Source: Clostridiaceae bacterium (GTDB taxonomy: Bacteria; Bacillota; Clostridia; DSM-8532). From it: DNA of 64,000 nt. Numbering within the stretch: the stretch's first letter is position 1; every line of letters starts with the position of its first letter. Position numbers and translations under genes: made by a program. Below are positions 1 through 64,000 of this stretch, one piece after another. The notes beneath the pieces are model-generated. The model was not told the origin of the DNA. It saw only the letters and a list, made by a program, of their open reading frames with translations, and made no database searches. The DNA lies in the NCBI GenBank assembly GCA_012728015.1, contig JAAYFY010000009.1, positions 1-64,000 of the forward strand, read 5' to 3'.

Positions 1-553
1 AATTATCCTTTTGCACCTGTTTCAGATGCTCTATATTGTTAAATCCATAATATTGAACATGGTCTCTTGTAAATCCATATCCGGACTTCAACAATCCATC
101 TTTTACTCGTTTTATAAACTCGTTACCATTTTTAATAATTAAAACTGAATCTCCGAAGTTGTGTATTCTTTCCAACTGTTCCTTGGTGAACTGGTATTTT
201 ATAGTTAATATATCTCCAGCCAACTGCTCATCAACATGATTTCTGTGATCAAACATAAACATACAGAATACTGGACACCCCAAATAACCTAAGTTCCTTG
301 ATGCTGATGGTGCATTAAACTGAGCAACTAACTCATTAGTGTCAACAGTTACCATAGATATCTTAACATCCCGTAGCACCATTTGTCCATCGTATTTATC
401 GCCAACGTCTTCATCATCAGTTGTTTTCTCTAAGTCCACATAATACTTTAGGTTTTTCATATAAAGCTGCCCTTCACGAAGCTTTTTCAGGTTTTTCTTA
501 GAACCAAATTTCATCAACATTGACCAGCCATTTTCAACTGTTTTTTCTTCCAT
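1..553 (-). CDS. Hypothetical protein, C-terminus cut by window edge
   Basis: An open frame of 184 codons runs from ATG at 553 to the left edge without a stop. An AGGAAGG ribosome binding site lies 11 bases upstream of the ATG; a closer ATG at 560 stops after eight codons. The protein starts MEEKTVENGWSMLMKFGS and continues with a lysine-rich stretch, a GQLYMKNLKYY segment and an acidic TTDDEDVGDKYDG segment. I do not recognise the family and see no signal peptide or membrane segment. Base composition is visibly AT-rich (first 60 bases are 28% GC) compared with about half GC in the genes to its right, and an IS-end-like repeat array lies just upstream. Both point to acquisition by transfer, which is inference. 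Confidence 0.75.
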   Translation of the reverse strand, partial: MEEKTVENGWSMLMKFGSKKNLKKLREGQLYMKNLKYYVDLEKTTDDEDVGDKYDGQMVLRDVKISMVTVDTNELVAQFNAPSASRNLGYLGCPVFCMFMFDHRNHVDEQLAGDILTIKYQFTKEQLERIHNFGDSVLIIKNGNEFIKRVKDGLLKSGYGFTRDHVQYYGFNNIEHLKQVQKDN

Positions 554-684
554 TTTTCATACCGCCTTCCTCTAACAACTATTCCACTTTCCAACTTTGC
601 CTATGGCCATGTTGAATTGTCGATTTTTAACGTATTTATCCCTACATCCAACCTGTTCACACAACCTTAAAAAATTCCGAAAAA

Positions 685-762
685 ACATCTAAATCGTGCA
701 CTCGCGAAGGCTGACATCTAAATCGACCACTCACCGAGCACTGACATCTAACCTGACCACTT
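685..762. repeat. Three tandem 19-bp repeats, IS21-end-like
   Basis: Three near-identical 19-base units start at 685, 714 and 744 (period 29-30). Each reads acatctaa, then two variable bases, then a block ending in cact[c/t]. Units one and two differ only in two or three central bases. On the minus strand the unit reads GAGTGGTCGATTTAGATGT. Multiple short repeats at a terminus are typical of IS21-family elements, but no istA/istB gene is visible here, so this may be an orphan end. The rest of 554-884 holds no gene I can support. Confidence 0.6.
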
Positions 763-849
763 AACTATCTGATAGGGCATTTCTTGACTTGTTTCCACGA
801 AGCGAAAAAATGTTATTTTTGCTTTTTGGGTTTCAAACTCATATGTGTG

Positions 850-873
850 AAAACCTTGATATATCAGGGTTTG
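850..873 (-). terminator. Weak terminator after rlmD
   Basis: Imperfect hairpin just past the rlmD stop: AAACC pairs with GGTTT around a TGATATATCA core with one mismatch. On the minus strand four T residues follow. Confidence 0.35.
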
Positions 874-884
874 CAGACTTCATG

Positions 885-2243
885 CTATTTTGCCCTTGAC
901 ATCATTACTACCGTCTCAACATGCGCCGTCCACGGGAACATGTCAACTGGCTGCACTTCTTTGACATCATAGCCGCTCCCGCTGAGGAACTTCAGGTCAC
1001 GGGCTAAGGTCGAGGGGTTGCAGGAGACATAAACAATGCGCTCTGGAGCCATATCTGCAATTGTTTCCAGCAAAGCTTCATCACAGCCTTTGCGCGGCGG
1101 ATCTACAATAACCACATCCGCTATTGTACCCTGGCTGTACAGTTCCGAAGCCACATCCTGGGCATTTCCGCAGAAAAACTCCGCATTGTTAATGCCGTTC
1201 TTTTCTGCATTTCGCCTTGCGGCTTCCACAGCTTCCGGAACAGATTCGACTCCGATCACCCTTTTTGCTTTCCTGGCCGCGAACAAGGCGATGGTTCCAA
1301 TTCCGCAGTAGAGGTCGAAGACGGTTTCTTCGCCGGTAAGATCGGCGTACTCAACGGCTTTGCCATAAAGAACCAGGGTTTGTTCCGGGTTTACCTGGTA
1401 GAAGGACAGCGGGGAAATCTCGAAGACAAGATCTCCCAGCCTGTCCTCAATGGTATCCGTACCGTAAAGGGTTATACTTTCAGAGCCCATTATGACATTG
1501 CCCGTTTTATCATTGATATTGAGAATGATGCTCTTAAGGCCTGGTATTCTCTCCTTAAGAAGGGATACCAGCCTGTCTTTTTTTGGTATGTCCGGCCTGG
1601 CAGAAACAATGACTACCATAACCTCTCCGGTTGAAAAGCCTACCTTGCTCACCACATGGCGGATAAGCCCGCTGTGTTTTGTTTCGTTGTAAGCCGGCAC
1701 ATTATTGGTTCTCATGAATTCGAGCACGATATCTTTTGCCAGATCGCTTACAGGATGCTGGATCCCGCACTCCCCGGATTCTATGATTTCATGGCTGCGG
1801 GGAGCAAAAAAGCCTGCAACAGGCCCTTTATCCCCCATGCCGACAGGGTATTGGGCCTTATTGCGGTACCTTTTTGGCGTTTCCATCCCAATGGTGGGCA
1901 TAACCTCGATGTCTGCCAGCCCGCCGATCCTTTCAAGGTTGTCTGCTACTACCTGGCGCTTGAACCGGAGTGTTCTTTCATAGTTCATGTGCTGAAGGCT
2001 GCAGCCGCCGCAGCGCCTGTAAACAGGGCAGAAGGGTTCAGCCCGGTTCGGGCTTGTTTCGATAAACTCCTCTATCCTTGCAATCGCATAGTTTTTCAAC
2101 ACCTTGATGACTTTTGCCTTTACCTTCTCACCCGCAATGGCTCCCTGAACAAAGACGGCCATGCCGTCTTTTCGTCCCACACCGAGCCCGTCATGGGTCT
2201 GGCCGGTTATCTCAAGTTCAAAGACCTGGTTTTTCGCGATCAT
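885..2243 (-). CDS. rlmD: 23S rRNA (uracil-5-)-methyltransferase, RumA/RlmD type
   Basis: SAM-dependent enzyme that makes 5-methyluridine in 23S rRNA. The 452 residues are the family's normal length. A TRAM RNA-binding domain fills about residues 1-60. Four cysteines that can hold an [4Fe-4S] cluster follow: C72, C78, C81 and C159. The C-terminal Rossmann domain has the SAM motif DLYCGIGT, then VDPPRKG and the catalytic cysteine in YVSCNPSTLARD. A GAGGGG ribosome binding site precedes the ATG. In Firmicutes a single RlmCD enzyme often modifies two uridines, so site specificity cannot be read from the sequence. The gene stands alone with PadR/DUF2812 upstream on the same strand. Confidence 0.93.
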   Translation of the reverse strand: MIAKNQVFELEITGQTHDGLGVGRKDGMAVFVQGAIAGEKVKAKVIKVLKNYAIARIEEFIETSPNRAEPFCPVYRRCGGCSLQHMNYERTLRFKRQVVADNLERIGGLADIEVMPTIGMETPKRYRNKAQYPVGMGDKGPVAGFFAPRSHEIIESGECGIQHPVSDLAKDIVLEFMRTNNVPAYNETKHSGLIRHVVSKVGFSTGEVMVVIVSARPDIPKKDRLVSLLKERIPGLKSIILNINDKTGNVIMGSESITLYGTDTIEDRLGDLVFEISPLSFYQVNPEQTLVLYGKAVEYADLTGEETVFDLYCGIGTIALFAARKAKRVIGVESVPEAVEAARRNAEKNGINNAEFFCGNAQDVASELYSQGTIADVVIVDPPRKGCDEALLETIADMAPERIVYVSCNPSTLARDLKFLSGSGYDVKEVQPVDMFPWTAHVETVVMMSRAK

Positions 2244-2274
2244 TTCTGGTCCGTCCCCTCGATGCCCTTTTTAT

Positions 2275-2898
2275 TCATACTCCTTCTATGTCTCCCTCGT
2301 TATCCTTCTTATTATTTGCATGGCGCAGGGCAAGCACAAAAATAACTGCCTGGACAAAAAAGAATACGGATAAAACTCCCAGCAGTATTGCTACTGCTTT
2401 TGAGCCGCCTCCGAAAATGCTTAACAGACAGCCCATGGCAAGTATCAGCCCATAATAGAAGTTGGTGTTCATAAGTCTTTTCAAATACGCGGCAACAGCC
2501 TCGGCATCCTGTCCGGTATGAAGACTCGTGAGCTTTCCATCCCTTTCACGTTCAACGATCAGCAGCTCCTGGTTATAATTCCCCGGATTAGTGGCTATCT
2601 GGGCGGCTCCTTTCGCCCAGGGCCGCCACCTCGCCTTGCCTATGGAGAAGTTCAGGTTTATGTTTTTTGTAAAGGTGCGGTAACCCATTTCTTCAAGGAA
2701 TCTTCGGTAATCCTGGACATGCGACTGGTCCTTGCCGGCCATGAATTCAATCTGGTATTCATACTGCGAAGGCGCGCAAAGATCAAACTCGTACATAAGA
2801 CTCGTGGTGCGTACAAGCCGGTAGCCTTTTTCCGCCATTTTATTCAGCCATTTTTCCTGTGCCTCCAGGAATCCTCCGAAATAACGAAAAACCCTCAT
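2275..2898 (-). CDS. DUF2812 membrane protein
   Basis: The 207-residue protein opens with the DUF2812 pattern: aromatic-rich FRYFGGFLEAQEKWLNKMAEKGYRL, then an acidic YEFD/YEYQIEF stretch and a W-rich segment. Two hydrophobic helices follow at about residues 148-165 and 168-190, ending in a charged tail. It probably sits in the membrane with its N-terminal domain inside the cell. Its ATG overlaps the padR stop codon by four bases (ATGA), so the two are translationally coupled. PadR/DUF2812 pairs are common in clostridia and the DUF2812 partner is thought to be the regulated output. Molecular function is unknown. Confidence 0.85.
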   Translation of the reverse strand: MRVFRYFGGFLEAQEKWLNKMAEKGYRLVRTTSLMYEFDLCAPSQYEYQIEFMAGKDQSHVQDYRRFLEEMGYRTFTKNINLNFSIGKARWRPWAKGAAQIATNPGNYNQELLIVERERDGKLTSLHTGQDAEAVAAYLKRLMNTNFYYGLILAMGCLLSIFGGGSKAVAILLGVLSVFFFVQAVIFVLALRHANNKKDNEGDIEGV

Positions 2899-3236
2899 TT
2901 TCCACCACCGCTCCCTTCAATTATTTCCCGGGCAATGCCGCAAAGCTCTATCAGGCGCTCAAGTTCCCTTTCGGCTACCATTTTCCCTGTCTCGGTTATA
3001 GCATACAGCTTTTTTGCGCTGCCCGGCTCTTCGCCGCATGGGGCGATCCAACCCTTGCTTGCCAGGTTGTTGATAGCGCCGTACAGTGTCCCTGCGCCCA
3101 GGGCTAGGCGCCCATTGGTTTTTTCCTCAATGAACTGCATGATGCCGTAACCATGATTTGGACGATACAAAGCCAGCATCACAAAAAAGGTGGTTTCGGT
3201 CAGCGCTCCTCCCTTGACATTATCACGCATAGGCAA
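2895..3236 (-). CDS. PadR-family transcriptional regulator
   Basis: A 113-residue winged-helix repressor. The typical PadR core is visible: LTETTFFVMLALYRPNHGYGI, then LGAGTLYGAINNL (recognition helix) and YAITETGK (wing), followed by a C-terminal dimerisation helix. The start is supported by AAGAGG seven bases upstream. It is first in a two-gene operon with the DUF2812 protein. A perfect inverted repeat lies across its own promoter, so autorepression is likely. The ligand cannot be inferred. Confidence 0.92.
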   Translation of the reverse strand: MPMRDNVKGGALTETTFFVMLALYRPNHGYGIMQFIEEKTNGRLALGAGTLYGAINNLASKGWIAPCGEEPGSAKKLYAITETGKMVAERELERLIELCGIAREIIEGSGGGK

Positions 3237-3252
3237 CCTCTTCCCGGAGTAA

Positions 3253-3299
3253 TATTATTACGTTTACTGTAGTATATCACTAAACGTAATAATAGTCAA
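3253..3299 (-). promoter_or_regulatory. padR promoter with overlapping palindromic operator
   Basis: On the minus strand TTGACT (3294-3299) and TATACT (3271-3276) are separated by 17 bases. A perfect inverted repeat with 14-base arms (3253-3266 and 3281-3294, core ATTATTACGTTTA) and a 14-base spacer straddles both elements. A dimeric repressor bound here would block RNA polymerase. Its position directly before padR suggests it is the PadR operator. Confidence 0.8.
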
Positions 3300-3362
3300 G
3301 GGGTGAATGTTGAAAAAGATCAGGCATACGCTTACAGAGCGGGATTTTCATACCATAGACAT

Positions 3363-4532
3363 TTATTCAAGATAAGGCTCAATCTCCATGACGTAGTAGG
3401 CTTCATAGGTCAGACCGCTGTTGTAGACCTTTGTGGCCAGATCCACACCAAGATACCTAAGGTGCCAGGGTTCGTACAGATAGCCCGTAATCCCTTCCTG
3501 GCCCTTGGGATACCGGATGATGAACCCGTATTCATGGGCATGATCCTTATACCATTCAAACTCTTTTGTCTTTTCTACTTCATAGTCATTTATGATGACA
3601 TCAACTGCAAGCCCGGTATTATGTTCGCTGTGGCCTCCCCTGGCATTCAGCCTGTCCACATCTTCAATGCTTCTTCCTGAATTTACTTTTCTGTTCCAAA
3701 TATCATGCTGGGTCTTAATACTTCTATAGGTACCGTATGCAGTGATGTTCAGCCCCAGCTTTTTGGCATCGTAATGCATTCTTTCAAAGGCTTCTTTTGC
3801 TTCCTTCCTCATATATTGTTTTGCCGTACCGGGTACACATAATTCTTTCGGAAGTTCCACAAGCTCAGGCGCATATGTATCGGGCAGCTTACGGTACTTA
3901 TTCACCAGTACATTCAATGCATCGGGATCCTTTATGGTAACGATACCAGTATAAAAAGGGTTGTCCAGCCCAATATTTACATCAAGAATCACTTTTTCAT
4001 AGCCAAATCCAGGATTCCTGGCTTTATATACCTGGTACCGCTCGTATTTATCCTGATCAAAATAGGTTAGTTCGCAATACTCCTGAGGAATTTCTTCCAA
4101 TGCCTCCTTAGGCGGAACGCTTTCAGGGCTTGGTGTTTCCTCAGCCTTGGGCGCATCAGCAGGATTTTGTACTTCTCCGGGCTTTTGGGTGGATGCAGGT
4201 CCTGGAGCCTTTTTAGGATTCGGCGTTGTAGAGTGTTCGGATGCTTGTCCGGACTCCTTTTCCGAATCTGTCATGCCTGTGTATTCAGCAGTTTCCAATG
4301 AATCTGAACTATTGACAGGGCTCCCGGGTTCGGCTGAAGCCATTGCATGAGAAGATTGATCGGGCATTGCTTCATCCTTTTCCTGAAGTACTTCTGCCAG
4401 ACCATCCGAAGTCTTTTCATATTTGGTGAAATCGGTTGTTCCTTCATCTGAATAGGATGTTATCTGATTCGCTGCCAAAAATACCCCAGAAATCAGAAAG
4501 ACAAAGAGCAACAACAGAGAATATTTCCTCAC
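3363..4532 (-). CDS. M15-family D-alanyl-D-alanine carboxypeptidase, membrane-anchored
   Basis: VanY/DdcY-like zinc peptidase that trims the terminal D-Ala of peptidoglycan stem peptides outside the cell. It begins at GTG with AGGAGG eight bases upstream. Residues about 4-24 form a signal anchor. A region rich in P, E, S, T and K (about 45-145) acts as a wall-spanning linker. The catalytic domain fills the C-terminal half. It holds the SEHNTGLAVDV motif (SxHxxGxAxD, zinc H and D) and EPWHLRYLG with the third zinc ligand. It is monocistronic. At 389 residues it is longer than plain VanY because of the linker. Confidence 0.9.
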   Translation of the reverse strand: MRKYSLLLLFVFLISGVFLAANQITSYSDEGTTDFTKYEKTSDGLAEVLQEKDEAMPDQSSHAMASAEPGSPVNSSDSLETAEYTGMTDSEKESGQASEHSTTPNPKKAPGPASTQKPGEVQNPADAPKAEETPSPESVPPKEALEEIPQEYCELTYFDQDKYERYQVYKARNPGFGYEKVILDVNIGLDNPFYTGIVTIKDPDALNVLVNKYRKLPDTYAPELVELPKELCVPGTAKQYMRKEAKEAFERMHYDAKKLGLNITAYGTYRSIKTQHDIWNRKVNSGRSIEDVDRLNARGGHSEHNTGLAVDVIINDYEVEKTKEFEWYKDHAHEYGFIIRYPKGQEGITGYLYEPWHLRYLGVDLATKVYNSGLTYEAYYVMEIEPYLE

Positions 4533-4728
4533 TGTCTATTCCTCCTGCTCACAAAGCATTACCGCTCTTAATATTGATACCACATTTCGACACATTTCTT
4601 CAACTCTTATAACCTCAAGGGGGTAAGGCTAAGTTGGCGAACCGATCGTAAAGGGGTATAGGAAATGCGATGGAAACCAGTTTCCTGAAACAAAAATGAA
4701 TTCTGTGGCAATAATAAAATAAAACTTC
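4533..4728. other. Intergenic leader, no gene recognised
   Basis: The 302-base divergent gap between the M15 and M23 genes has no coding frame. It holds a G-rich block at about 4616-4660 and a small hairpin GGAAAC-CA-GTTTCC near 4674-4687. I compared it by eye with the c-di-AMP and c-di-GMP riboswitch cores and found no convincing match. Confidence 0.4.
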
Positions 4729-4757
4729 TTCTATTCTGGAAGATAATATATTATAAT
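4729..4757 (+). promoter_or_regulatory. Possible promoter of the M23-bactofilin operon
   Basis: A perfect TATAAT at 4752-4757 with a weak -35 (TTCTAT) 17 bases upstream. It is 78 bases before the M23 start codon. Confidence 0.4.
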
Positions 4758-4834
4758 AGTATCGGCTGTGTTACGGTATTATTTCACAAATGTGACAAAA
4801 CTGTTGATGATATAACGGTTTAGGGAGTGAAGAC

Positions 4835-5803
4835 ATGAGGAATCTGAGAGGAAAGATGTCTGCCAGGAGGAAGTATTTGTCGATAATGTATATTCCTCAT
4901 CACAAGGGCGGAGTCAAAACAATCAGAATAAGCCATTACAGGACTATTCTTCTCACTGCCTTCGCATTCATGCTTGTTGCTCTTTTGGCGCTGACGGGTT
5001 ATACCCTTTCTGTGGTAAGACAGAACAATGACATGATCGTTAAACACGCGGAAGAAATAAATGACATCATGAGCGAAAAAGAACAATTACAGGCCCTTAT
5101 CGCGAAACAGGCAAAAGAGCTTGCCGACAATGCCGAGATCATTACAACCATGCAATCCATCAAGACCATATCGGAAGAGGCCATCGACGATTACAAGGAA
5201 CAGTATGAAAACATGATCGTCGCATACATCGACAAGGATGTCAAGAACATTGGAACCATAAGCCGCGGCGATAAAAAACCCTCTTCCTTCAAAGAAGACG
5301 TTGCGGAACTTCGCGCACTCATCTCTTTGGTGGAATCGGCCAAGCTTTCCGAAGATGACGTCACGAGCAAAATAGCACAGAAGGAAGCCCGGCTCAACAA
5401 CTATCTTGATGCCCTTCCCACTTATTGGCCCGTCAATTCAAGGACAATCTTCTCCGGGTTTGGTATGCGTTTTCACCCCATTTACAAGCGGTACAGAATG
5501 CATGACGGTTTAGACATGGCCGGCTCTACGGGGGACCCCGTATATGCCTCCGGAGAGGGCAAGGTCATTTTTGCCGGCTGGAACGGCGGCTTTGGAAATG
5601 TAATTATAATCGACCATGGTAATGGATTTAAAACATATTACGCTCACTTAAGCAAGATACTGGTTAAGGAAGGCCAATGGGTTTCCAAAGCCCAGAAGAT
5701 CGGCCATGTTGGGTCAACGGGGTTGTCAACCAGTTCCCATCTGCATTTTGAGGTCAGGCTGAATGAAAAACCCACCGACCCTCTGTATTATATTGAACCC
5801 TGA
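4835..5803 (+). CDS. M23 peptidoglycan endopeptidase (LytM domain), membrane-anchored
   Basis: Zinc metallopeptidase acting on peptidoglycan cross-links outside the membrane. A membrane anchor lies at about residues 34-56. A coiled coil rich in E, K and Q follows (about 65-185), and then the LytM domain (about 205-318). The zinc ligands are visible: H and D in MHDGLDMAG, and the HxH of SSHLHFEV. GFGMRFHP is the family's usual entry motif. GGGAGTG precedes the ATG. It is followed 24 bases later by bactofilin, a pairing seen in many bacteria where the scaffold localises the hydrolase. Coiled-coil M23 proteins can also be inactive activators, but here the catalytic residues are all present. Confidence 0.93.
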   Translation: MRNLRGKMSARRKYLSIMYIPHHKGGVKTIRISHYRTILLTAFAFMLVALLALTGYTLSVVRQNNDMIVKHAEEINDIMSEKEQLQALIAKQAKELADNAEIITTMQSIKTISEEAIDDYKEQYENMIVAYIDKDVKNIGTISRGDKKPSSFKEDVAELRALISLVESAKLSEDDVTSKIAQKEARLNNYLDALPTYWPVNSRTIFSGFGMRFHPIYKRYRMHDGLDMAGSTGDPVYASGEGKVIFAGWNGGFGNVIIIDHGNGFKTYYAHLSKILVKEGQWVSKAQKIGHVGSTGLSTSSHLHFEVRLNEKPTDPLYYIEP

Positions 5804-5826
5804 TATTATAAGAAAGGTGGTCAATA

Positions 5827-6279
5827 ATGTTGAAGAAAAGGAAAAGCTCACCTGCTTCCATGGACACCGTGATCGGCGAATATACCACGTTTGCCGGCAA
5901 CGTGGATACCGAAGGATCCCTGAAGATCCTTGGAAAGGTTGAGGGTGACGTAAAGGCCGGGGGAGACGTCTACATTGAATCATCTTCATCCATAACAGGA
6001 AATGTGTATGGCAGCAATGTTTATATAAGCGGCAGGGTGAAGGGAAACATAATGGCCAAGGGTATCCTGCACCTGCAGGCCCAGGCCAGGCTTTACGGGG
6101 ATATTGAAGTATCCAGTATCGCGACCGATGAGGGCGCCATATTCCAGGGCAGTTGTAAAATGATTGAGCTTCCCGAGGAGGATATAGCGATCGCATCACC
6201 ATCGACCAGGAAATCCCGGTCCAGGCTTAAGATCAAGCATGAGGAGCTGGATGAGGATATCGATGATATCGATGTATAA
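5827..6279 (+). CDS. Bactofilin (polymer-forming cytoskeletal protein)
   Basis: A 150-residue protein with the DUF583/bactofilin beta-helix (about residues 15-115). The repeating pattern is GxxTxFxGNVxTEGSLKILGKVEGDVKAGGDVYI, then GSNVYISGRVKGNIMAKG, ending GDIEVSSIATDEGAIFQG. The C-terminal tail is charged and probably disordered. Bactofilins self-assemble without nucleotide into filaments near the membrane and recruit wall enzymes. Here the partner is the M23 peptidase encoded just upstream in the same operon. AGAAAGGTGG precedes the ATG. Confidence 0.94.
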   Translation: MLKKRKSSPASMDTVIGEYTTFAGNVDTEGSLKILGKVEGDVKAGGDVYIESSSSITGNVYGSNVYISGRVKGNIMAKGILHLQAQARLYGDIEVSSIATDEGAIFQGSCKMIELPEEDIAIASPSTRKSRSRLKIKHEELDEDIDDIDV

Positions 6280-6309
6280 ATGGCGACGAGGCGGATAAAA
6301 CCGCAAATA

Positions 6310-6336
6310 AACCCGGAGAGCCACTCCGGGTTTTGT
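6310..6336 (+). terminator. Terminator after bactofilin, also faces thiN
   Basis: Perfect 9-bp stem AACCCGGAG / CTCCGGGTT (6310-6318, 6324-6332) with a five-base loop, followed by T residues. It lies between the convergent bactofilin and thiN genes and may stop transcription from both sides. Confidence 0.85.
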
Positions 6337-6359
6337 GTTCCTTTCAGATTCCTGGACCG

Positions 6360-7025
6360 TCAGTTTTTTTCGCCGGGAGCATCTTTATCATCGCGGCTGA
6401 GAATCACCATAAGGAGCCCTTTATCAAAACTGACTACCGCCGTTTCCGAAACAAACTCATTACTGATACCCAGGCTGCTTCCACGCTTCAGGGTGTAGTC
6501 CTTCAAGGGATAGAAAAGGCCTTCGGTGGTGAGTCCCCTGACCTCTGGCGAAAGAGAAATCAGGGAAACCTTCCAGTTATCCAGCCTTTCCAGTTCCATT
6601 CTTCCTCCAGTAAGGTAAACCCGGTTATTGTCATCCTCGATCCAGCCCTTTATGTTCCTCTCAAGAAGGCTTGACAGGATCAGTATATTCCCGACAGAGT
6701 GGTCCAGCCGCGAGCCCGTGGCAGACAGAATACAAATCTCGTCGGCTCCCATGTCCGCCGCGGTTTCCACTGCCAGTTCGGTATCGGTGAAATCCTTTTT
6801 TACCGGGAAGCTTTTGATGGTAACCTGCTTTTGAGCGCGGAAATAATCCAGGACAGCCGGCGGTATTGAATCAAAGTCGCCTACGAGAAGATCAGGTATA
6901 ATGCCTGCCTCATATAAATAAAGGCCTCCACCATCGGCGGCAATAATAACATCCGCGTTTTCGCAGCGCTCTTTAAGAAGCCGGGGATCAACAGGATCCC
7001 CGCTGCCTACAATCACTGCCCTCAT
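6360..7025 (-). CDS. thiN: Thiamine diphosphokinase
   Basis: Transfers pyrophosphate from ATP to thiamine to make the active cofactor. The 221-residue length is normal. Family motifs are visible near the N-terminus: IIAADGGGLYLYEAG (about residues 29-43), then LLVGDFDSIP, KDFTDTE and the central SATGSRLDHSVGN, with the C-terminal beta domain after about residue 130. It is the last gene of the rlmN-prpC-prkC-rsgA-rpe-thiN operon, one base after rpe, the same place it occupies in Bacillus. Confidence 0.95.
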   Translation of the reverse strand: MRAVIVGSGDPVDPRLLKERCENADVIIAADGGGLYLYEAGIIPDLLVGDFDSIPPAVLDYFRAQKQVTIKSFPVKKDFTDTELAVETAADMGADEICILSATGSRLDHSVGNILILSSLLERNIKGWIEDDNNRVYLTGGRMELERLDNWKVSLISLSPEVRGLTTEGLFYPLKDYTLKRGSSLGISNEFVSETAVVSFDKGLLMVILSRDDKDAPGEKN

Positions 7026-7026
7026 T

Positions 7027-7677
7027 CTACACAGACCTCTTTAGCAAAGACACGAATTTGGCGGGATTCTCGCTCTTGAAGAACGCAGACCCGGTGACAA
7101 TCACATTTGCTCCCGCCGAAACTACCGTTTTTATGGTTTCGCTGTTAATCCCGCCGTCAACCTGGATATCCAGGGGAATATCCAGCCGGTTGGCGGCATC
7201 CCTGATATTCCGGACTTTCCTTTCCATGCCCTCTATATATTTCTGTCCGCCATAGCCGGGGCGCACCGTCATGACCAGGACCATATCAACTTTATCCAGG
7301 ATATTGAGGATTACACTATCATCTGTTTCCGGGCTTATGGATACCCCCGCTCTTACGCCCAGGCTTCTGATCCTTGCCAGTAACGCTTCAAGGTCCGATG
7401 CGGCCTCGGCATGGATTGTGATGCTGTCCGCCCCGGCTTTGGCAAATGACTCGATATGCCTGTCCGGGTTGCTGACCATCAGGTGCGCATCGAAAGGCAG
7501 CCTGGAATGGGGCCGCAGGGCTTCCACCACAATGGCGCCTATGGTGATGGGAGGCACGAAATGTCCGTCCATGATATCCAGATGAACCATGTCGGCTCCC
7601 GATTTTTCAATCTTCTCCAATTCTGTTCTGAGGCATGAGAAGTCTGCTGATAGGATGGATGGTGCGATCTTAATCAT
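7027..7677 (-). CDS. rpe: Ribulose-phosphate 3-epimerase
   Basis: Interconverts ribulose 5-phosphate and xylulose 5-phosphate in the pentose phosphate pathway. It is a TIM barrel of 216 residues. The start at 7677 gives MIKIAPSILSADF, the family's standard opening, with GGAG eight bases upstream; the frame stays open for 43 more codons upstream inside rsgA, which I do not count. Metal and active-site residues are visible: S and D in SILSAD, HLDIMDGHFVP, DAHLM, MTVRPGYGGQ and VDGGIN. It starts four bases after the rsgA stop. Confidence 0.96.
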   Translation of the reverse strand: MIKIAPSILSADFSCLRTELEKIEKSGADMVHLDIMDGHFVPPITIGAIVVEALRPHSRLPFDAHLMVSNPDRHIESFAKAGADSITIHAEAASDLEALLARIRSLGVRAGVSISPETDDSVILNILDKVDMVLVMTVRPGYGGQKYIEGMERKVRNIRDAANRLDIPLDIQVDGGINSETIKTVVSAGANVIVTGSAFFKSENPAKFVSLLKRSV

Positions 7678-7681
7678 TTTG

Positions 7682-8590
7682 CTATCTCCTATACCTGTTG
7701 TCGTAAGCTTCTTTAAGCTCCCTGTAATACTGAACGTATCTCTTATATCTTTCGGTATCGGCTTCGCCTTTTTCAACAAGCTCCCGGACGCGACATCCGG
7801 GTTCATTGATATGGCTGCAGCTTATAAATCGGCATTCACCGATGACCTTCCTGTATTCGGGATAGAGGTGGGCCAGTTCGGTGTGTTCCACATCACAGAC
7901 CGAATATGCGCTGAACCCGGGCGTATCCAGCACGAACCCGCCCACATCCAGCTCAAAAAGCTGAACATGCCTTGTGGTATGCCGTCCGCGCTGGATGCGC
8001 TCACTTACCTCACCGGTTTCCATGACCCAACAGTTTAGTATCCTGTTCAGGATTGTTGATTTTCCAACGCCGGATTGCCCGGCAAATGCCGTCTTATATC
8101 CTTTAAGTTCCTGGTGAAGTTCATCATAACCCGCATCCAGCACCTTGCTGATCAGGATAGTCCTGTATCCCGCCTTCTGATATATCCCGCCTATGTGTTC
8201 AGCGATGCCGCCTTCATCCAGGTCTACCTTGTTTACCAAGATAATGGGAGTAATGTCCTTTGCCTCACAGGTAATCAGCAGCTTGTCAGCCAAGCTCAGG
8301 TCGGGTTCCGGGCTTTTAACAGCCAGAACAATTGCGAGCTGGTCTATATTGGCCACAGGCGGCCTGGCAAATTCGTTCTTCCTCTCGCCTATCCTGTCGA
8401 TAAACCCTGTCCGGTCCTTTTCATCTATCACTCTAAAGGTTACGTTGTCTCCCGGGAGGGGCGATTTTCCTCCCGCTTTGCGATGGACACCCCGGGCTTT
8501 GCAGGTATATACCAAACCTGCCGCCCTGTCCATGACTTCGTAAAAACCTCCTACTCCCTTGAGAATTATACCTTGTCTTTTATTGTCCAT
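7682..8590 (-). CDS. rsgA: Ribosome small-subunit-dependent GTPase A
   Basis: A circularly permuted GTPase that checks late 30S subunit maturation. An N-terminal OB fold (about residues 1-70) precedes the G domain with permuted motifs: NKVD (G4) first, then GQSGVGKST (G1), the TTRH segment (G2) and DTPGFS (G3). The C-terminal zinc finger is CRFISCSHxxEPGC. I chose ATG 8590 because AGGGAAAG lies just upstream and the protein then begins a few residues before GIILKGVGGFYEV as in relatives. A GTG at 8611 is the alternative. It sits between prkC and rpe as in Bacillus, where PrkC phosphorylates it. Confidence 0.95.
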   Translation of the reverse strand: MDNKRQGIILKGVGGFYEVMDRAAGLVYTCKARGVHRKAGGKSPLPGDNVTFRVIDEKDRTGFIDRIGERKNEFARPPVANIDQLAIVLAVKSPEPDLSLADKLLITCEAKDITPIILVNKVDLDEGGIAEHIGGIYQKAGYRTILISKVLDAGYDELHQELKGYKTAFAGQSGVGKSTILNRILNCWVMETGEVSERIQRGRHTTRHVQLFELDVGGFVLDTPGFSAYSVCDVEHTELAHLYPEYRKVIGECRFISCSHINEPGCRVRELVEKGEADTERYKRYVQYYRELKEAYDNRYRR

Positions 8591-8623
8591 ACTTTCCCTA
8601 AAAGCCATCACCCTGCCATGCTG

Positions 8624-10585
8624 TTAATAGATCTTTTCGGTTACCAGGATATTGTTGACATAAGCCCTTATGGTGCAGCCGCCGCTTTGGGGTATATTAA
8701 CCACGACATTATGCGGGAACTCGTCGGCCTTGATATGGGCGTTATCAATGAGTATTGTTTCCTCATTGGTGGCGTTGTCTATCTTTACCATCCTGACGTA
8801 AACAGTATCTCCTTCTACGCCAGGCGGCAGAGGAACTACTATTGTAACCGGGCGAGTACCTTGCGGCGGATCTCCTGGAGGTACTGGCACGCTGTCATCT
8901 TCAAATGTGATGTCCACCGCCGTGTCTTCCAGCACGATGTCTCCATACTTGGGGAACTGGTCTATAACCACACCCTGGAAACCTTCGCGGCCTTCCGGAT
9001 ATGTCCTTCCTATCTTCAGTTTGGACTGGTCGAGAAGAGCCAGAGCCTGATCATAGGTCATCCCGATCAGATACGGAACCACGACTTCCTCTTTCTTGGG
9101 GCCAAGGCTCCAATACAGGATCACCTTGTCTCCGCGCCTCACCTGGGTATTGGCATCAGGCTCGGTCCGAATAGCCATATTTACGGGCACCTCTTCATTG
9201 TACTCGGACTTCTCTTCAACATCGAGGCCATATTCATCCTTAAGCAGGTAATATACATAGGCACGATCCTGCATTCTGACGTAAGGTATGGTCACCATAT
9301 CAGCGCCCTGACTTACGGTAAGGGTAAGGGTGGTATATATGCTGCCCGCCTTTATGGAGTTTCCGGGGGGAATGCTCTGATCCATAACGATATCCTTTTC
9401 AAACGTATCGCTGCTCCTGTATACAATATCGTAAGGCTTTATCCCCTTTTCTTCCAGTTCGGCTATAACCTCATTGATGTTGCGGTTCAGATAAGTGCCC
9501 ACCACAATAGCCTCAGGCTGGCGGACCTCCTGTTTGAATTCGTTGATAATGGCGCTGATAAACAAATAGATTCCGCCTGCGATCACCAAAATGAGGACCA
9601 CATAGAGGAACGGAAGCACAGCCCGCATGGTTCTGTTGGGACTTCTCCTTGAAGGCTTACGGTTCATCCTGGCCAAGTCATCCTCCTCCAATACTTCGAG
9701 TTTTCTGGTGTCATACCTGCTGCGTTCATGCTTCACGTTGGGTAACAGGATTTCAGTAGCGTCGCTGGGTTTCCCCATCAGGTTTTCAAGATCCTGTATC
9801 ATCTCCGAAGCGGACTGGTAGCGGTCTTTCCTGGATTTTGCCATGGCCTTCATAACAATCATGTTCAAAGCCGAAGGTATGCCGGGCTTGACATCGGCGG
9901 GAAGCGGAGGAATGTCCTGTATGTGCTTCAAAGCCACCGAAACAGAGGACTCCCCGTCAAAGGGCAGTCTGCCGGTTATCATCTCGAAAAATGTAACACC
10001 GATGGAATAGATATCCGACTTCTCGTCGATGTATCCTCCCCGGACCTGCTCCGGCGATGAGTAGTGCACTGATCCTATGGTGTCTATCTTCATGGTAGCC
10101 GTATCGGCCGATACTGCCCGGGCAATACCGAAATCGGTCACCTTGGGGATGCCGTCGGAGGTTATGAGAATATTCTGGGGTTTGATGTCCCGATGGACGA
10201 TGTTTCTGCTATGGGCTTTGCTCAGGGCGCTGCAGATCTGAATGGTGATGCTTACGGCTTCCTTCCAATCCAGGGCGCCCACCTGCCTGATGTATTCCTT
10301 AAGGGTGATACCCTCCACAAGTTCCATGACTATATAGTAATTGTCGTCATCGGTTCCTACATCGTATATCTGGACAATATTCGGGTGGGTCAGGCTTGCG
10401 GCAGCCTGTGCCTCTTTCTCAAAGCGCTTAAGAAAATCAACATCATGCTTGAATTCGTCCTTTAGGATTTTTACTGCCACATGACGCTGGAGATAACGGT
10501 CCTGGGCCTTGTAAACCCTGGCCATGCCTCCCGAACCGATTTCTGACAGTATGCTATATCTGTTTCCTAAAACTGTTCCTTCCAT
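8624..10585 (-). CDS. prkC: Serine/threonine protein kinase with PASTA repeats
   Basis: Membrane kinase that senses peptidoglycan fragments. The 653 residues comprise a kinase domain (about 1-270: glycine loop GSGGMARVYKA, VAVKIL lysine, HRDIKPQN catalytic loop, DFG, SPEQ), a basic juxtamembrane linker, one membrane helix (about 325-347) and three extracellular PASTA repeats (about 365-568). The tail of about 85 residues after the last PASTA includes a PVPPGDPP linker and an Ig-like segment. GAGGTG precedes the ATG. It lies between prpC and rsgA, the conserved kinase/phosphatase pair of Firmicutes. Known targets in relatives are cell-division, wall-synthesis and translation proteins. Confidence 0.96.
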   Translation of the reverse strand: MEGTVLGNRYSILSEIGSGGMARVYKAQDRYLQRHVAVKILKDEFKHDVDFLKRFEKEAQAAASLTHPNIVQIYDVGTDDDNYYIVMELVEGITLKEYIRQVGALDWKEAVSITIQICSALSKAHSRNIVHRDIKPQNILITSDGIPKVTDFGIARAVSADTATMKIDTIGSVHYSSPEQVRGGYIDEKSDIYSIGVTFFEMITGRLPFDGESSVSVALKHIQDIPPLPADVKPGIPSALNMIVMKAMAKSRKDRYQSASEMIQDLENLMGKPSDATEILLPNVKHERSRYDTRKLEVLEEDDLARMNRKPSRRSPNRTMRAVLPFLYVVLILVIAGGIYLFISAIINEFKQEVRQPEAIVVGTYLNRNINEVIAELEEKGIKPYDIVYRSSDTFEKDIVMDQSIPPGNSIKAGSIYTTLTLTVSQGADMVTIPYVRMQDRAYVYYLLKDEYGLDVEEKSEYNEEVPVNMAIRTEPDANTQVRRGDKVILYWSLGPKKEEVVVPYLIGMTYDQALALLDQSKLKIGRTYPEGREGFQGVVIDQFPKYGDIVLEDTAVDITFEDDSVPVPPGDPPQGTRPVTIVVPLPPGVEGDTVYVRMVKIDNATNEETILIDNAHIKADEFPHNVVVNIPQSGGCTIRAYVNNILVTEKIY

Positions 10586-10607
10586 CTGTACACCTCTTTA
10601 CCCTGCC

Positions 10608-11336
10608 TTAAGACCAGGCAACTATCACGGTAACGTTATCATTTCCACCCCGCTGATTCACGGCTTTTATCAATTCTGATGAGGCCTCTTCTATTGGACC
10701 TTTCCGCACTATCTCAAGGATTTCTTCGTCAGAAAGGTGTTCATAGAGGCCATCGGTACAAAAAACGAAAATATCGTTTTCATTTATGGTTTCCCGGTAA
10801 AAATCGGGAAGGTAGTTCTCGCTAAATCCCAATGCCCTTGTGATCTTGTTCTTCTCTGGATGTGTGAGGGCTTCGTTGGACGAAATAATTCCGCCTTTGA
10901 CAAGTTCCGCCACGTAGGTGTGATCCTGGGTGATGGGACGGATCATGGAATCGCGGATAAGGTACACCCTTCCGTCGCCTATGTGGGCGATAAAGAGCTC
11001 CTGTCCCTTTACTATGCCTATGGAAAGCGTGGTACCGGAGGCCATCCCACCAAGGTTCCTGCTGGAGTACTCCATGATCTGCCTGTTTATGGCCTCTATC
11101 CGGTTATTGATGATCTCATGCATGGTGGGGATATCCTTGGCTTCAACGCATTCCATGACCATTGATGAGATCTCCTGGACGGCAATGCGGCTGGCTTCCT
11201 CTCCCGCAAGGTATCCTCCCATACCATCGGCCACGACAAAGCCTACCGGGTTTCCATCGGCATCCAGTATGATATTCCAGCTGTCCTCATTCTTTTCCCT
11301 TTTCTGTCCGATGTCGCTCAATGCCGAATACTTCAC
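10608..11336 (-). CDS. prpC: Stp1/PrpC-type PP2C protein phosphatase
   Basis: Manganese-dependent phosphatase that reverses PrkC phosphorylation. The 242 residues contain all PP2C motifs: SDIGQKREKNEDSW near the N-terminus, VVADGMGGYLAGE with metal-binding D and G, SGTTLSIGIV, AHIGDGRVYLI, then FCTDGLYEHL and GGNDNVTVIV at the end. The start is GTG with GGGGAAGGTG six bases upstream; this site overlaps the end of rlmN, so the two are tightly coupled. prkC follows after 22 bases. Confidence 0.95.
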   Translation of the reverse strand: MKYSALSDIGQKREKNEDSWNIILDADGNPVGFVVADGMGGYLAGEEASRIAVQEISSMVMECVEAKDIPTMHEIINNRIEAINRQIMEYSSRNLGGMASGTTLSIGIVKGQELFIAHIGDGRVYLIRDSMIRPITQDHTYVAELVKGGIISSNEALTHPEKNKITRALGFSENYLPDFYRETINENDIFVFCTDGLYEHLSDEEILEIVRKGPIEEASSELIKAVNQRGGNDNVTVIVAWS

Positions 11337-11339
11337 ATC

Positions 11340-12386
11340 TTACACCTTCCCCGATCGCCGCAAGGTATCCCTTCGCAGCTGGCCGCATGCGGCCATGATG
11401 TCGGTTCCCAGCTCGCGCCTGACAGTTACGGCAATGCCCCTTGTTTCCAGGGCCGCCCTGAACCTGTCAACCCTCTCGCGGCTGCTCCTGTCATACCCCG
11501 CGCCCTCTACCCTGTTAACAGGAATCAGGTTGACATGGCACAGCGTATTTTTCAGCCTTCCCGCCAACTCTTCAGCGTAGCCGATGGAGTCGTTTACATC
11601 CTTTATCAGAGCATATTCATAGGTCACGCGTCTTGAAGTAAACCTGGCATACTCCTCGCAAGCCGCCAGAAGCTCGTCCATGGGCCATCTTCTCGCGATG
11701 GGCATAATCCTGGCCCTGATGTGGTCGTTGGGCGCATGCAGGGACACAGACAGGTTCACCGGGAAACCTTCACGGGCAAAGCGGAGGATTCCCGGCACTA
11801 TTCCGCAGGTTGATACCGTCATTTTCCTGAAGCTTATGTTCAGGGTGTCCTCCCTGTTGATGCGCCTCAAAAAGCCAACAACGTTTTCGTAATTATCGAA
11901 GGGCTCGCCTATACCCATCAGTACCACATGGCTGATCCTGTCTATGATGTCATGGGCCATGCACAGTACCTGGCCCAGCATCTCCCCTTTTGTGAGGTTC
12001 CTTATGAACCCCAGCGGTGATGAGGCACAAAAACCGCACCCCATCCTGCATCCCACCTGAGTGGACAGGCATGCTGAAAACCCGTAATGATACTGCATGA
12101 GCACGCCTTCAATAATATTGCCGTCATCCAGTTCAAACAGGTACTTCCTTGTTCCGTCCACCTTGGATGTAAGCTTATTTCTTATCCTTACGCCTCCGGC
12201 TTTATACCGCTCCGAGAGCGTCTCCCTCAGATTAAGAGGCAGGTTGCTCATCTCCCGGAAATCCAATTGCCCGGCATAGAGCCACTTCCAAATCTGCCCG
12301 GCCCTGAAGGGCTTTTCGCCCAATGCGACAAGCTCGTTTTTGAGCTCCTCCGCCTCCAGTTCCAACAGATCTTTTCTATCCATCAT
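11340..12386 (-). CDS. rlmN: Dual-specificity 23S rRNA/tRNA adenine-C2 methyltransferase
   Basis: Radical-SAM enzyme that methylates C2 of A2503 in 23S rRNA and A37 in some tRNAs. The 348 residues include an N-terminal accessory domain (about 1-100), the CX3CX2C cluster motif in GCRMGCGFCAS, the LMGIGEPFDNY and SLHAPND motifs, and near the C-terminus a methyl-accepting cysteine in MAACGQL. AAAGGAA precedes ATGATG. It is the first gene of the six-gene operon driven by the promoter at 12443-12471. Confidence 0.96.
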   Translation of the reverse strand: MMDRKDLLELEAEELKNELVALGEKPFRAGQIWKWLYAGQLDFREMSNLPLNLRETLSERYKAGGVRIRNKLTSKVDGTRKYLFELDDGNIIEGVLMQYHYGFSACLSTQVGCRMGCGFCASSPLGFIRNLTKGEMLGQVLCMAHDIIDRISHVVLMGIGEPFDNYENVVGFLRRINREDTLNISFRKMTVSTCGIVPGILRFAREGFPVNLSVSLHAPNDHIRARIMPIARRWPMDELLAACEEYARFTSRRVTYEYALIKDVNDSIGYAEELAGRLKNTLCHVNLIPVNRVEGAGYDRSSRERVDRFRAALETRGIAVTVRRELGTDIMAACGQLRRDTLRRSGKV

Positions 12387-12414
12387 ACGGCGGTTCCTTT
12401 CCCCCCGAAGGATA

Positions 12415-12436
12415 GCCGTAAATGGCTGTTTACGGC
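12415..12436 (-). other. 5' leader hairpin of the rlmN operon
   Basis: Perfect 8-bp stem GCCGTAAA / TTTACGGC with a six-base loop (tggctg). It sits at the predicted transcript start, so it could protect the mRNA 5' end. Confidence 0.55.
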
Positions 12437-12442
12437 AGAACT

Positions 12443-12471
12443 ATTATACAATATTTTAAAGCTATTCACAA
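12443..12471 (-). promoter_or_regulatory. Sigma-A promoter of the rlmN-thiN operon
   Basis: TTGTGA and TATAAT are separated by exactly 17 bases on the minus strand, 57 bases before the rlmN start. Confidence 0.8.
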
Positions 12472-12504
12472 CTTGTGCAATATAGTCGGCATGTTACTGA
12501 AATA

Positions 12505-13434
12505 TTATCTTAAAATCCGTGTAAAAATCCTCAGAAAATTTCCCCCGGCTATCATCCGGATGTCCTGCTCGCTGTAGTTGGCTTTTGCCAGGGTCTCCAG
12601 CACCAGGGTCAGGCTTTCCGCTCCCGTTATTCCCTCCGGCATGGGATCTGCCCCGTCAAAATCGCAGCCCAACCCGATATGCCTGGTTCCAACCAGCCCG
12701 GATATATGCTCTATATGGCTAATTATATCCTTAATTCGCGCTTTTCCCGAACCAGTAAGAAAATATGCGTAAAAGTTGATGCCTATCACGCCGTCGGTTC
12801 CGGCGATTCCACGAATCTGTTCATCGGTGAGGTTCCTTGGGTGACCGCATATTGCGCGGCAGTTGGAGTGGGTCGCTGCGACCGGGGAACTCACACGGGA
12901 TATGACATCTTCAAATGTTTCATCGGAGGTATGGGAAAGGTCAATAACCATGCCCAGTTCCTGCATCCTTTCCACCACCTTCCGGCCGAAGGGTGAAAGG
13001 CCACGATGGGTGCGCCGTCCGGCCACGCTGTCGCAGACCTCATTATCATAGTTCCAACAAAGGGTTACAACCCTGAGGCCTTTCCTGAACCAACGCTCCA
13101 GCTCCTTTATGCTCCCTTTGAAGATCTCTGCTCCCTCGGCTCCGAGGATACCAAAAACGCCGCCGTTTTCAGAGGCCTTGAGGTCCGATGCCGACCGAAT
13201 CAGCTTCAGACGGTCCGGGTGATTGCTCTCAAATGCTATTGCCTTTTCAAGCTGGCTTTCCATTACCGCCGCCGGATCGTACCGCTGGACGTCGCCGGCA
13301 AAGGAAGACAGAACCTGCACATAGGCGCCGTACTTTCCGGCTCGCTCCAAATCCCAGTGGAAGCCGTTCCTGATAAGCTCATCGGGATGGTTGATTTTTG
13401 ACAATGTATCGCAATGGCCGTCGAATATCCGCAT
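12505..13434 (-). CDS. Membrane-dipeptidase-type peptidase (M19)
   Basis: Zinc-dependent dipeptidase of the renal dipeptidase family; such enzymes cleave dipeptides including some with a D-residue. The 309 residues begin MRIFDGHCDTL, the first HxD metal motif. Later motifs are LGAEGAE, the LSHTSDETF segment, ATHSNCRAICGHPRN and GLGCDFDGAD. GGAGGGG precedes the ATG. It lies upstream of the rlmN operon on the same strand but is separated by 118 bases that contain the rlmN promoter. Physiological substrate unknown. Confidence 0.9.
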   Translation of the reverse strand: MRIFDGHCDTLSKINHPDELIRNGFHWDLERAGKYGAYVQVLSSFAGDVQRYDPAAVMESQLEKAIAFESNHPDRLKLIRSASDLKASENGGVFGILGAEGAEIFKGSIKELERWFRKGLRVVTLCWNYDNEVCDSVAGRRTHRGLSPFGRKVVERMQELGMVIDLSHTSDETFEDVISRVSSPVAATHSNCRAICGHPRNLTDEQIRGIAGTDGVIGINFYAYFLTGSGKARIKDIISHIEHISGLVGTRHIGLGCDFDGADPMPEGITGAESLTLVLETLAKANYSEQDIRMIAGGNFLRIFTRILR

Positions 13435-13482
13435 ATGTTCTCCCCTCCGCCGGCGTCCTTTGCCTGAACGCCGCCATACCTC

Positions 13483-13857
13483 TTAAAAAGCGTCCTTGAT
13501 ATGCTCCACGGATTTTATGCTGCAGTCCGGTCCCATATACACCTCAATCACGTCAAAGCGCAAAGGCATGTCATAGACTCCATTTCTTACGGCATAGACC
13601 TGGGCGACCTTGGTTATGGTATTTCGTTTAGCGTAGGATACGGCCTCCGCCGGCGTGCCGTAACGGTCTCCCCTTCTGGCTTTGACCTCAATAAAACACA
13701 GGGTGTCGCCATCCTTCGCGATAATATCGATCTCACCCAAACGGCTCACCCTGTAGTTTCTGGCAAGGGGTTTCATCCCACGGCTCATTATGTATTCCAT
13801 TGCGGCAGCCTCGCCGATTTTTCCCAGTACCCTGTTATTCATATTCAGCCATCCCAT
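13483..13857 (-). CDS. YraN-family (UPF0102) nuclease-like protein
   Basis: A 124-residue protein with the Holliday-junction-resolvase-like fold. Visible are GKIGEAAAMEYIMSRG, NYRVSRLGEIDIIAKDG and FIEVKARRG, which carry the D and ExK residues of a PD-(D/E)XK site. No function is established for the family. Start choice is uncertain: ATG 13857 or the internal ATG 13842 (MNNRVLG), neither with a strong ribosome binding site. It follows ylqH by 17 bases, and yraN commonly neighbours rnhB in Firmicutes. Confidence 0.9.
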   Translation of the reverse strand: MGWLNMNNRVLGKIGEAAAMEYIMSRGMKPLARNYRVSRLGEIDIIAKDGDTLCFIEVKARRGDRYGTPAEAVSYAKRNTITKVAQVYAVRNGVYDMPLRFDVIEVYMGPDCSIKSVEHIKDAF

Positions 13858-13874
13858 TGTTATTGACCATATTA

Positions 13875-14162
13875 TTAACTCCCGTACCGTGAGTATTTGC
13901 CGTCAAGCCTGCTGATGAAGGCAAGGACCTCCGCCACAACCTCGTAGAGTTCGTATGGTATTTCCGATCCCAGCTTTATATCGGTCAATGCCTCGGCAAG
14001 GTGTTCGTCCTCATATACAGGGATCCTGGCCTCCTTCGCCTTTTCTATTATCTTTTCGGCCATGACCCCCTTGCCTGAGGCCACCACTTTCGGGGCCTTG
14101 TCTTCTCCAGGCTCATAGGAGAGCGCAGCCGCTTTTTTTATTTTATCAGGTCTATCCTTCAT
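13875..14162 (-). CDS. FlhB C-terminal-domain homologue (YlqH-like)
   Basis: A 95-residue protein matching only the cytoplasmic switch domain of the type III export protein FlhB/EscU: AAALSYEPGEDKAPKVVASGKG, then IPVYEDEHLAEALTDIKLGSEIP and YEVVAEVLAFI. The membrane part is absent and the autocleavage motif NPTH is not present. In Bacillus the orthologue YlqH follows ylqG, as here. GGGAGAGAA precedes the ATG. Role unproven; it may be a flagellar export accessory or a domesticated relic. Confidence 0.88.
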   Translation of the reverse strand: MKDRPDKIKKAAALSYEPGEDKAPKVVASGKGVMAEKIIEKAKEARIPVYEDEHLAEALTDIKLGSEIPYELYEVVAEVLAFISRLDGKYSRYGS

Positions 14163-14176
14163 GTCCTGTTCTCTCC

Positions 14177-15790
14177 CTATATCCTCAGATCAACGCGGGC
14201 ATTCATGCCAAGCGCGGATTCGGTCACGTTCCCGGCATTCAGCAGGTTTACCGGCTCACTTTCAAAAACCCTGCACTTCATCTCGGCCAGTTTATAGCCT
14301 TTTTTTTCCAGGGTGTCGTAAAGATCCTTGCGCTGGGCCTCCACAAAATCCGCAAGATGATCGCTTTCCACCCTGAAATGGACGGTCACATATTTGTAGG
14401 CTGCATTCAAAAAGGTTTCAACCAGCCCAAGGTTCCGGGTATTGAGGGACATAAACAAGGTGAACTGGTTAGGATCAATCCTGCCCTTTTTTGATTTTCG
14501 CTTCATGATATAGAGCTGGCCTGCGGTTTCATGCCGGTTTATTATGAGCGGGATGTGCATGAACACATGATACGTGTTGACCTGGCTGAAAAAGCGAAGG
14601 GCATTGGACAGTTCCTGGACCACCGGCCGGATGGCCTGGCCTCCCTTTTCGCCGGCCAGTTTTGCCGAGTCCGAGGCAAGGCTCAGGACCTTTTTTAGGG
14701 CCTCCGTCTTTTCCTCCAGGTCGATGGCTTCGGTCCTGCCGTCTTCCGCCCTGACATAGGCTTTCTCGATAATACTCCCTACGATGGTCTTAATATCAGG
14801 GGATTCTTTCTTGAATAAACCTTTGATCTTCTCCGCTATATGCAGGATTTCTCCAGTAAAACCCCTTAGAACCTCGTCCAGTTGGTTATCCTCAATGCTC
14901 AAACCGCCCATCGGGGGATTTTTACCAGCACCCGGACTCCCGGTCGGGGTGCTCTTGCCGGGGTCAAGTGTTGATAATGCATTCTTGATTGCATCATAAA
15001 CCTGTTCCCTGTCCGGCGGCTCCCGCCCGATTATGGAATTTTTTATAGCATCCATAAGTTTTCCCGCAAGAAAAAGCCTTGCCTCCTGACCGGAAGCCAA
15101 TCCTTCCTTCGAAAATTCGTTTTCCGGTTCTGCGAGCTTTTCTGCCAGGCTTCGCACAACAGGCTCCGCCTCCTGCTCAAACAGAAGGGGTTTTAACACG
15201 CTCTCCCGGCTTACCCTATCCGCCTGTGAAAGCGTATCGGCAATAAGTCGGCTTAAAGCCTGGAGATTGTCGTTAAGGTCAAATTCCCTGTCTGCCAGCT
15301 TCACCGCCATCTCCAACATGGCCGGGTCTGATTCCATCCTGTTGGCGGCCAAAAACGCTGCTTTTTCAACCCCAAGGTCCGGGTTTTCCTTAATCAAGTC
15401 CAGCACTTTTGAAATGAGGGCTCCTGTTGCCTTGACTCCCAGGTGCCGGAGCTGCCTGGATACCTGGTCATTCGATTCGGCCTCCTGCATAGGTGGGGTG
15501 TCCATCCTGATGATCCTGGCGGTGGCCTGGTCCCCCGCCGGCTCTCCGATCTGAAGGGTCAGCATGGTGCCGGGAGACACATCGAGGCCTTCCGGGATAC
15601 TTGCCGAAAAGCTTGAACCATCCAGGAACTTAATTAGAAGCAGCCCATTCTCCATGGCGGTCACCCTGCCCTGGACCAGGTCGCCCGCATTCAGGCCTTC
15701 AAGAGCCGCTTTGGATATTATATGGAAATAATGCTGGGGAAAATGCCCGTCGATCCTCACTTTATACACCCCGCTGACGCGCCGCGGCAA
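14177..15790 (-). CDS. YlqG-like protein with FliK-type C-terminal domain
   Basis: A 537-residue, mostly helical protein placed between rnhB and ylqH, the Bacillus ylqG position. The N-terminus has a beta-rich stretch (KVRIDGHFPQHYFHI, then GDLVQGRVTAMENG). The middle is charged with long helices, and a proline/glycine linker lies near residues 275-300. The last about 130 residues (FMHIPLIIN, GQLYIMKRK, FTLFMSLNTRNLGLVETFL, VHFRVES) resemble the hook-length-control FliK C-terminal domain. The start is probably TTG 15790; GTG 15760 with GGGGTG upstream is an alternative. No export signal is seen. Confidence 0.8.
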   Translation of the reverse strand: MPRRVSGVYKVRIDGHFPQHYFHIISKAALEGLNAGDLVQGRVTAMENGLLLIKFLDGSSFSASIPEGLDVSPGTMLTLQIGEPAGDQATARIIRMDTPPMQEAESNDQVSRQLRHLGVKATGALISKVLDLIKENPDLGVEKAAFLAANRMESDPAMLEMAVKLADREFDLNDNLQALSRLIADTLSQADRVSRESVLKPLLFEQEAEPVVRSLAEKLAEPENEFSKEGLASGQEARLFLAGKLMDAIKNSIIGREPPDREQVYDAIKNALSTLDPGKSTPTGSPGAGKNPPMGGLSIEDNQLDEVLRGFTGEILHIAEKIKGLFKKESPDIKTIVGSIIEKAYVRAEDGRTEAIDLEEKTEALKKVLSLASDSAKLAGEKGGQAIRPVVQELSNALRFFSQVNTYHVFMHIPLIINRHETAGQLYIMKRKSKKGRIDPNQFTLFMSLNTRNLGLVETFLNAAYKYVTVHFRVESDHLADFVEAQRKDLYDTLEKKGYKLAEMKCRVFESEPVNLLNAGNVTESALGMNARVDLRI

Positions 15791-15795
15791 TAGTC

Positions 15796-16578
15796 TTATA
15801 CCGCGGTTCCGGACCCCATCAGGCCGGAGGTAAAGCTTCTCCGGTGTATGGGACAGAGTCCCAGCCTTCTTATTGCTTCAATATGAGCCTCGGTGCCGTA
15901 GCCCTTATGCCTGGCAAAACCATATCCGGGGTATTTTATGTCCATTTTTTCCATGATGCGGTCCCTGGTCACCTTGGCAAGGATTGACGCGGCCGCCGCT
16001 GAGGCGCTTAATGCATCGGCTTTTGGAACCGACATCTGTGTTATGTCCAGATCCAACCGGAGAGCGTCGATTATTAAGAAGTCCGGCCTTGTCTCCATGG
16101 AAAGGATGGCTGTTTCCATGGCCTTTTTTGTGGCGTTATGTATGTTGACCCTGTCGATATATGTATGGTCGGCGATGCCTATGCCATAGGCAACCGCCTT
16201 TTCCCTTATTTCATCATACAGCTTGTCCCGCTTTGAGGGAGAAACCTTCTTGGAATCGTTCAGCCCGTAAATCACGGCTTCCTTCGGAAGGATTACACAC
16301 GCAGCCACCACGGGTCCTGCCAGGGGGCCCCTGCCCGCTTCATCTACCCCGCCGATAAAGCAATATCCTTTTTCCCGGGCGTCGTTTTCAATGGCCATCA
16401 TGGCCTTAAGACGCTCCTTTTCCTTTCTCTGTGCTTCAAGCTTCTTGTAGTATTTATCGGCAATCTTTTTAACCGAGCCCCCGAATTCCTCAGACAGCTC
16501 AAGAAGCCAGCGATGGGCTTTCTCCAGCGGCATCTCCTCTGCCTTTCGGGTAATCTCTTTCAGGGTTGGCTTTTTCAT
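15796..16578 (-). CDS. rnhB: Ribonuclease HII
   Basis: Cleaves the RNA strand of RNA-DNA hybrids and removes single ribonucleotides from DNA. Of the 260 residues, the first about 70 form a basic helical extension usual in Firmicutes. The catalytic domain starts with GGVDEAGRGPLAGPVV, which has the first acidic pair. LNDSKKVSP follows and then FLIIDAL and ADALSASAAAASILAKV(T). GGAGGAG precedes the ATG. It lies 24 bases after rbgA. Confidence 0.96.
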   Translation of the reverse strand: MKKPTLKEITRKAEEMPLEKAHRWLLELSEEFGGSVKKIADKYYKKLEAQRKEKERLKAMMAIENDAREKGYCFIGGVDEAGRGPLAGPVVAACVILPKEAVIYGLNDSKKVSPSKRDKLYDEIREKAVAYGIGIADHTYIDRVNIHNATKKAMETAILSMETRPDFLIIDALRLDLDITQMSVPKADALSASAAAASILAKVTRDRIMEKMDIKYPGYGFARHKGYGTEAHIEAIRRLGLCPIHRRSFTSGLMGSGTAV

Positions 16579-16602
16579 GGCGGCTCCTCCTAAGTCTAAT
16601 TT

Positions 16603-17454
16603 TTACTTCGGCGGATCTTCCAGGGTAATCTTACCGATCCGGCCGCCCCGGAACTCATCCAGCACGATTACAGCTATCCTGTTAAAGTCCACCTCTCCGC
16701 CCGTAACAAGGCATCCCCGGTTCCTCCCCGCTTCTTCAAGAAGCATGAACCCTGACCGATCCTTTACCTGGCCCAGCTTGTAGCGCTCCATGAGCTTGTC
16801 GGGATACATGGCCGCCAGCCGCTCCATAAGCCTTGCTGCTAGCTCGGTGGTGTCCATGATCTCATCTTTGATAGCTCCCGTAAAGGCCAGGTTGAGGCCG
16901 GTATTTGGATCCTCAAATTTAGGCCAGAGTATGCCCGGGGTATCAAGAAGCTGGATCTCCGGATTGATCCTGACCCACTGCTTGGCCCGGGTTACGCCGG
17001 GTTTGTCGCCGGTTCGGGCGCTGGCCTTCCCGGCAATCTTATTGATAAAGGCAGACTTCCCCACATTAGGTATACCAACCACCATGGTCTTCACAGCCCT
17101 GCCTATCCGGCCCCTGGCGGCCGCCGATTCGGTTTTGCGGCGGGTAAGCTCCTTCAGCTTGTCCTTCAGCTGCTCCATGCCGGCGCCGGTTATGGCATTG
17201 GTGTATATTACCTCAGTATTGCTTTTTATGAAATACTGGGCCCATAGCCTGTTCTTTCCGGGATCCGAGAGATCGCTTTTATTGAGGGCTATTATCCTGG
17301 GCTTTTGGCCCACAAGCGTATCTATTTCAGGGTTGCGGCTGGACAGGGGTATTCTGGCATCCAACAGCTCGATGACCACATCCACCAGTTTCATATTCTC
17401 CCTGATCAATCTTCGGGCCTTGGCCATATGGCCGGGAAACCATTGAATATTCAA
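16603..17454 (-). CDS. rbgA: Ribosome biogenesis GTPase A (YlqF)
   Basis: Circularly permuted GTPase needed for late 50S subunit assembly. I chose the TTG at 17454: AAAGGAG lies nine bases upstream and the protein then begins (M)NIQWFPGHMAKARR like its relatives, giving 283 residues. The frame is open to a TTG at 17475. G motifs appear in permuted order: NKSD (G4), then GIPNVGKSAFIN (G1), the GVTRAKQW segment (G2) and LLDTPGILWP (G3). The C-terminal helical domain binds rRNA. It follows rplS after a terminator-like hairpin, so it may be expressed by read-through. Confidence 0.95.
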   Translation of the reverse strand: MNIQWFPGHMAKARRLIRENMKLVDVVIELLDARIPLSSRNPEIDTLVGQKPRIIALNKSDLSDPGKNRLWAQYFIKSNTEVIYTNAITGAGMEQLKDKLKELTRRKTESAAARGRIGRAVKTMVVGIPNVGKSAFINKIAGKASARTGDKPGVTRAKQWVRINPEIQLLDTPGILWPKFEDPNTGLNLAFTGAIKDEIMDTTELAARLMERLAAMYPDKLMERYKLGQVKDRSGFMLLEEAGRNRGCLVTGGEVDFNRIAVIVLDEFRGGRIGKITLEDPPK

Positions 17455-17570
17455 GGCAGATGTCTCCTTTCGCAAACCCTCTCAGCAATAACCATGCCCT
17501 TTTATTTTATCTCTAAACCAGGCTTTGATCAAATCTGTGTCTGTTCCATAACACTGGGAAAATCCATAAT

Positions 17571-17596
17571 AAAAAGAGGACTTGCGTCCTCTTTTT
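17571..17596 (-). terminator. Terminator or attenuator after rplS
   Basis: Perfect 11-bp stem AAAAAGAGGAC / GTCCTCTTTTT with a four-base loop, nine bases past the rplS stop. The stem itself supplies the T tract. It would make the downstream rbgA-rnhB genes depend on read-through. Confidence 0.85.
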
Positions 17597-17605
17597 CCAT
17601 TGGTA

Positions 17606-17962
17606 TTAATCGATTGCTGCCGTAAGGTCTTCCTTGACCCGGGCCTTCTTGCCAACCCTTTCGCGCAGGTAATAGAGCTTTGCCCTTCTGATCTTACCCC
17701 TGCGGATGATCTCAAACGAGGCAACCTTCGGGGAGTGGATCGGAAAGACCCTTTCAACGCCTATGCCGTAGGAAACTCTTCTAACAGTAATGGTCTTTCT
17801 TATTCCACTGCCGCGCATGGCGATGACTGTTCCTTCGAAGGACTGTATTCTTTCACGGCTCCCTTCCTTAACCTTTACGTTGACCCTTAAGTAGTCACCG
17901 ATTTTCAGGTTGGGAAGATCCTTCTTCATGCTTTCCTGCTCGAGCGCACGAATAATGTCCAT
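17606..17962 (-). CDS. rplS: 50S ribosomal protein L19
   Basis: A 118-residue ribosomal protein at the 30S-50S interface. It begins [17 protein letters not shown] and contains the conserved [38 protein letters not shown] and [16 protein letters not shown] 17962 is chosen because GGAGG lies eight bases upstream; five more codons are open upstream. In most Firmicutes rplS follows rimM and trmD, but here it has its own promoter and no upstream partner. Confidence 0.98.
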
Positions 17963-18056
17963 TTTACTTTCCTCCAATTCATAGAGTGTTCATACCGGTA
18001 TTAATCGTGTGTATCATTCTCGCCGGAAGCGGACCACTCTGTATTCACGACGTATT

Positions 18057-18085
18057 ATTATAACATGGAGCCCCAAACTTTGCAA
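18057..18085 (-). promoter_or_regulatory. Sigma-A promoter of rplS
   Basis: TTGCAA and TATAAT with a 17-base spacer on the minus strand. The transcript would have a leader of about 88 bases before rplS. I could not recognise an L19 autoregulatory leader fold in it. Confidence 0.75.
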
Positions 18086-18100
18086 ACACATAAAAAATGT

Positions 18101-18129
18101 TTGAAGATCATTGTCTTATACATTATAAT
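18101..18129 (+). promoter_or_regulatory. Sigma-A promoter of asd
   Basis: TTGAAG (18101-18106) and TATAAT (18124-18129) are 17 bases apart. It is divergent from the rplS promoter. The leader to asd is about 137 bases and holds an imperfect hairpin (ACCCTTAT / ATAAAGGGT, 18142-18173); no lysine riboswitch or T-box core is visible. Confidence 0.75.
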
Positions 18130-18272
18130 GCTATTAATAAACACCCTTATATACCGGATTTCTTCATAAAGGGTACGGGCACCCCTGAGCAGCATATATA
18201 TCAAGTAAATGCATCAATCGGTATCAAAGAAATCAAAGAAGCAGTTTTCGCGGCAAGAAAGGAGTTTTGATT

Positions 18273-19358
18273 ATGGCAGGAAAATTGAAGGTTGGCATTG
18301 TCGGCGGAACAGGAATGGTGGGGCAAAGATTTGTAGCCCTCCTGGAAAACCATCCCTGGTTTGAGGTCACCACCATTGCGGCCAGCAAAAACTCAGCGGG
18401 AAAGACCTACGAGGAGTCGGTTGCCCACAGGTGGAAGCTTTCTTCCAAAATGCCTGAAAAGGTAAAGAACCTTGTCATAAAGGACGCATCCCGAGTGGAA
18501 GAGGTGGCCAGCGAGGTTGATTTCATCTTTTGCGCCGTAGATATGAAAAAAGATGAGATCCGGGCGCTGGAAGAAGCCTATGCAAAGGCTGAAACACCTG
18601 TTGTTTCCAATAATTCTGCCAACCGCTGGACTCCTGACGTGCCCATGGTCATCCCGGAGATCAATCCTGGCCATATCCATGTAATAGAGGCACAGAGAAA
18701 ACGTCTGGGGATAAAGAACGGCTTTATCGCAGTTAAACCCAACTGCTCCATCCAGAGCTATGTGCCCGCGCTCCATCCCCTTTTGGAATACGGTCCCGTA
18801 AAGGTTGTGGCATGCACCTACCAGGCCATCTCAGGCGCTGGAAAATCCTTTGCCGACTGGCCTGAAATGGTAGACAACGTTATTCCTTATATAGGCGGGG
18901 AAGAAGAAAAAAGCGAACAGGAACCCCTCAAGATATGGGGAGAAATCAAGGACGGCGCCATTATCAGTGCTGATAAACCCCTCATCACCACCCAGTGTAT
19001 AAGGGTTCCGGTAACCGACGGGCATATGGCCGCGGTTTATGTAAGCTTTGAAAAGAAACCCTCCAAAGATGAGATCATCCAGTCGTGGCGTTCATTCGAA
19101 GGCGTTCCCCAGAAGCTTGATCTTCCCAGCGCTCCCAAGCCGTTCATCACCTACTATGAGGAAGGCAACAGGCCCCAGACCAAACTGGACCGTGATCTTG
19201 GAAACGGTATGGGAGTATCGGTTGGAAGGCTTCGCGAGGATACCCTGTTGGATTACAAATTTATCAGCCTTTCCCATAACACCGTAAGGGGCGCTGCCGG
19301 AGGCGGCGTGCTCATAGCGGAGCTTCTCAAGGCCGAAGGATACATCCAGGCAAAATGA
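18273..19358 (+). CDS. asd: Aspartate-semialdehyde dehydrogenase, archaeal/yeast type
   Basis: Reduces aspartyl phosphate to the semialdehyde on the way to lysine, diaminopimelate, threonine and methionine. ATG 18273 has AAGGAG eight bases upstream; a TTG two codons earlier is less likely. The 361-residue protein has the NADP loop VGGTGMVGQRF at the N-terminus, the SNNSANRW motif, the catalytic cysteine in KPNCSIQ and the closing RGAAGGGVLIAELL. The sequence style is that of the longer archaeal/fungal enzyme also found in clostridia. It is monocistronic, with its own promoter and terminator. Confidence 0.96.
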   Translation: MAGKLKVGIVGGTGMVGQRFVALLENHPWFEVTTIAASKNSAGKTYEESVAHRWKLSSKMPEKVKNLVIKDASRVEEVASEVDFIFCAVDMKKDEIRALEEAYAKAETPVVSNNSANRWTPDVPMVIPEINPGHIHVIEAQRKRLGIKNGFIAVKPNCSIQSYVPALHPLLEYGPVKVVACTYQAISGAGKSFADWPEMVDNVIPYIGGEEEKSEQEPLKIWGEIKDGAIISADKPLITTQCIRVPVTDGHMAAVYVSFEKKPSKDEIIQSWRSFEGVPQKLDLPSAPKPFITYYEEGNRPQTKLDRDLGNGMGVSVGRLREDTLLDYKFISLSHNTVRGAAGGGVLIAELLKAEGYIQAK

Positions 19359-19375
19359 GGCGAAGATGCGATAAC

Positions 19376-19407
19376 ACAGGGCGGAGATTACACTCCGCCC
19401 TGTTTTG
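19376..19407 (+). terminator. Terminator of asd
   Basis: 11-bp stem ACAGGGCGGAG / CTCCGCCCTGT with a six-base loop, followed by T residues. Confidence 0.9.
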
Positions 19408-19525
19408 CGCCGTACTTCTTTTGTTCTGCTTTAAAAAGGCTCATGTATATCATGAGCGACAGAGCCCCGAACGCCTGGAATGAAACCAGGGCAGTTCCCA
19501 CCCGGATTCCTGCTCCGGCTTCATC
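19388..19525 (-). pseudogene. Possible C-terminal remnant of a membrane protein
   Basis: A minus-strand frame of 45 codons after an in-frame stop, with no start codon and no ribosome binding site. It reads DEAGAGIRVGTALVSFQAFG, then a hydrophobic ALSLMIYMSLF, then a basic tail KAEQKKYGAKQ. This looks like a last transmembrane helix plus cytoplasmic tail of a lost transporter. The stop lies inside the asd terminator, which could once have served both genes. It may equally be chance coding-like sequence. Confidence 0.3.
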
Positions 19526-19613
19526 TTAAGATTTCAATACTACAGTAAGAAATTTATATTAATAACCGTCCATGTCTTATATAATGAAGGAAAGCATGCA
19601 AGGAGGGAGTATT

Positions 19614-20627
19614 ATGAGAGCTCTGTTTATAGGCGGTACTGGCACCATCAGTTCGGCCATTTCCAGGCTGGCGGCAGAAATGGGATGGGAGCTTTATCTT
19701 CTGAACAGGGGCAGCAGGCCTGAAAGGGTTCCCGCCGGCGCAAGGGTTATACAGTGCGATATAGACCAGGAATCAGAGGCGGTTCGGTTGATCGGGGGCA
19801 TGACATTCGACGTGGTGGCCGATTTCATTGCATATGTGCCCCAGCAGGTTGAGCGCGATATCCGGCTGTTCACAGGCAAGACATCGCAGTATATATTTAT
19901 AAGCTCTGCATCGGCCTATCAAAAGCCCCTTTCCCATTACAGGATCACCGAAAGCACACCCCTTGCCAACCCCTACTGGGAGTATTCCAGGGATAAGATT
20001 GCCTGCGAGGAGCGTTTGATGCTGGAATACCGGCAGAAAGGATTCCCTGTAACCATTGTCAGGCCGAGCCATACCTATGATGAGAGGAACGTACCCCTGG
20101 CCGTCCATGGCAGGAAAGGGAGCTGGCAGGTAATCGATCGCATAATAAAAGGAAAGCCGGTCATCATTCACGGCGACGGATCATCCCTTTGGACCCTTAC
20201 CTACAATACCGATTTTGCCAAGGCATTCGTGGGTATCATGGCGAACCCCGCGGCCATAGGCGAGGCGGTTCATATTACCTCCGACGAGTCCCTTACCTGG
20301 AACTCCATATATGACTGTATTGGCCGGGCATTGGGAGTGACTGTAAAAAAGGTCCATGTTTCCTCGGACTTCCTTGCGGCGTGCGATCCTGAACTGTACG
20401 GATCCCTCCTGGGGGACAAGACCTACAGCGTAGTCTTTGACAACAGCAAGATCAAGCGCCTGGTTCCGGGTTTTACTGCCACCATGCGTTTCGACCAGGG
20501 CGTGAGGCTGTCTATCGAGTATATCCTGTCCCATCCCGAACTGCAGGTTGCCGATGAGGAATTTGATAGTTTTTGCGATAAAATAATCGCGGCCCAAAAC
20601 CAGGCGCTGGAAATATTTCGTTCATAG
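19614..20627 (+). CDS. NAD-dependent epimerase/dehydratase family protein
   Basis: Extended short-chain dehydrogenase of 337 residues. ATG 19614 has AGGAGGG seven bases upstream and starts the Rossmann motif MRALFIGGTGTIS; upstream in-frame codons are ignored. VVADFIAYVP, FISSASAYQK, WEYSRDKIACEE (in place of the canonical YxxxK) and VRPSHTYDE mark the fold. The pattern resembles CSP41-like and sugar-nucleotide epimerases. The substrate is not predictable and neighbours give no pathway. A TATAAT at 19580-19585 may be its -10 element, but no good -35 is visible. Confidence 0.88.
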   Translation: MRALFIGGTGTISSAISRLAAEMGWELYLLNRGSRPERVPAGARVIQCDIDQESEAVRLIGGMTFDVVADFIAYVPQQVERDIRLFTGKTSQYIFISSASAYQKPLSHYRITESTPLANPYWEYSRDKIACEERLMLEYRQKGFPVTIVRPSHTYDERNVPLAVHGRKGSWQVIDRIIKGKPVIIHGDGSSLWTLTYNTDFAKAFVGIMANPAAIGEAVHITSDESLTWNSIYDCIGRALGVTVKKVHVSSDFLAACDPELYGSLLGDKTYSVVFDNSKIKRLVPGFTATMRFDQGVRLSIEYILSHPELQVADEEFDSFCDKIIAAQNQALEIFRS

Positions 20628-20637
20628 ATTCATACGT

Positions 20638-20672
20638 AAAAGGCCTGTCCAAGCCGGACAGGCCTTTTTCTT
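20638..20672 (+). terminator. Terminator of the epimerase gene
   Basis: Perfect 13-bp stem AAAAGGCCTGTCC / GGACAGGCCTTTT with a five-base loop and a T-rich tail. Confidence 0.9.
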
Positions 20673-20780
20673 TTCCTGCTGTCGGCACCCTTTTGGCAAT
20701 CCAAAAGACATTAGCAATCATGGCCTGTCTGCATAATATGAAGTAGGACAAACATCCCTGTGGGGAAAGGGGGCGAAAAA

Positions 20781-21071
20781 ATGGATAAATACGAACTTGA
20801 CGAACTGAGAAAAACGCTTAAGACCGAAATCAAGGCAGAGATAAAGGCCGATCTGGATCTTGTTTGGGATGACGAGGACCAGAACAACAGGCAGCGGCAG
20901 TTCAACAAGCAGATCAACTACAATGTCCTGACCCAGAAGCAGTACCAGGGCCAGGGACAGAAGGCCGATAGCGATGCCGACAGTTATGCCAAGGCTGAAG
21001 CCGAGGGCGAGGCCGAGATTGAAGGCAAGGGCGACAAAGCTGATGACAAGAAGCCGCAGAAGTTGTATTGA
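20781..21071 (+). CDS. Small highly charged, probably disordered protein
   Basis: A 96-residue protein with AAAGGGGGCG upstream of its ATG. The N-terminal third is amphipathic and repeats EIKAEIKAD. The middle is rich in Q and N (DEDQNNRQRQFNKQ, then YQGQGQ). The C-terminal third is a low-complexity run of A, E, G, K and D. No signal peptide or known domain. It precedes another small unknown protein by 70 bases on the same strand, so the two probably form an operon. Such composition is common in spore coat and inner-spore proteins, but that is only a guess here. Confidence 0.7.
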   Translation: MDKYELDELRKTLKTEIKAEIKADLDLVWDDEDQNNRQRQFNKQINYNVLTQKQYQGQGQKADSDADSYAKAEAEGEAEIEGKGDKADDKKPQKLY

Positions 21072-21141
21072 TCAAATGAGTGGGGATTATATCCCCACTT
21101 CCATCCTATATAGATACGGCACAAAGAAAGGGGTGGTGGTA

Positions 21142-21594
21142 ATGGAGCCTCAGAAAGAGCAGCCCAAAGTCAGGACAGGGGAAGACAGGTCAATCAGGCT
21201 GGACAAGGAAAGCATACAGTATAATAACCAGGATATGGACCAGCATCAGCGGGTTGATGTCAATCCCAGCCAGTTGAACACACAGAACCTGAATATTTTT
21301 ATCAGGAATAACAATGATCTGTCAGGTAGAATAACCGGGGTCACATGTCTGGAAGGCTCAACCGAGCGGGTCGCCAATGCGGAAATCCTTCTTTATTTCG
21401 GCTCCGAATGCAAATCCCCGGTACATAAAACCAGTTCGGATGCCAACGGAAATTTCAGGATCGAGGATCTTCCCCCCGGTTTTTATACCATATGCTCGAA
21501 GTATGACGGGGAGTACTGGTACAGATCCTGCCACATCAAGGTTCTGCCGGGTCAGAAGGTGTTTGAGTCCATACGCCTAAGAAAGTCCTGTTAA
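21142..21594 (+). CDS. Protein with carboxypeptidase-regulatory-like (Ig/transthyretin) domain
   Basis: A 150-residue protein; ATG 21142 follows AAAGGGGTGG. The first about 65 residues are polar, Q/N-rich and probably disordered. From about residue 66 a beta-sandwich of the CarboxypepD_reg/Cna-B kind is visible: LSGRITGVTCLEG, VANAEILLYFGS, TSSDANGNFRIEDLPPGFYTI, then VLPGQKVFESIRLRKSC. There is no signal peptide, so it may stay inside the cell or be assembled on the spore. Six cysteines are unevenly spread through it. It pairs with the charged protein upstream; function unknown. Confidence 0.75.
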   Translation: MEPQKEQPKVRTGEDRSIRLDKESIQYNNQDMDQHQRVDVNPSQLNTQNLNIFIRNNNDLSGRITGVTCLEGSTERVANAEILLYFGSECKSPVHKTSSDANGNFRIEDLPPGFYTICSKYDGEYWYRSCHIKVLPGQKVFESIRLRKSC

Positions 21595-21613
21595 GCGCTG
21601 TTTTGGGTATTGT

Positions 21614-21644
21614 AAAAGGCTGCCTTCTAAAGACAGCCTTTTTG
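21614..21644 (+). terminator. Terminator between convergent units
   Basis: 9-bp stem AAAAGGCTG / CAGCCTTTT with an 11-base loop. The stem carries A and T tracts on both sides, so it can end both the small-protein operon and the ylxM-KH operon. Confidence 0.85.
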
Positions 21645-21710
21645 ACCGGGAAGATACCTCATACCTGCCAGGCAGTTCGCCCCGATACCATTTGGAATGG
21701 CGCTGCCGGA

Positions 21711-21941
21711 TTACTGGATGATTTCAACCACAACCCTTTTATTGTCGCGTATGGCTGAGGCCTTCATAACAGTTCGTATTGCCTTTGCAATCCTTCCCTG
21801 TTTTCCGATAACCTTGCCCATATCGTCTTCCGATACCTTGAGTTCCAGAATGATTGAGTGCTCACCCTCCACCTCATTTACCGAAACCTCTTCAGGATTA
21901 TCGACCAACGACTTGGCAATATGTTCCAGCAATTCTTTCAT
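21711..21941 (-). CDS. khpA: KH-domain RNA-binding protein (YlqC/KhpA)
   Basis: A 76-residue single KH domain. It begins MKELLEHIAKSLVDNPEEV and has the KH loop GKVIGKQGRIAKAIRTVMKA, close to the GxxG consensus. In Gram-positive bacteria KhpA pairs with KhpB (Jag) and binds many RNAs, affecting wall elongation. AGGAGG precedes the ATG. It follows rpsP by 41 bases, the canonical place. rimM and trmD, which usually come next, are missing. Confidence 0.95.
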   Translation of the reverse strand: MKELLEHIAKSLVDNPEEVSVNEVEGEHSIILELKVSEDDMGKVIGKQGRIAKAIRTVMKASAIRDNKRVVVEIIQ

Positions 21942-21982
21942 TGATAGTACCTCCTAGTACCTCCATTCAAAAAGGGAATGGG

Positions 21983-22225
21983 TTACTCTGTCACTCCTGC
22001 TATCTTAAGCAGCTTTTTAACGGTTTCTGTAGGCTGAGCACCGGTAGAAAGCCACTTTTTAGCCTTCTCAACATCCACTTTAACCTCGGATGGATCTGTA
22101 AGAGGATTATAGGTACCGATCTGCTCAATAAACTTGCCGTCCCGGGGAGACCTGGAGTCGGCAACAACAATTCTGTAATAAGGTTTCTTCTTTGCGCCAA
22201 TCCTTTTCAGCCTTATCTTTACCAT
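21983..22225 (-). CDS. rpsP: 30S ribosomal protein S16
   Basis: An 80-residue primary assembly protein of the 30S subunit. It starts [20 protein letters not shown] and contains [32 protein letters not shown] lies upstream of ATG 22225; the 12 codons open before that are not counted. It sits between ffh and the KH gene. Confidence 0.98.
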
Positions 22226-22288
22226 GTTTTCACCACCTTTCTCACATTGCTGCTCTGCCATTTATGAATGATGTAATATACCAACTGA

Positions 22289-23632
22289 TCAGAAGGGCAT
22301 TCTGTAACCTCCCATGCCCTTCATAAGCCTGCCGCCCCTCTTGCCCTGGAAGGCCCTGATCATCTTCCGGACATCCTCAAACTGTTTTAACAGCCTGTTC
22401 ACATCGGTTACCGACGTACCGCTGCCCTTTGCGATACGCTGACGCCTGCTGGCATTAAGTATTCCGGGATTGCTCCTCTCCTGCGGGGTCATGGACCGGA
22501 TGATTGCCAGCGTCCTTTCCATCTGTTTTTCATCCAGGTCAATCCCTTTGAGGGCTTTGGCGTTGATTCCGGGCAGCATTCCCAGTATCTGGTTCAACGG
22601 GCCCATTTTCTTCAGCTGCTGCATCTGCTCCAGAAAGTCCTCCAGCGTAAATTGCTGGGAACGTATTCTCTTCTCAAGCTCCTCCGCTTTTTTCTCGTCG
22701 AAGGCCTCCTGCGCCTTTTCTATAAGGCTAAGCACATCTCCCATCCCAAGAATACGGGAAGCCATTCGATCCGGATAGAAGGGTTCCAGGTCATTAAGCT
22801 TCTCACCCATACCCGCAAACTTGATGGGTTTTCCGGTAACAGCCCTGGCAGACAGCGCCGCTCCGCCCCTTGTATCCCCATCCAGCTTGGTGAGTATGAT
22901 TCCATCTATGCCCAGCTGTTCATTGAATGATCCGGCTACATTCACGGCATCCTGGCCTGTCATTGCATCCACGACCAGGAGTATCTCATGGGGTTTAACG
23001 CTTTGCTTGATGCGCCGCAGCTCCTCCATCAGCTCGGCATCCACATGGAGCCGTCCCGCCGTGTCGATGATCACCACGTCATACTGCATGGATCTGGCAT
23101 GATCTACAGCCTTTTTGGCTATATCCACGGGATCATTGCCGGTGCCCATCTCGAACACCGGTATGTTCAACTGGCTTCCCACCACCTGGAGCTGCTTGAC
23201 GGCGGCTGGGCGGTATACGTCGCAAGCCACAAGCAGAGGCTTCTTGCCCTCCTTGCGAAGGAGGTTGGCAAGCTTTCCGCTTGTGGTGGTTTTACCGGAA
23301 CCCTGCAAACCCACCATCATGTAAACCGAAGGAGGGGCCGGTGAGAAAGTAATCCTGGCCGGGGTTGTTCCCATGAGCTTGATAAGTTCCTCATGGACGA
23401 TCTTCACAACCTGCTGCCCAGGTGTCAGGCTCTCTAAAACCTCACTGCCCACAGCCCGTTCGGTGATGCCGTTGATGAACTCCTTTACCACCTTGAAGTT
23501 GACGTCAGCCTCAAGGAGGGCAAGCTTGACCTCGCGCATCATCTCCTTGACATCCTTCTCGGTGATGCGCGCCTGTCCCTTTATCTTCCTCATCAGGTTC
23601 TGAAGTTTTTCGGATAATCCTTCGAATACCAT
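22289..23632 (-). CDS. ffh: Signal recognition particle protein Ffh
   Basis: GTPase that targets nascent membrane proteins with SRP RNA and FtsY. The 447 residues contain an N helical domain, the G domain with GLQGSGKTTT, DTAGRLHVD, TKLDGDTRGG and the GMGEKL segment, and a methionine-rich M domain (about 300-430) with the RNA-binding SGTSVTDVNRLLKQF. The tail GKRGGRLMKGMGGYRMPF is typical. It follows ylxM by 18 bases. Confidence 0.97.
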   Translation of the reverse strand: MVFEGLSEKLQNLMRKIKGQARITEKDVKEMMREVKLALLEADVNFKVVKEFINGITERAVGSEVLESLTPGQQVVKIVHEELIKLMGTTPARITFSPAPPSVYMMVGLQGSGKTTTSGKLANLLRKEGKKPLLVACDVYRPAAVKQLQVVGSQLNIPVFEMGTGNDPVDIAKKAVDHARSMQYDVVIIDTAGRLHVDAELMEELRRIKQSVKPHEILLVVDAMTGQDAVNVAGSFNEQLGIDGIILTKLDGDTRGGAALSARAVTGKPIKFAGMGEKLNDLEPFYPDRMASRILGMGDVLSLIEKAQEAFDEKKAEELEKRIRSQQFTLEDFLEQMQQLKKMGPLNQILGMLPGINAKALKGIDLDEKQMERTLAIIRSMTPQERSNPGILNASRRQRIAKGSGTSVTDVNRLLKQFEDVRKMIRAFQGKRGGRLMKGMGGYRMPF

Positions 23633-23650
23633 GTTTCAATCCCTCAAAAC

Positions 23651-24016
23651 TTATAATGAATCCAAAACCTTTTCCAGGGCTTTTACCGCCTTTTGGAAAG
23701 AACTGTTCCCCGCTGCCCGGGGAACCTCACTCTCCACTTTCTTCAGGCAGGAAAGGGCCTTTTTCACCATTTCTTCCTGCTCACGGAAGCGTGCCGCAAG
23801 GCTCAGCCGCGCTTCATAGGCTTCCAGGGCTGCCCGCCCTTTCCGTATGCTGTCGTGGACGCCCTGCCTGCTTATGCCAAGTTCCCCGGCGATCTCTCCC
23901 AGGGAGTAATCGTTGTTATAATACATATCCAGGATTTCATACTGGCGGGCTGTGAGAAGCTGCCCATAGAAATCCAGCAGTATGGAAACCTTGTAAAACT
24001 CGGCACTTTCAGCCAT
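23651..24016 (-). CDS. ylxM: YlxM-family SRP-associated helix-turn-helix protein
   Basis: A 121-residue protein with a sigma-factor-like HTH: LLDFYGQLLTARQYEIL, then YNNDYSLGEIAGELGISRQG and VHDSIRKGRAALEAYE. The family modulates SRP GTPase activity and is co-transcribed with ffh. I chose ATG 24016 because it leaves 11 residues before the conserved block, as in relatives. TTG 24046 (AGGGTG six bases upstream) and GTG 24067 are alternatives. Confidence 0.9.
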   Translation of the reverse strand: MAESAEFYKVSILLDFYGQLLTARQYEILDMYYNNDYSLGEIAGELGISRQGVHDSIRKGRAALEAYEARLSLAARFREQEEMVKKALSCLKKVESEVPRAAGNSSFQKAVKALEKVLDSL

Positions 24017-24088
24017 ATCGGCCCCGGTTTTTAAATTATCCTCCAACGGTTTCACCCTGTCAAGCACTTTTGCTTTACATGCCCATTC

Positions 24089-24117
24089 ATTATATGACCA
24101 TGCGGCTGCCTTGTCAA
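24089..24117 (-). promoter_or_regulatory. Consensus sigma-A promoter of ylxM-ffh-rpsP-khpA
   Basis: TTGACA and TATAAT, both perfect, with a 17-base spacer on the minus strand. Confidence 0.9.
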
Positions 24118-24154
24118 GACCTTTATCAGGTTATGTCATTCGGGTTTAAATCTT

Positions 24155-24537
24155 GTCATTGTGAGGACGCCACCGCCCTTGTAATTACGAGGATCAGCTC
24201 GCCGAAACAATCCCATAATAGCAAAAAGCTATTAGAGTTTATACCCCGCAATAGCGTGCATAAGACGTGCTGTTTCTGTCTCGAATGACTCCGCAGGATC
24301 AGATGAAGTTGTATGAGAAATGCGCTAATCGAGCAGGAAAAAACAACCGGATGTTGTTTTTAGCCGAAAGTCGCACCGATGCGACGTTACCGGCGGCCCT
24401 GCGAGATCAAGCATGAGCATGCACAACTTCCTGCGACGAGGACTGAAGGAGAGACTGAACAGCACGGCTATAACACGCAATAACTGGCGAACACAGATGA
24501 GATTGCCGCGCTTCGATGACGCTCCGCTCGCAATGAC
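24155..24537. repeat. Inverted-repeat-bounded intergenic element (copy B)
   Basis: A GTCATTGTGAG at 24155-24165 faces CTCGCAATGAC at 24527-24537. The right end also matches the 50087-50125 repeat over GATTGCCGCGCTTCG and GCTCCGCTCGCAATGACA. The about 280-base interior shares nothing obvious with the other copy and contains the multi-stem fold at 24292-24435. No transposase is present. It behaves like a MITE or a repeat that has gained an insert. Confidence 0.6.
24292..24435. ncRNA. Candidate structured RNA or fold-back DNA element
   Basis: Five nested or neighbouring pairings fit one multibranch fold. The outer stem is CGCAGG+AAGTTGT (24292-24297, 24306-24312) with ACAACTT+CCTGCG (24423-24435) and an 8-base bulge. 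Inside are GCAGG/CCTGC (24333-24337, 24398-24402), AAAAACAAC/GTTGTTTTT (24339-24347, 24353-24361), GCCG/CGGC (24363-24366, 24391-24394) capped by GTCGCA-CCGA-TGCGAC (24370-24385), and GCAT/ATGC (24411-24422). I do not recognise the family. Pairing is equally possible on either strand, so direction is open. Confidence 0.45.
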
Positions 24538-24603
24538 ATATTAATCCTGTATTGCAACCATACTAAAGCAGAAGCGGTATCGGAGCCCTCCGCGAGGTGT
24601 CGG

Positions 24604-25257
24604 ATGAAGAACAGGTTTCTTGGTTTTGTCTACGTTATACTCTATTTATTGCTGGTTATTTCAGCCGTAACCCGGTTTGGAGAAAAAGGTTGGTCTGTCG
24701 TCTGGATGTCGTTTGCGCTGGGCGTGCTTTATCTTCTGCCGGCGATACTGGAGAGGCTTCTTGGCATTATCATTCCTCCGCTTTTGAAATATATGATCCT
24801 GGCTTTCATGTTTCTATGCCTGCAAATGGGGGCCATAATGTCCTTCTATGAAAGGTTTGAAGGGTGGGACAGCTTCATCCACCTGGTGTCAGGCTTCATT
24901 ACGCCTGCTCTTGCCCTGTCGGTGATCAATATCCTCAACAGGAACCCCATGCCCCTAAGAACCCTGGCCCCCGGGTTTATTTTTGTTTTCATGATTCTCT
25001 TTGCGGCAGGCATCAGCCTTTTATGGGAGTATATCGAACTTATCAGCGATACCATTTTGGGGACCAACCATCTGAACGACACTCCTTTGGGTAACGGACA
25101 GGTGGATATCGGCCTTATTGACACCATGACCGATCTTCTGTTCTCACAGTTGTCATCCCTTTTGGCCTCCTTCTGCCTTTACCGTGCCATAAAGAGGGAC
25201 AGATGGCTTAGCATTTCGCGAATACTGATCACACGGGAAAATCATCAGGCCAACTGA
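24604..25257 (+). CDS. YjdF/DUF2238-like integral membrane protein
   Basis: A 217-residue protein with about six hydrophobic helices (near residues 5-22, 30-48, 58-76, 88-106, 118-138, 175-193). Family-type motifs are WDSFIHLVSGFITPAL and the SLLWEYIELISD and DTMTDLLF segments; the conserved D, H, E and D fall at membrane edges. GAGGTG lies upstream of the ATG. It appears to be followed by trmB after 77 bases, but that adjacency says nothing about its role. Function of the family is unknown. Confidence 0.85.
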   Translation: MKNRFLGFVYVILYLLLVISAVTRFGEKGWSVVWMSFALGVLYLLPAILERLLGIIIPPLLKYMILAFMFLCLQMGAIMSFYERFEGWDSFIHLVSGFITPALALSVINILNRNPMPLRTLAPGFIFVFMILFAAGISLLWEYIELISDTILGTNHLNDTPLGNGQVDIGLIDTMTDLLFSQLSSLLASFCLYRAIKRDRWLSISRILITRENHQAN

Positions 25258-25334
25258 CAAATAACCCCGGGTTTACTTAACCGTATCAATGCCTTATAAT
25301 CATTTATTGAACCATAGAGTTGACGAGGTGTCAC

Positions 25335-25994
25335 ATGAGACTTCGCAGTATACCCAACGCCAGTGAGATGCTGCCATCCTTTAGCAATTACGTGCCTGAG
25401 CCCGGTATTTTCAAGGAACGGTGGTCGTCTTATTTTGGCAACTACAATGAGATCCACCTGGAGATCGGCTCCGGCAAGGGAGAGTTCATTATTACTCTGG
25501 CCCAGAATAACCCAGGGATAAATTACATCGCTGTTGAGCGGTGCAACACCATCGCTCTCAAGCTGTTGAGAAAAATACCTGAAACGGGCCTGCGCAACCT
25601 GGCCGTAACCAGTGTTGACGCCGAACATCTTGAGGAATTCTTAAGAGAAGGGGAGATCGGCAAGCTGTACCTCAACTTCTCGGATCCCTGGCCCAAGAAA
25701 AGACATGCCAAAAGGCGGCTTACATCTCCCAAATACCTGAGGATCTATGAAAGGATTCTGAAGGATGGCGCGATGATTGAATTCAAGACAGACAATCGCG
25801 GGTTCTTTGATTACTCCCTGGAGCAATTTGAGGATTCGGCCTTTGAGATGGTCGCCAGCACCTACGACCTTTATAACAGCGATCTCCTGGAAGGCAATAT
25901 TCCAACCGAGTACGAAATGCGTTTCCACGGCATGGGCGTTCCCATTAACAAGCTCATCGCCCGGTTGGACAAGAAAAAGATCAGGCAGGAATGA
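25335..25994 (+). CDS. trmB: tRNA (guanine-N7-)-methyltransferase
   Basis: SAM-dependent enzyme making m7G46 in tRNA. The 219 residues begin MRLRSIPNA at ATG 25335, the family's usual opening, with GAGGTG upstream; a TTG five codons earlier is not counted. Motifs are LEIGSGKGEFI (SAM site), VERCNTIAL, NFSDPWPKKRHAKRRL with the catalytic D, and FKTDNRGFFDYS near the C-terminus. Confidence 0.96.
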   Translation: MRLRSIPNASEMLPSFSNYVPEPGIFKERWSSYFGNYNEIHLEIGSGKGEFIITLAQNNPGINYIAVERCNTIALKLLRKIPETGLRNLAVTSVDAEHLEEFLREGEIGKLYLNFSDPWPKKRHAKRRLTSPKYLRIYERILKDGAMIEFKTDNRGFFDYSLEQFEDSAFEMVASTYDLYNSDLLEGNIPTEYEMRFHGMGVPINKLIARLDKKKIRQE

Positions 25995-26114
25995 GGCTGC
26001 TTCTCCATACCATAGGGTAGGCTCCTGCCTAGTCAGTACCCATCGCTGGATCCAGCGCAAACAGGATGAATAAAGGCCTGGTCCGGGATGGCGGGATGAC
26101 TGGCAACCGGCATA

Positions 26115-26143
26115 TTGACAACGTTGTATCTTCATTGTATACT
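26115..26143 (+). promoter_or_regulatory. Promoter of tRNA-Trp
   Basis: Perfect TTGACA and TATACT with a 17-base spacer, 18 bases before the tRNA 5' end. Confidence 0.85.
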
Positions 26144-26161
26144 GGTATTCGTCGAATTCAT

Positions 26162-26237
26162 AGGGGAGTAGCTCAGTTGGTAGAGCAGCGGTCTCCAAAA
26201 CCGCGGGCCGCGGGTTCAAGTCCTGTCTCCCCTGCCA
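26162..26237 (+). tRNA. tRNA-Trp (anticodon CCA)
   Basis: A 76-base cloverleaf. The acceptor AGGGGAG pairs with CTCCCCT. The D stem is GCTC/GAGC, the anticodon stem GCGGT/ACCGC around loop CTCCAAA, and the T arm GCGGG/CCTGT around TTCAAGT. The 3' CCA is encoded. Confidence 0.97.
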
Positions 26238-26240
26238 CAG

Positions 26241-26286
26241 AAGCCCTGTTCCATACAGTATCACACACATGGAACAAGGCTTTTGC
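26241..26286 (+). terminator. Terminator of tRNA-Trp
   Basis: 14-bp stem with one mismatch (AAGCCCTGTTCCAT against ATGGAACAAGGCTT), a 14-base loop and a following T run. Confidence 0.85.
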
Positions 26287-26324
26287 CTTTTCATGAGATA
26301 AGCTTTTGCCTTTTCATGAGATAA
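26279..26324 (+). repeat. 23-bp perfect tandem duplication
   Basis: GCTTTTGCC, then TTTTCATGAGATAA, occurs twice in a row (26279-26301 and 26302-26324). The first copy contains the end of the tRNA terminator, so the T tract has been duplicated. Confidence 0.9.
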
Positions 26325-26385
26325 ATAATAAATCCATCCCTCCGGTTTATTTTTCCCAAATTCGCGGTATTCCTGTATTTATTCC

Positions 26386-26414
26386 TTGTCACGGGGTTTT
26401 TGGTCAAGTAAAAT
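26386..26414 (+). promoter_or_regulatory. Promoter of the nuclease-helicase gene
   Basis: TTGTCA (26386-26391) and TAAAAT (26409-26414) with a 17-base spacer. The transcript start would fall at the LexA box that follows. Confidence 0.7.
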
Positions 26415-26420
26415 AAAGGT

Positions 26421-26432
26421 GAACATATGTTC
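26421..26432 (+). promoter_or_regulatory. LexA (DinR) SOS box
   Basis: GAACATATGTTC is a perfect palindrome. With flanks it matches the Gram-positive SOS consensus CGAACRNRYGTTYC at every position but the first. It sits at the predicted start of transcription, 20 bases before the start codon of a DNA helicase. Confidence 0.75.
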
Positions 26433-26451
26433 CTGGAAAGGGAGATCTGGT

Positions 26452-28911
26452 TTGGCGCGGAAGAAAAAAGCTGAGAAAAATACCGAAGTAAATCCCTCCC
26501 ATATGGCTGAAGGACTTGAACAGGCAGAACAGGAAAAGCCTCCGGTTTTCAAGGTTTCGGTCCGAAACCTTGTGGCTTTTTCCATCCCGGATGACACCAC
26601 CTGGTCTTTCACCACCTATTTTCACCTCCAGGAAGGCACCCAGGTCCATTCTGAAATCCAAAGCAGGCACAGGACCGAAGGCGCTTATCGGTCCGAAGTG
26701 TACCTCTCCTATCCCTTCGAGACAAAGAAATGCATGGTGGAAATCAGTGGGCGGGCGGATGGCGTCTGGGAACTGGAAGATGAAACCATCATTCACGAGA
26801 TTAAGACCACTTCCGCCCCCCTATCGGAGATACATGAGGATTTCAGCGAAGCCCATTGGGCCCAGGGTAAATGCTATGCGTATATATATGCTGCCAGCAA
26901 AAACCTTGACAGGATCACTGTCCGCCTCACCTATTTCCACCGGCCCGGCAGACAGGAAAAGAGCTTTGACCGGACCTTTACCTTTGACGGGCTGAAGAAA
27001 TTCGTAAAAAGCCTGGTCCATCCCTTCGCGGCATGGGCACTGTCCCAGGAAAAGTGGCGCATAACACGGAATCTTTCCATAAAAGCCCTTGAATTCCCGT
27101 TTCCAGCCTATCGGGAAGGGCAGCGGTTACTGGCGTATAACACCTTTAAATGCATAGAGGACGGCAGACGTCTCTTTGCCCAGGCCCCCACCGGAACCGG
27201 CAAGACCATGGGGGTACTGTATCCTGCCATCAAGGCGATTGCCGAGGGCACAATAGAAAGGATTTTTTATCTTACAGCAAAAAACACCACGCGGGCTGTC
27301 GCTGAAAACGCTTACAGGCTTCTAACCCTTCAAGGCCTGCGCCTCAGGGTCCTGACACTGACCGCTAAGGACAAGATCTGCCCTCACCTCATCCGGGACT
27401 GCAATCCCGACAAATGCCAGTATATCCAGGGCTATACCCACCGTTCACGGAAAGCAGTTAAGGAATTGATAAAGAAGACAGACACATATAACATGGAAAA
27501 CATAACCGAAACAGCCATGAGACACACCCTCTGTCCTTTTGAGCTGAGCCTGGATATTGCCCTTCAATGCGATCTGATAATCTGCGACTACAATTATGTA
27601 TTTGATCCCAGGATTAGTCTGAAGCGGTTTTTCCAGCAGAAAACCCGTGAAGACTGCCTGTTACTTGTGGATGAGGCACATAACCTGTTTGACCGGGCCC
27701 GGGAGATGTACTCGGCCTCCATAAATAAAAAGGAGATCCTCGATATGGCCAGGCAGGTAAAAAAGGATCTTCCGGAAGTGTACAAGGCGCTCCGGGGCAT
27801 AAGCAAATCCCTTGTTTCCCTGGAAAAGAAAACAGCCGAAGACAGGACAGAGGCCGGGGGCATCAGCTATCATGCTTCACGGGATTTCCCTGATTCTCTC
27901 ACCGATCCGGTTGCGGCTTTCATCAATGAAACCGAGGGATGGATGCTGACCCGGGGCGATGATGAGGAGGATTATACCGATGCCCTCATATCCCTTTTTT
28001 TTGATCTCCTGCACTTTAAAAATATCTCGGAACTTTATTCCTCCGAGTACCGTACCATGATTACCGGGAAAGGAAGTCGGCTGAAACTGACCCTGCTGTG
28101 CCTGGACCCGGGTATCATGCTGGGCAAGGTCATGGATACTGCCCGTTCATCAATTCTCTTCTCGGCCACTCTATCGCCCTTGTCATATTTTCGTGATATA
28201 CTGGGTGGCCGCGAGGAGGACGCGACGCTCAGGCTGCCATCTCCCTTCCCGCGTGAGAACCTGCTGGTTGTCATCGAGGACTGCGTGGAAACCCGTTTTC
28301 GTTGCAGGGATAAATACCTGGAACATGCCGCTCGTGCCATCCATCAGTGGGTCAGCGGACATACAGGCAATTATATGGTCTTTTTCCCGTCCTACAAGTA
28401 TATGACCGATGTCATGGAGGTCTTTGAGCGCCTGGAGGGCGATTTCAGGATACTATGCCAGGAGAAGGACATGGACGAATCTTCAAGGAAGGCTTTTCTT
28501 GGAGAGTTTGACACATACGGGGACATAACACGAATCGGCTTTTGCGTCATGGGCGGTATCTTCGGGGAGGGGATCGACCTTACCGGGGATCGCCTTACCG
28601 GTGTGGTAATCGTAGGCGTAGGGCTTCCCCAGGTATGCCCGGAACAGGAGATCATGCGAAGTTATTATGATGATAAGATGGGCAGCGGTTTTTCATATGC
28701 CTACACCTATCCCGGCATCAACCGGGTGCTGCAGGCATCCGGACGGCTGATACGGTCCGAAACCGACAGGGGAGCCCTCCTCCTTATTGATTCACGCTTT
28801 GGATATGCCGAATACTTGCGGCTCCTGCCCGATGAATGGCATCCCATTCCCCGGACTTCTGCGGGAAACGATCTTAATACCCGTGTCTTTCAGTTTTGGG
28901 AGAAAAGATAA
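26452..28911 (+). CDS. PD-(D/E)XK nuclease fused to an XPD/DinG-type iron-sulfur helicase
   Basis: An 819-residue protein starting at TTG 26452, with GGAAAGGGAG seven bases upstream. The N-terminal domain (about 20-190) is RecB/Cas4-like: GRADG (D103), HEIKTT (E116, K118) and a Q/Y helix (QGKCYAYIYA). The helicase part has APTGTGKT (about 244-251), four cysteines that can bind an iron-sulfur cluster (three in ICPHLIRDCNPDKC, then LCPFE), VDEAHNL (about 407) and, in the second RecA domain, the FGEGIDLTGD and QASGRLIR motifs. It should unwind 5'-3' and may cut DNA. It stands alone under a LexA box, which suggests repair after DNA damage. It is not a Cas4: there is no CRISPR context and no C-terminal Cys triad in the nuclease domain. 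Confidence 0.92.
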   Translation: MARKKKAEKNTEVNPSHMAEGLEQAEQEKPPVFKVSVRNLVAFSIPDDTTWSFTTYFHLQEGTQVHSEIQSRHRTEGAYRSEVYLSYPFETKKCMVEISGRADGVWELEDETIIHEIKTTSAPLSEIHEDFSEAHWAQGKCYAYIYAASKNLDRITVRLTYFHRPGRQEKSFDRTFTFDGLKKFVKSLVHPFAAWALSQEKWRITRNLSIKALEFPFPAYREGQRLLAYNTFKCIEDGRRLFAQAPTGTGKTMGVLYPAIKAIAEGTIERIFYLTAKNTTRAVAENAYRLLTLQGLRLRVLTLTAKDKICPHLIRDCNPDKCQYIQGYTHRSRKAVKELIKKTDTYNMENITETAMRHTLCPFELSLDIALQCDLIICDYNYVFDPRISLKRFFQQKTREDCLLLVDEAHNLFDRAREMYSASINKKEILDMARQVKKDLPEVYKALRGISKSLVSLEKKTAEDRTEAGGISYHASRDFPDSLTDPVAAFINETEGWMLTRGDDEEDYTDALISLFFDLLHFKNISELYSSEYRTMITGKGSRLKLTLLCLDPGIMLGKVMDTARSSILFSATLSPLSYFRDILGGREEDATLRLPSPFPRENLLVVIEDCVETRFRCRDKYLEHAARAIHQWVSGHTGNYMVFFPSYKYMTDVMEVFERLEGDFRILCQEKDMDESSRKAFLGEFDTYGDITRIGFCVMGGIFGEGIDLTGDRLTGVVIVGVGLPQVCPEQEIMRSYYDDKMGSGFSYAYTYPGINRVLQASGRLIRSETDRGALLLIDSRFGYAEYLRLLPDEWHPIPRTSAGNDLNTRVFQFWEKR

Positions 28912-28927
28912 AGGATATGAAACCCTG

Positions 28928-30160
28928 TCAGAATATACCCAGGAATATTTTCGGGACATTTACACGTACCGATACCAGCTTCCCTCCGCTGTAAACATAA
29001 GCCAGGTCCTCACTTGCAAGACAGACGCTGTCAACCTTGGAGAGCGAGGTATAGACATCTATCACCTCACCGCTGCCGTTGAGAAAATAGACCTCGGAAC
29101 CGGCCGCGCAGGCAATGGTGCGCCCCTTCGCCCTAACCTGGGTTACCTCGGCATCCAAAACGAGCCACTCCTGGACCGATCCCCTGCTATCGATAGCCTT
29201 AAGCGCGGTTCGCATACGTTTTTCTCTGTTTAAAACCTCGCCGTCCAATACGGCGGCTACGGTTATATCGTCCGGGGTTACACCGCAGGAGGTAAGATAA
29301 TCGCTGCTAAGATCCACATGCCAGACCATGCCCAAGTCTCTGCCCACACATATCAGGTCCTTCTCACCGTACAGGAGCAGCCTTTCACTGGAGAGCGGCA
29401 GGGCGCCTGCAAACAGGTCTTCTCTGCCCTGGCTGTCCCGGATGCTTCCCTTCTGGTTCATGGACAGATCAAGGAACTCAAACAGGGACGTTGTTTCAAG
29501 GCTCTGGGCATCGATGCCGCAGACGATAAAGGTAGTATGGTCAAAGCCGGGATAATGATAAACCGCAAAGGGATAATAATCGGAAACGTTTCTGTACGCT
29601 ACCTTCTGCCCCTCGCGGGAATAGGCATGTATGATCCTTTTATACCCGGCCTGGTCGCTACTGGTTATCACAAGGACCCAGTTCTCATAGATACCTGCAT
29701 TTACTATATCCACATCCAGGGTTTTATCCCACAGGACCACACCATCCCTTATAACGCCGAAATACCTTCCCCCGATATCCGCAACCAGAATGTCATCGCC
29801 CTGGGTTTGGACATGGGGTTTTTTCAGGCTGACAGGCACATGCCAGAGCTGGTTGCCATTTTTGTCAAAGCATTTAACAGAGCTGGCCGACCCCACAATT
29901 ATATAATCCGACAGGGCGGCATGGCTTGCTTGCTCCATGATGCCGTCGGACTGGAATTCCACCACTTTCTGATTTGTCTCTTCCTCCGCGTCAAGCATCT
30001 GTCTGTATGTGCCGCCGAAGCCTGTCCTGAAAATGTCCAAAGGGTTGACCTGGAAAAAAGAGTACAACGCAACACCTATCACTGCCAGCACCAGGACAAT
30101 GAAAACCAGGAATCTTTGCAGGTGGAACCTGTACTGCGGCGTCTCTTTTGTTTCCCGCAT
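28928..30160 (-). CDS. DUF5711 membrane-anchored beta-propeller protein
   Basis: A 410-residue protein with one N-terminal membrane helix (about residues 17-36) and a large outside domain. The outside domain repeats a four-strand pattern with phrases such as YIIVGSASSVKCFDKNGNQLW, DILVADIGGRYFGVI and LVITSSDQ, as in PQQ-like beta-propellers. Family function is unknown. It lies downstream of ctpA on the same strand (74 bases), and further upstream are SLH and secreted proteins, so a cell-surface role is likely. Confidence 0.85.
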   Translation of the reverse strand: MRETKETPQYRFHLQRFLVFIVLVLAVIGVALYSFFQVNPLDIFRTGFGGTYRQMLDAEEETNQKVVEFQSDGIMEQASHAALSDYIIVGSASSVKCFDKNGNQLWHVPVSLKKPHVQTQGDDILVADIGGRYFGVIRDGVVLWDKTLDVDIVNAGIYENWVLVITSSDQAGYKRIIHAYSREGQKVAYRNVSDYYPFAVYHYPGFDHTTFIVCGIDAQSLETTSLFEFLDLSMNQKGSIRDSQGREDLFAGALPLSSERLLLYGEKDLICVGRDLGMVWHVDLSSDYLTSCGVTPDDITVAAVLDGEVLNREKRMRTALKAIDSRGSVQEWLVLDAEVTQVRAKGRTIACAAGSEVYFLNGSGEVIDVYTSLSKVDSVCLASEDLAYVYSGGKLVSVRVNVPKIFLGIF

Positions 30161-30234
30161 GGGTTATGCGTTCTCCTTTGTTCTTCGGCCATGGCAGAAA
30201 CAGCCATGCCTGATTTCTTTCTCTGTCCCAGGTT

Positions 30235-31695
30235 TTAGAACATCCTGAGTATCTCCATGCCCTTTACATATTGAGGGTCGTTCTGGGTCCTCAGCGTATC
30301 GAGGAGCTCATTTAACTTATCCCTTGTAACAGGGTCAATGTTCCCGGTAACACGTATATTTACCGAGGACTGGAATTTCTTAACCGCGTCCCGAGTTTCT
30401 TCGTCCAGCCTCTTGTCAGGAACACCCTCAAAATAGCCGGCAGCCTTTAATATCCTTTCGGCATGATATACGTCGTTCCCGTAGTCATCCAGGACCAGCG
30501 TCCTGTCATTGGTCAGGCGGCTGATCAGCATAAGATCAATTCCGTTGGGGAGGGTCCTGTTTATAACCTCAACATCGGGCGAAAGCCCATCACCATGGAT
30601 TTGCCTGCCATTGCGCGTAAGATAGTGCCCGGTGGTTATCCTGATACTGCCCAGGACTTCATCGGGTGAAAGGAATACTCCGTGGTAGATCAGCCATTCA
30701 AGCTCTGTTATGAATCTCACCCCGTGGCGCTGGCTGTACTTGGCGTATGCCTCCGGAGTAAGAACGGTGAACATGTTCTGGACAACACCCTTGCCGAAGG
30801 TCTTCTGTCCCACTAAAATACCCTTCCCCGAGTCCTGTATGGCTCCGGCCAATATCTCAGCGGCACTTGCCGTATCCTCGTTCACCAGTACGGCTATAAG
30901 GTATGGCGAGTTATCAAGATCTGAATAGAAGTCATAATCGGAAAGCCTTTCAGACTTAAAATCAAGCCTTGTAATCAACCCTTTGGGCACCAGCCGCTTC
31001 GCAACGTCTACAGCCTCATTCACATAGCCGCCCGGATTACTCCTTATGTCCAGCAGGATCTTAGTTATTCCCGTTTGCTCAACCTCATCCATGGCCTTGC
31101 CGAACTTGTAGGCGGTATTGCTGTTTAAGGATTCAATACGGATGTATGCCACATCCCCTTCTATTCTCCAGACCACCGGGTTAATAACAACAAGACCTCT
31201 TTCTATGGTAAACTCCATCTTGTCCGACAGGCGCTGGATGGTCAGAGTAACCGTTGTCCCCTCCGGGCCTCTTATCTCAGGTGCTACGGCGTCGGCCTCT
31301 TTGCCAAGGGTGGACACACCGTCTACTGCCAGAATGATGTCCCCATCCCAAAGTCCCGCCCTTTCGGCCGGGGAGTCCGCATAAACCCTGACTATCCGGA
31401 TCCCTTCAGGACATTTTTCAATGGCAACCCCTATCCCGGTGAAACTTCCTTCCAGGCTTTCATTCAGCTTCTGGGTTTCCTCGTTATTATAAAAACCGCT
31501 ATATGGGTCCAAACCGCTGAATATTCCCCTTAAAGCCGCCTTCAGTGCCTCTTCGTTGTCCATATCAAGATAATACATATCCTGCATAAACTCAACGGCA
31601 CTGTTGAGGTAATCCCCGTAGTCCATGGCCATTGCCGCGGTGAATGGCACAATGAGCATGATACATAAAACCAGTATGGCTGCTGCTTTTTTCAT
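30235..31695 (-). CDS. ctpA: C-terminal processing protease (S41), CtpA type
   Basis: Secreted or membrane-tethered serine protease of 486 residues. Signal or anchor at about 4-22. PDZ domain at about 85-165 with GIGVAIEKCPEGIRIV and SPAERAGLWDGDIIL. S41 catalytic core: LDIRSNPGGYVNEAVDVA, then the serine in EDTASAAEIL and the lysine in GQKTFGKGVVQ. A peptidoglycan-binding domain fills about 410-470 (KRLDEETRDAVKKFQ). A strong site, GGAGG, precedes the ATG. Relatives cut sporulation and wall proteins; the target here is unknown. Confidence 0.94.
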   Translation of the reverse strand: MKKAAAILVLCIMLIVPFTAAMAMDYGDYLNSAVEFMQDMYYLDMDNEEALKAALRGIFSGLDPYSGFYNNEETQKLNESLEGSFTGIGVAIEKCPEGIRIVRVYADSPAERAGLWDGDIILAVDGVSTLGKEADAVAPEIRGPEGTTVTLTIQRLSDKMEFTIERGLVVINPVVWRIEGDVAYIRIESLNSNTAYKFGKAMDEVEQTGITKILLDIRSNPGGYVNEAVDVAKRLVPKGLITRLDFKSERLSDYDFYSDLDNSPYLIAVLVNEDTASAAEILAGAIQDSGKGILVGQKTFGKGVVQNMFTVLTPEAYAKYSQRHGVRFITELEWLIYHGVFLSPDEVLGSIRITTGHYLTRNGRQIHGDGLSPDVEVINRTLPNGIDLMLISRLTNDRTLVLDDYGNDVYHAERILKAAGYFEGVPDKRLDEETRDAVKKFQSSVNIRVTGNIDPVTRDKLNELLDTLRTQNDPQYVKGMEILRMF

Positions 31696-31823
31696 ATCTT
31701 TTATAACCTCCGGGTGTAAAAATCTCTCCTGGTAAGAGGAAACCCTGACGGTCCGTTATACCCGGAACCCCAGGGCCCCGTAAAAACCATTTTAGCATAT
31801 CGGCAGGGCAAAGAGAATCGGTC

Positions 31824-33353
31824 TTAGAATGAAAGCATCCTGTCAGAGTAATCCTTTACCAGCTCATCACCCATATACTGGATCAGGCTGTAAAACAGCC
31901 TTGCGGCCTGTTCATTGGTAATAAAGCCCGAAGGGTTGAAAAAGCCTCTCTCGTCACCCTGGAAGATGCCCAGACTATAGGCTACAGACGCCGCATTCCT
32001 GGCGTAGGTCGGTATGCTGTCATTATCCACATAAGGGGTTACGGCATAGGGCCAGGGAGCAAGGTTCTCCAGCCCCAGGGCGCTTACAATCATTTTGATG
32101 GCCTCTGCGTAGGTGATATTCTGATCAGGGTTGAAGTAGGAATAGCCTGTCCCGACTGTGATCTTCCTGTCGTATGCCTTTTTGATCAAAGGATAATCAG
32201 GATCATCCACCGAAATATCCAGGAACGGCGATACTTCCACGGTCTTGTTCCTGTTTCTGGCGGTGTTCAGCGTGGATGTGCGTACATTGGGATCCTCGGG
32301 TATATCCCTTACCGCCTGCATGAGCATTGTGACAAACTCACGGCGGTTAACGTATTTGTTGATATTGTAATCCTCTCCCGTTCCCGGAATGACCTCAAGG
32401 CCAAAAAGAATACTGACAGGTTCCTGAGCCCAATGTCCGCTCAACTGCTTGATATTGGGTACCATGAGGCGCTCCAGGACCGGAGGCGTGGAGATGCTTG
32501 TTCTGCCGTTATAGTCTTTGAGAACAGGGGTGGGCATGTTATTGCTGTCCATTTCGGGCAGCCTGGCGACATAATCCAGAACCGACTCCTCCCAGGTTCT
32601 CCTCACATAGCCGCCGTCAAAGCTGATCTGCCAGGGCTCATTTTCGGAATACTTAATCTGCTGGCGGGTTGTGGTGGAAACGGTAACCTCAGCCGAACCG
32701 CCCCACTGATAGGGGGTGCCCTCGCCCATCATGCGGGCTTCCAGGATGTACCGTACCTTTTGTGTCTGGGTAGAACTCCAGTACTGATCATAGGCGTAAA
32801 GCTTCCCCGATACCGTTACGGTAATGGTGTTATCCCTGTTGCCGTTTACCGCGTATGTTTTCCTGCCCGCATATTCTCCGGCATAGAAATTAAGGGCCGG
32901 CTTTGGATCGGTTATAAGCGACCTTGAAAAATTATAATCCACCAGGTTATACCTCTCGCCCCCAATAGTGATAACCTCTGTGGGCAGCCGGGTAAGGCGC
33001 GTGGATTCTGTGATCTGGCCGTTAGCCTTGGTTTCTGATGTGGTTTCGCAAATGATTACCCTTCTCAGGGTTGCCCCCTCTTCGGGGTTTTCCAGCCTGT
33101 AGGTGTATGTGGCTGTCTCAATGTTATTCCTTACCCGCTTGTCAATGGTCAGAGTGCCTGTAAGATAGATGGGTTTTCCTGTAAGGAAGCACATTTCAGT
33201 ATAGTAGTATTCATTATCTTCGCTCACATTTACGGCCGATATGCCGCCTTCATAACCAAGTGTCCCTTCAACAGCCAGAGCTTCCATGGGCATCAGGAGA
33301 ATAACCGCTGCCACCGCTATAAAACCTATCCATTTCATCAGTCCTGTTTTCAT
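31824..33353 (-). CDS. S-layer-homology-domain cell-surface protein
   Basis: A 509-residue secreted protein. ATG 33353 has GGAGG seven bases upstream; an ATG at 33368 overlaps that site and is rejected. The signal peptide (about 6-28) ends in ALAVEG. The middle (about 30-300) is beta-rich with many Y, T and N residues. Three SLH repeats end the protein (about 305-355, 375-435, 440-495), with LSGHWAQEPV, VNRREFVTMLMQ, YFNPDQNITYAEAIKMIVSA and FITNEQAARLF. SLH modules bind pyruvylated secondary wall polymers. It lies 18 bases after the secreted repeat protein upstream and is probably in the same operon. Confidence 0.92.
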   Translation of the reverse strand: MKTGLMKWIGFIAVAAVILLMPMEALAVEGTLGYEGGISAVNVSEDNEYYYTEMCFLTGKPIYLTGTLTIDKRVRNNIETATYTYRLENPEEGATLRRVIICETTSETKANGQITESTRLTRLPTEVITIGGERYNLVDYNFSRSLITDPKPALNFYAGEYAGRKTYAVNGNRDNTITVTVSGKLYAYDQYWSSTQTQKVRYILEARMMGEGTPYQWGGSAEVTVSTTTRQQIKYSENEPWQISFDGGYVRRTWEESVLDYVARLPEMDSNNMPTPVLKDYNGRTSISTPPVLERLMVPNIKQLSGHWAQEPVSILFGLEVIPGTGEDYNINKYVNRREFVTMLMQAVRDIPEDPNVRTSTLNTARNRNKTVEVSPFLDISVDDPDYPLIKKAYDRKITVGTGYSYFNPDQNITYAEAIKMIVSALGLENLAPWPYAVTPYVDNDSIPTYARNAASVAYSLGIFQGDERGFFNPSGFITNEQAARLFYSLIQYMGDELVKDYSDRMLSF

Positions 33354-33371
33354 TCCGCTTCCCTCCATTGA

Positions 33372-34976
33372 TTACTCCACGATGATTATGATGCCGTCAT
33401 GGCTTGCGCTGTTGCATACCATGCGAAGATTATCGCCCGGACGAACAGACGATATATCGGTTATACGACCGTTTTTGATCACGATGGCTCCTGCCGGTAC
33501 ATTGACCTCCCTGTTGGGCCCGGATTCCCATATATAGGTTTCATGGTCGTATTCCATGACCTCTCCGAGCCTGAACCCGGTTTGGGTAAGGTTCATCACC
33601 CTGCCCCTTACGGGAACATCGGCGTAGGGCGCGGTGCTTACCAGCAGGGTCTTTCCGCCCTCTTCAACAATATAGACTGTTTGGTTGATAAAGCTGTCGT
33701 CGAAGTTCAACATGTTTCCTGTTCCGTCATTCGTTAATAACCTGGTTACAGAAGGATCTATGCCAAAGGTCTTTGGAGTATTGCTGAAGGACCAGCTGTA
33801 GCCTAAAAGCTCAGCAAAGGACTCGACAGTAAAGGATTTCAGGGAATCCACAAGATTTATCCTGCCCCTGTAAATGGTCAGGCTTTCTTTTCCGGCGCGT
33901 GTGTTGCTCACAACCACCTGGCCGACGAAAACACCGGAGCCGACAGGCCTTTCGGCAGACAACTGCACAGGGTCCATTGGATCCAGCGAGCTAATATCAA
34001 CAAGTCTGCCGTCCTTGACCGCTATGGTGCCCGAATCGAATCCCACCACATGGGAAGAGTTCTTAAACTCCAGCATCCTGAGGGTATTGGAAAGGGTAAG
34101 TATGTTATCTGTGAAAACAATTTCATATTGAGGCTGGAACCTTATAGCAGCCATCACGATGCTGTCGGAGCCGTCGGCCTCCTGCTGCACGGCAATATAG
34201 GCCTTGCCGGAAATGCGGCCGGTTGGCCTGTCCCTGTATTCACGGCTGTAAGTAAAGGTTCTGATACCCATTACCGGGGAGTATTCCCATCTGCCGTTTA
34301 CAAACTCCTCTATTCCCGACAAAACCAGTGTATTATTAAAATCATCATAGAACTCGACATTACCACGGAAGATTGCCGAAATGGTTTTGGGCTCCTTCAC
34401 CAGGTCAATCCCGGCTACATGCATGCTGGCGCCATTGGTCTGCACCAGCATCCTGATCTGGTCGCCTTCTTTAATATCGCTGCGCGGTACCGGCCGGTTG
34501 TTGCGGTAAACCGGCACATCGGCGGGAACAGGGATGCTCCGGTAGGTACCGTCGTCCAGCCTCAGCACCAGGTTGGCCGGGCTCGTCAGGTATACCTTGC
34601 CGTACAAAGGCTTGTAATAGCTTCTGACGCTCAGCCTGGCAACATATCGGTCCTCATCCAGCATGATAAAGGCAAAATCACCGGGCTGTACCGCTTCAAG
34701 CGTTGACGGCAGCCCGTCCCTCGTTATGGCAATACTGTAGGCAAAACTGAAAGTTCTGTTCCTTGACAGGCTGTCCTGGGTATCGGGTGATATGCCAGAA
34801 CCGTCGGTATTGTAAAGCGTGATATATCCCAGCGACGGGTTGATATCCCTTACCACTCCGTAGACATAACCAGCCTCTTCGGTTTCACCTGACGCAAATG
34901 AATCAGTGGCAGCATGGCAGGTTAAGATCAGGCAGAACAGTATAATGAAGACGGCTGATGCTTTTGTGAAACGCAA
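33372..34976 (-). CDS. Secreted protein with repeated beta domains, unknown function
   Basis: A 534-residue protein. TTG 34976 is preferred because GGAGG lies eight bases upstream; ATG 34991 overlaps that site. The signal peptide (about 8-27) ends near HAATDSFA. The rest is five or so beta-rich modules of 60-100 residues, each opening with a phrase like YGVVRDINPSLGYITLYN, YGKVYLTSPANLVLRL, FRGNVEFYDDFNNTLVL, YRGRINLVDSLKSFTVE or VRGRVMNLTQTGFRL. They look like small beta-barrels. No catalytic motif or wall anchor is seen. It precedes the SLH protein, which may hold it at the surface (inference). Confidence 0.75.
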   Translation of the reverse strand: MRFTKASAVFIILFCLILTCHAATDSFASGETEEAGYVYGVVRDINPSLGYITLYNTDGSGISPDTQDSLSRNRTFSFAYSIAITRDGLPSTLEAVQPGDFAFIMLDEDRYVARLSVRSYYKPLYGKVYLTSPANLVLRLDDGTYRSIPVPADVPVYRNNRPVPRSDIKEGDQIRMLVQTNGASMHVAGIDLVKEPKTISAIFRGNVEFYDDFNNTLVLSGIEEFVNGRWEYSPVMGIRTFTYSREYRDRPTGRISGKAYIAVQQEADGSDSIVMAAIRFQPQYEIVFTDNILTLSNTLRMLEFKNSSHVVGFDSGTIAVKDGRLVDISSLDPMDPVQLSAERPVGSGVFVGQVVVSNTRAGKESLTIYRGRINLVDSLKSFTVESFAELLGYSWSFSNTPKTFGIDPSVTRLLTNDGTGNMLNFDDSFINQTVYIVEEGGKTLLVSTAPYADVPVRGRVMNLTQTGFRLGEVMEYDHETYIWESGPNREVNVPAGAIVIKNGRITDISSVRPGDNLRMVCNSASHDGIIIIVE

Positions 34977-35051
34977 TTTGGATGCCTCCATTCCGATACT
35001 TCACTCTTTTAAAATATCGGCATATAAAGGCACTATATAAAGCCGCGGGGA

Positions 35052-35981
35052 TTACCTTTCTGTTACATTATCAGACGGGTTTTCAGCAACGGTCTTCCTG
35101 AGGTCCCTGAACCGGACCACTGTAATGATCATCCCTATAAAGATCAGGAGGCATCCCATACCTGTATTGAGGGTGAAGCTTTCTGTAACTCCCCCGGGGC
35201 CAGGTATTGTCATCGCGAAAACCGCTCCGAATACGGGTTCGAATGTGAGAATAAGTGCTGTACGAGTAGGAGTGGTATATTGCTGGGCGATGGTCTGAAC
35301 CCCGAAGGCGAATGCGGTACCCATCGCGCCGGTATACAAAGCGGTCAGGATAACCCTGGCATTAATGACAACAGGCACAGGTTCAACCGAAAACCCATAA
35401 CCCGCGCAGAGGATTCCATACATTACGGCGGCTGAGATTATCTGTACAACAGCCAGCTGCCTGGCATCGGATTCCTGCGTGAACTTGTCGATAAAGATGA
35501 TCTGGAACGCGAAGCATACGGCACACAATAGGGTCAGCGTATCACCGATGTTCCAGATCCCGGAGAAACCCCCGCTCAGGAAAAACAGCCCGGCCGCGGC
35601 AAGCATAACCCCAATCACGGCCCTGAAAGGAGGTTTCTTTTTAAGGTATAGCGCGGAAATAACAGGAACCATCACCACATTCAGCCCGGTGATAAAGGCG
35701 GAATTGGATGCGCTGGTGAAGTTCAGGCCTATAAACTGAAGGGACATTCCCGCGAAAAGGGTAAAACCGATTATAGTTCCCTGGATAAGGGTTTTGCGGT
35801 TTATTTTTCCCATTTGCCTGATAAAAATCATAGCCAGGAGGATCCCGGCTATGGAAAATCTGAGAAACAGGTACGCATAATAAGGTATGTTCCCAGTGAT
35901 ATTCTTCATCAGTATGAATGATGACCCCCAGACTACAGTAATACTGAGTATGGCAAGGTCGGCCTTGATCTGTCGTGTCAT
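35052..35981 (-). CDS. EamA/DMT-family transporter
   Basis: A 309-residue membrane protein with ten hydrophobic helices in two EamA repeats. Repeat one starts ADLAILSITVVWGSSFILMK and has FTSASNSAFITGLNVVMVP. Repeat two has YTGAMGTAFAFGVQTIAQQYTTPTRTALILTFEPVFGAVFA. Relatives export amino acids or other small metabolites; the substrate here is unknown. AAGGATGTAGG precedes the ATG. It appears to be monocistronic. Confidence 0.92.
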   Translation of the reverse strand: MTRQIKADLAILSITVVWGSSFILMKNITGNIPYYAYLFLRFSIAGILLAMIFIRQMGKINRKTLIQGTIIGFTLFAGMSLQFIGLNFTSASNSAFITGLNVVMVPVISALYLKKKPPFRAVIGVMLAAAGLFFLSGGFSGIWNIGDTLTLLCAVCFAFQIIFIDKFTQESDARQLAVVQIISAAVMYGILCAGYGFSVEPVPVVINARVILTALYTGAMGTAFAFGVQTIAQQYTTPTRTALILTFEPVFGAVFAMTIPGPGGVTESFTLNTGMGCLLIFIGMIITVVRFRDLRKTVAENPSDNVTER

Positions 35982-36056
35982 ATTAAGCCTACATCCTTAT
36001 GCGTTCAATTGCCGGGTGCTGTATACAAGTCAGTAATCCGCGCTGTTCCCTTGATG

Positions 36057-36896
36057 TCATCCCGAACCTACAATAGATGCCATCAGTTTGCTGAACCAAC
36101 CCATAACAATGGAATCCGAGAAGGGTTCCGGCAATTTTATAATATTCAATGATCCTATAAAGGGAATTACTACGGCAAAAACCAGGTAGGTCACAATCAT
36201 TCCGGCGGCCAGCCCCAACGCCATGCCGCCGGTCCTGTTGGCTGTGTTCATGATGCCGCTGTAATTCAGGACCGATGTAAGAACCTTTCCGATCAATACA
36301 ACCAGCAGTTTAACAACAATAAAAATGGCAACAATGGCCAAAACCTTTACGATGGTGAAGGCAAGCATATCATTTATAGAAACAATGTTGTCCTGGTATG
36401 CCGTCCCGGTATCGGCCGCTGAATTGGTAATAGCCACGAGCTGCTTGAGGAAGGGGCTTTCGGATATGGCTTCATTGATCTGCGGATTGCTCTCAATAAA
36501 CTCCAGGGAGGATTGCGCTTCCCCAAAGCTTATGGCGGGCAGCTGGGAAATAGCCGGAAGCGCTTTCTCTATCCTTTTTCCGATCGCTTCCCCGATACCT
36601 GTCTTCTCCATGGCAAGGAACGCCAGCCTGGAAGAAAACACATAGGCGCAGATAATTCCAAGCAAATAGCCTGCCAGGCTGAAAATCGTGTTTACAAGAC
36701 CGCGGATATAGCCCTTCAATCCGAATAGGGCGATTATAGTAACGATGGCGTAATCAACCCAATTGAAATCAAATCCAAACAACAGGTCAGCGACAATGAA
36801 AAGACCTACTGCCAAAAAGAGAATGACAGCAGGAAGCTTACTTGCTGACTGAGCTGCCGGTCTTGGTCTTCTATAGCCATATCCCAATGACAACAC
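36057..36896 (-). CDS. CvpA-family membrane protein
   Basis: A 279-residue protein with a basic N-terminal tail (YRRPRP), a first helix at about 24-40, then the CvpA core: NWVDYAIVTIIALFGLKGYIRGLVNTIFSLAGYLLG, and after a soluble loop of about 80 residues two more pairs of helices ending with GGMALGLAAG. Family members are linked to colicin V production and envelope integrity. The frame starts at GTG 36896, but a TTG at 36887 is better placed after AGGGGGTG. A 30-codon membrane peptide gene lies 45 bases upstream. Confidence 0.88.
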   Translation of the reverse strand: MLSLGYGYRRPRPAAQSASKLPAVILFLAVGLFIVADLLFGFDFNWVDYAIVTIIALFGLKGYIRGLVNTIFSLAGYLLGIICAYVFSSRLAFLAMEKTGIGEAIGKRIEKALPAISQLPAISFGEAQSSLEFIESNPQINEAISESPFLKQLVAITNSAADTGTAYQDNIVSINDMLAFTIVKVLAIVAIFIVVKLLVVLIGKVLTSVLNYSGIMNTANRTGGMALGLAAGMIVTYLVFAVVIPFIGSLNIIKLPEPFSDSIVMGWFSKLMASIVGSG

Positions 36897-36941
36897 CCCC
36901 TGGTTTTAAACAGCCTGGTAAAAGCTATAGGCGGGCAATAA

Positions 36942-37034
36942 TTACTTAAGGAAAGTAGTAATGTTAATGCTAACCAGCAGCAATATCGACATAATCAAAA
37001 CGCCTATAAGCACAGATTTCCTTTTAAAAACCAT
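36942..37034 (-). CDS. 30-residue single-helix membrane peptide
   Basis: ATG 37034 is preceded by GGAGG eight bases upstream. The peptide has a basic start MVFKRKS, a hydrophobic helix (residues 8-24, VLIGVLIMSILLLVSIN) and a short tail ITTFLK, then TAA. Positive residues first suggest an inside N-terminus. It lies 45 bases before cvpA on the same strand and may be co-transcribed. I know no family for it; the strong start signals are the main evidence that it is real. Confidence 0.55.
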   Translation of the reverse strand: MVFKRKSVLIGVLIMSILLLVSINITTFLK

Positions 37035-37184
37035 CCTTAAACCCTCCTGTTGCCAAGGCATCTGAGATTCTCGACCCATTATATCATTTTGCATTTATTC
37101 TGTAAAATAAATTTAAGATTTGTGAAATATAAAGTCTGTTAGAATAGTGCTATTGGCTATCGGCTTATGGAGGTTAATTGACAG

Positions 37185-38933
37185 ATGCCTTTTGACGGTA
37201 TATTGACTCATTTTATGGCGGAAGAACTGAATAACAGGCTGTCTGGCGGAAGGATCGGCAAGATCCAGCAGATTAAGCGGGACACCATTATCCTCCATAT
37301 CCGGGCCAGCGGGGAGAACTACAGGCTGCTTATATCCAGTAATGCTTCCTCACCCCGTATACATCTGACCTGGAAGCAGTATGAGAGCCCGAATAATCCC
37401 CCTGTTTTCTGTATGGTCTTAAGGAAGCACCTGTCAGGGGCAAGAATCCTGGGATTTAAGACCGCTGGCTTTGAGCGTGTGATCATTATGGAAGCCGAGG
37501 CCATGGATGAGCTGGGGGACAGGTCCATAAAAAGGCTGGCAGTCGAGATCATGGGAAAGCACAGCAATATCATACTGCTGAACAAAGACAACCGGATTAT
37601 CGATGCCATAAGGCATGTGGACAGCCAGTTAAACCGGGTCAGGGAGCTTCTTCCCGCAAGGACTTATGTGGCTCCCCCTGCCCAGAATAAGCTTGATCCC
37701 TCCAGTGAAAACACATACCAGGCCATCCTGGACGGCTTTGGGGAATCGAACCGCAGGATTGAAAAATACTTGCTGGACAAGCTCCAGGGTTTCAGTCCGG
37801 TACTTTGCAGGGAATTATGCAGCCGCGCGCTGATAGATGAAAGAAAACCCGCCTCGGACCTCAACCCCGATGAGGCCGCCCGCCTTATCGACGCACTGCG
37901 CGGCATGATGCGCGCCCTGCTTGACCATGGCCCGACACCCGTTGTAATTAAGGACCACTCATCGGATAAGGCAATCGATTTTCATGTCACCGACCTGGTA
38001 CAATACCCCGCGAAAAAGCGCTATGAAACCATCAGCCAGGCCATCGACGACTATTATCATTCGCGCCTGGAAAAGGAGGCTCATTCGCAGAGGGCCCATG
38101 AACTAATGAAGACCGTCGGAAAACTTGTTGAAAAGTGTGAGAAGCGTTTGGCGGCCAATATCCAGGCATACGAGGATAATAAGGATTATGAGCGGTTACG
38201 TCTTTATGGTGAGCTCATTACCTCATCCATATATAACCTGAAAAAAGGCATGAGCAGTGCCCGCATACCGAATTATCACTCTGAAGACCAAGAGTTTGCG
38301 GAAATCCCCCTGGATCCAAAAAAAAGCCCCCAGGAAAACGCCCAATACTATTTCAAGTGTTACGGGAAAGCCCGTACAGCGTTTAACTATGCCGTGAGCC
38401 AGATTGAAAACCTGAAAATAGAGCTGTCATGGCTGGAGAGCGTCATGCTTGCCATCGAAAGGGCTGAAAACAGCAGCCAGCTTCATGATATTCGCCTTGA
38501 GCTTTATGAGCAGGGATACCTGAAATCCTATCCAAGGAAAGGCCGCAGGAGCACCCTGCCTGAGTCATCCCCCATCAGGATAGTTTCTTCCGATGGATTT
38601 GAGATCTTCATAGGCCGGAACAACAAGCAGAATGACAGGTTAACCTTGAAAAGCGCCAAGCATGAGGATATCTGGCTCCATGTAAAAAACTACCCCGGCT
38701 CTCATGTAATCATAAAAACCGATGGGCGCCAGGTTCCAAACAGCACCCTGGAGGAAGCGGCCGGGTACGCGGCCTGGTTCAGCAAAGCCCGCCCGGCTCC
38801 CAAGGTTGAGGTAGACTATACCCATATCCGCAATGTAAAAAAACCATCCGGAGCAAAGCCCGGAATGGTCATTTACGAGAATTACAGCACCATTATGGTA
38901 ACGCCGAAGGCTCCTGAAACAAGCGGCGGCTGA
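37185..38933 (+). CDS. rqcH: Rqc2/RqcH ribosome-quality-control factor (NFACT family)
   Basis: A 582-residue protein. In Bacillus RqcH binds stalled 50S subunits and adds C-terminal alanine tails that mark nascent chains for degradation; older annotations call it fibronectin-binding protein. NFACT-N occupies about 1-180 (MPFDGILTHFMAEELNNRL, HVDSQLNRVRELLPARTY). Helix-hairpin-helix and a long coiled coil follow (about 180-440). NFACT-R is at about 455-570 (IGRNNKQNDRLTLKSA, HEDIWLHVKNYPGSHVII, YTHIRNVKKPSGAKPGMV). GGAGG lies 11 bases before the ATG. Confidence 0.95.
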   Translation: MPFDGILTHFMAEELNNRLSGGRIGKIQQIKRDTIILHIRASGENYRLLISSNASSPRIHLTWKQYESPNNPPVFCMVLRKHLSGARILGFKTAGFERVIIMEAEAMDELGDRSIKRLAVEIMGKHSNIILLNKDNRIIDAIRHVDSQLNRVRELLPARTYVAPPAQNKLDPSSENTYQAILDGFGESNRRIEKYLLDKLQGFSPVLCRELCSRALIDERKPASDLNPDEAARLIDALRGMMRALLDHGPTPVVIKDHSSDKAIDFHVTDLVQYPAKKRYETISQAIDDYYHSRLEKEAHSQRAHELMKTVGKLVEKCEKRLAANIQAYEDNKDYERLRLYGELITSSIYNLKKGMSSARIPNYHSEDQEFAEIPLDPKKSPQENAQYYFKCYGKARTAFNYAVSQIENLKIELSWLESVMLAIERAENSSQLHDIRLELYEQGYLKSYPRKGRRSTLPESSPIRIVSSDGFEIFIGRNNKQNDRLTLKSAKHEDIWLHVKNYPGSHVIIKTDGRQVPNSTLEEAAGYAAWFSKARPAPKVEVDYTHIRNVKKPSGAKPGMVIYENYSTIMVTPKAPETSGG

Positions 38934-38972
38934 ATACGCCAGCCCCCCGCTAAATCATTCCGCCCCTGTCTT

Positions 38973-40271
38973 TTATCCGAAAAGCCTTTCGCAAACCTTT
39001 TCAAGATGGTAATAGACTTTCTCCCGGTCAATGGTCTTGAATTCCCCATCCTGGTACAGGATGCGGCCATCCACCATTGTCATGGACACATCAGAACCCT
39101 GGGCTGAATACACGAGGGTTGAGTAGAGGTTATGCAGCGGTTTCAAATGTGGTTTTCCCAGGTCCACCAGGATCATATCGGCCTTATTGCCTTCCCTGAT
39201 TGATCCCACATAAGGCATACCAAGCGCCTTTGCCCCGTTGGCCGTGGCCATCCTGAGCGCATCGGCGGCTGTGATTGTCTTTGGATCCCGTCTGCTGCCC
39301 TTATGAAGTATGGAAGCCAGATACATATCCTCCCACATGTTCAGGTTGTTGTTGCTGGATGCGCCGTCTGTCCCGATGCAAACGTTCAAACCCGCTGAAA
39401 GCGCCTCAGGAATCGGCGCGATTCCGCTGGCAAGCTTCAGATTGCTGGCGGGGCAATGGATGACCGAAACGTCTTTTTCCTTCAACCGTACCATATCTTC
39501 CCCGGTTATGCAGACACAGTGAGCTGCTATGGTATCAAGATCAAAAAGGCCGAGGTCATACAGATGGGCCGCAGGGGTTTTCCCATGGGTTTTAAGGCAT
39601 TCCTCATGCTCCCGCACTGTTTCATCAAGGTGGACATGGATGGGCACCCCCAGCCTTTCGGCCATTTCAGCGATGGCCCGGATATAGGCCGGGGAACAGG
39701 TGTAGATGGCGTGGGGCGCCATGGCCGCGGTAATCCTGCCCTCAGCCGCACCGTTCCACTTCTTTATGAAATCCACACTGTCCTTCATTGCCGGGTCCTG
39801 GGAGAAATCAGGTCCGGGATCATTGGAGGTCTGCCCCCTGGATAGCTGTGCCCTTATGCCGGAGCGCTCAACAGCCGAGGCAATACTGTCCATCCCGTCA
39901 TACATGTCGGCAAAGCAGGTTGTGCCGGTTGATACCATCTCCATAATCCCAAGCAGGGTGCCCCAGTATATGTCATCCCCGTTCATCCTGTCCTCCACAG
40001 GGAAAATATGCTCAAAGAGCCATGTCTGGAGATCCATATCATCGGCGTAGTTTCGTAGCAGTGTCATGGGAACATGGCAGTGGCCGTTGATAAGGCCGGG
40101 CATCAAAAGCTTTCCGCTTCCGTCGATTATATTGGCATTATCCGCGGCTTTGCCAGCGCCCGGACCGATCCTTGCAATGATCCCGCCTTCTACAACGACA
40201 TCGCTGTGTTCCAGTATTTCATTGCGGTCATTCATTGTTAGTATCGTTGCGTTCCGGATAATATGGTTCAT
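38973..40271 (-). CDS. mtaD: 5-methylthioadenosine/S-adenosylhomocysteine deaminase-type amidohydrolase
   Basis: Zinc amidohydrolase of 432 residues that deaminates nucleoside thioethers in methionine salvage or SAM recycling. Visible are the metal HxH in LINGHCHVPMTLLR, HVHLDETVRE, the histidine in TIAAHCVC and the catalytic aspartate in GTDGASSNNNLNMWEDM. GGAGG precedes the ATG. It follows cdaR by 37 bases and may be co-transcribed with the c-di-AMP genes. Related family members deaminate other ring compounds, so the substrate is by similarity. Confidence 0.9.
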   Translation of the reverse strand: MNHIIRNATILTMNDRNEILEHSDVVVEGGIIARIGPGAGKAADNANIIDGSGKLLMPGLINGHCHVPMTLLRNYADDMDLQTWLFEHIFPVEDRMNGDDIYWGTLLGIMEMVSTGTTCFADMYDGMDSIASAVERSGIRAQLSRGQTSNDPGPDFSQDPAMKDSVDFIKKWNGAAEGRITAAMAPHAIYTCSPAYIRAIAEMAERLGVPIHVHLDETVREHEECLKTHGKTPAAHLYDLGLFDLDTIAAHCVCITGEDMVRLKEKDVSVIHCPASNLKLASGIAPIPEALSAGLNVCIGTDGASSNNNLNMWEDMYLASILHKGSRRDPKTITAADALRMATANGAKALGMPYVGSIREGNKADMILVDLGKPHLKPLHNLYSTLVYSAQGSDVSMTMVDGRILYQDGEFKTIDREKVYYHLEKVCERLFG

Positions 40272-40308
40272 AACTATGCCTCCAGGAGTTTATCAGATCC
40301 AATCCCTG

Positions 40309-41619
40309 TCAATCGTCCTGTGTCGGAGCGGGTGTTGGGGTTGGGGTTGGTTCGGATGATGGTTCCGGCCCAGGTGTGGGCTTTGTTGCGGTTTCCTGGG
40401 AAACAGCGGTTATGGTAACCGTGATGCTGGGCCTTTCCCTGAGGGAGATTCCCGCGGGCAGGCTGACTGTAATCGGCACCTGATGATCGCCTTCTCCCAG
40501 GTCCTTTACGCTGATACTGCATTTGATGTCATTGGCCTTAAGCTCCTGCAGCAGCTCAGGGCGCGCCTCCACAGGGATATTGACGGCGCTCTGGGCGATT
40601 GAATACTGGAAGGCGCCCGAGTCATCGCTGTCATAGATGGAAATCATGTTTGTGGGAAAGCTTATTGTACGGGCAGCCAACGGCTCAATGCTTACCAGCG
40701 CCGTGACAGGAAGGTTTTTGTCTGCCAGGGTTGCTCCCTGGGGCACTTTCAGATTCAGCTCGGTCCTAAAGCTTTCAGATTTGCCTTCGATGTCGATGGC
40801 CTCAGCCTCTATTTTGGAAAGTGAATCCAGAAGATCCTTTGTGCCTATGACCATTACACTGGAGGTGTCCGGTATAATTCCCTTAAGATAATATCCTGTT
40901 TTGGGCTTGCCGCTGACTGAGGAAATAAGCGGAAGTTTGCGGGCCAGGTCAAAATTTACAATAGCGGGATATTTACCCGTGAACTGGGTCATGGGCTTCC
41001 CTTCAATGTCATAGACCGAAACCCTCACTACCAGTTCTTTTGTGACGCTTATATCATTCAGGCTGACCAACGCCACCACCTTATCCACCCTGGCGAGGAT
41101 GCTTTCTTTTTCCTCAATAAGGATGATCCCGGGATCCACTCTCTGGTTGAGTATCTGGTAACCTTCCGGCAGGCTTCCGGTGAATTCTATATTCACCGAA
41201 AACTGCTTGCCGACTATTTTTTCAAAATGGAGCCTGACAGATGACGGAATGGTGCCGACGATAATAACTTCCTTATCTCCGGTATATTCGGGAATTCCTA
41301 TATCAACGTGCTTTATTCCTGAGCCGTCCACTTCCGTGAGGTCAAGAAAAACATTGAAATCGGCGCTCGAAACACTTTCCAGTCTCTTCCTCCGTCCCCT
41401 GATCCGGACATCAACAGCAGCCGGGATGCTTGATCCGACTATCTGAAGGTTCTTGGCCTCCAAAACTTCCACATTGCTGGACAGAGGAACAGTAATTACC
41501 CTTTCTGTGAACGGATTATCCTGATCCAGCACAACAAACCAGATCAGGAGTGCTATGAACACAGAGAGGATTTTTACAACACCGTCCTTCTCGAATAGTC
41601 TATCTATCAGCTTGTTCAC
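40309..41619 (-). CDS. cdaR: YbbR-domain protein, CdaA regulator
   Basis: A 436-residue protein with one N-terminal membrane helix (about 14-30, ILSVFIALLIWFVVL) and four YbbR modules outside, each with phrases like VRIRGRRKRLESVSSADF, VDKVVALVSLNDIS and VIGTKDLLDSLSKIEA. It ends in a proline/threonine-rich tail. The start is GTG within the last 20 bases of cdaA, with AGGAAGGTG upstream. In Firmicutes CdaR modulates the diadenylate cyclase CdaA in the membrane. Confidence 0.93.
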   Translation of the reverse strand: MNKLIDRLFEKDGVVKILSVFIALLIWFVVLDQDNPFTERVITVPLSSNVEVLEAKNLQIVGSSIPAAVDVRIRGRRKRLESVSSADFNVFLDLTEVDGSGIKHVDIGIPEYTGDKEVIIVGTIPSSVRLHFEKIVGKQFSVNIEFTGSLPEGYQILNQRVDPGIILIEEKESILARVDKVVALVSLNDISVTKELVVRVSVYDIEGKPMTQFTGKYPAIVNFDLARKLPLISSVSGKPKTGYYLKGIIPDTSSVMVIGTKDLLDSLSKIEAEAIDIEGKSESFRTELNLKVPQGATLADKNLPVTALVSIEPLAARTISFPTNMISIYDSDDSGAFQYSIAQSAVNIPVEARPELLQELKANDIKCSISVKDLGEGDHQVPITVSLPAGISLRERPSITVTITAVSQETATKPTPGPEPSSEPTPTPTPAPTQDD

Positions 41620-42484
41620 TGTTTTTCACCTTCCTGAAAGTAAAGCGCCTTTTATCGTTCCGGTTTTCAAGAAGGAATCTGGATAAGGCCTTTCTCAGCA
41701 TATCGGGAGTCAGATTCCTCGTGAGGCCTCCGTTATGTGCATAGGATATTTTGCCCGATTCTTCGGAAACAACAATAGCAATGGCATCAGAAACCTCGGT
41801 AATGCCCAGCGCGGCTCGATGCCGTGTGCCAAGGTCCTTTGACAGCCCCGCATTCTGGGTAAGGGGCAGATAACAGGCGGCCGCGGTGATGATATTGTCC
41901 CTGATGATGACGGCTCCGTCATGGAGAGGTGTTTTAGGAGTGAATATGTTTAACAGGAGTTCCTCGGACAAAGCCGCGTCCATCCTGGTGCCCGTGCTGA
42001 CAATATCCCCGATTTTTGTATCCCTCTCTATGACTATCAGGGCCCCGATATAGTCTTCAGCGCAGCTCGCGCAGGCCTTGACTATGGCCTCGATGGAAGC
42101 GATGGTTTTGAGCCGCTCTTCATCATCCCTTTTAAGCAGGATATCCTGGAATCCGCTGCTTCCCAGCTTTTCCAGGGCCCGTCTGAGTTCGGGCTGAAAA
42201 AGCACGATCATACCGAATCCGAACAGTTGGATTGCGCTTTGCATCAGGAAGGCAACAGTTCTGAGCCCTATGATTTCAGAAACCCTTGACAGGATAAGTA
42301 TGAAGAGAATTCCTTTTACAAGCTGCATAGCACGGGTTTCCCGAACCAGTTGGATAACCTTGTAGACAATATAGGACACCAGAGAAACCTCGACAAGCAC
42401 TCGGATGAAATCAAGCGGACCGCTTAAGTCAAGAAAATTCATTATATATGAGATTATATCCCTAAAAAGGCCTTGTCCCGACAC
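41600..42484 (-). CDS. cdaA: Diadenylate cyclase, membrane-bound
   Basis: Makes c-di-AMP, which controls potassium uptake, osmolyte transport and wall growth. The 294 residues start at GTG 42484 with GGAGGAG seven bases upstream. Three membrane helices lie in the first about 100 residues. The DAC domain follows with DGAVIIRDN (about 188) and GTRHRAALG (about 220), the two active-site motifs. cdaR overlaps its end. In Bacillus the third gene is glmM; here mtaD takes that place. Confidence 0.95.
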   Translation of the reverse strand: MSGQGLFRDIISYIMNFLDLSGPLDFIRVLVEVSLVSYIVYKVIQLVRETRAMQLVKGILFILILSRVSEIIGLRTVAFLMQSAIQLFGFGMIVLFQPELRRALEKLGSSGFQDILLKRDDEERLKTIASIEAIVKACASCAEDYIGALIVIERDTKIGDIVSTGTRMDAALSEELLLNIFTPKTPLHDGAVIIRDNIITAAACYLPLTQNAGLSKDLGTRHRAALGITEVSDAIAIVVSEESGKISYAHNGGLTRNLTPDMLRKALSRFLLENRNDKRRFTFRKVKNSEQADR

Positions 42485-42621
42485 TCCAATGCTCCTCCGT
42501 CAAAGCGTCCTTATTGATGTATGGGCAGGTGCCAATATACCGATGTCACATAAAAAAATACCACCTGGTTCACATTCCCCGATATAATTCCAGAAAGAAA
42601 AACAAGAAGCAACTCAATAAG

Positions 42622-42650
42622 ATTATACCCTCTCTATGCCTGCTTTTGTA
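42622..42650 (-). promoter_or_regulatory. Possible promoter of cdaA
   Basis: TATAAT on the minus strand (42622-42627) with a poor -35 (TACAAA) 17 bases upstream. It leaves a leader of about 130 bases. Nothing else in 42485-42697 is recognisable. Confidence 0.35.
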
Positions 42651-42697
42651 TATTTTACAGTCTATTGTAACAAAAATGCAATATGCAAAAGTGTCAT

Positions 42698-42731
42698 AAA
42701 AAAAGCAGGTTCATGCGCGGTATTCGGAACC
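42698..42731 (-). terminator. Possible terminator after pstB
   Basis: 5-bp stem GGTTC/GAACC with a long loop, then seven T residues on the minus strand. The 140 bases between it and the pstB stop hold no gene I can support. Confidence 0.4.
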
Positions 42732-42869
42732 CTTGTCAACCTGAAAGCATGGGGTGAGGAGTTTATACTTCCATAACCGAGCTTCCAGGTGATGCTAACA
42801 GTTACCTCTCGCCTGCAACTTCCGGCATTGTCATCGCAAACACAGCGAAACGGGGCGCGGCAGCCTCCT

Positions 42870-43628
42870 TCATCCGAACTTTCCGGAAATATATCTTGCG
42901 GTCCTCTCATCCTTAGGCCTGCTGAAGATCTTCCTTGTGATATCATACTCAATGAGCTCGCCCAGAAGGAAAAAGGCTATCCTGTCCGAAATACGGCCTG
43001 CCTGCTGCATGTTATGGGTTACTATCACGATTGTGTAGTTCTTTTTCAGCTGACCGCAGAGCTCCTCGATCTTCATTGTGGATATGGGGTCGAGGGCCGA
43101 TGTGGGCTCGTCCATCAGGAGCACCTCGGGCCGGGTTGCCAGTGCCCGGGCTATACAGAGACGCTGCTGCTGTCCGCCGGAAATTTCCAGCGCATTCTTA
43201 TGCAGTCTGTCTCGCACTTCCTCCCAGAGGGCGGCTGACCTCAGGCTCCCCTCAACGATATCATCCAATACTGACTTCTTTTTAATGCCATGAATCCGGG
43301 GGCCAAAGGCTACGTTATCGTAGATGGACATGGGAAACGGATTCGGCTTTTGAAAAACCATTCCGACGCGTTTCCTCAGAACGGTTACATCAATATCCCC
43401 GAGGATTTCAAAGCCGTCAAGTTTTACGCTCCCGGTAACACTTACATTCTCAACAAGATCGTTCATCCTGTTCAGGGTTTTCAGGAAGGTGGATTTACCA
43501 CAGCCTGATGGCCCGATTAAGGCCGTTATCTCACACCCAGGAATATCCATGCCGATATTTTTCAAGGCATGAAAAGAGCCGTAATACAGATTAAGACCAC
43601 GCACCGATATTTTTATACCCGGCTTCAT
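42870..43628 (-). CDS. pstB: Phosphate ABC transporter ATP-binding protein
   Basis: ATPase of the high-affinity phosphate importer. ATG 43628 is chosen because GGAGG lies six bases upstream, giving the usual 252 residues; 13 codons before it are ignored. Walker [11 protein letters not shown]-loop [14 protein letters not shown], signature [15 protein letters not shown] and Walker [12 protein letters not shown] are all present, as is the switch histidine in IVTHNM. It sits apart from pstSCA, which lie 3.7 kb away on the other strand. Confidence 0.96.
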
Positions 43629-43675
43629 GCGGAACCTCCGAATGCCCATACTTTCTGTGGTCATCAATTCTTAAG

Positions 43676-44809
43676 TTACAGATGGTTGAAAAGCATCTCC
43701 AGTGAAAGGCGCGCTGGCATTTTTCCGGTCTTCCAAGCATAATTGCACTCCGCGCATTTTTTCAGGAAACCGGCCAAAAAAGCGCTGTCTGACCTTTCTG
43801 CCTGTTCCGACATCTTTCTCAGGGCATAAGGATGCTTTCCGGGGAAGTAATGGCTGATCCGGGAAGCGGGGACGCGCCGGTCCATTAATAATCTGATCTT
43901 GAGCAATTCACCTGTTTGCTTTGATATCATGGCAAGTATTTTTGGTTCCGCCTCTTTTAAGTACAACATGTCATCCAGATAAGCCAGCGCCTTCGCCCTG
44001 TCCCTGGCTGCTACGGCATCCATGAGGTCAAATATCACGCTCTTAATGGTTACCGAGGCTACGGCCCTGATATCGTCAATGGCTACCTTTTCCCGATCGC
44101 CGGTATATTGGATAATCTTGAATATTTCATTCCTGAGGGAATACATGTCGGGATCACTGATGGCGACAAGATACTCGGCAGCGTTGGTATGAATGGTCTT
44201 GCGGCTTTGCCTGAAACCTTTGATGACCCATTTTATCAATTCATCTTCACTCAGGTTGTCCTGGTGTATATAAAGACCGTGCATCTGAATGGCCTTATAG
44301 AGTCCCGAACGCTTATCCACGCTGTCTTCCACCATGATCAGGCAGGTGCTTTCAGGCATGTCGGGAATATATTGCTTGAGGGCTTCCCGGGCTTTTCCTT
44401 CAGTACCGGTCGGGGCGGGTTCGGAATACGCGCCTGCCTCGTCGGAGAAGTATTCCTCCGTCTCAGCCTTTTCCTGCCTGGAAGCGGCTTTTTTCTTCGT
44501 GGCTAGCAGGTTGGATTTCTTTACAAGCACCACCTTGCGGTCCGCAAAGACCGGGTAGGTATCACAGGCGTCAATAAGTTTATCCACATCAATCCTGCCC
44601 TCGAACCGCACCAGGTTAAGACCGCTCTGATCCTCCTTCAAAGCGGCCTTAATGATCTCACCCACATAGTAATCCAGCAAAAAACGCTCGTTCCCGGAAA
44701 ACAGGTATACACCTTTCAGGTTTCCGGTTCTCAGCTGTTCTTTAAGAATGGCCAGTTGGTTCTGTGTCCCTGGTTTCTTCCTGGTTCCGTATCTTCCGGG
44801 TGAAGGCAT
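43676..44809 (-). CDS. holA: DNA polymerase III delta subunit
   Basis: Opens the beta clamp during clamp loading. ATG 44809 has GGAGTG upstream and gives 377 residues, slightly longer than usual; six codons before it remain open. An insertion rich in K, E and P lies at about 110-145. Family features are GVYLFSGNERFLLDYYVGEI near the N-terminus, VYTNAAEYLVAISDPDMYSLRNEIFKI-like domain II sequence and a helical C-terminal domain ending SLEMLFNHL. It is downstream of thrS on the same strand. Confidence 0.9.
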   Translation of the reverse strand: MPSPGRYGTRKKPGTQNQLAILKEQLRTGNLKGVYLFSGNERFLLDYYVGEIIKAALKEDQSGLNLVRFEGRIDVDKLIDACDTYPVFADRKVVLVKKSNLLATKKKAASRQEKAETEEYFSDEAGAYSEPAPTGTEGKAREALKQYIPDMPESTCLIMVEDSVDKRSGLYKAIQMHGLYIHQDNLSEDELIKWVIKGFRQSRKTIHTNAAEYLVAISDPDMYSLRNEIFKIIQYTGDREKVAIDDIRAVASVTIKSVIFDLMDAVAARDRAKALAYLDDMLYLKEAEPKILAMISKQTGELLKIRLLMDRRVPASRISHYFPGKHPYALRKMSEQAERSDSAFLAGFLKKCAECNYAWKTGKMPARLSLEMLFNHL

Positions 44810-44929
44810 GTCATCACTCCATGTCATTCGGATATAGATATTATATCATTATTGGACCCGGTGCACGCCGCATGATATATTTCCTGCCCATTATCATAGT
44901 TTGGTTAAGTCTTCCCCGCTTAAATGCGT

Positions 44930-46831
44930 TTACAGCGCTTTTGTTGCAATCTCATTCAGGATTTTCTCAAGGAAGCTGTCCATCGGCATGGAGCCCATAT
45001 CGCCTTCCTTGCGGGACCTGACCGCCACATGTCCGGTCTCGGCCTCCTTTTCCCCAAGGACAAGCATGTAGGGAACCTTCTCCAGTTGGGCCTCTCTGAT
45101 CTTGAAACCGATCTTCTCATTCCGGCCATCCAGTTCAACCCTGATCCCATTTTCTTCAAGCCTGGCCTTAACTTCTTCGGCATAGGGGATATGCTTTTCG
45201 ACTATGGTAAGTATCTTTACCTGCACGGGCGAGAGCCATACCGGAAAAGCGCCGGCAAAGTGCTCGGTGAGGATGGCAATGAAACGCTCAATACTCCCGA
45301 ACACTACCCGGTGGATCATGACCGGCCTGTGCTTTTCTCCGTCAGGACCGATATAGTACAAATCGAAGCGCTCAGGCATGTTCATGTCAAGCTGGATGGT
45401 TCCGCACTGCCAGGTACGGCCGATGCAATCCACCAGATGGAAGTCGATCTTAGGTCCGTAAAAGGCCCCGTCACCTTCATTGATCTTGTATTCTATGCCC
45501 TGGTCCTCCAAGGCCTCCATCAGCGCCGCAGTGGACTTTTCCCACATCTCGTCCGAACCGATGTATTTTTCAGGACGGGTTGAGAGCTCCACATGGTACT
45601 TGAACCCAAAAGTCCTGTAGAAGTCGTCTATGAGCTGGATAACCCCGATAACCTCATCCTTGATCTGGTCAGGCGTCATGAAGATATGGGCATCATCCTG
45701 GGTGAAGCAGCGAACCCTCATCAGGCCGTGCAAGGTTCCTGACAATTCATGCCGGTGTACAAGGCCCAGTTCGCCCATCCTTTGGGGGAGATCCCTGTAG
45801 GAATGGAGCCTGCGCTTAAAGACCAGAATGCCTCCGGGGCAGTTCATGGGCTTGACGGCGAACTCCGCATCCTCAATGTTCACGAAGTACATGTTGTCCT
45901 TGTAATTGTCCCAGTGCCCTGAGCGGAGCCAGAGTTCCCTGGTCAGCATGACCGGCGTTTTGATCTCCTGGTAGCCCCGCTTCACATGCTCCTTGCGCCA
46001 ATAGTCCTCCAAAAGGTTTCTTAAGACCATTCCCTTGGGCATGAAGAACGGAAAGCCCGGACCCTCCTCATAGATATCAAAGAGGTCCAGTTCCCTGCCC
46101 AGCTTGCGGTGGTCACGTTTTTTTGCTTCCTCCAGCCTCTGGAGATACTCATCCAGCTGGCTCTTCTTCGGGAAAGCCGTACCGTAAATCCTCTGGAGCA
46201 TTTTGTTCTTTTCGCTGCCGCGCCAGTAAGCTCCTGCCAGCTGCATAAGCTTGATGGCCTTTACCTTTCCGGTTGAGGGCAGATGGGGTCCGGCACACAA
46301 ATCGGTAAAATCACCCTGCCTGTAAAATGATATTTCTTCATCCTCCGGCAGTTCACTGATGAGTTCCACCTTATATGGCTCATCCTTCACCAGTTCAAGC
46401 GCCTCATCCCTGGAGAGGGTAAAGCGCTCAACGGTGTGGTCCTCTTTTATAATCTTTTTCATTTCCTCTTCTATGGCCTGCATGTCTTCAGGCGTAAAGG
46501 ACCTCTCATAGTCAAAGTCGTAATAAAAGCCGTTATCAATAGCCGGCCCGATAGCCAGTCTGACGCCGGGGAAAAGGCGCTTTACGGCCTGCGCCATGAT
46601 ATGGGAAGCCGTATGCCAGTACGTGTGCCTGCCTCCCTCGCTGTCAAAGGTCAGGATATTCAGGCTGCAATCCTCTGTCACCGGTGTGGTCAGATCCTTC
46701 ACCTCGCCGTTGATTTCGCCGGCTACAGCTACCCTGGCAAGCCCTTCGCTGATGCTTTTGGCTATATCCAGTATGGTCGTGCCCTTTTTAACCTGTATTT
46801 TGCTTCGGTCTTTCAGTGTTACCTGGATCAT
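44930..46831 (-). CDS. thrS: Threonyl-tRNA synthetase
   Basis: Charges tRNA-Thr. ATG 46831 has GAAGGGG nine bases upstream and gives 633 residues, the usual length. The TGS domain (about 1-60) has KKGTTILDIAKSI. The editing domain follows with HTASHIMAQAVKRLFP. The class II catalytic core has MNCPGG, RHELSGTLHGLMRVR (motif 2) and FGSIERFIAIL (motif 3). The anticodon-binding domain ends the protein. Expression is controlled by the T-box upstream. Confidence 0.97.
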   Translation of the reverse strand: MIQVTLKDRSKIQVKKGTTILDIAKSISEGLARVAVAGEINGEVKDLTTPVTEDCSLNILTFDSEGGRHTYWHTASHIMAQAVKRLFPGVRLAIGPAIDNGFYYDFDYERSFTPEDMQAIEEEMKKIIKEDHTVERFTLSRDEALELVKDEPYKVELISELPEDEEISFYRQGDFTDLCAGPHLPSTGKVKAIKLMQLAGAYWRGSEKNKMLQRIYGTAFPKKSQLDEYLQRLEEAKKRDHRKLGRELDLFDIYEEGPGFPFFMPKGMVLRNLLEDYWRKEHVKRGYQEIKTPVMLTRELWLRSGHWDNYKDNMYFVNIEDAEFAVKPMNCPGGILVFKRRLHSYRDLPQRMGELGLVHRHELSGTLHGLMRVRCFTQDDAHIFMTPDQIKDEVIGVIQLIDDFYRTFGFKYHVELSTRPEKYIGSDEMWEKSTAALMEALEDQGIEYKINEGDGAFYGPKIDFHLVDCIGRTWQCGTIQLDMNMPERFDLYYIGPDGEKHRPVMIHRVVFGSIERFIAILTEHFAGAFPVWLSPVQVKILTIVEKHIPYAEEVKARLEENGIRVELDGRNEKIGFKIREAQLEKVPYMLVLGEKEAETGHVAVRSRKEGDMGSMPMDSFLEKILNEIATKAL

Positions 46832-46881
46832 TATGCTCATCCCCTTCGGTTTGTTAAGCTGATTTATTTTTATAAATAATA

Positions 46882-47138
46882 AAGCCCTCATCCATCCAAG
46901 GATGAGAGCTTGATGCCCACACGGTTCCACCCTGGTTGCAGGACAAAGCGATAAGCCTTTGTACTGCCACTCAATGATTGTAACGTGATCAACGCGAGGG
47001 CTTACTGCGCTTTTCAGCCCACGGGCTCCAGGGTGGTATCAAAACCTGGACAGGCCGGGACAGCTTTCAGCCGGCGGCTGTCCCTCTCTTAGGCGTTCGT
47101 ACGGTTTGACATGTCCCTTTCAAAGCCTTTAACGATTG
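46882..47138 (-). promoter_or_regulatory. T-box riboswitch of thrS
   Basis: Leader of about 250 bases that senses uncharged tRNA-Thr. The T-box core AGGGTGGAACCGTG (46920-46933) is near consensus. Stem I includes GGGACAGC/GCTGTCCC and a region GATACCACC that offers the Thr codon ACC in two positions. The terminator stem GCTCTCATCC/GGATGAGGGC (46884-46909) is followed by a T-rich tail. The T-box core can disrupt this terminator when tRNA binds. Confidence 0.9.
46884..46909 (-). terminator. T-box intrinsic terminator
   Basis: 10-bp stem with one G-T pair (GCTCTCATCC / GGATGAGGGC), six-base loop, then TTTATTATTT. It is 53 bases before the thrS start. Confidence 0.85.
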
Positions 47139-47144
47139 ATCTTC

Positions 47145-47173
47145 ATATTACCATATGCCTGATGCGCTGTCAA
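47145..47173 (-). promoter_or_regulatory. Sigma-A promoter of thrS
   Basis: TTGACA and TAATAT with a 17-base spacer on the minus strand; the predicted start gives the full T-box leader. Confidence 0.8.
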
Positions 47174-47349
47174 TGTACATCTAATAGGGGGAAATGCATT
47201 CGCGGATGGCAATATTCTCTGTCAGCCGTCATATTCAGGCTTCCTTCAAAGTATTTTAAAGATACCGAAGTGCTTCTTAGCTTTTTGGTTATCCTGCCTC
47301 TAATCATCCGGAAAGGCTTCTTTATCACCCGACCATGAGGGGAGTTTTG

Positions 47350-48162
47350 ATGGGACGTATTATGAACCGGATCATTCAAGCAATATTTCTTACGGCAGTA
47401 CTATTTCTGACGGCATGTCGAGGGGATCCGGCTATCAGGATTGCCATTGAAGGATCCACTTCCATGCAGAAAATGATGCAGGAAATGGCAGACGCGTATA
47501 TGGAAACTCATACCCATATAACAGTGGAATACACGGGCAGCGGATCCAGCGCGGGCATCAGGTCTGTAATTTCCGGGACTTCTGACATAGGAGCAGTTTC
47601 GAGGGTGGTAAGGGAGGAGGAACTAAACCAGGGACTCCAGGCGATACATATAGCCTGGGACGCAATCGCGGTCATCGTCCATCCATCAAACTGTGTTCAG
47701 AACCTGACCAGCCAACAGGTTGCTCGGATCTTTAAAAAGGAGATCACCAACTGGTCGGAGGTTGGCGGTCCCGACGCAGGTATCGTCGTTGTAACACGTG
47801 ATCCGGCATCGGGCACGAGGGAGGCCTTTGACGGGCTCTTCGGGATCCGGGACGAGGTCCGGGCCGACCTGGAGGCCGCAAAGACCGGCGAAACGCTTAT
47901 TGCTGTGGCGCAGAATCCCAACGCTGTAGGCTATGTTTCCCTGAATTACATAAGGAAGGGCGTTAAGGCCATCTGTATAGATGGCATAGCACCGTCTTTT
48001 GAAAATGTTTTAAGCGGAAGCTACGAAATAAGGCGTCCGCTAATGATTGTTACTAAGGTGTATCCTGATGCTCATGAGCAGGATTTCATTGATTTTATGT
48101 TTTCGGAGGAAGGAAAGGCAATTGTCGGGCAGGAAGCAATACCCATTGAAAGAAACAGGTAA
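47350..48162 (+). CDS. pstS: Phosphate-binding lipoprotein
   Basis: Captures phosphate outside the cell for PstCAB. The start at ATG 47350 has AGGGGAG six bases upstream; the in-frame ATG at 47335 is less likely. The 270 residues begin with a lipoprotein signal ending LTAC. Phosphate-contact segments are IEGSTSMQKMM, EYTGSGSSAGIRSVISGTSDIGAVSR and DPASGTREAF. Next is pstC. No Pho-box was recognised in the 170 bases shared with thrS. Confidence 0.94.
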   Translation: MGRIMNRIIQAIFLTAVLFLTACRGDPAIRIAIEGSTSMQKMMQEMADAYMETHTHITVEYTGSGSSAGIRSVISGTSDIGAVSRVVREEELNQGLQAIHIAWDAIAVIVHPSNCVQNLTSQQVARIFKKEITNWSEVGGPDAGIVVVTRDPASGTREAFDGLFGIRDEVRADLEAAKTGETLIAVAQNPNAVGYVSLNYIRKGVKAICIDGIAPSFENVLSGSYEIRRPLMIVTKVYPDAHEQDFIDFMFSEEGKAIVGQEAIPIERNR

Positions 48163-48192
48163 AGTCCAGCATGGAAAAGGTAGAGAAAGCCG

Positions 48193-49101
48193 ATGAAGAG
48201 AAAAACGCAAAGGGCAAAACCGGGTTTTGAGAGCTTTGAGGAGACTGCAGAGCTTGTTTTCGCGTTAAGTGCCTGGGTCAGTATCATATCGGTAATACTG
48301 ATAACAGTCTACATACTTGCGGCGGGATTACCGCCCATCCTTAAGATCGGCGTGTTTCAGTTTATTCTTGGAACCCAGTGGAAACCCACCGCGGAGATTC
48401 CCCAATTCGGCATCTTGCCCATGATCCTGGCTTCCCTTTTGGGAATGGCCGGCGCCATGGCCGCAGGCGTTCCAATAGGTCTGTTCACGGCCATTCTTCT
48501 TTCCGAGCTGGCGCCAAAAGGGATAGCCGGCTTTTTAAGAACGTGCATGGAGCTTCTTGCAGGAATCCCATCGGTTGTTTACGGTTTCTTTGGCCTGACT
48601 GTAATCGTGCCCTTTATCAGGACCCGCCTGGGAAGTCCCTCCGGAAACAGCCTTCTGGCCATGATAGCCATATTGTCCGCCATGGTCCTTCCCACCATCG
48701 CAAGCATTTCCGAGACATCCCTCCGGGCTGTTCCCAAAGAGTACAGGGAAGGCGCGCTTGCCCTGGGAGCTTCCAGGATGGAAACCATTTTCAAGGTGGT
48801 CGTCCCTGCGGCAAAACCGGGAATTGCGGCCTCGGTGGTGCTGGGAATGGGACGGGCTGTAGGCGAAACTATGGCGGTTATCATGGTCTGCGGCAATATC
48901 CCGCGTATCCCTCGCTCGCTGATGGATGCGGTGAGTCCCATGACAGCCGCCATCGCTAAAGATTTATCCTATGCCGGCCCCTTCCATCGGTCCGCGCTAT
49001 TCGGAATAGGCACTGTGCTCTTTCTTTTCATCGTTGCCCTGAACCTTGTCTTAAATGCGGTGGTGCGGCGTTCTGCCGAAGGGAGGCATGATATCGGATG
49101 A
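48193..49101 (+). CDS. pstC: Phosphate ABC transporter permease PstC
   Basis: A 302-residue membrane protein with six helices; the first lies at about 30-52. GVPIGLFTAILLSELAP and the coupling loop EYREGALALGASRMETIFKVVVPAAKPGI mark a phosphate permease. The loop IPRIPRSLMDAV follows before the last helix. Its end overlaps the pstA start by four bases (ATGA). Confidence 0.95.
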   Translation: MKRKTQRAKPGFESFEETAELVFALSAWVSIISVILITVYILAAGLPPILKIGVFQFILGTQWKPTAEIPQFGILPMILASLLGMAGAMAAGVPIGLFTAILLSELAPKGIAGFLRTCMELLAGIPSVVYGFFGLTVIVPFIRTRLGSPSGNSLLAMIAILSAMVLPTIASISETSLRAVPKEYREGALALGASRMETIFKVVVPAAKPGIAASVVLGMGRAVGETMAVIMVCGNIPRIPRSLMDAVSPMTAAIAKDLSYAGPFHRSALFGIGTVLFLFIVALNLVLNAVVRRSAEGRHDIG

Positions 49102-49952
49102 ACCGAAAACGACGGGCGAAGGACCTGGTCCTGACCATTATTGTCTGGTTGTTTTCTCTTACCGGGGCGGCGTTTTTGATCTGGATCATGTTTACGGTCA
49201 TCTCCCGCGGGCTGGCAGGCATCAGCCTGGATTTTATAATCGGTGATTATAACCTTTATAAAGGCAGGACTGGTATATTTCCAATGATAGCCGGAACCCT
49301 TATCATCATTTTCTGCACTATGGCCATAGCTGTCCCCGTGGGTATATGCGCTGCCATTTATCTGACCGAGTATGCGAAACAAGGGGTTCTCGTCCGGGCT
49401 ATCAGGTTTGCCACAGAAAGCCTTTCAGGGATTCCTTCCATCATCTATGGCCTTTTCGGTTATATATTCTTCAAAAACGCCCTCGGGCTTGGATTCTCGG
49501 TTCTTTCAGGCGCGTTGACGCTGAGTATCATGGTCCTGCCCCTGGTAATCCGGACAACCGAGGAGGCGCTGAAATCAGTGGATCCCGGCTATCGCGAGGT
49601 CAGCCTGGCCCTCGGAGCCTCCAGGCTTTATACTATCTTCCGGGTTGTTCTCCCCTGTGCCGTCCCTGGCATTCTCACAGCTGTAATCCTCAGCATGGGT
49701 AGGGTAATCGGTGAAACAGCAGCTGTTATCTTCACCGCAGGCGCGGTGCCCAGGGTTCCCCGGCCGGGAAGGGTTTTAAAATCCAGTGTACGCACCCTTT
49801 CGGTGCACCTGTACCTGGCGGCGCTGGAGGAGGCCGATTTCACCAGCGCATTTGCTACTGCGGCCATACTGATGGTGATTATAGCGGTGCTGAATTTCAC
49901 GGCAAAGAGGATTGCAAAACGTCTTAGAGGCGAGAGGTTGGAGGGTAGATAA
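49098..49952 (+). CDS. pstA: Phosphate ABC transporter permease PstA
   Basis: A 284-residue membrane protein, partner of PstC. Visible are GICAAIYLTEYAKQG, ESLSGIPSIIYGLFGYIFF and the coupling loop GYREVSLALGASRLYTIFRVVLPCAVPGI. Six hydrophobic helices. GGGAGG lies upstream within pstC. It is the last gene of the plus-strand pst unit; pstB and phoU do not follow. Confidence 0.95.
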   Translation: MNRKRRAKDLVLTIIVWLFSLTGAAFLIWIMFTVISRGLAGISLDFIIGDYNLYKGRTGIFPMIAGTLIIIFCTMAIAVPVGICAAIYLTEYAKQGVLVRAIRFATESLSGIPSIIYGLFGYIFFKNALGLGFSVLSGALTLSIMVLPLVIRTTEEALKSVDPGYREVSLALGASRLYTIFRVVLPCAVPGILTAVILSMGRVIGETAAVIFTAGAVPRVPRPGRVLKSSVRTLSVHLYLAALEEADFTSAFATAAILMVIIAVLNFTAKRIAKRLRGERLEGR

Positions 49953-49978
49953 TTGGTGTCAAGCGAGACTTTTTTGGT

Positions 49979-50125
49979 GTCATTGCGAGGGACGAAGTGA
50001 CGAAGCAATCTCTTGCATATACAGTATTACGCTGCAATAAAGAGATTACCACGCCCGGCTTTGTCAGGCTCGCAATGACAGTCCTGGGGATTGCCGCGCT
50101 TCGCCTGCGCTCCGCTCGCAATGAC
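49979..50125. repeat. GTCATTGCGAG inverted-repeat element (copy A)
   Basis: GTCATTGCGAG (49979-49989) faces CTCGCAATGAC at 50069-50079 and again at 50115-50125. Inside are AAGCAATCTCTT and AAGAGATTACC, a second inverted pair. The right part recurs in copy B near 24500. No coding capacity. This style of short palindromic repeat is scattered in many bacterial genomes. Confidence 0.75.
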
Positions 50126-50133
50126 AGGAAGAA

Positions 50134-50595
50134 TCACTCGAAAACTATATAATCCCTGATGCGCTCGAGGGTTTTAGGGCCAATCCCCTTAACGTTCAGG
50201 AGATCCTCAAGGGAGTTGAAAGGGCCGTGCATGTCCCTGTATTCCATGATGGCCCTGGCCTTGACTTCCCCGATATATGGCAGGGCGACGAGTTCATCCA
50301 TGCCGGCTTTATTGATATTAACCTTAAGAGTACCCGGAGGTTCACTACCGGGCTTGCTTTCCTCGTCATCAGCGTCGGGGACATCGTAGAAGCTGTCATC
50401 ATTGTATAGCCCTGAATCCCCGCCAGGCGTTTTTGCCGCATGAGGGGTCTGGGTGGCCATGATCCTTATTGTTTCGCCCCGTTCATGGTTCGCCCTCCAC
50501 AAAAGCAGTATGGTAAGAGCCACTAAAACTATAAGAATGGCCGCAAGATATTCCCAGGGTATTTTAAACTCCAGCTTTCCGATCCTGATACGCAT
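50134..50595 (-). CDS. ComEA-like helix-hairpin-helix protein
   Basis: A 153-residue protein with one N-terminal membrane helix (about 15-34, LAAILIVLVALTILLLW), an acidic linker with DDSFYDVPDADDEE, and two HhH motifs at the C-terminus: ELVALPYIGEVKARAI and LLNVKGIGPKTLERI. HhH binds DNA without sequence specificity. It lacks the SLBB domain of Bacillus ComEA, so it may be a short ComEA for DNA uptake or a different envelope DNA-binder. GGGGAT precedes the ATG. Confidence 0.85.
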   Translation of the reverse strand: MRIRIGKLEFKIPWEYLAAILIVLVALTILLLWRANHERGETIRIMATQTPHAAKTPGGDSGLYNDDSFYDVPDADDEESKPGSEPPGTLKVNINKAGMDELVALPYIGEVKARAIMEYRDMHGPFNSLEDLLNVKGIGPKTLERIRDYIVFE

Positions 50596-50649
50596 GGCAT
50601 CCCCATAAAAAGAATGTAACTATTTCAGGGTTATCAACCTGTTTATACC

Positions 50650-50678
50650 ATTATATATTAATCATTCCATTCTCTCAA
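50650..50678 (-). promoter_or_regulatory. Promoter of the ComEA-like gene
   Basis: TTGAGA and TATAAT with a 17-base spacer on the minus strand, 54 bases before the start codon. Confidence 0.7.
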
Positions 50679-50707
50679 GGAAAATCTTGACTTATACTGC
50701 TTATGCC

Positions 50708-50736
50708 TTGAGTATGCATGCAACTTACCCTATAAT
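50708..50736 (+). promoter_or_regulatory. Promoter of the D,D-carboxypeptidase gene
   Basis: TTGAGT and TATAAT with a 17-base spacer. It is divergent from the ComEA-like promoter, with the two -35 boxes 30 bases apart. Confidence 0.7.
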
Positions 50737-50825
50737 AAAGGTAAGGGATCTCATTTTTCCTGCAAAAATAACAATCAAACGCAAAAGATGCCATTCATCA
50801 CGGGGATGGCACAGGAGTGATATAT

Positions 50826-52187
50826 TTGAAAAGGTTATCAGCAGCGTTCTTTCTTCTTGTTTTACTGATCTTTTTTCAAATCGGTTTGCCCGCCTTTGCG
50901 GATGAAGTTCCTGATATAAAAGCGGAAGCCTTTATCCTGATGGACATGGAAACGGGCGAGGTTCTTTGCGAGAAATCTGCCGACCAGAAGAGGTCCCCGG
51001 CCAGTACCACCAAAATTCTCACCTCCATCATCGCCCTGGAGCGCGCTGGCCTTGATACCGAGATGACAGCGTCCCAAACAGCCATCAACAGCGTCGATAT
51101 CTACAACTATGTTACAGCAGGGATAAAGCACGGCGAGATCATAAAGATGAAGAGCCTTCTGGAACTGATGATGATCACCTCTGCCAATGAGGTGGGGTTC
51201 ATCATTGCGGAAAACGTTTCACCCGACGGAACCGTTGCGGGTTTTGTACGGCTGATGAACCAAAAGGCCGCTGAACTTAGTCTCACCGGAAGCCATTTCA
51301 CCAACCCGTGCGGCCTGGAAGACCCGGATCATTATTCCACTGCCAGGGATCTGGCCATCCTGGGCCGTGAGGCTATGAAATACGACGCTTTACGCGAGAT
51401 TGTCGGGAGAACCGAGTTCACCATGCCGGACACAAACTTCAGAAAGAGCGAGGATTGGAACGCCGGTTACCTTACCTTTACGAACAGACTGCTCACTTCC
51501 CGTTCAAAGTACTACTCACAGGTTACCGGCATCAAGACAGGCTACACCGATCCGGCCGGCCGCTGCCTGGTGGCTTCAGCCATCAACCCCGAAGGTATGG
51601 AGCTTATCAGTGTTGTACTGGGAGCGGATATCGAAAATCCCAATGTGGTTTTTGAGGAATCCCAGAGGCTTTTGGAATACGGTTTTGCCAATTACAGCGT
51701 GCAGGATGTGGTTAAGGACGGGGAATACGCAGGCCGGGCAGAGGTTGCGGATGCTGTGGATGCCGAAAGAGTTGAAATGATCACCCAGGGAGGAATACGC
51801 TATATCCTGCCCCTTGACAGTGAAAGGCTGAGCCGGGAACTAACCTCGGAGAAGACCCTTAATGAACCCTTCAAGGCCCCTATCGAAAAAGGACAGGTTT
51901 TGGGGAACATAGAATACTTTTATAAAGGTAAATCCCTGGGCACGGTCAGCATCATAGCAAATAACTCCATTGAAAAGACCACCATCGCCCAGATTCGCGA
52001 CAAGTATATGGAGATAGTAGGTGACGAGCGTTTCATCCTTGGTCTGAAGATAGCCGGGGGCGTCATTTTATTCCTGATTATTCTAAGGTTTGTCATTAAG
52101 ATCATATCACGAAGATCAGGCAGAAGAAGGCGGTATTCCTCCTACTCTTCCAAGAGGAAAAATGTAAAATTCAGAAAATTCAGATGA
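50826..52187 (+). CDS. D-alanyl-D-alanine carboxypeptidase (S11, PBP5/DacF type)
   Basis: Removes terminal D-Ala from peptidoglycan. The start is TTG 50826 with AGGAG seven bases upstream; 453 residues. Signal peptide about 1-24 (ends PAFA). The three penicillin-binding motifs are present: STTK (in RSPASTTKIL), SANE and KTGYTD. After the catalytic domain come a C-terminal beta domain (about 280-390) and a membrane helix near 400-425, then a very basic tail (KIISRRSGRRRR). The tail is on the inside; this membrane-anchored layout is typical of PBP5-like enzymes. Confidence 0.94.
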   Translation: MKRLSAAFFLLVLLIFFQIGLPAFADEVPDIKAEAFILMDMETGEVLCEKSADQKRSPASTTKILTSIIALERAGLDTEMTASQTAINSVDIYNYVTAGIKHGEIIKMKSLLELMMITSANEVGFIIAENVSPDGTVAGFVRLMNQKAAELSLTGSHFTNPCGLEDPDHYSTARDLAILGREAMKYDALREIVGRTEFTMPDTNFRKSEDWNAGYLTFTNRLLTSRSKYYSQVTGIKTGYTDPAGRCLVASAINPEGMELISVVLGADIENPNVVFEESQRLLEYGFANYSVQDVVKDGEYAGRAEVADAVDAERVEMITQGGIRYILPLDSERLSRELTSEKTLNEPFKAPIEKGQVLGNIEYFYKGKSLGTVSIIANNSIEKTTIAQIRDKYMEIVGDERFILGLKIAGGVILFLIILRFVIKIISRRSGRRRRYSSYSSKRKNVKFRKFR

Positions 52188-52211
52188 TAGCCGGCTGATC
52201 CTGAACAAAGG

Positions 52212-53975
52212 TTACATGGGCAGGTGCGGCCTGAAGCTATCCGGCCTGGCAGACTCCTGGGACTGGATCTCCACGATGATGGGGATGATCATTGGCCTCC
52301 TCTTGATCTTCTTATACAGGAACGAACCCAGTTCATCCTTGATGGCATTGCGCATGGACGTCCAGTTGTTGCCTTTCTTGTTCACCGCTCTTACCAATGC
52401 GCCCTGGGCGAGGATCTTAACCTCTTCAATCAGTTCCTCAGACTCCCTGACGTAGACAAAACCTCTTGAAATAACCTCCAGGTCTGCCACCTGATTTCCG
52501 TTTGAATCCATGGCGGCAACCACTATGATCAGGCCGTCCTCAGAAAGGATCCTCCTGTCGCGAAGAACGATCTCTCCCACATCTCCCACACCCAGGCCGT
52601 CAACCAGCACGCTTCCCGACTGGACCGCGCCTGTTACCTTGGCGGATCGCGACGTAAGCTCCAGCACCTTTCCGTTTTGCATGATGAATATGTTCTTCTC
52701 AGGCATGCCCATGGATTCTGCCAACTTGGCATGCATCTTCAGGTGCCTGTACTCCCCATGGATGGGCATGAAAAACTTTGGTCTGGTTAGCCTGTGCATG
52801 AGCTTGAGTTCCTCCTGCCTGGCATGGCCTGAGACATGGATGTCGATGAGGTCGTCGTAGACCACCTCCGCGCCCTTCTTGAACAGGTCATTGATGACAT
52901 TGTAGATCATCTTCTCATTTCCCGGAATAGGGCTGGCTGAAATGACAACCAGATCGCCCTCGCTGATTTCCACCTTCTTATGGGTGGATGTTGCCATGCG
53001 TGACAGGGCGGACATGGGTTCTCCCTGGCTTCCCGTGGTAATGATGGCCAGTTCTTCGGGTTTGTACCGTTTGATGCGGTCGATATCAATCAAGGTGTTG
53101 TCCGGAAAGTTCAGGTATCCCAGCCTTATGGCAGCGGTTGCCACGTTGATCATGCTGCGGCCGCACAAAGCCACTTTCCTTCCATACTTGACAGCCGAGT
53201 TCACCACCTGCTGGATACGATGTATGTTGGAGGCGAAGGAAGCCACAATGATCCTGGATTTCGCTCCTCTGAAGATGTTGTCGAAGGAATCCCCCACCAC
53301 CCGCTCGGACATGGTGTAACCTGGCCTTTCCACATTGGTGCTATCCGACATCAGCAGCAGTATACCTTTGTTCCCAAGTTCGGCGATCCTGGCAAGATCC
53401 ATGGGTTCTCCCTCTATAGGTGTCTGGTCTATTTTAAAATCACCTGTATGGAAAACCATCCCCACTGGCGTATCGATTGCCAGGGCCACAGCGTCAGCGA
53501 TGCTGTGGGTGGACCTGATGAACTCCACCTTGAAGGGACCCATCTGAATGGTTTGCCCCTGCCTGACAATTCTCAGATCCGCCTTTTCTATCATATCGTG
53601 CTCCAGAAGCTTATTCTCCACAAGGGCCAGGGTCAGTTCAGTTCCATATACAGGCACCTGGAGCCGCTTGAGCACATAGGGCAGGGCTCCAATGTGGTCC
53701 TCATGCCCATGGGTCAATATGATTCCGCGAATTTTTTCCCCGTTCTTTTCCAGGTAGGTAATATCGGGAATAACCAGGTCAATGCCCAGCATCTCATCCT
53801 CAGGAAAGGCCAGGCCGCAATCAATCACGATGATGTTTTCCCCATATTCAAAAACGGTCATATTCTTTCCGATTTCTTCCATTCCGCCAAGGGGAATGAC
53901 TTTAAGTTTATGCTTTTGTCTTGCTGTCGCATTCCTTGTTGTCAATTTTCTCGGTGTAACTTTTCTTGTCGCCAC
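52212..53975 (-). CDS. rnjA: Ribonuclease J
   Basis: 5'-3' exonuclease and endonuclease central to mRNA decay and rRNA maturation in Firmicutes. GTG 53975 has GGAGG five bases upstream; a GTG four codons earlier overlaps that site. The 587 residues have a basic tail at the front, then the metallo-beta-lactamase motifs LTHGHEDHIGALPYVL (H-x-H-x-D-H), FHTGDFK and SDSTN. The beta-CASP region has ASFASNIHRIQQ, ITTGSQGEPMSALSRM and HVSGHARQEELK. A C-terminal domain ends the protein. It is convergent with the carboxypeptidase gene, 24 bases apart with no terminator visible. Confidence 0.95.
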   Translation of the reverse strand: MATRKVTPRKLTTRNATARQKHKLKVIPLGGMEEIGKNMTVFEYGENIIVIDCGLAFPEDEMLGIDLVIPDITYLEKNGEKIRGIILTHGHEDHIGALPYVLKRLQVPVYGTELTLALVENKLLEHDMIEKADLRIVRQGQTIQMGPFKVEFIRSTHSIADAVALAIDTPVGMVFHTGDFKIDQTPIEGEPMDLARIAELGNKGILLLMSDSTNVERPGYTMSERVVGDSFDNIFRGAKSRIIVASFASNIHRIQQVVNSAVKYGRKVALCGRSMINVATAAIRLGYLNFPDNTLIDIDRIKRYKPEELAIITTGSQGEPMSALSRMATSTHKKVEISEGDLVVISASPIPGNEKMIYNVINDLFKKGAEVVYDDLIDIHVSGHARQEELKLMHRLTRPKFFMPIHGEYRHLKMHAKLAESMGMPEKNIFIMQNGKVLELTSRSAKVTGAVQSGSVLVDGLGVGDVGEIVLRDRRILSEDGLIIVVAAMDSNGNQVADLEVISRGFVYVRESEELIEEVKILAQGALVRAVNKKGNNWTSMRNAIKDELGSFLYKKIKRRPMIIPIIVEIQSQESARPDSFRPHLPM

Positions 53976-54033
53976 GAAAACCTCCACACATTCTATTTAT
54001 GTATTTACTCAAAATCCTGATTTCTTATCCGCC

Positions 54034-54062
54034 TTTATTAGTTATGCTCCATCAAGTATAAT
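54034..54062 (+). promoter_or_regulatory. Possible promoter of cca
   Basis: TATAAT at 54057-54062 with a weak -35 (TTTATT) 17 bases upstream, between divergent rnjA and cca. Confidence 0.35.
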
Positions 54063-54118
54063 CTAAGTATATCATCATCTCCCGGAACCGGATACGTCAT
54101 ATGGATGGAGAAATATAT

Positions 54119-55336
54119 ATGCAAATTATTCTTCCCGAAAAAATCCGCTCTATAATCTCTGTCCTCAACCACGGGGGATATTCGGCCCACGCGGTGGGAG
54201 GATGCGTCCGTGATATGCTGATGGGTAATCAGCCCCAGGATTGGGATATCACTACCTCAGCAAGACCGGAACAGGTAAAGCGCTTATTCAAAATCACCTT
54301 CGATACCGGCCTTAAGCACGGCACGGTTACCGTTAATTTCGCGGGGCAGTTATGCGAAATAACTACCTGGCGTACCGATCTTTGCTATTCAAATCATCGG
54401 CATCCTGAGCAGGTAAGGTTTACCGATTCCCTCGAAGCCGATCTGGCCCGCAGGGATTTTACCATCAATGCCATGGCTTTTCATCCCGATGAAGGGATAA
54501 CAGATCCCTTCGGGGGCATGGAGGACATCGGCAAAAAGCGCATCCGGTCAGTGGGAGATCCCGCTGGTCGCTTCAATGAGGACGCCCTGCGGATGCTGAG
54601 GGCCATCCGCTTCTCCGCCCAGCTGGGCTTTGATATAGAAGAACCGACCTATGACGCCATCAAAGACCTTCACGGTGATATCGCCTATATCAGCTTTGAA
54701 AGGATCCGAACCGAACTGGACAAAATCCTGTCGTCAGTTCATCCTGAAAAGCTTGCCCTGATATGGGATACACGGCTGTCAGACCACATTTTCCCGGGTA
54801 TACCGGCCTTTCCGGAATCCTGCGTGAAGGCATGCCATTCCCCGTATACCGGGAAAGGCCAGGTATTTATTCTCAGCAGCCTGTTTTTCGGGGCATTCAA
54901 TAAAGACAGGGATAAGCATGCTGAAACCCTTCTCAGGCGGCTGAAGTATGATAACCGCACCATTTCAGGTGTAAAAAAGGTCCTCTGGGCAGCGGAGACT
55001 CTGAAAACGCCGAGCCTGCGCAATATCAGGCTTGCCAGCCACCTGTACGGCGCGATAGCCTCGGAAATGGCCGCAAACATCCTGGCACTGGGCGGATCCT
55101 GGCACAATAAGGGTATCTTTGCCACTAACCTTTCGCAGATAGCTGAGCAGCAGCGCCTTCTCATATCAGGCGCCGACCTGATCGGGCGGGGTATTGGCGA
55201 AGGCAGGGAAATCGGCGCCATTCTATCGCTATTGCACCTGTGTATCCACGAAAAACCTCAGCTCAATGATCCCGAAATATTGCTCATGCTTTCAGAAGAA
55301 CTGCATGGGAAACTCCATCGGCACAATTTGCTGTAA
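54119..55336 (+). CDS. cca: CCA-adding tRNA nucleotidyltransferase
   Basis: Adds or repairs the 3' CCA of tRNA. ATG 54119 has GGAG eight bases upstream; an earlier ATG at 54101 lacks a site. The 405 residues carry class II motifs: HAVGGCVRDMLMG, then QDWDITTSA with the catalytic D-x-D, RRDFTINAMAF and EDALRMLRAIRFSAQLGF. The C-terminal helical part includes an HD-like region. Bacterial relatives may be poly(A) polymerases, but the motifs fit CCA addition. Confidence 0.93.
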   Translation: MQIILPEKIRSIISVLNHGGYSAHAVGGCVRDMLMGNQPQDWDITTSARPEQVKRLFKITFDTGLKHGTVTVNFAGQLCEITTWRTDLCYSNHRHPEQVRFTDSLEADLARRDFTINAMAFHPDEGITDPFGGMEDIGKKRIRSVGDPAGRFNEDALRMLRAIRFSAQLGFDIEEPTYDAIKDLHGDIAYISFERIRTELDKILSSVHPEKLALIWDTRLSDHIFPGIPAFPESCVKACHSPYTGKGQVFILSSLFFGAFNKDRDKHAETLLRRLKYDNRTISGVKKVLWAAETLKTPSLRNIRLASHLYGAIASEMAANILALGGSWHNKGIFATNLSQIAEQQRLLISGADLIGRGIGEGREIGAILSLLHLCIHEKPQLNDPEILLMLSEELHGKLHRHNLL

Positions 55337-55358
55337 TGCGTACATCATGCCCTATGAG

Positions 55359-55389
55359 AAGGGGATTGACCAATAAAGCCAATCCCCTT
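55359..55389. terminator. Hairpin between convergent cca and fba
   Basis: Perfect 10-bp stem AAGGGGATTG / CAATCCCCTT with an 11-base loop. The T tract is poor on both sides. Confidence 0.5.
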
Positions 55390-55420
55390 GTCGTCTGTCT
55401 GATAATCCATTTGCGAAGGA

Positions 55421-56350
55421 TCATGCCTTTCCGGCACAGCCAAGAACATTGATCAGCTTATGCTTGACCAGCTTCTTGATCTCTTCGCGGGCGGGGCCGA
55501 GGTACTTCCTGGGATCAAACTCGGAGGGGTTCTCGGCAAACTTCTTGCGAACGGTAGCGGTCATAGCCAGGCGGAGGTCGGAGTCGATGTTGATCTTGCA
55601 AACCGCCATGGAAGCGGCCTTTCTCAGCATCTCCTCGGGAACGCCTCTGGCTCCGGGCATATTGCCGCCAAACTGGTTGATCTGGTCAACATATTCCGGT
55701 ATTACCGATGACGCGCCGTGCAGCACGATGGGGAATCCGGGGAGCCTCCTCTGGACCTCTTCGAGAATATCAAAGCGAAGGCTCGGTTCGCCCTTGAACT
55801 TATAGGCGCCGTGGCTGGTTCCGATGGCAATGGCCAGGGAATCGACACCGGTGCGGCTTACAAACTCCTCAACCTCTTCGGGCTTTGTGAAGGCAGCGTC
55901 TTCTTCGCTGACATTAACAGCGTCCTCAATACCGGCAAGCCTTCCCAGCTCACCCTCAACGGTTACTCCTTTCTCGTGGGCGTATTCTACAACCTTCCTG
56001 GTCAGGGCAATATTCTCTTCGAAGGGCAGATGCGACCCGTCGATCATAACCGAGGTAAAACCTCCGTCTATGCAGGATTTGCAAAGCTCAAAGCTGTCAC
56101 CGTGATCCAGGTGTACAGCAATGGGAAGATCGGTTTCGATAAGGGCGGCTTCAATCAGTTTCATAAGGTAGGTATGCTTCGCGTATTTACGGGCGCCTGC
56201 CGAAACCTGCAGGATGAGCGGAGCGTTTACCTCCTTAGCTGCCTCGGTGATCCCCTGGACGATTTCCATGTTGTTGACATTGAAGGCACCTATCGCATAA
56301 CCGCCTTCGTAAGCCTTCTTGAACATCTCAGTAGTGTTAACCAGCGGCAT
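55421..56350 (-). CDS. fba: Class II fructose-bisphosphate aldolase
   Basis: Zinc aldolase of glycolysis and gluconeogenesis, splitting fructose 1,6-bisphosphate. The 309 residues are usual. Metal and substrate motifs are visible: AVHLDHGDS (about 78-86), SVMIDGSHLPFEENI, GELGRLAG, AIGTSHGAYKF, LHGASS and KINIDSDLRLA. AAAGGAG precedes the ATG. It has its own promoter, with a Rex-like palindrome in the leader. Confidence 0.97.
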   Translation of the reverse strand: MPLVNTTEMFKKAYEGGYAIGAFNVNNMEIVQGITEAAKEVNAPLILQVSAGARKYAKHTYLMKLIEAALIETDLPIAVHLDHGDSFELCKSCIDGGFTSVMIDGSHLPFEENIALTRKVVEYAHEKGVTVEGELGRLAGIEDAVNVSEEDAAFTKPEEVEEFVSRTGVDSLAIAIGTSHGAYKFKGEPSLRFDILEEVQRRLPGFPIVLHGASSVIPEYVDQINQFGGNMPGARGVPEEMLRKAASMAVCKINIDSDLRLAMTATVRKKFAENPSEFDPRKYLGPAREEIKKLVKHKLINVLGCAGKA

Positions 56351-56375
56351 TTTGTCATCTCCTTTGTTATAAATT

Positions 56376-56391
56376 TGTGAAAAAATTCACA
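56376..56391 (-). promoter_or_regulatory. Rex-like palindrome in the fba leader
   Basis: TGTGAAAAAATTCACA, a perfect 16-base inverted repeat. It fits the TGTGAANNNNTTCACA form bound by the NADH-sensing repressor Rex. It lies just past the predicted transcription start. Confidence 0.55.
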
Positions 56392-56404
56392 TCATACCAT
56401 CATT

Positions 56405-56432
56405 ATTTTACCAGAATATCATTACAAATCAA
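56405..56432 (-). promoter_or_regulatory. Promoter of fba
   Basis: TTGATT and TAAAAT with a 16-base spacer on the minus strand. The -35 overlaps the last codons of the upstream gene. Confidence 0.55.
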
Positions 56433-56761
56433 GACTGTTCGAAATTACAGGCATCAACCATTTCAGATGTATATCGGTTCCCGTCCTGGTACCGGATCAT
56501 GCGATACCGGTCCTGGTCCTCCCTGATATAGAGGATTCCGCTTTTCCGAATATCAATTCGTATTCTGTCAAACACATCAGCCTGGATCAGGTTGACTATG
56601 TCAGAGATGTAATCAAGGGGATTATGTTCTGTTTTAGCCTCAATCATTATGGGTATCCCGCCGTGTTTATCAGGCTGAAACACTGTAATATGCACACTGC
56701 CGATTTCATATTCCTTATTTGTCGGGTACAGGAGATCACGCTCCAACATGGCCTGCTTCAT
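56429..56761 (-). CDS. Small protein of unknown function
   Basis: A 110-residue protein; ATG 56761 has GGAGGGG eight bases upstream, so the longer frame to 56833 is not used. It begins MKQAMLERDLLYPTNKEYE and alternates beta strands and short helices (IGSVHITVFQPD, GIPIMIEAKTEHNP, IVNLIQADVFDRIRIDI). It has no signal peptide or membrane helix. The IEAKTE segment could recall a nuclease ExK, but no other part of that fold is visible. I do not recognise it. It precedes fba on the same strand; a promoter in its 3' end serves fba. Confidence 0.7.
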   Translation of the reverse strand: MKQAMLERDLLYPTNKEYEIGSVHITVFQPDKHGGIPIMIEAKTEHNPLDYISDIVNLIQADVFDRIRIDIRKSGILYIREDQDRYRMIRYQDGNRYTSEMVDACNFEQS

Positions 56762-56867
56762 CTGTGCAACCCCTCCGGTTAGAAAATCTGCCGATTCATA
56801 AAACAGTTTATACCATTGATGTCCCCGGTTCAAGTAGATTCAGCAGGATTTTATCGGCGCGCGCATG

Positions 56868-56896
56868 TTGCCGCGTCCGGGAACTCATGTTATCCT
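56868..56896 (+). promoter_or_regulatory. Possible promoter of the aldo/keto reductase
   Basis: TTGCCG and TATCCT with a 17-base spacer. It leaves a leader of about 135 bases. Confidence 0.4.
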
Positions 56897-57037
56897 AATA
56901 GTAGGCTTGCTTCGCAAGGCCGCATTTATACGCCCAATTCAAAGTTATAGGGGGGGCTTACTCAAGTCCGGAGCATTCCCATATAAACATCCGGTCTTTT
57001 ATTTTCATTAAAGAATAACCATAAAGGAGGTACGATT

Positions 57038-58204
57038 ATGCAGTACAGAGAGTTTGGCAAATGCGGTTTCCAGGTTTCGGCGCTTGGATTCGGAACCATG
57101 CGTCTTCCCACCGACGAAAAGGTGGATGAAAGAGTTGGAGACAGGTTCAGCAATAATATAGTCGAGTCCGAAGCCATCCGCATGATCCGTTACGCGATAG
57201 ATCAAGGCGTTAATTATGTCGATACCGCTTACGGCTACCATGGAGGATACAGTGAGATTGTAACTGGGAAGGCATTGAAGGATGGCTACAGGGAAAAGGT
57301 GATCCTGGCTACCAAATCACCACTCTGGTATATTGAAAAGCCAGGTGATTTCGACAGGATCCTGGATGAACAGCTAAAAAAACTTCAGACAGATGTCATT
57401 GACTGCTATATGCTGCACAGCCTTTCGGGGGACCGGTGGCACAATACGGTCCTTAAACACAACCTGATAGAAAAGGGTGAAGCGGCGAAGAAAGCGGGCA
57501 AGATCAGGTATTTTGGTTTTTCCTTTCATGATGACCTGGCAGCATTTAAGGAAATTGTGGACTACTACGACAAATGGGATTTCTGCCAGATCCAGTATAA
57601 CTATATGGACATCAATAACCAGGCCGGTACCGAAGGTTTGAATTACGCGGCGTCTAAAGGGCTGGCCGTGATCATCATGGAGCCCCTCCTGGGAGGCCGT
57701 CTGGCCAATCCGCCCAAGGATGTGCTTGACATCCTAAGGGCAAGCGGCAAGAAGGACACCCCCGCTTCCTGGGCACTTAAATGGCTGTGGGACCAGCCCG
57801 GGGTATCGCTGGTGCTCAGCGGCATGAGCAATATGCAGCAGGTAATGGAGAACATCGAAACAGCAAAAGTTTCAGGAACAGGTATCTTTACAAAGGAAGA
57901 CCATGAAACCATAGCAAAGGTTCGTGCCTGTTTCGAAGGAAGGGCGAGCATCCCGTGCACCAAATGCGGCTACTGCATGCCTTGCCCCAACAACGTGGAT
58001 ATTCCCCGCAACTTTGAACTTTATAACGAGATCGTGATCTATGATGATCCAAAAACACCGCGAAATTCATACAAGCATTTCTTTGACGAGGATGCCAAGG
58101 CTTATCATTGCATCAGTTGCAGGGTATGCGAGGAAAACTGCCCGCAGCAGATCCCCATCAGCGAGTGGATGCCCAAAGTCCATACGGCGCTGACCGATAA
58201 GTAG
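57038..58204 (+). CDS. Aldo/keto reductase with C-terminal 4Fe-4S domain
   Basis: A 388-residue NAD(P)H-linked oxidoreductase. The (beta/alpha)8 barrel has LGFGTMRLPT, NYVDTAYGYHGGYSE with the catalytic D and Y, and IDCYMLH. The last about 90 residues form a ferredoxin-like domain: CTKCGYCMPCPNN and CISCRVCEENCPQQIP, enough cysteines for two clusters. AAAGGAGG precedes the ATG. This fusion is common in anaerobes. The electron partner and substrate are unknown. Confidence 0.93.
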   Translation: MQYREFGKCGFQVSALGFGTMRLPTDEKVDERVGDRFSNNIVESEAIRMIRYAIDQGVNYVDTAYGYHGGYSEIVTGKALKDGYREKVILATKSPLWYIEKPGDFDRILDEQLKKLQTDVIDCYMLHSLSGDRWHNTVLKHNLIEKGEAAKKAGKIRYFGFSFHDDLAAFKEIVDYYDKWDFCQIQYNYMDINNQAGTEGLNYAASKGLAVIIMEPLLGGRLANPPKDVLDILRASGKKDTPASWALKWLWDQPGVSLVLSGMSNMQQVMENIETAKVSGTGIFTKEDHETIAKVRACFEGRASIPCTKCGYCMPCPNNVDIPRNFELYNEIVIYDDPKTPRNSYKHFFDEDAKAYHCISCRVCEENCPQQIPISEWMPKVHTALTDK

Positions 58205-58253
58205 AAAAAAGTTATATAACATAGGTTCTGTAATAGAGGTTATGTGATAAATG

Positions 58254-58297
58254 TTGGAGCACCTAAGCAATAACAGCTTTGATGCTCCAATATTTTT
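58254..58297 (+). terminator. Terminator of the aldo/keto reductase
   Basis: 8-bp stem TTGGAGCA / TGCTCCAA with an inner AAGC/GCTT, followed by TATTTTTT. Confidence 0.9.
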
Positions 58298-58320
58298 TGC
58301 CTGTTTCGTGCAGTATGGGA

Positions 58321-58349
58321 TTGACAGAATCTGCATATCATTATAATAT
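58321..58349 (+). promoter_or_regulatory. Promoter of the SPFH operon
   Basis: Perfect TTGACA with TAATAT after a 17-base spacer. Confidence 0.75.
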
Positions 58350-58388
58350 CAAATTGATAGATTACCTTTTGAAAGGGGGATTACAGTC

Positions 58389-59447
58389 TTGGTGAAACTG
58401 AATAACACAGACCAAAAACAGATGATCTATGAGGAAATACCGGCGAAATACAAAAACGGGATGGCCATGCTGGTGCTGAATATCCTTCTTATAATTGCGT
58501 CCTTGGGGTTGATCATCTTGGGTTCCTTTATCCTTGGCGGGAAGGGTTCTGAGGCCCTGGGCGCCGTGTTGATAGCGGCAGGCACTCTGTATTCCTGCGT
58601 AGCAGGCCCCATCCTGTTCGCCGGGCTGAAGGTACTAAAGCCCAATGAGTCGTATGTCCTTACCCTGTTTGGTAATTACTATGGTACTCTCAGGGGTCCG
58701 GGATTCTTCTTTGTAAACCCGTTCGCCACAGCCTTCAATCCGGGAGCGCCCTCCACTTCCACCGGCAAGCTTGGATCCGCTGAATCTATGACCCCTGTAG
58801 CAAAAGCTACCTTTGGAGACGCGGCAATCGCATTGAACGCCTACAGGCCCGGAAGGAAAAAAATATCCCTTAAGGCCATGACGCTCAGCAACGACAAGCA
58901 GAAAATAAACGACCAGTTGGGAAATCCGATCATAATTAGCATCGTGGTGATATGGAGGGTTGTGAATACCGCAAAGGCGGTATTCAATGTGGACAACTAT
59001 ACCGAGTATCTGTCCATCCAGGCCGACGCTGCGCTGCGCAATACCGTCAGGCTTTACCCCTACGACACCTCCCTGGAGGATTGCAACGAGAAATCCCTCC
59101 GCGGAAGCAGCCAGGAAGTCGCCGACAGGATAAAGGCCGAATTGCAGTTAAAGGTGGATATCGCCGGCCTGGAAATCCTGGAGGCACGCATCACACATCT
59201 GGCTTACGCACCTGAGATCGCGGCGGCCATGCTCCAGCGCCAGCAGGCGACAGCCATCATCGACGCAAGGCAAATGATTGTGGAGGGCGCTGTTGGAATG
59301 GTGGAAATGGCCCTCTCCAAGCTCAGCGAGAACAATGTGGTAGATCTGGATGAGGAGCGCAAGGCAGCCATGGTCAGCAACCTGTTGGTCGTGCTCTGCG
59401 GCAACCGTGACGCGCAGCCCGTTGTTAACAGCGGATCGCTGTACTGA
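58389..59447 (+). CDS. SPFH/flotillin-like membrane protein
   Basis: A 352-residue protein starting at TTG (AGGGGGA eight bases upstream). Two membrane helices lie at about 25-48 and 55-75. The SPFH domain follows (about 80-260: [31 protein letters not shown], then [27 protein letters not shown]). A helical C-terminus has [36 protein letters not shown] proteins form ring-like membrane cages. The next gene encodes a small ribbon-helix-helix protein, a frequent neighbour of this SPFH subfamily. Confidence 0.9.
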
Positions 59448-59481
59448 CACCAGTAATTCTGTCTGAAAGGATTGGTGAGCA

Positions 59482-59670
59482 TTGGAGGATAAGGATACCA
59501 AAAAGAAACAGTTGCTGCTCCGGCTGTCACCGTCCCTATGGAAAGAGCTTGCGGCCTGGGCCGCGGACGAATTCAGGTCCATTAACGGGCAAATCGAATA
59601 CTTACTTAATGAATGTGTCAAACAGCGGAGAAAATCCAAAGAAAAAGGCAAGGAACAGGACCATACGTGA
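59482..59670 (+). CDS. Arc-like ribbon-helix-helix protein
   Basis: A 62-residue protein beginning at TTG 59482; the start site is weak (AAAGGA and GGTGAG upstream) but no better start exists. [23 protein letters not shown] gives the beta strand and first helix of an Arc/MetJ fold, and [15 protein letters not shown] the second. It may bind DNA as a dimer. It lies 34 bases after the SPFH gene and ends before a strong terminator, so it is part of that operon. Confidence 0.85.
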
Positions 59671-59721
59671 GAATCCGGCTTCAGCGGCTGAAAACAATTT
59701 GATATCATCCCGATTCCATAC

Positions 59722-59753
59722 AAAACAGACTGCCTCTCCCGGCAGTCTGTTTC
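59722..59753. terminator. Bidirectional terminator
   Basis: Perfect 12-bp stem AAACAGACTGCC / GGCAGTCTGTTT with a six-base loop, between the RHH gene and the SLH gene that come toward each other. Confidence 0.85.
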
Positions 59754-59797
59754 GCTCAAATCTACTAGTTTGGGGTGACAATAAAACACGCATGATA

Positions 59798-62044
59798 CTA
59801 CTTGGCGGCTTCAAGGCTGAATTCCTTTTCAAGCCCCTTAGCGGTGTTGCCCGCAAAATCGGTCAGTTGTGAAACCTTAAGCGTATACTGGGTATTGTAT
59901 TCCAGCGAATCAAACTTGAGTACCAGGGTTACAGGATCGATGTAAATCACGCTTACAGGCACTTTCCTTATATTTATATAGTTATTGGCGCTGTATTCCA
60001 GGACGAAATTGGCAGGAAGCAGGTTATCGGCGCTGAAGATTGTTTCCTGTGAAAGCGTCAGCTTAACCGCATCGGTTGATATGGCAACGGCTTCATCAAT
60101 CTCGTTGGCTTCACGGCCGCTGTCGGTTCCGGAAAACCGTTCATTTGTGGTTTCAATGCCGTTTCCGATGAAATCCCTGATCTTGCCGCTCTCGATTCTT
60201 ACCATATATTCATATTGTCTTAGGAGCCGGTCTGCATACGGCAGATAAAATTTTACCCTATCTGGGCTGTTCACATCAAAATATACCTTAAGAGGGCGGA
60301 TTCCAGTGGAGCTGCCATAGCGGGAGATGGTGTAATTGCCTGCGTCCGCAGCTGTTTCCGCATCCAAAGGTCTATTGAAAACAAGCTCTAAGGTCTGGTT
60401 ATCCAGGGCAATGGCCGTGCTTAGCTGGAACTTGCCCGACGAACCATAGTCGGCCTTGAGGGTGTAAACTTTTTCAGTGATATATTCCTGCCTGGTAATA
60501 TCGTTGAGGTTGTTGATTGTCAGGAAATATGTACCGTCCTTCATCATGTCCTTCCCAAGCTTGAGGTAGAGGGCGTGTCCGTTGCGGTCCATGGTTGTAC
60601 TGCTTATGGGAATGGGACTTTCGTTCTCATCGGTCAGGTAGAAGTTGAACACCTGCCTGGCCAGGAAGGGGTTGATTTCCTTATTGAAGTTCAGGATCAG
60701 AGTACTACTGTCAACCACTGCCATTTCAAGCAAATCAAATTTGGCATTCTTCCCCGCGCCGGCAACAAACTTCATGCTGTCGCCTTCGCCATCGTTCAGC
60801 CTTACGCCGTAGGCGCTCATCATATCGCCATCAATCGTCAGGGTATATACTTCGCCTTCTTTCAGCAGATCGTTGTCAAGGCTTAATAATACCCCGGTAT
60901 TGTCGGAATTCAGAACACCGGCCTTTATCCTGCCCAACCTTCCATCGGCGATAACAGTGCTATCCTGTGACAGCGTGTAGTACAGGCATACCTCGCTGTT
61001 CATGGAGAGGGGATGCGTAAAATAGACCTTCAGGTTTCTTTGGTTAACGGGCTCAATCCTGCTGATGCGGAAGAAACTTGAGGCTATCTCCTGAACATCA
61101 AAGCCTTTAAACATCTTCATGAGCCTGTTGGTCACATTGCCCTGCCTGTCTTTGACATCATGCAGCTCGATGATATAGTCCTTTCCTTTTTCAAGAGGCT
61201 CGGTCCTGACAACTACAATATCATCCTGTATATAATCTATGCTGCATGTGATATTGGCATGGGTATCAGAATAGATCAAAACGCTTCCCACCGATGAAAC
61301 AGGCTCGTTAAGCATTACCTGGATTTTGTTCAGGTCAAAGCTCTCAATACTTTTTATGTCGGTGAAGAGCGTATCCACAATCAGACCCAGTGCCATAGCC
61401 TGGAGCCGAGTTACAACCCCCTCGTCGATCATCTTTTGGAGGAGTATCTTATCCTTGCCCCGGCATTCGGTGGTAAGGGCCCTGTACATAATCTCCACGG
61501 CGCTGCCGCGGGTGGCTGCGGGGTTTGTGCTGGCTCGGTCGATGTATTCTGTAATGGATATCAGGCCTGTCTCCCTTGCCGTTTCGTATGCTGTATCCGG
61601 GATGAAATCAATACCCGGCCTGTAATCCAGCGCTGTGAGGATAAGTCCTATAAACTCTTTATCAGTTATGAACTCAAGGGGTTTCAGCTGTTCAGATGTT
61701 TCACTGATGATTCCGTTCTGGTAGCAATAGCCGATGAATGGCGCGTACCATTCGGTGGAAGGAACGTCGGTATAGGGTGTTTTACTGTATAAGTCCTTGT
61801 TCTGGTTGACATGATCTCCCTTTCCGATAAGGCGGACAATAAATGTTGCCGCTTCATTCCGCCTTAAGGGGTTTTCCAGGTGGTATTCTCCGTTAACTCC
61901 GCTGATGATCCTCAGGCTGCCTAATACAACCGCTTTTTCCTGTGTGGTTTTTTCTGATGTTTGTGCCGCTGCCGGAACCATTGATGCCAGTATTACGGTC
62001 AGAATAAGCACAATGAAAAGCAGTTTTTTTACAATCTTCATCAT
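59798..62044 (-). CDS. Large SLH-domain surface protein with Ig-like repeats
   Basis: A 748-residue secreted protein. Signal peptide about 1-27 (ends PAAAQ). SLH repeats occupy about 30-220 (ENPLRRNEAATFIVRLIG, YTDVPSTEWYAPFIGYCYQNGIIS, TRGSAVEIMYRAL). The rest is five or so Ig-like beta modules of the Big_5/SbsC style, each with a phrase such as DLNKIQVMLNEPVSSVGSV, RNLKVYFTHPLSMNSEVCL, STLILNFNKEINPFLARQV and QTLELVFNRPLDAETAADA. It should be anchored to the wall polymer and extend outward. AAAGGGG precedes the ATG. Confidence 0.9.
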   Translation of the reverse strand: MMKIVKKLLFIVLILTVILASMVPAAAQTSEKTTQEKAVVLGSLRIISGVNGEYHLENPLRRNEAATFIVRLIGKGDHVNQNKDLYSKTPYTDVPSTEWYAPFIGYCYQNGIISETSEQLKPLEFITDKEFIGLILTALDYRPGIDFIPDTAYETARETGLISITEYIDRASTNPAATRGSAVEIMYRALTTECRGKDKILLQKMIDEGVVTRLQAMALGLIVDTLFTDIKSIESFDLNKIQVMLNEPVSSVGSVLIYSDTHANITCSIDYIQDDIVVVRTEPLEKGKDYIIELHDVKDRQGNVTNRLMKMFKGFDVQEIASSFFRISRIEPVNQRNLKVYFTHPLSMNSEVCLYYTLSQDSTVIADGRLGRIKAGVLNSDNTGVLLSLDNDLLKEGEVYTLTIDGDMMSAYGVRLNDGEGDSMKFVAGAGKNAKFDLLEMAVVDSSTLILNFNKEINPFLARQVFNFYLTDENESPIPISSTTMDRNGHALYLKLGKDMMKDGTYFLTINNLNDITRQEYITEKVYTLKADYGSSGKFQLSTAIALDNQTLELVFNRPLDAETAADAGNYTISRYGSSTGIRPLKVYFDVNSPDRVKFYLPYADRLLRQYEYMVRIESGKIRDFIGNGIETTNERFSGTDSGREANEIDEAVAISTDAVKLTLSQETIFSADNLLPANFVLEYSANNYINIRKVPVSVIYIDPVTLVLKFDSLEYNTQYTLKVSQLTDFAGNTAKGLEKEFSLEAAK

Positions 62045-62100
62045 TCGTACGCCCCTTTACTAGTAATCTATTCATATTTTATCATAATAAACCGAAGGAA

Positions 62101-62128
62101 TGTATACTATTTCAACATATTCTGTCAA
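62101..62128 (-). promoter_or_regulatory. Promoter of the large SLH gene
   Basis: Perfect TTGACA and TATACA with a 16-base spacer on the minus strand. Confidence 0.65.
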
Positions 62129-62233
62129 TCTGCATGGTATGCAGTTTGCATATGCAGGGGACGGACGCTGGAACCTGTCCCGGTCCGCCCCTTTCATTGA
62201 ATTGCTTAAGCCTGTATTACGGCACTGTGCCTG

Positions 62234-63868
62234 TTATTCCATCATCATTTTTACAAGACTGAGGAACTCTGCCTTGTAAGGGTCTGATTTCACCGAGGAC
62301 AGTCCCACGATCCTGCCGTAGACGTTTTCCCAGCTCGCATTGCCTTTATATTGGGAATCCCTCAGCAGCATCCCGAATTCAGCGACAGCAGAGGCGAAAA
62401 TGAAGGATTCCGAGGGAACAGCGCTCTCCCGCGAGGAATCGACAACAAAGTCCAGAAGCTTGCTCTGGTCCTGGTCGGGCTCCTTGTACCGGATCTTGAT
62501 GTTCAGCCATTCGTCGCTCTCCACTACCTGGGTCTGCTGATATTTCAAATCGGTGCTTGCCACCTCTGCCGACACGCTGGCAGGCATGATCTCATACAGG
62601 GCCGTAACCCTATGCCCCGCGCCCATTTCGCCGGCATCCCTGGTATCATCATCAAAATCCTCGCTATGAAGCATCCTGTTCTCGTAGCCCAGCAGGCGGT
62701 ATCCCTTAACCTTGGCAGGATTGAACTCCACCTGGAGCTTCACGTCCTTGGCAATGGTAAGAAGCGTTCCTCCCATCTCCTCTACCAGAACCTTTTTCGC
62801 CTCCAGTACGGTGTCTATGTAGGCATAGTTTCCGTTACCGTTATCGGCCAGTGCTTCCATCTTGTTGTCCTTTAAATTGCCCATTCCAAAGCCGAGAACC
62901 GAAAGGCAAATCCCCTTTTCACGCTCTTTCTCTATGAGCCGGACCAGTTCGCCTTCGCTGGACACGCCCACGTTGAAATCGCCGTCGGTAGCCAGTATGA
63001 CCCTGTTGTTGCCGTTTTCTATAAAATTATCATGGGCTATCCTATAAGCCGTCTGAATCCCTGCCGCTCCCGCAGTGGAACCGCCGGCCTCCAGGTTCTG
63101 GATGGCCTGCGAGATGGCAACCTTTTCGTCTCCCGGAACACCTTCAAGCACTACCTTGTCACTGCCCGCATAGGTCACGATTGATATGCGGTCATAGGGT
63201 CTCAGGTTTTCAACAAGCATAAGAAAGGCTTCTTTTACAAGCGGCAGCTTGTTTTCATCCAGCATGGACCCCGACACATCAATCAGGAAGACCAGGTTGG
63301 AAGGAGGTATGTTCTCCATGTCAACCTCTTTGCCCTTGAGGCCTATCAGCAGGAGCTTGTTTTTCTCGTTCCAGGGGCATGGACCGATCTCGGTGGTCAC
63401 AGAAAACGGGACATCGCCATCGGGCAGCGGATAGTCATAATCGAAGTAGTTGATCAGCTCCTCGATGCGTACGGCGTCAGGAGGGACCATTCCGCCCCGC
63501 ATCAGGTATCTCCTCACGTTAGCATAGGAAGCAGTGTCAACATCGATTGAGAAGGTTGATAATGGCTCTGACAGGGGTGAAACAAATCCTCTTTCGGTTA
63601 TTGAGTTGTATTCTTCGGTGTTGAACTCGGGAAGTTCCTGCTCCGGCATCACATAATCCGGCTCGTTGAATGGGAAGTATTTCATTCCGAGGTCATCCTC
63701 GGTGCCGGCAAGTGTAGTATCGTAGCTTACAGATCTCCCGGCCTCTGCCGGTTTCGCCAGGACGTCCGTCGCAAACATATGCTCTTTTTTGCCGATGCCG
63801 CATGATGTGAACAGAAGCGCTGCTGCCAGCGCCAGGAGAATTATTGAAGCTGTTTTTCCCTTTGACAT
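62234..63868 (-). CDS. vWA-domain lipoprotein (YfbK-like)
   Basis: A 544-residue lipoprotein; ATG 63868 has GGAGG eight bases upstream. The signal ends LLFTSC (lipid-anchored cysteine). An N-terminal YfbK-type region (about 90-150: PLSTFSIDVDTASYANVRRYL) precedes the vWA domain (about 185-370) with the MIDAS motif FLIDVSGSM and LATDGDFNVG. A C-terminal domain follows (about 380-540), ending YGRIVGLSSVKSDPYKAEFLSL. Relatives carry a DUF3520 module here. Binding partner unknown; it probably acts on the outer face of the membrane. Confidence 0.92.
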   Translation of the reverse strand: MSKGKTASIILLALAAALLFTSCGIGKKEHMFATDVLAKPAEAGRSVSYDTTLAGTEDDLGMKYFPFNEPDYVMPEQELPEFNTEEYNSITERGFVSPLSEPLSTFSIDVDTASYANVRRYLMRGGMVPPDAVRIEELINYFDYDYPLPDGDVPFSVTTEIGPCPWNEKNKLLLIGLKGKEVDMENIPPSNLVFLIDVSGSMLDENKLPLVKEAFLMLVENLRPYDRISIVTYAGSDKVVLEGVPGDEKVAISQAIQNLEAGGSTAGAAGIQTAYRIAHDNFIENGNNRVILATDGDFNVGVSSEGELVRLIEKEREKGICLSVLGFGMGNLKDNKMEALADNGNGNYAYIDTVLEAKKVLVEEMGGTLLTIAKDVKLQVEFNPAKVKGYRLLGYENRMLHSEDFDDDTRDAGEMGAGHRVTALYEIMPASVSAEVASTDLKYQQTQVVESDEWLNIKIRYKEPDQDQSKLLDFVVDSSRESAVPSESFIFASAVAEFGMLLRDSQYKGNASWENVYGRIVGLSSVKSDPYKAEFLSLVKMMME

Positions 63869-63942
63869 GATCAATTCCTCCTTTTTTCTTTCTGTAATAT
63901 TTGACTGGAGGAATTTTCATGGGGTTCATTTTTTTATTATTA

Positions 63943-64000
63943 CTATGAACCGGCAAGCAATCCGGCCACCTTATGCCTCAGGGTTTCCAGGTCTCCATGG
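63943..64000 (-). CDS. C-terminal tail of a gene running off the right edge
   Basis: The minus strand reads HGDLETLRHKVAGLLAGS then TAG at 63943. Composition and helix pattern look like a real protein end, and the downstream vWA gene starts 74 bases later. Too short to name; anti-sigma or sigma-factor tails would look similar. Confidence 0.4.
   Translation of the reverse strand, partial: HGDLETLRHKVAGLLAGS

What the first reader, a model, noticed from the sequence alone, without database searches (positions are those of the whole stretch)
24292..24435. Unrecognised multibranch fold: candidate new structured RNA
Five sets of complementary segments fit one nested structure of 144 bases: a 13-bp bulged outer stem, an inner stem enclosing a terminator-like hairpin and a tetraloop hairpin on a GCCG/CGGC base, and a small side hairpin. 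That is far more pairing than expected by chance, and there is no coding frame. Riboswitch, tRNA-like and group II domain V comparisons by eye fail.
Basis: seen in the sequence. Interest (0 to 1): 0.6.

Follow-up and report, generated by a model that had tools for sequence, protein, structure and literature searches.

The report
Mobile repeat carrying a two-hairpin RNA
The folded segment is real: it is one decayed copy of a repeated, mobile-looking element whose core folds like the poorly understood TwoAYGGAY RNA of Clostridia, and its many copies suggest that such RNAs can spread through genomes inside palindromic repeats.

Summary
The fold is real (RNA z = -4.3, 0/200 shuffles), but 24292-24435 is only its inner part. 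The element runs about 24266-24466 and is one of about 9 copies in this genome. A covariance model built from 33 copies finds it in 8 of 32 genomes of this bacterial family (up to 22 copies per genome) and nowhere else among 391 genomes of the class. Eighteen base pairs show changes on both sides (0/500 shuffles). Two hairpins keep a GGA loop on changing stems, and two tandem G.A mismatches are conserved. G-T pairs outnumber A-C pairs 44 to 12, so the window + strand is the folded one. Congeners have the same intergenic region without the element. Neighbouring genes are unrelated; copies sit inside different palindromes. Nothing reaches an Rfam cut-off, but TwoAYGGAY (RF01731) is the leading weak match of sister copies, and the model's only hits in 563 kb of viral and plasmid contigs are three Rfam-confirmed TwoAYGGAY RNAs. 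Verdict: a degraded copy (one GGA loop lost) of a dispersed, non-autonomous element carrying a divergent TwoAYGGAY-like RNA. CsrA binding by the paired GGA loops is a published prediction for TwoAYGGAY, untested here.

The parts
24154..24214 (.). Left half of the host palindrome: TGTCATTGTGAG ... GAAACAATCCC, REP-like repeat of the TGTCATTGCGAG kind
   Evidence: 63 exact copies of TGTCATTGCGAG in the genome, present in all five congeners whether or not they carry the RNA element; congeners have this repeat at the same place without the RNA element
24266..24282 (+). P1, 5' strand of the variable terminal stem (CGTGCTGTTTCTGTCTC)
   Evidence: sequence differs completely between genomes while remaining self-complementary (GTGCAAGTGGCACAGTC..., CATGCTGTTCAG..., CATGCTTATCAG..., GCCATGGTG...)
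24292..24298 (+). P2 5' strand CGCAGGA (pairs 24429-24435); almost invariant
24306..24318 (+). P3/P4 5' strands and first tandem G.A, 5' side (GA at 24317-24318, opposite GA 24415-24416)
   Evidence: G.A in 31/33 and A.G in 33/33 copies; AAGTTGT/ACAACTT becomes AAGCTGT/ACAGCTT in G043 copies
24328..24337 (+). P6-P7 5' strands with second tandem G.A (GA at 24331-24332, opposite GA 24403-24404)
   Evidence: G.A in 31/33 and A.G in 32/33 copies; flanking pairs covary (CTC/GAG, ATC/GAT, GTTC/GAAC, GCTC/GAGC)
24339..24361 (+). Hairpin H1, AAAAACAAC-CGGAT-GTTGTTTTT, GGA loop
   Evidence: stem changes wholesale (AAAATCTGC/GCAGATTTT, AAAAGCAGC/GCTGCTTTT, GATCGAC/GTCGATC) while a GGA loop is kept in at least 47/53 copies
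24363..24394 (+). Hairpin H2 on GCCG/CGGC; in this copy the loop is CCGA, i.e. the GGA is lost and the basal stem eroded
   Evidence: GGA loop in at least 49/53 copies; the window copy is the clear exception
24397..24435 (+). 3' strands of P7, P6, P5, P4, P3, P2 (ending ACAACTTCCTGCG), includes the most conserved stretch of the element
24451..24466 (+). P1, 3' strand of the terminal stem (GAGACTGAACAGCACG)
24509..24538 (.). Right half of the host palindrome: GAGATTGCCGCG ... CTCGCAATGACA

Best explanation
A decayed copy of a short (about 200 bp), protein-less, dispersed element that carries a structured RNA of TwoAYGGAY type. Shown by comparison: a variable terminal stem, a conserved stem with two tandem G.A motifs, and a three-way junction with two GGA-loop hairpins, all read on the window + strand; many copies per genome; patchy distribution; empty orthologous sites; residence in the middle of palindromic repeats. 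Inferred: it is copied around by an enzyme supplied in trans, together with or into those palindromes. Inferred, following the published prediction for TwoAYGGAY: when transcribed (as an sRNA or inside a neighbouring transcript) its paired GGA loops bind a CsrA-type dimer. The window copy, with one GGA loop lost, probably no longer does this well.
For: Fold: z -4.3 to -4.9 here, -8.2 and -11.8 in intact copies. Copies: 8 near-full plus fragments in own genome; 8/32 family genomes with 1-22 copies, only this family among 391 class genomes. Covariation on an alignment not fitted to the structure: 97.9% of cells paired, 18 pairs with double changes, covariation score 0.262 against 0.107 shuffled, 0/500. 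Genome G043 was not used for the model, is found by it, and keeps both tandem G.A motifs and both GGA loops on different stems. Strand: G-T 44 against A-C 12 cells. Mobility: unrelated neighbours; congeners G001-G004 keep the flanking genes but lack the element, three of them having only the REP-like repeat there. Homology to TwoAYGGAY: leading weak Rfam match in sister copies, two full-length; reciprocal model hits only on Rfam-confirmed TwoAYGGAY loci in 563 kb, E 4e-4 to 6e-3; published description of TwoAYGGAY as having AYGGAY-type GGA hairpins, two tandem GAs in a stem and a poorly conserved external stem (PMC4333381).
Against: No copy reaches the Rfam gathering score (best 23.9 against 43 bits), and the window copy itself shows no TwoAYGGAY match. 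The model scores only 11.8 bits on the clostridial TwoAYGGAY of Agathobacter, though at the right place. The viral TwoAYGGAY loci were found with a pattern that already asked for two GGA hairpins, although other pattern hits without Rfam support gave no comparable match. No transcript was seen, no mobilising enzyme was identified, no clear target duplication was found by eye, and csrA could not be sought in the genome.
Confidence: 0.78

Rival explanations
1. DNA-level miniature element: the fold acts as single-stranded DNA, recognised by a transposase (HUH or similar), and RNA is irrelevant.
For: Palindromic ends, many copies, intergenic, residence in REP-like palindromes; a strand bias is also possible for a ssDNA substrate.
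Against: The invariant parts are loops and tandem G.A motifs deep in the core, not the ends, which vary freely. Y1 transposase is absent at E<=1e-5 from G043, G022 and G005, which carry 22, 6 and 2 copies. The core relates to an RNA family.
Confidence: 0.25
2. A structured RNA family unrelated to TwoAYGGAY that converged on two GGA-loop hairpins.
For: Below the Rfam cut-off everywhere; weak score on clostridial TwoAYGGAY.
Against: Reciprocal model hits, the same order H1-AG-H2 on a shared junction, and the tandem G.A motifs and variable outer stem as published.
Confidence: 0.15
3. Retro-element or RNA-guided transposon relic (group II intron, IS110 bridge RNA, TnpB/IscB guide).
For: A structured RNA in a mobile element; 5'-truncated-looking fragments in G043.
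Against: Reverse transcriptase and IS110 transposase are missing at E<=1e-5 from most carriers. At least some of the fragments retain both ends, i.e. internal deletions. No Rfam intron or guide match. TnpB/IscB not tested.
Confidence: 0.05
4. A cis-regulatory leader or terminator of the adjacent genes.
For: Element + strand is codirectional with the gene at 24604; H1 looks like a terminator hairpin; Rfam types TwoAYGGAY as cis-regulatory.
Against: Neighbours are mostly unrelated between copies; copies lie equally often with and against neighbouring genes; no promoter-like site on the + strand here; the locus lacks it in four congeners.
Confidence: 0.07

Closest known systems
TwoAYGGAY RNA (Rfam RF01731, clan CL00106)
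   Same: Long stem, three-way junction, two hairpins with YGGA loops joined by AG, tandem G.A motifs, variable external stem; the Agathobacter example also lies inside a 56-nt inverted repeat
   Different: Scores about 20 bits below the family cut-off; different stem lengths; many copies per genome; host palindromes differ
REPINs / CGTC-superfamily REP repeats (PMC3116915, PMC3733652)
   Same: The flanking TGTCATTGCGAG palindromes look like TGTC-tagged REP dimers: high copy, inverted pairs, and the one Y1 transposase gene of this genome is not flanked by them
   Different: The element is an extra insert or cargo inside such repeats, about 200 bp, with a conserved RNA core
Small bacterial MITE-like repeats carrying RNA motifs, such as ERIC, YPAL/RU-2, Correia (PMC2229807); bcr1 of Bacillus cereus
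   Same: Short, non-coding, dispersed, folded
   Different: As far as I know those have simpler hairpins and none has this junction or these loops (own knowledge; only the outline of the review was read)

Membership tests
TwoAYGGAY RF01731 | Match at or above the Rfam gathering score (43 bits) | tested here: not met
   best 23.9 bits in sister copies; none for the window copy
TwoAYGGAY RF01731 | Two hairpins with (A)YGGAY-type loops side by side | tested here: met
   GGA loops in at least 47/53 and 49/53 copies; the window copy keeps only one
TwoAYGGAY RF01731 | Two tandem G.A motifs in a stem (PMC4333381) | tested here: met
   31-33 of 33 copies at each position, also in G043; that they superpose on those of TwoAYGGAY was not tested
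TwoAYGGAY RF01731 | Homology detectable in the reverse direction | tested here: met
   model R1 hits only TwoAYGGAY loci in 563 kb, E 4e-4 to 6e-3, but weakly for Agathobacter
CsrA-binding sRNA | Binds CsrA; csrA present in host | not testable with these tools
REPIN / REP | REP-like inverted repeat doublets, many per genome | tested here: met
   for the flanking TGTCATTGCGAG repeats only: 63 exact copies in the own genome, pairs in opposite orientation common in the listed congeners
REPIN / REP | RAYT transposase gene flanked by the same repeats | tested here: not met
   one Y1 gene in G000, no such repeats in the 2.8 kb around it
IS110 bridge RNA or retroelement | Cognate recombinase or reverse transcriptase in carriers | tested here: not met
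   both absent at E<=1e-5 from G000, G005, G023, G043, G046

The most novel reading that the evidence does not exclude
TwoAYGGAY-type RNAs are a class of RNA-bearing selfish elements that insert into the centre of palindromic repeats and, by carrying paired GGA loops, titrate or recruit the host regulator CsrA, so that copy number itself tunes host regulation.
Probability: 0.2. Interest if true: 0.8.

Novelty: new variant of a known kind. Interest (0 to 1): 0.58.

Why it matters
To my knowledge TwoAYGGAY has had no demonstrated function since it was described in 2010. Seeing a relative as a dispersed, covarying, palindrome-borne element gives dozens of natural variants in single genomes and a concrete test of the CsrA-binding prediction. 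It also suggests a regulatory RNA spread by repeats, outside the Gammaproteobacteria, where CsrA-sponge RNAs are established. More widely, it shows that a structured RNA can sit in REP-like repeats.

Tried and rejected
Coding: some copies have an open frame by inspection, but others carry stops or frameshifts there, and changes track base pairing rather than codons (in P7, GTGAGG/CCTCGC in some copies, ACGAGG/CCTCGT in others). Known RNA by Rfam at the gathering score: none. Plasmid and phage relatives by DNA similarity: none. 5'-truncation as a sign of reverse transcription: short G043 fragments looked truncated, but the cleanest keep both ends, so internal deletion explains those. REP transposase, reverse transcriptase and IS110 as mobiliser: no correlation with carriers. 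Target-site duplication: inspected by eye in G023 copies, none clear. A further viral pattern was unspecific and its loci served only as background.

Full report
CHECK OF THE OBSERVATION. The 144 bases fold far better than shuffles on both strands, there is no Rfam match and no tRNA. The nested description is correct, but the real structure is larger: a terminal stem 24266-24282/24451-24466 encloses it.

IT IS A REPEAT. A search of the window's own genome found 8 near-full copies and many fragments, in both orientations. Relatives carry more: G003 in the same genus, and G005, G022, G023, G043, G044 and G046 in a second genus. A covariance model R1 built from 33 copies found it in 8 of 32 genomes of the family and nowhere else among 391 genomes of the class. 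Named records with the conserved 18-mer are mostly Clostridiaceae/Bacillota metagenome bins. Copies are intergenic, neighbours are mostly unrelated, and orientation relative to genes is balanced (+,+ 7 against -,- 8), with convergent sites favoured over divergent (14 against 2).

EMPTY SITE. All four congeners G001-G004 keep the flanking genes of the window copy. In G001, G002 and G003 the intergenic region holds only a TGTCATTGNGAG...GAAGCAATC-like repeat; in G004 neither repeat nor element. That repeat is found in all five genomes of the genus that were searched (33-110 exact 12-mers per genome) and is independent of the RNA element. So the RNA element is most simply read as an addition inside a pre-existing REP-like repeat. 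In G023 the element lies between GGGGCTGTCTCAAAA arms, which also exist as short palindromes without the core there and in non-carriers. In G043 the terminal stem GTGCAAGTGGCACAGTCTTT is itself the end, and copies sit in or next to fragments of older copies. Residence at the middle of palindromes is thus common; whether this is target choice or shared descent with the arms is undecided.

STRUCTURE. On the unfitted alignment A3, 97.9% of pair cells are standard pairs, 18 of 51 pairs have changes on both sides, and the covariation score is 0.262 against 0.107 in shuffles (0/500) and at most 0.054 when slid. Hairpins H1 and H2 change their stems wholesale but keep a GGA loop in at least 47/53 and 49/53 copies (several of the remainder are parsing failures). 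Two internal tandem G.A motifs are kept in 31-33 of 33 copies at each position and also in G043, where flanking helices are different (GTTC-GA-TTGGGG/CCCCAA-GA-GAAC). G-T pairs exceed A-C pairs 44 to 12, so the window + strand is the folded strand, as RNA or, less likely, single-stranded DNA. The window copy is degraded: H2 loop CCGA, basal stem eroded, lowest full-length score in its genome.

IDENTITY. Two GGA-loop hairpins plus two tandem GAs plus a variable outer stem is how TwoAYGGAY (RF01731) is described in PMC4333381, which also predicts CsrA binding. Scanning short sister-copy loci against all 4227 families gave TwoAYGGAY as the top-scoring weak match (23.9 bits; four hits, two of them over the full model) but below its 43-bit cut-off. 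In reverse, of 23 viral contigs selected by a two-hairpin pattern, 16 were scanned and four are Rfam TwoAYGGAY. Model R1, which knew only this element, hit three of these four at E 1e-4 to 1e-3, and these were its only hits at E<=10 in a 563-kb search. On the Agathobacter TwoAYGGAY (159 bits in Rfam) R1 aligns the correct junction but weakly; that RNA too lies inside a 56-nt inverted repeat. I therefore call the element TwoAYGGAY-like, not a member of RF01731.

MECHANISM. Shown: repeated, absent from orthologous sites, structured on the + strand, core under selection. Inferred: mobilised in trans; none of Y1 transposase, reverse transcriptase or IS110 fits the carriers. Inferred with modest confidence (about 0.35): the paired GGA loops bind CsrA. 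No consensus promoter precedes the element on the + strand here, so a transcript is unproven.

VERDICT. A real and well-supported structure; ordinary as a dispersed repeat, unusual in carrying a divergent relative of an orphan RNA family.

Noticed in passing
window 49978-50126: A second TGTCATTGCGAG palindrome (three exact 12-mers, inverted) without the RNA element.
   Followed up: partly
window 24089-24117, - strand: A 12-of-12 sigma-70 promoter-like site (TTGACA-17-TATAAT) just upstream of the small gene (23651-24067) that precedes the SRP54-like gene; the element lies about 150 nt further upstream.
   Followed up: no
L259 1438-1723 (Agathobacter rectalis plasmid NZ_CP143948.1): A strong TwoAYGGAY RNA sits inside a 56-nt, 93% complementary inverted repeat, upstream of a GGDEF gene.
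   Followed up: partly
L249 2848-2967 and 3669-3755; L251 likewise: Viral contigs carry TwoAYGGAY less than 1 kb from a C4 antisense RNA, as in P4-like satellites.
   Followed up: no
L083 44-360 and L038 1330-1580 (genome G022): Copies with large insertions of a different repeat (GCCTGGTCGTTACGC...GGCTATGCGACC) in the H2 region.
   Followed up: no
L140-L159, L190-L200 (genome G043): Elements nested in or next to remnants of older copies, often with a 3'-end module in tandem, suggesting self-targeted insertion.
   Followed up: partly
L007 13-156: Ribosomal protein L10 leader near one of the copies (Rfam match).
   Followed up: no
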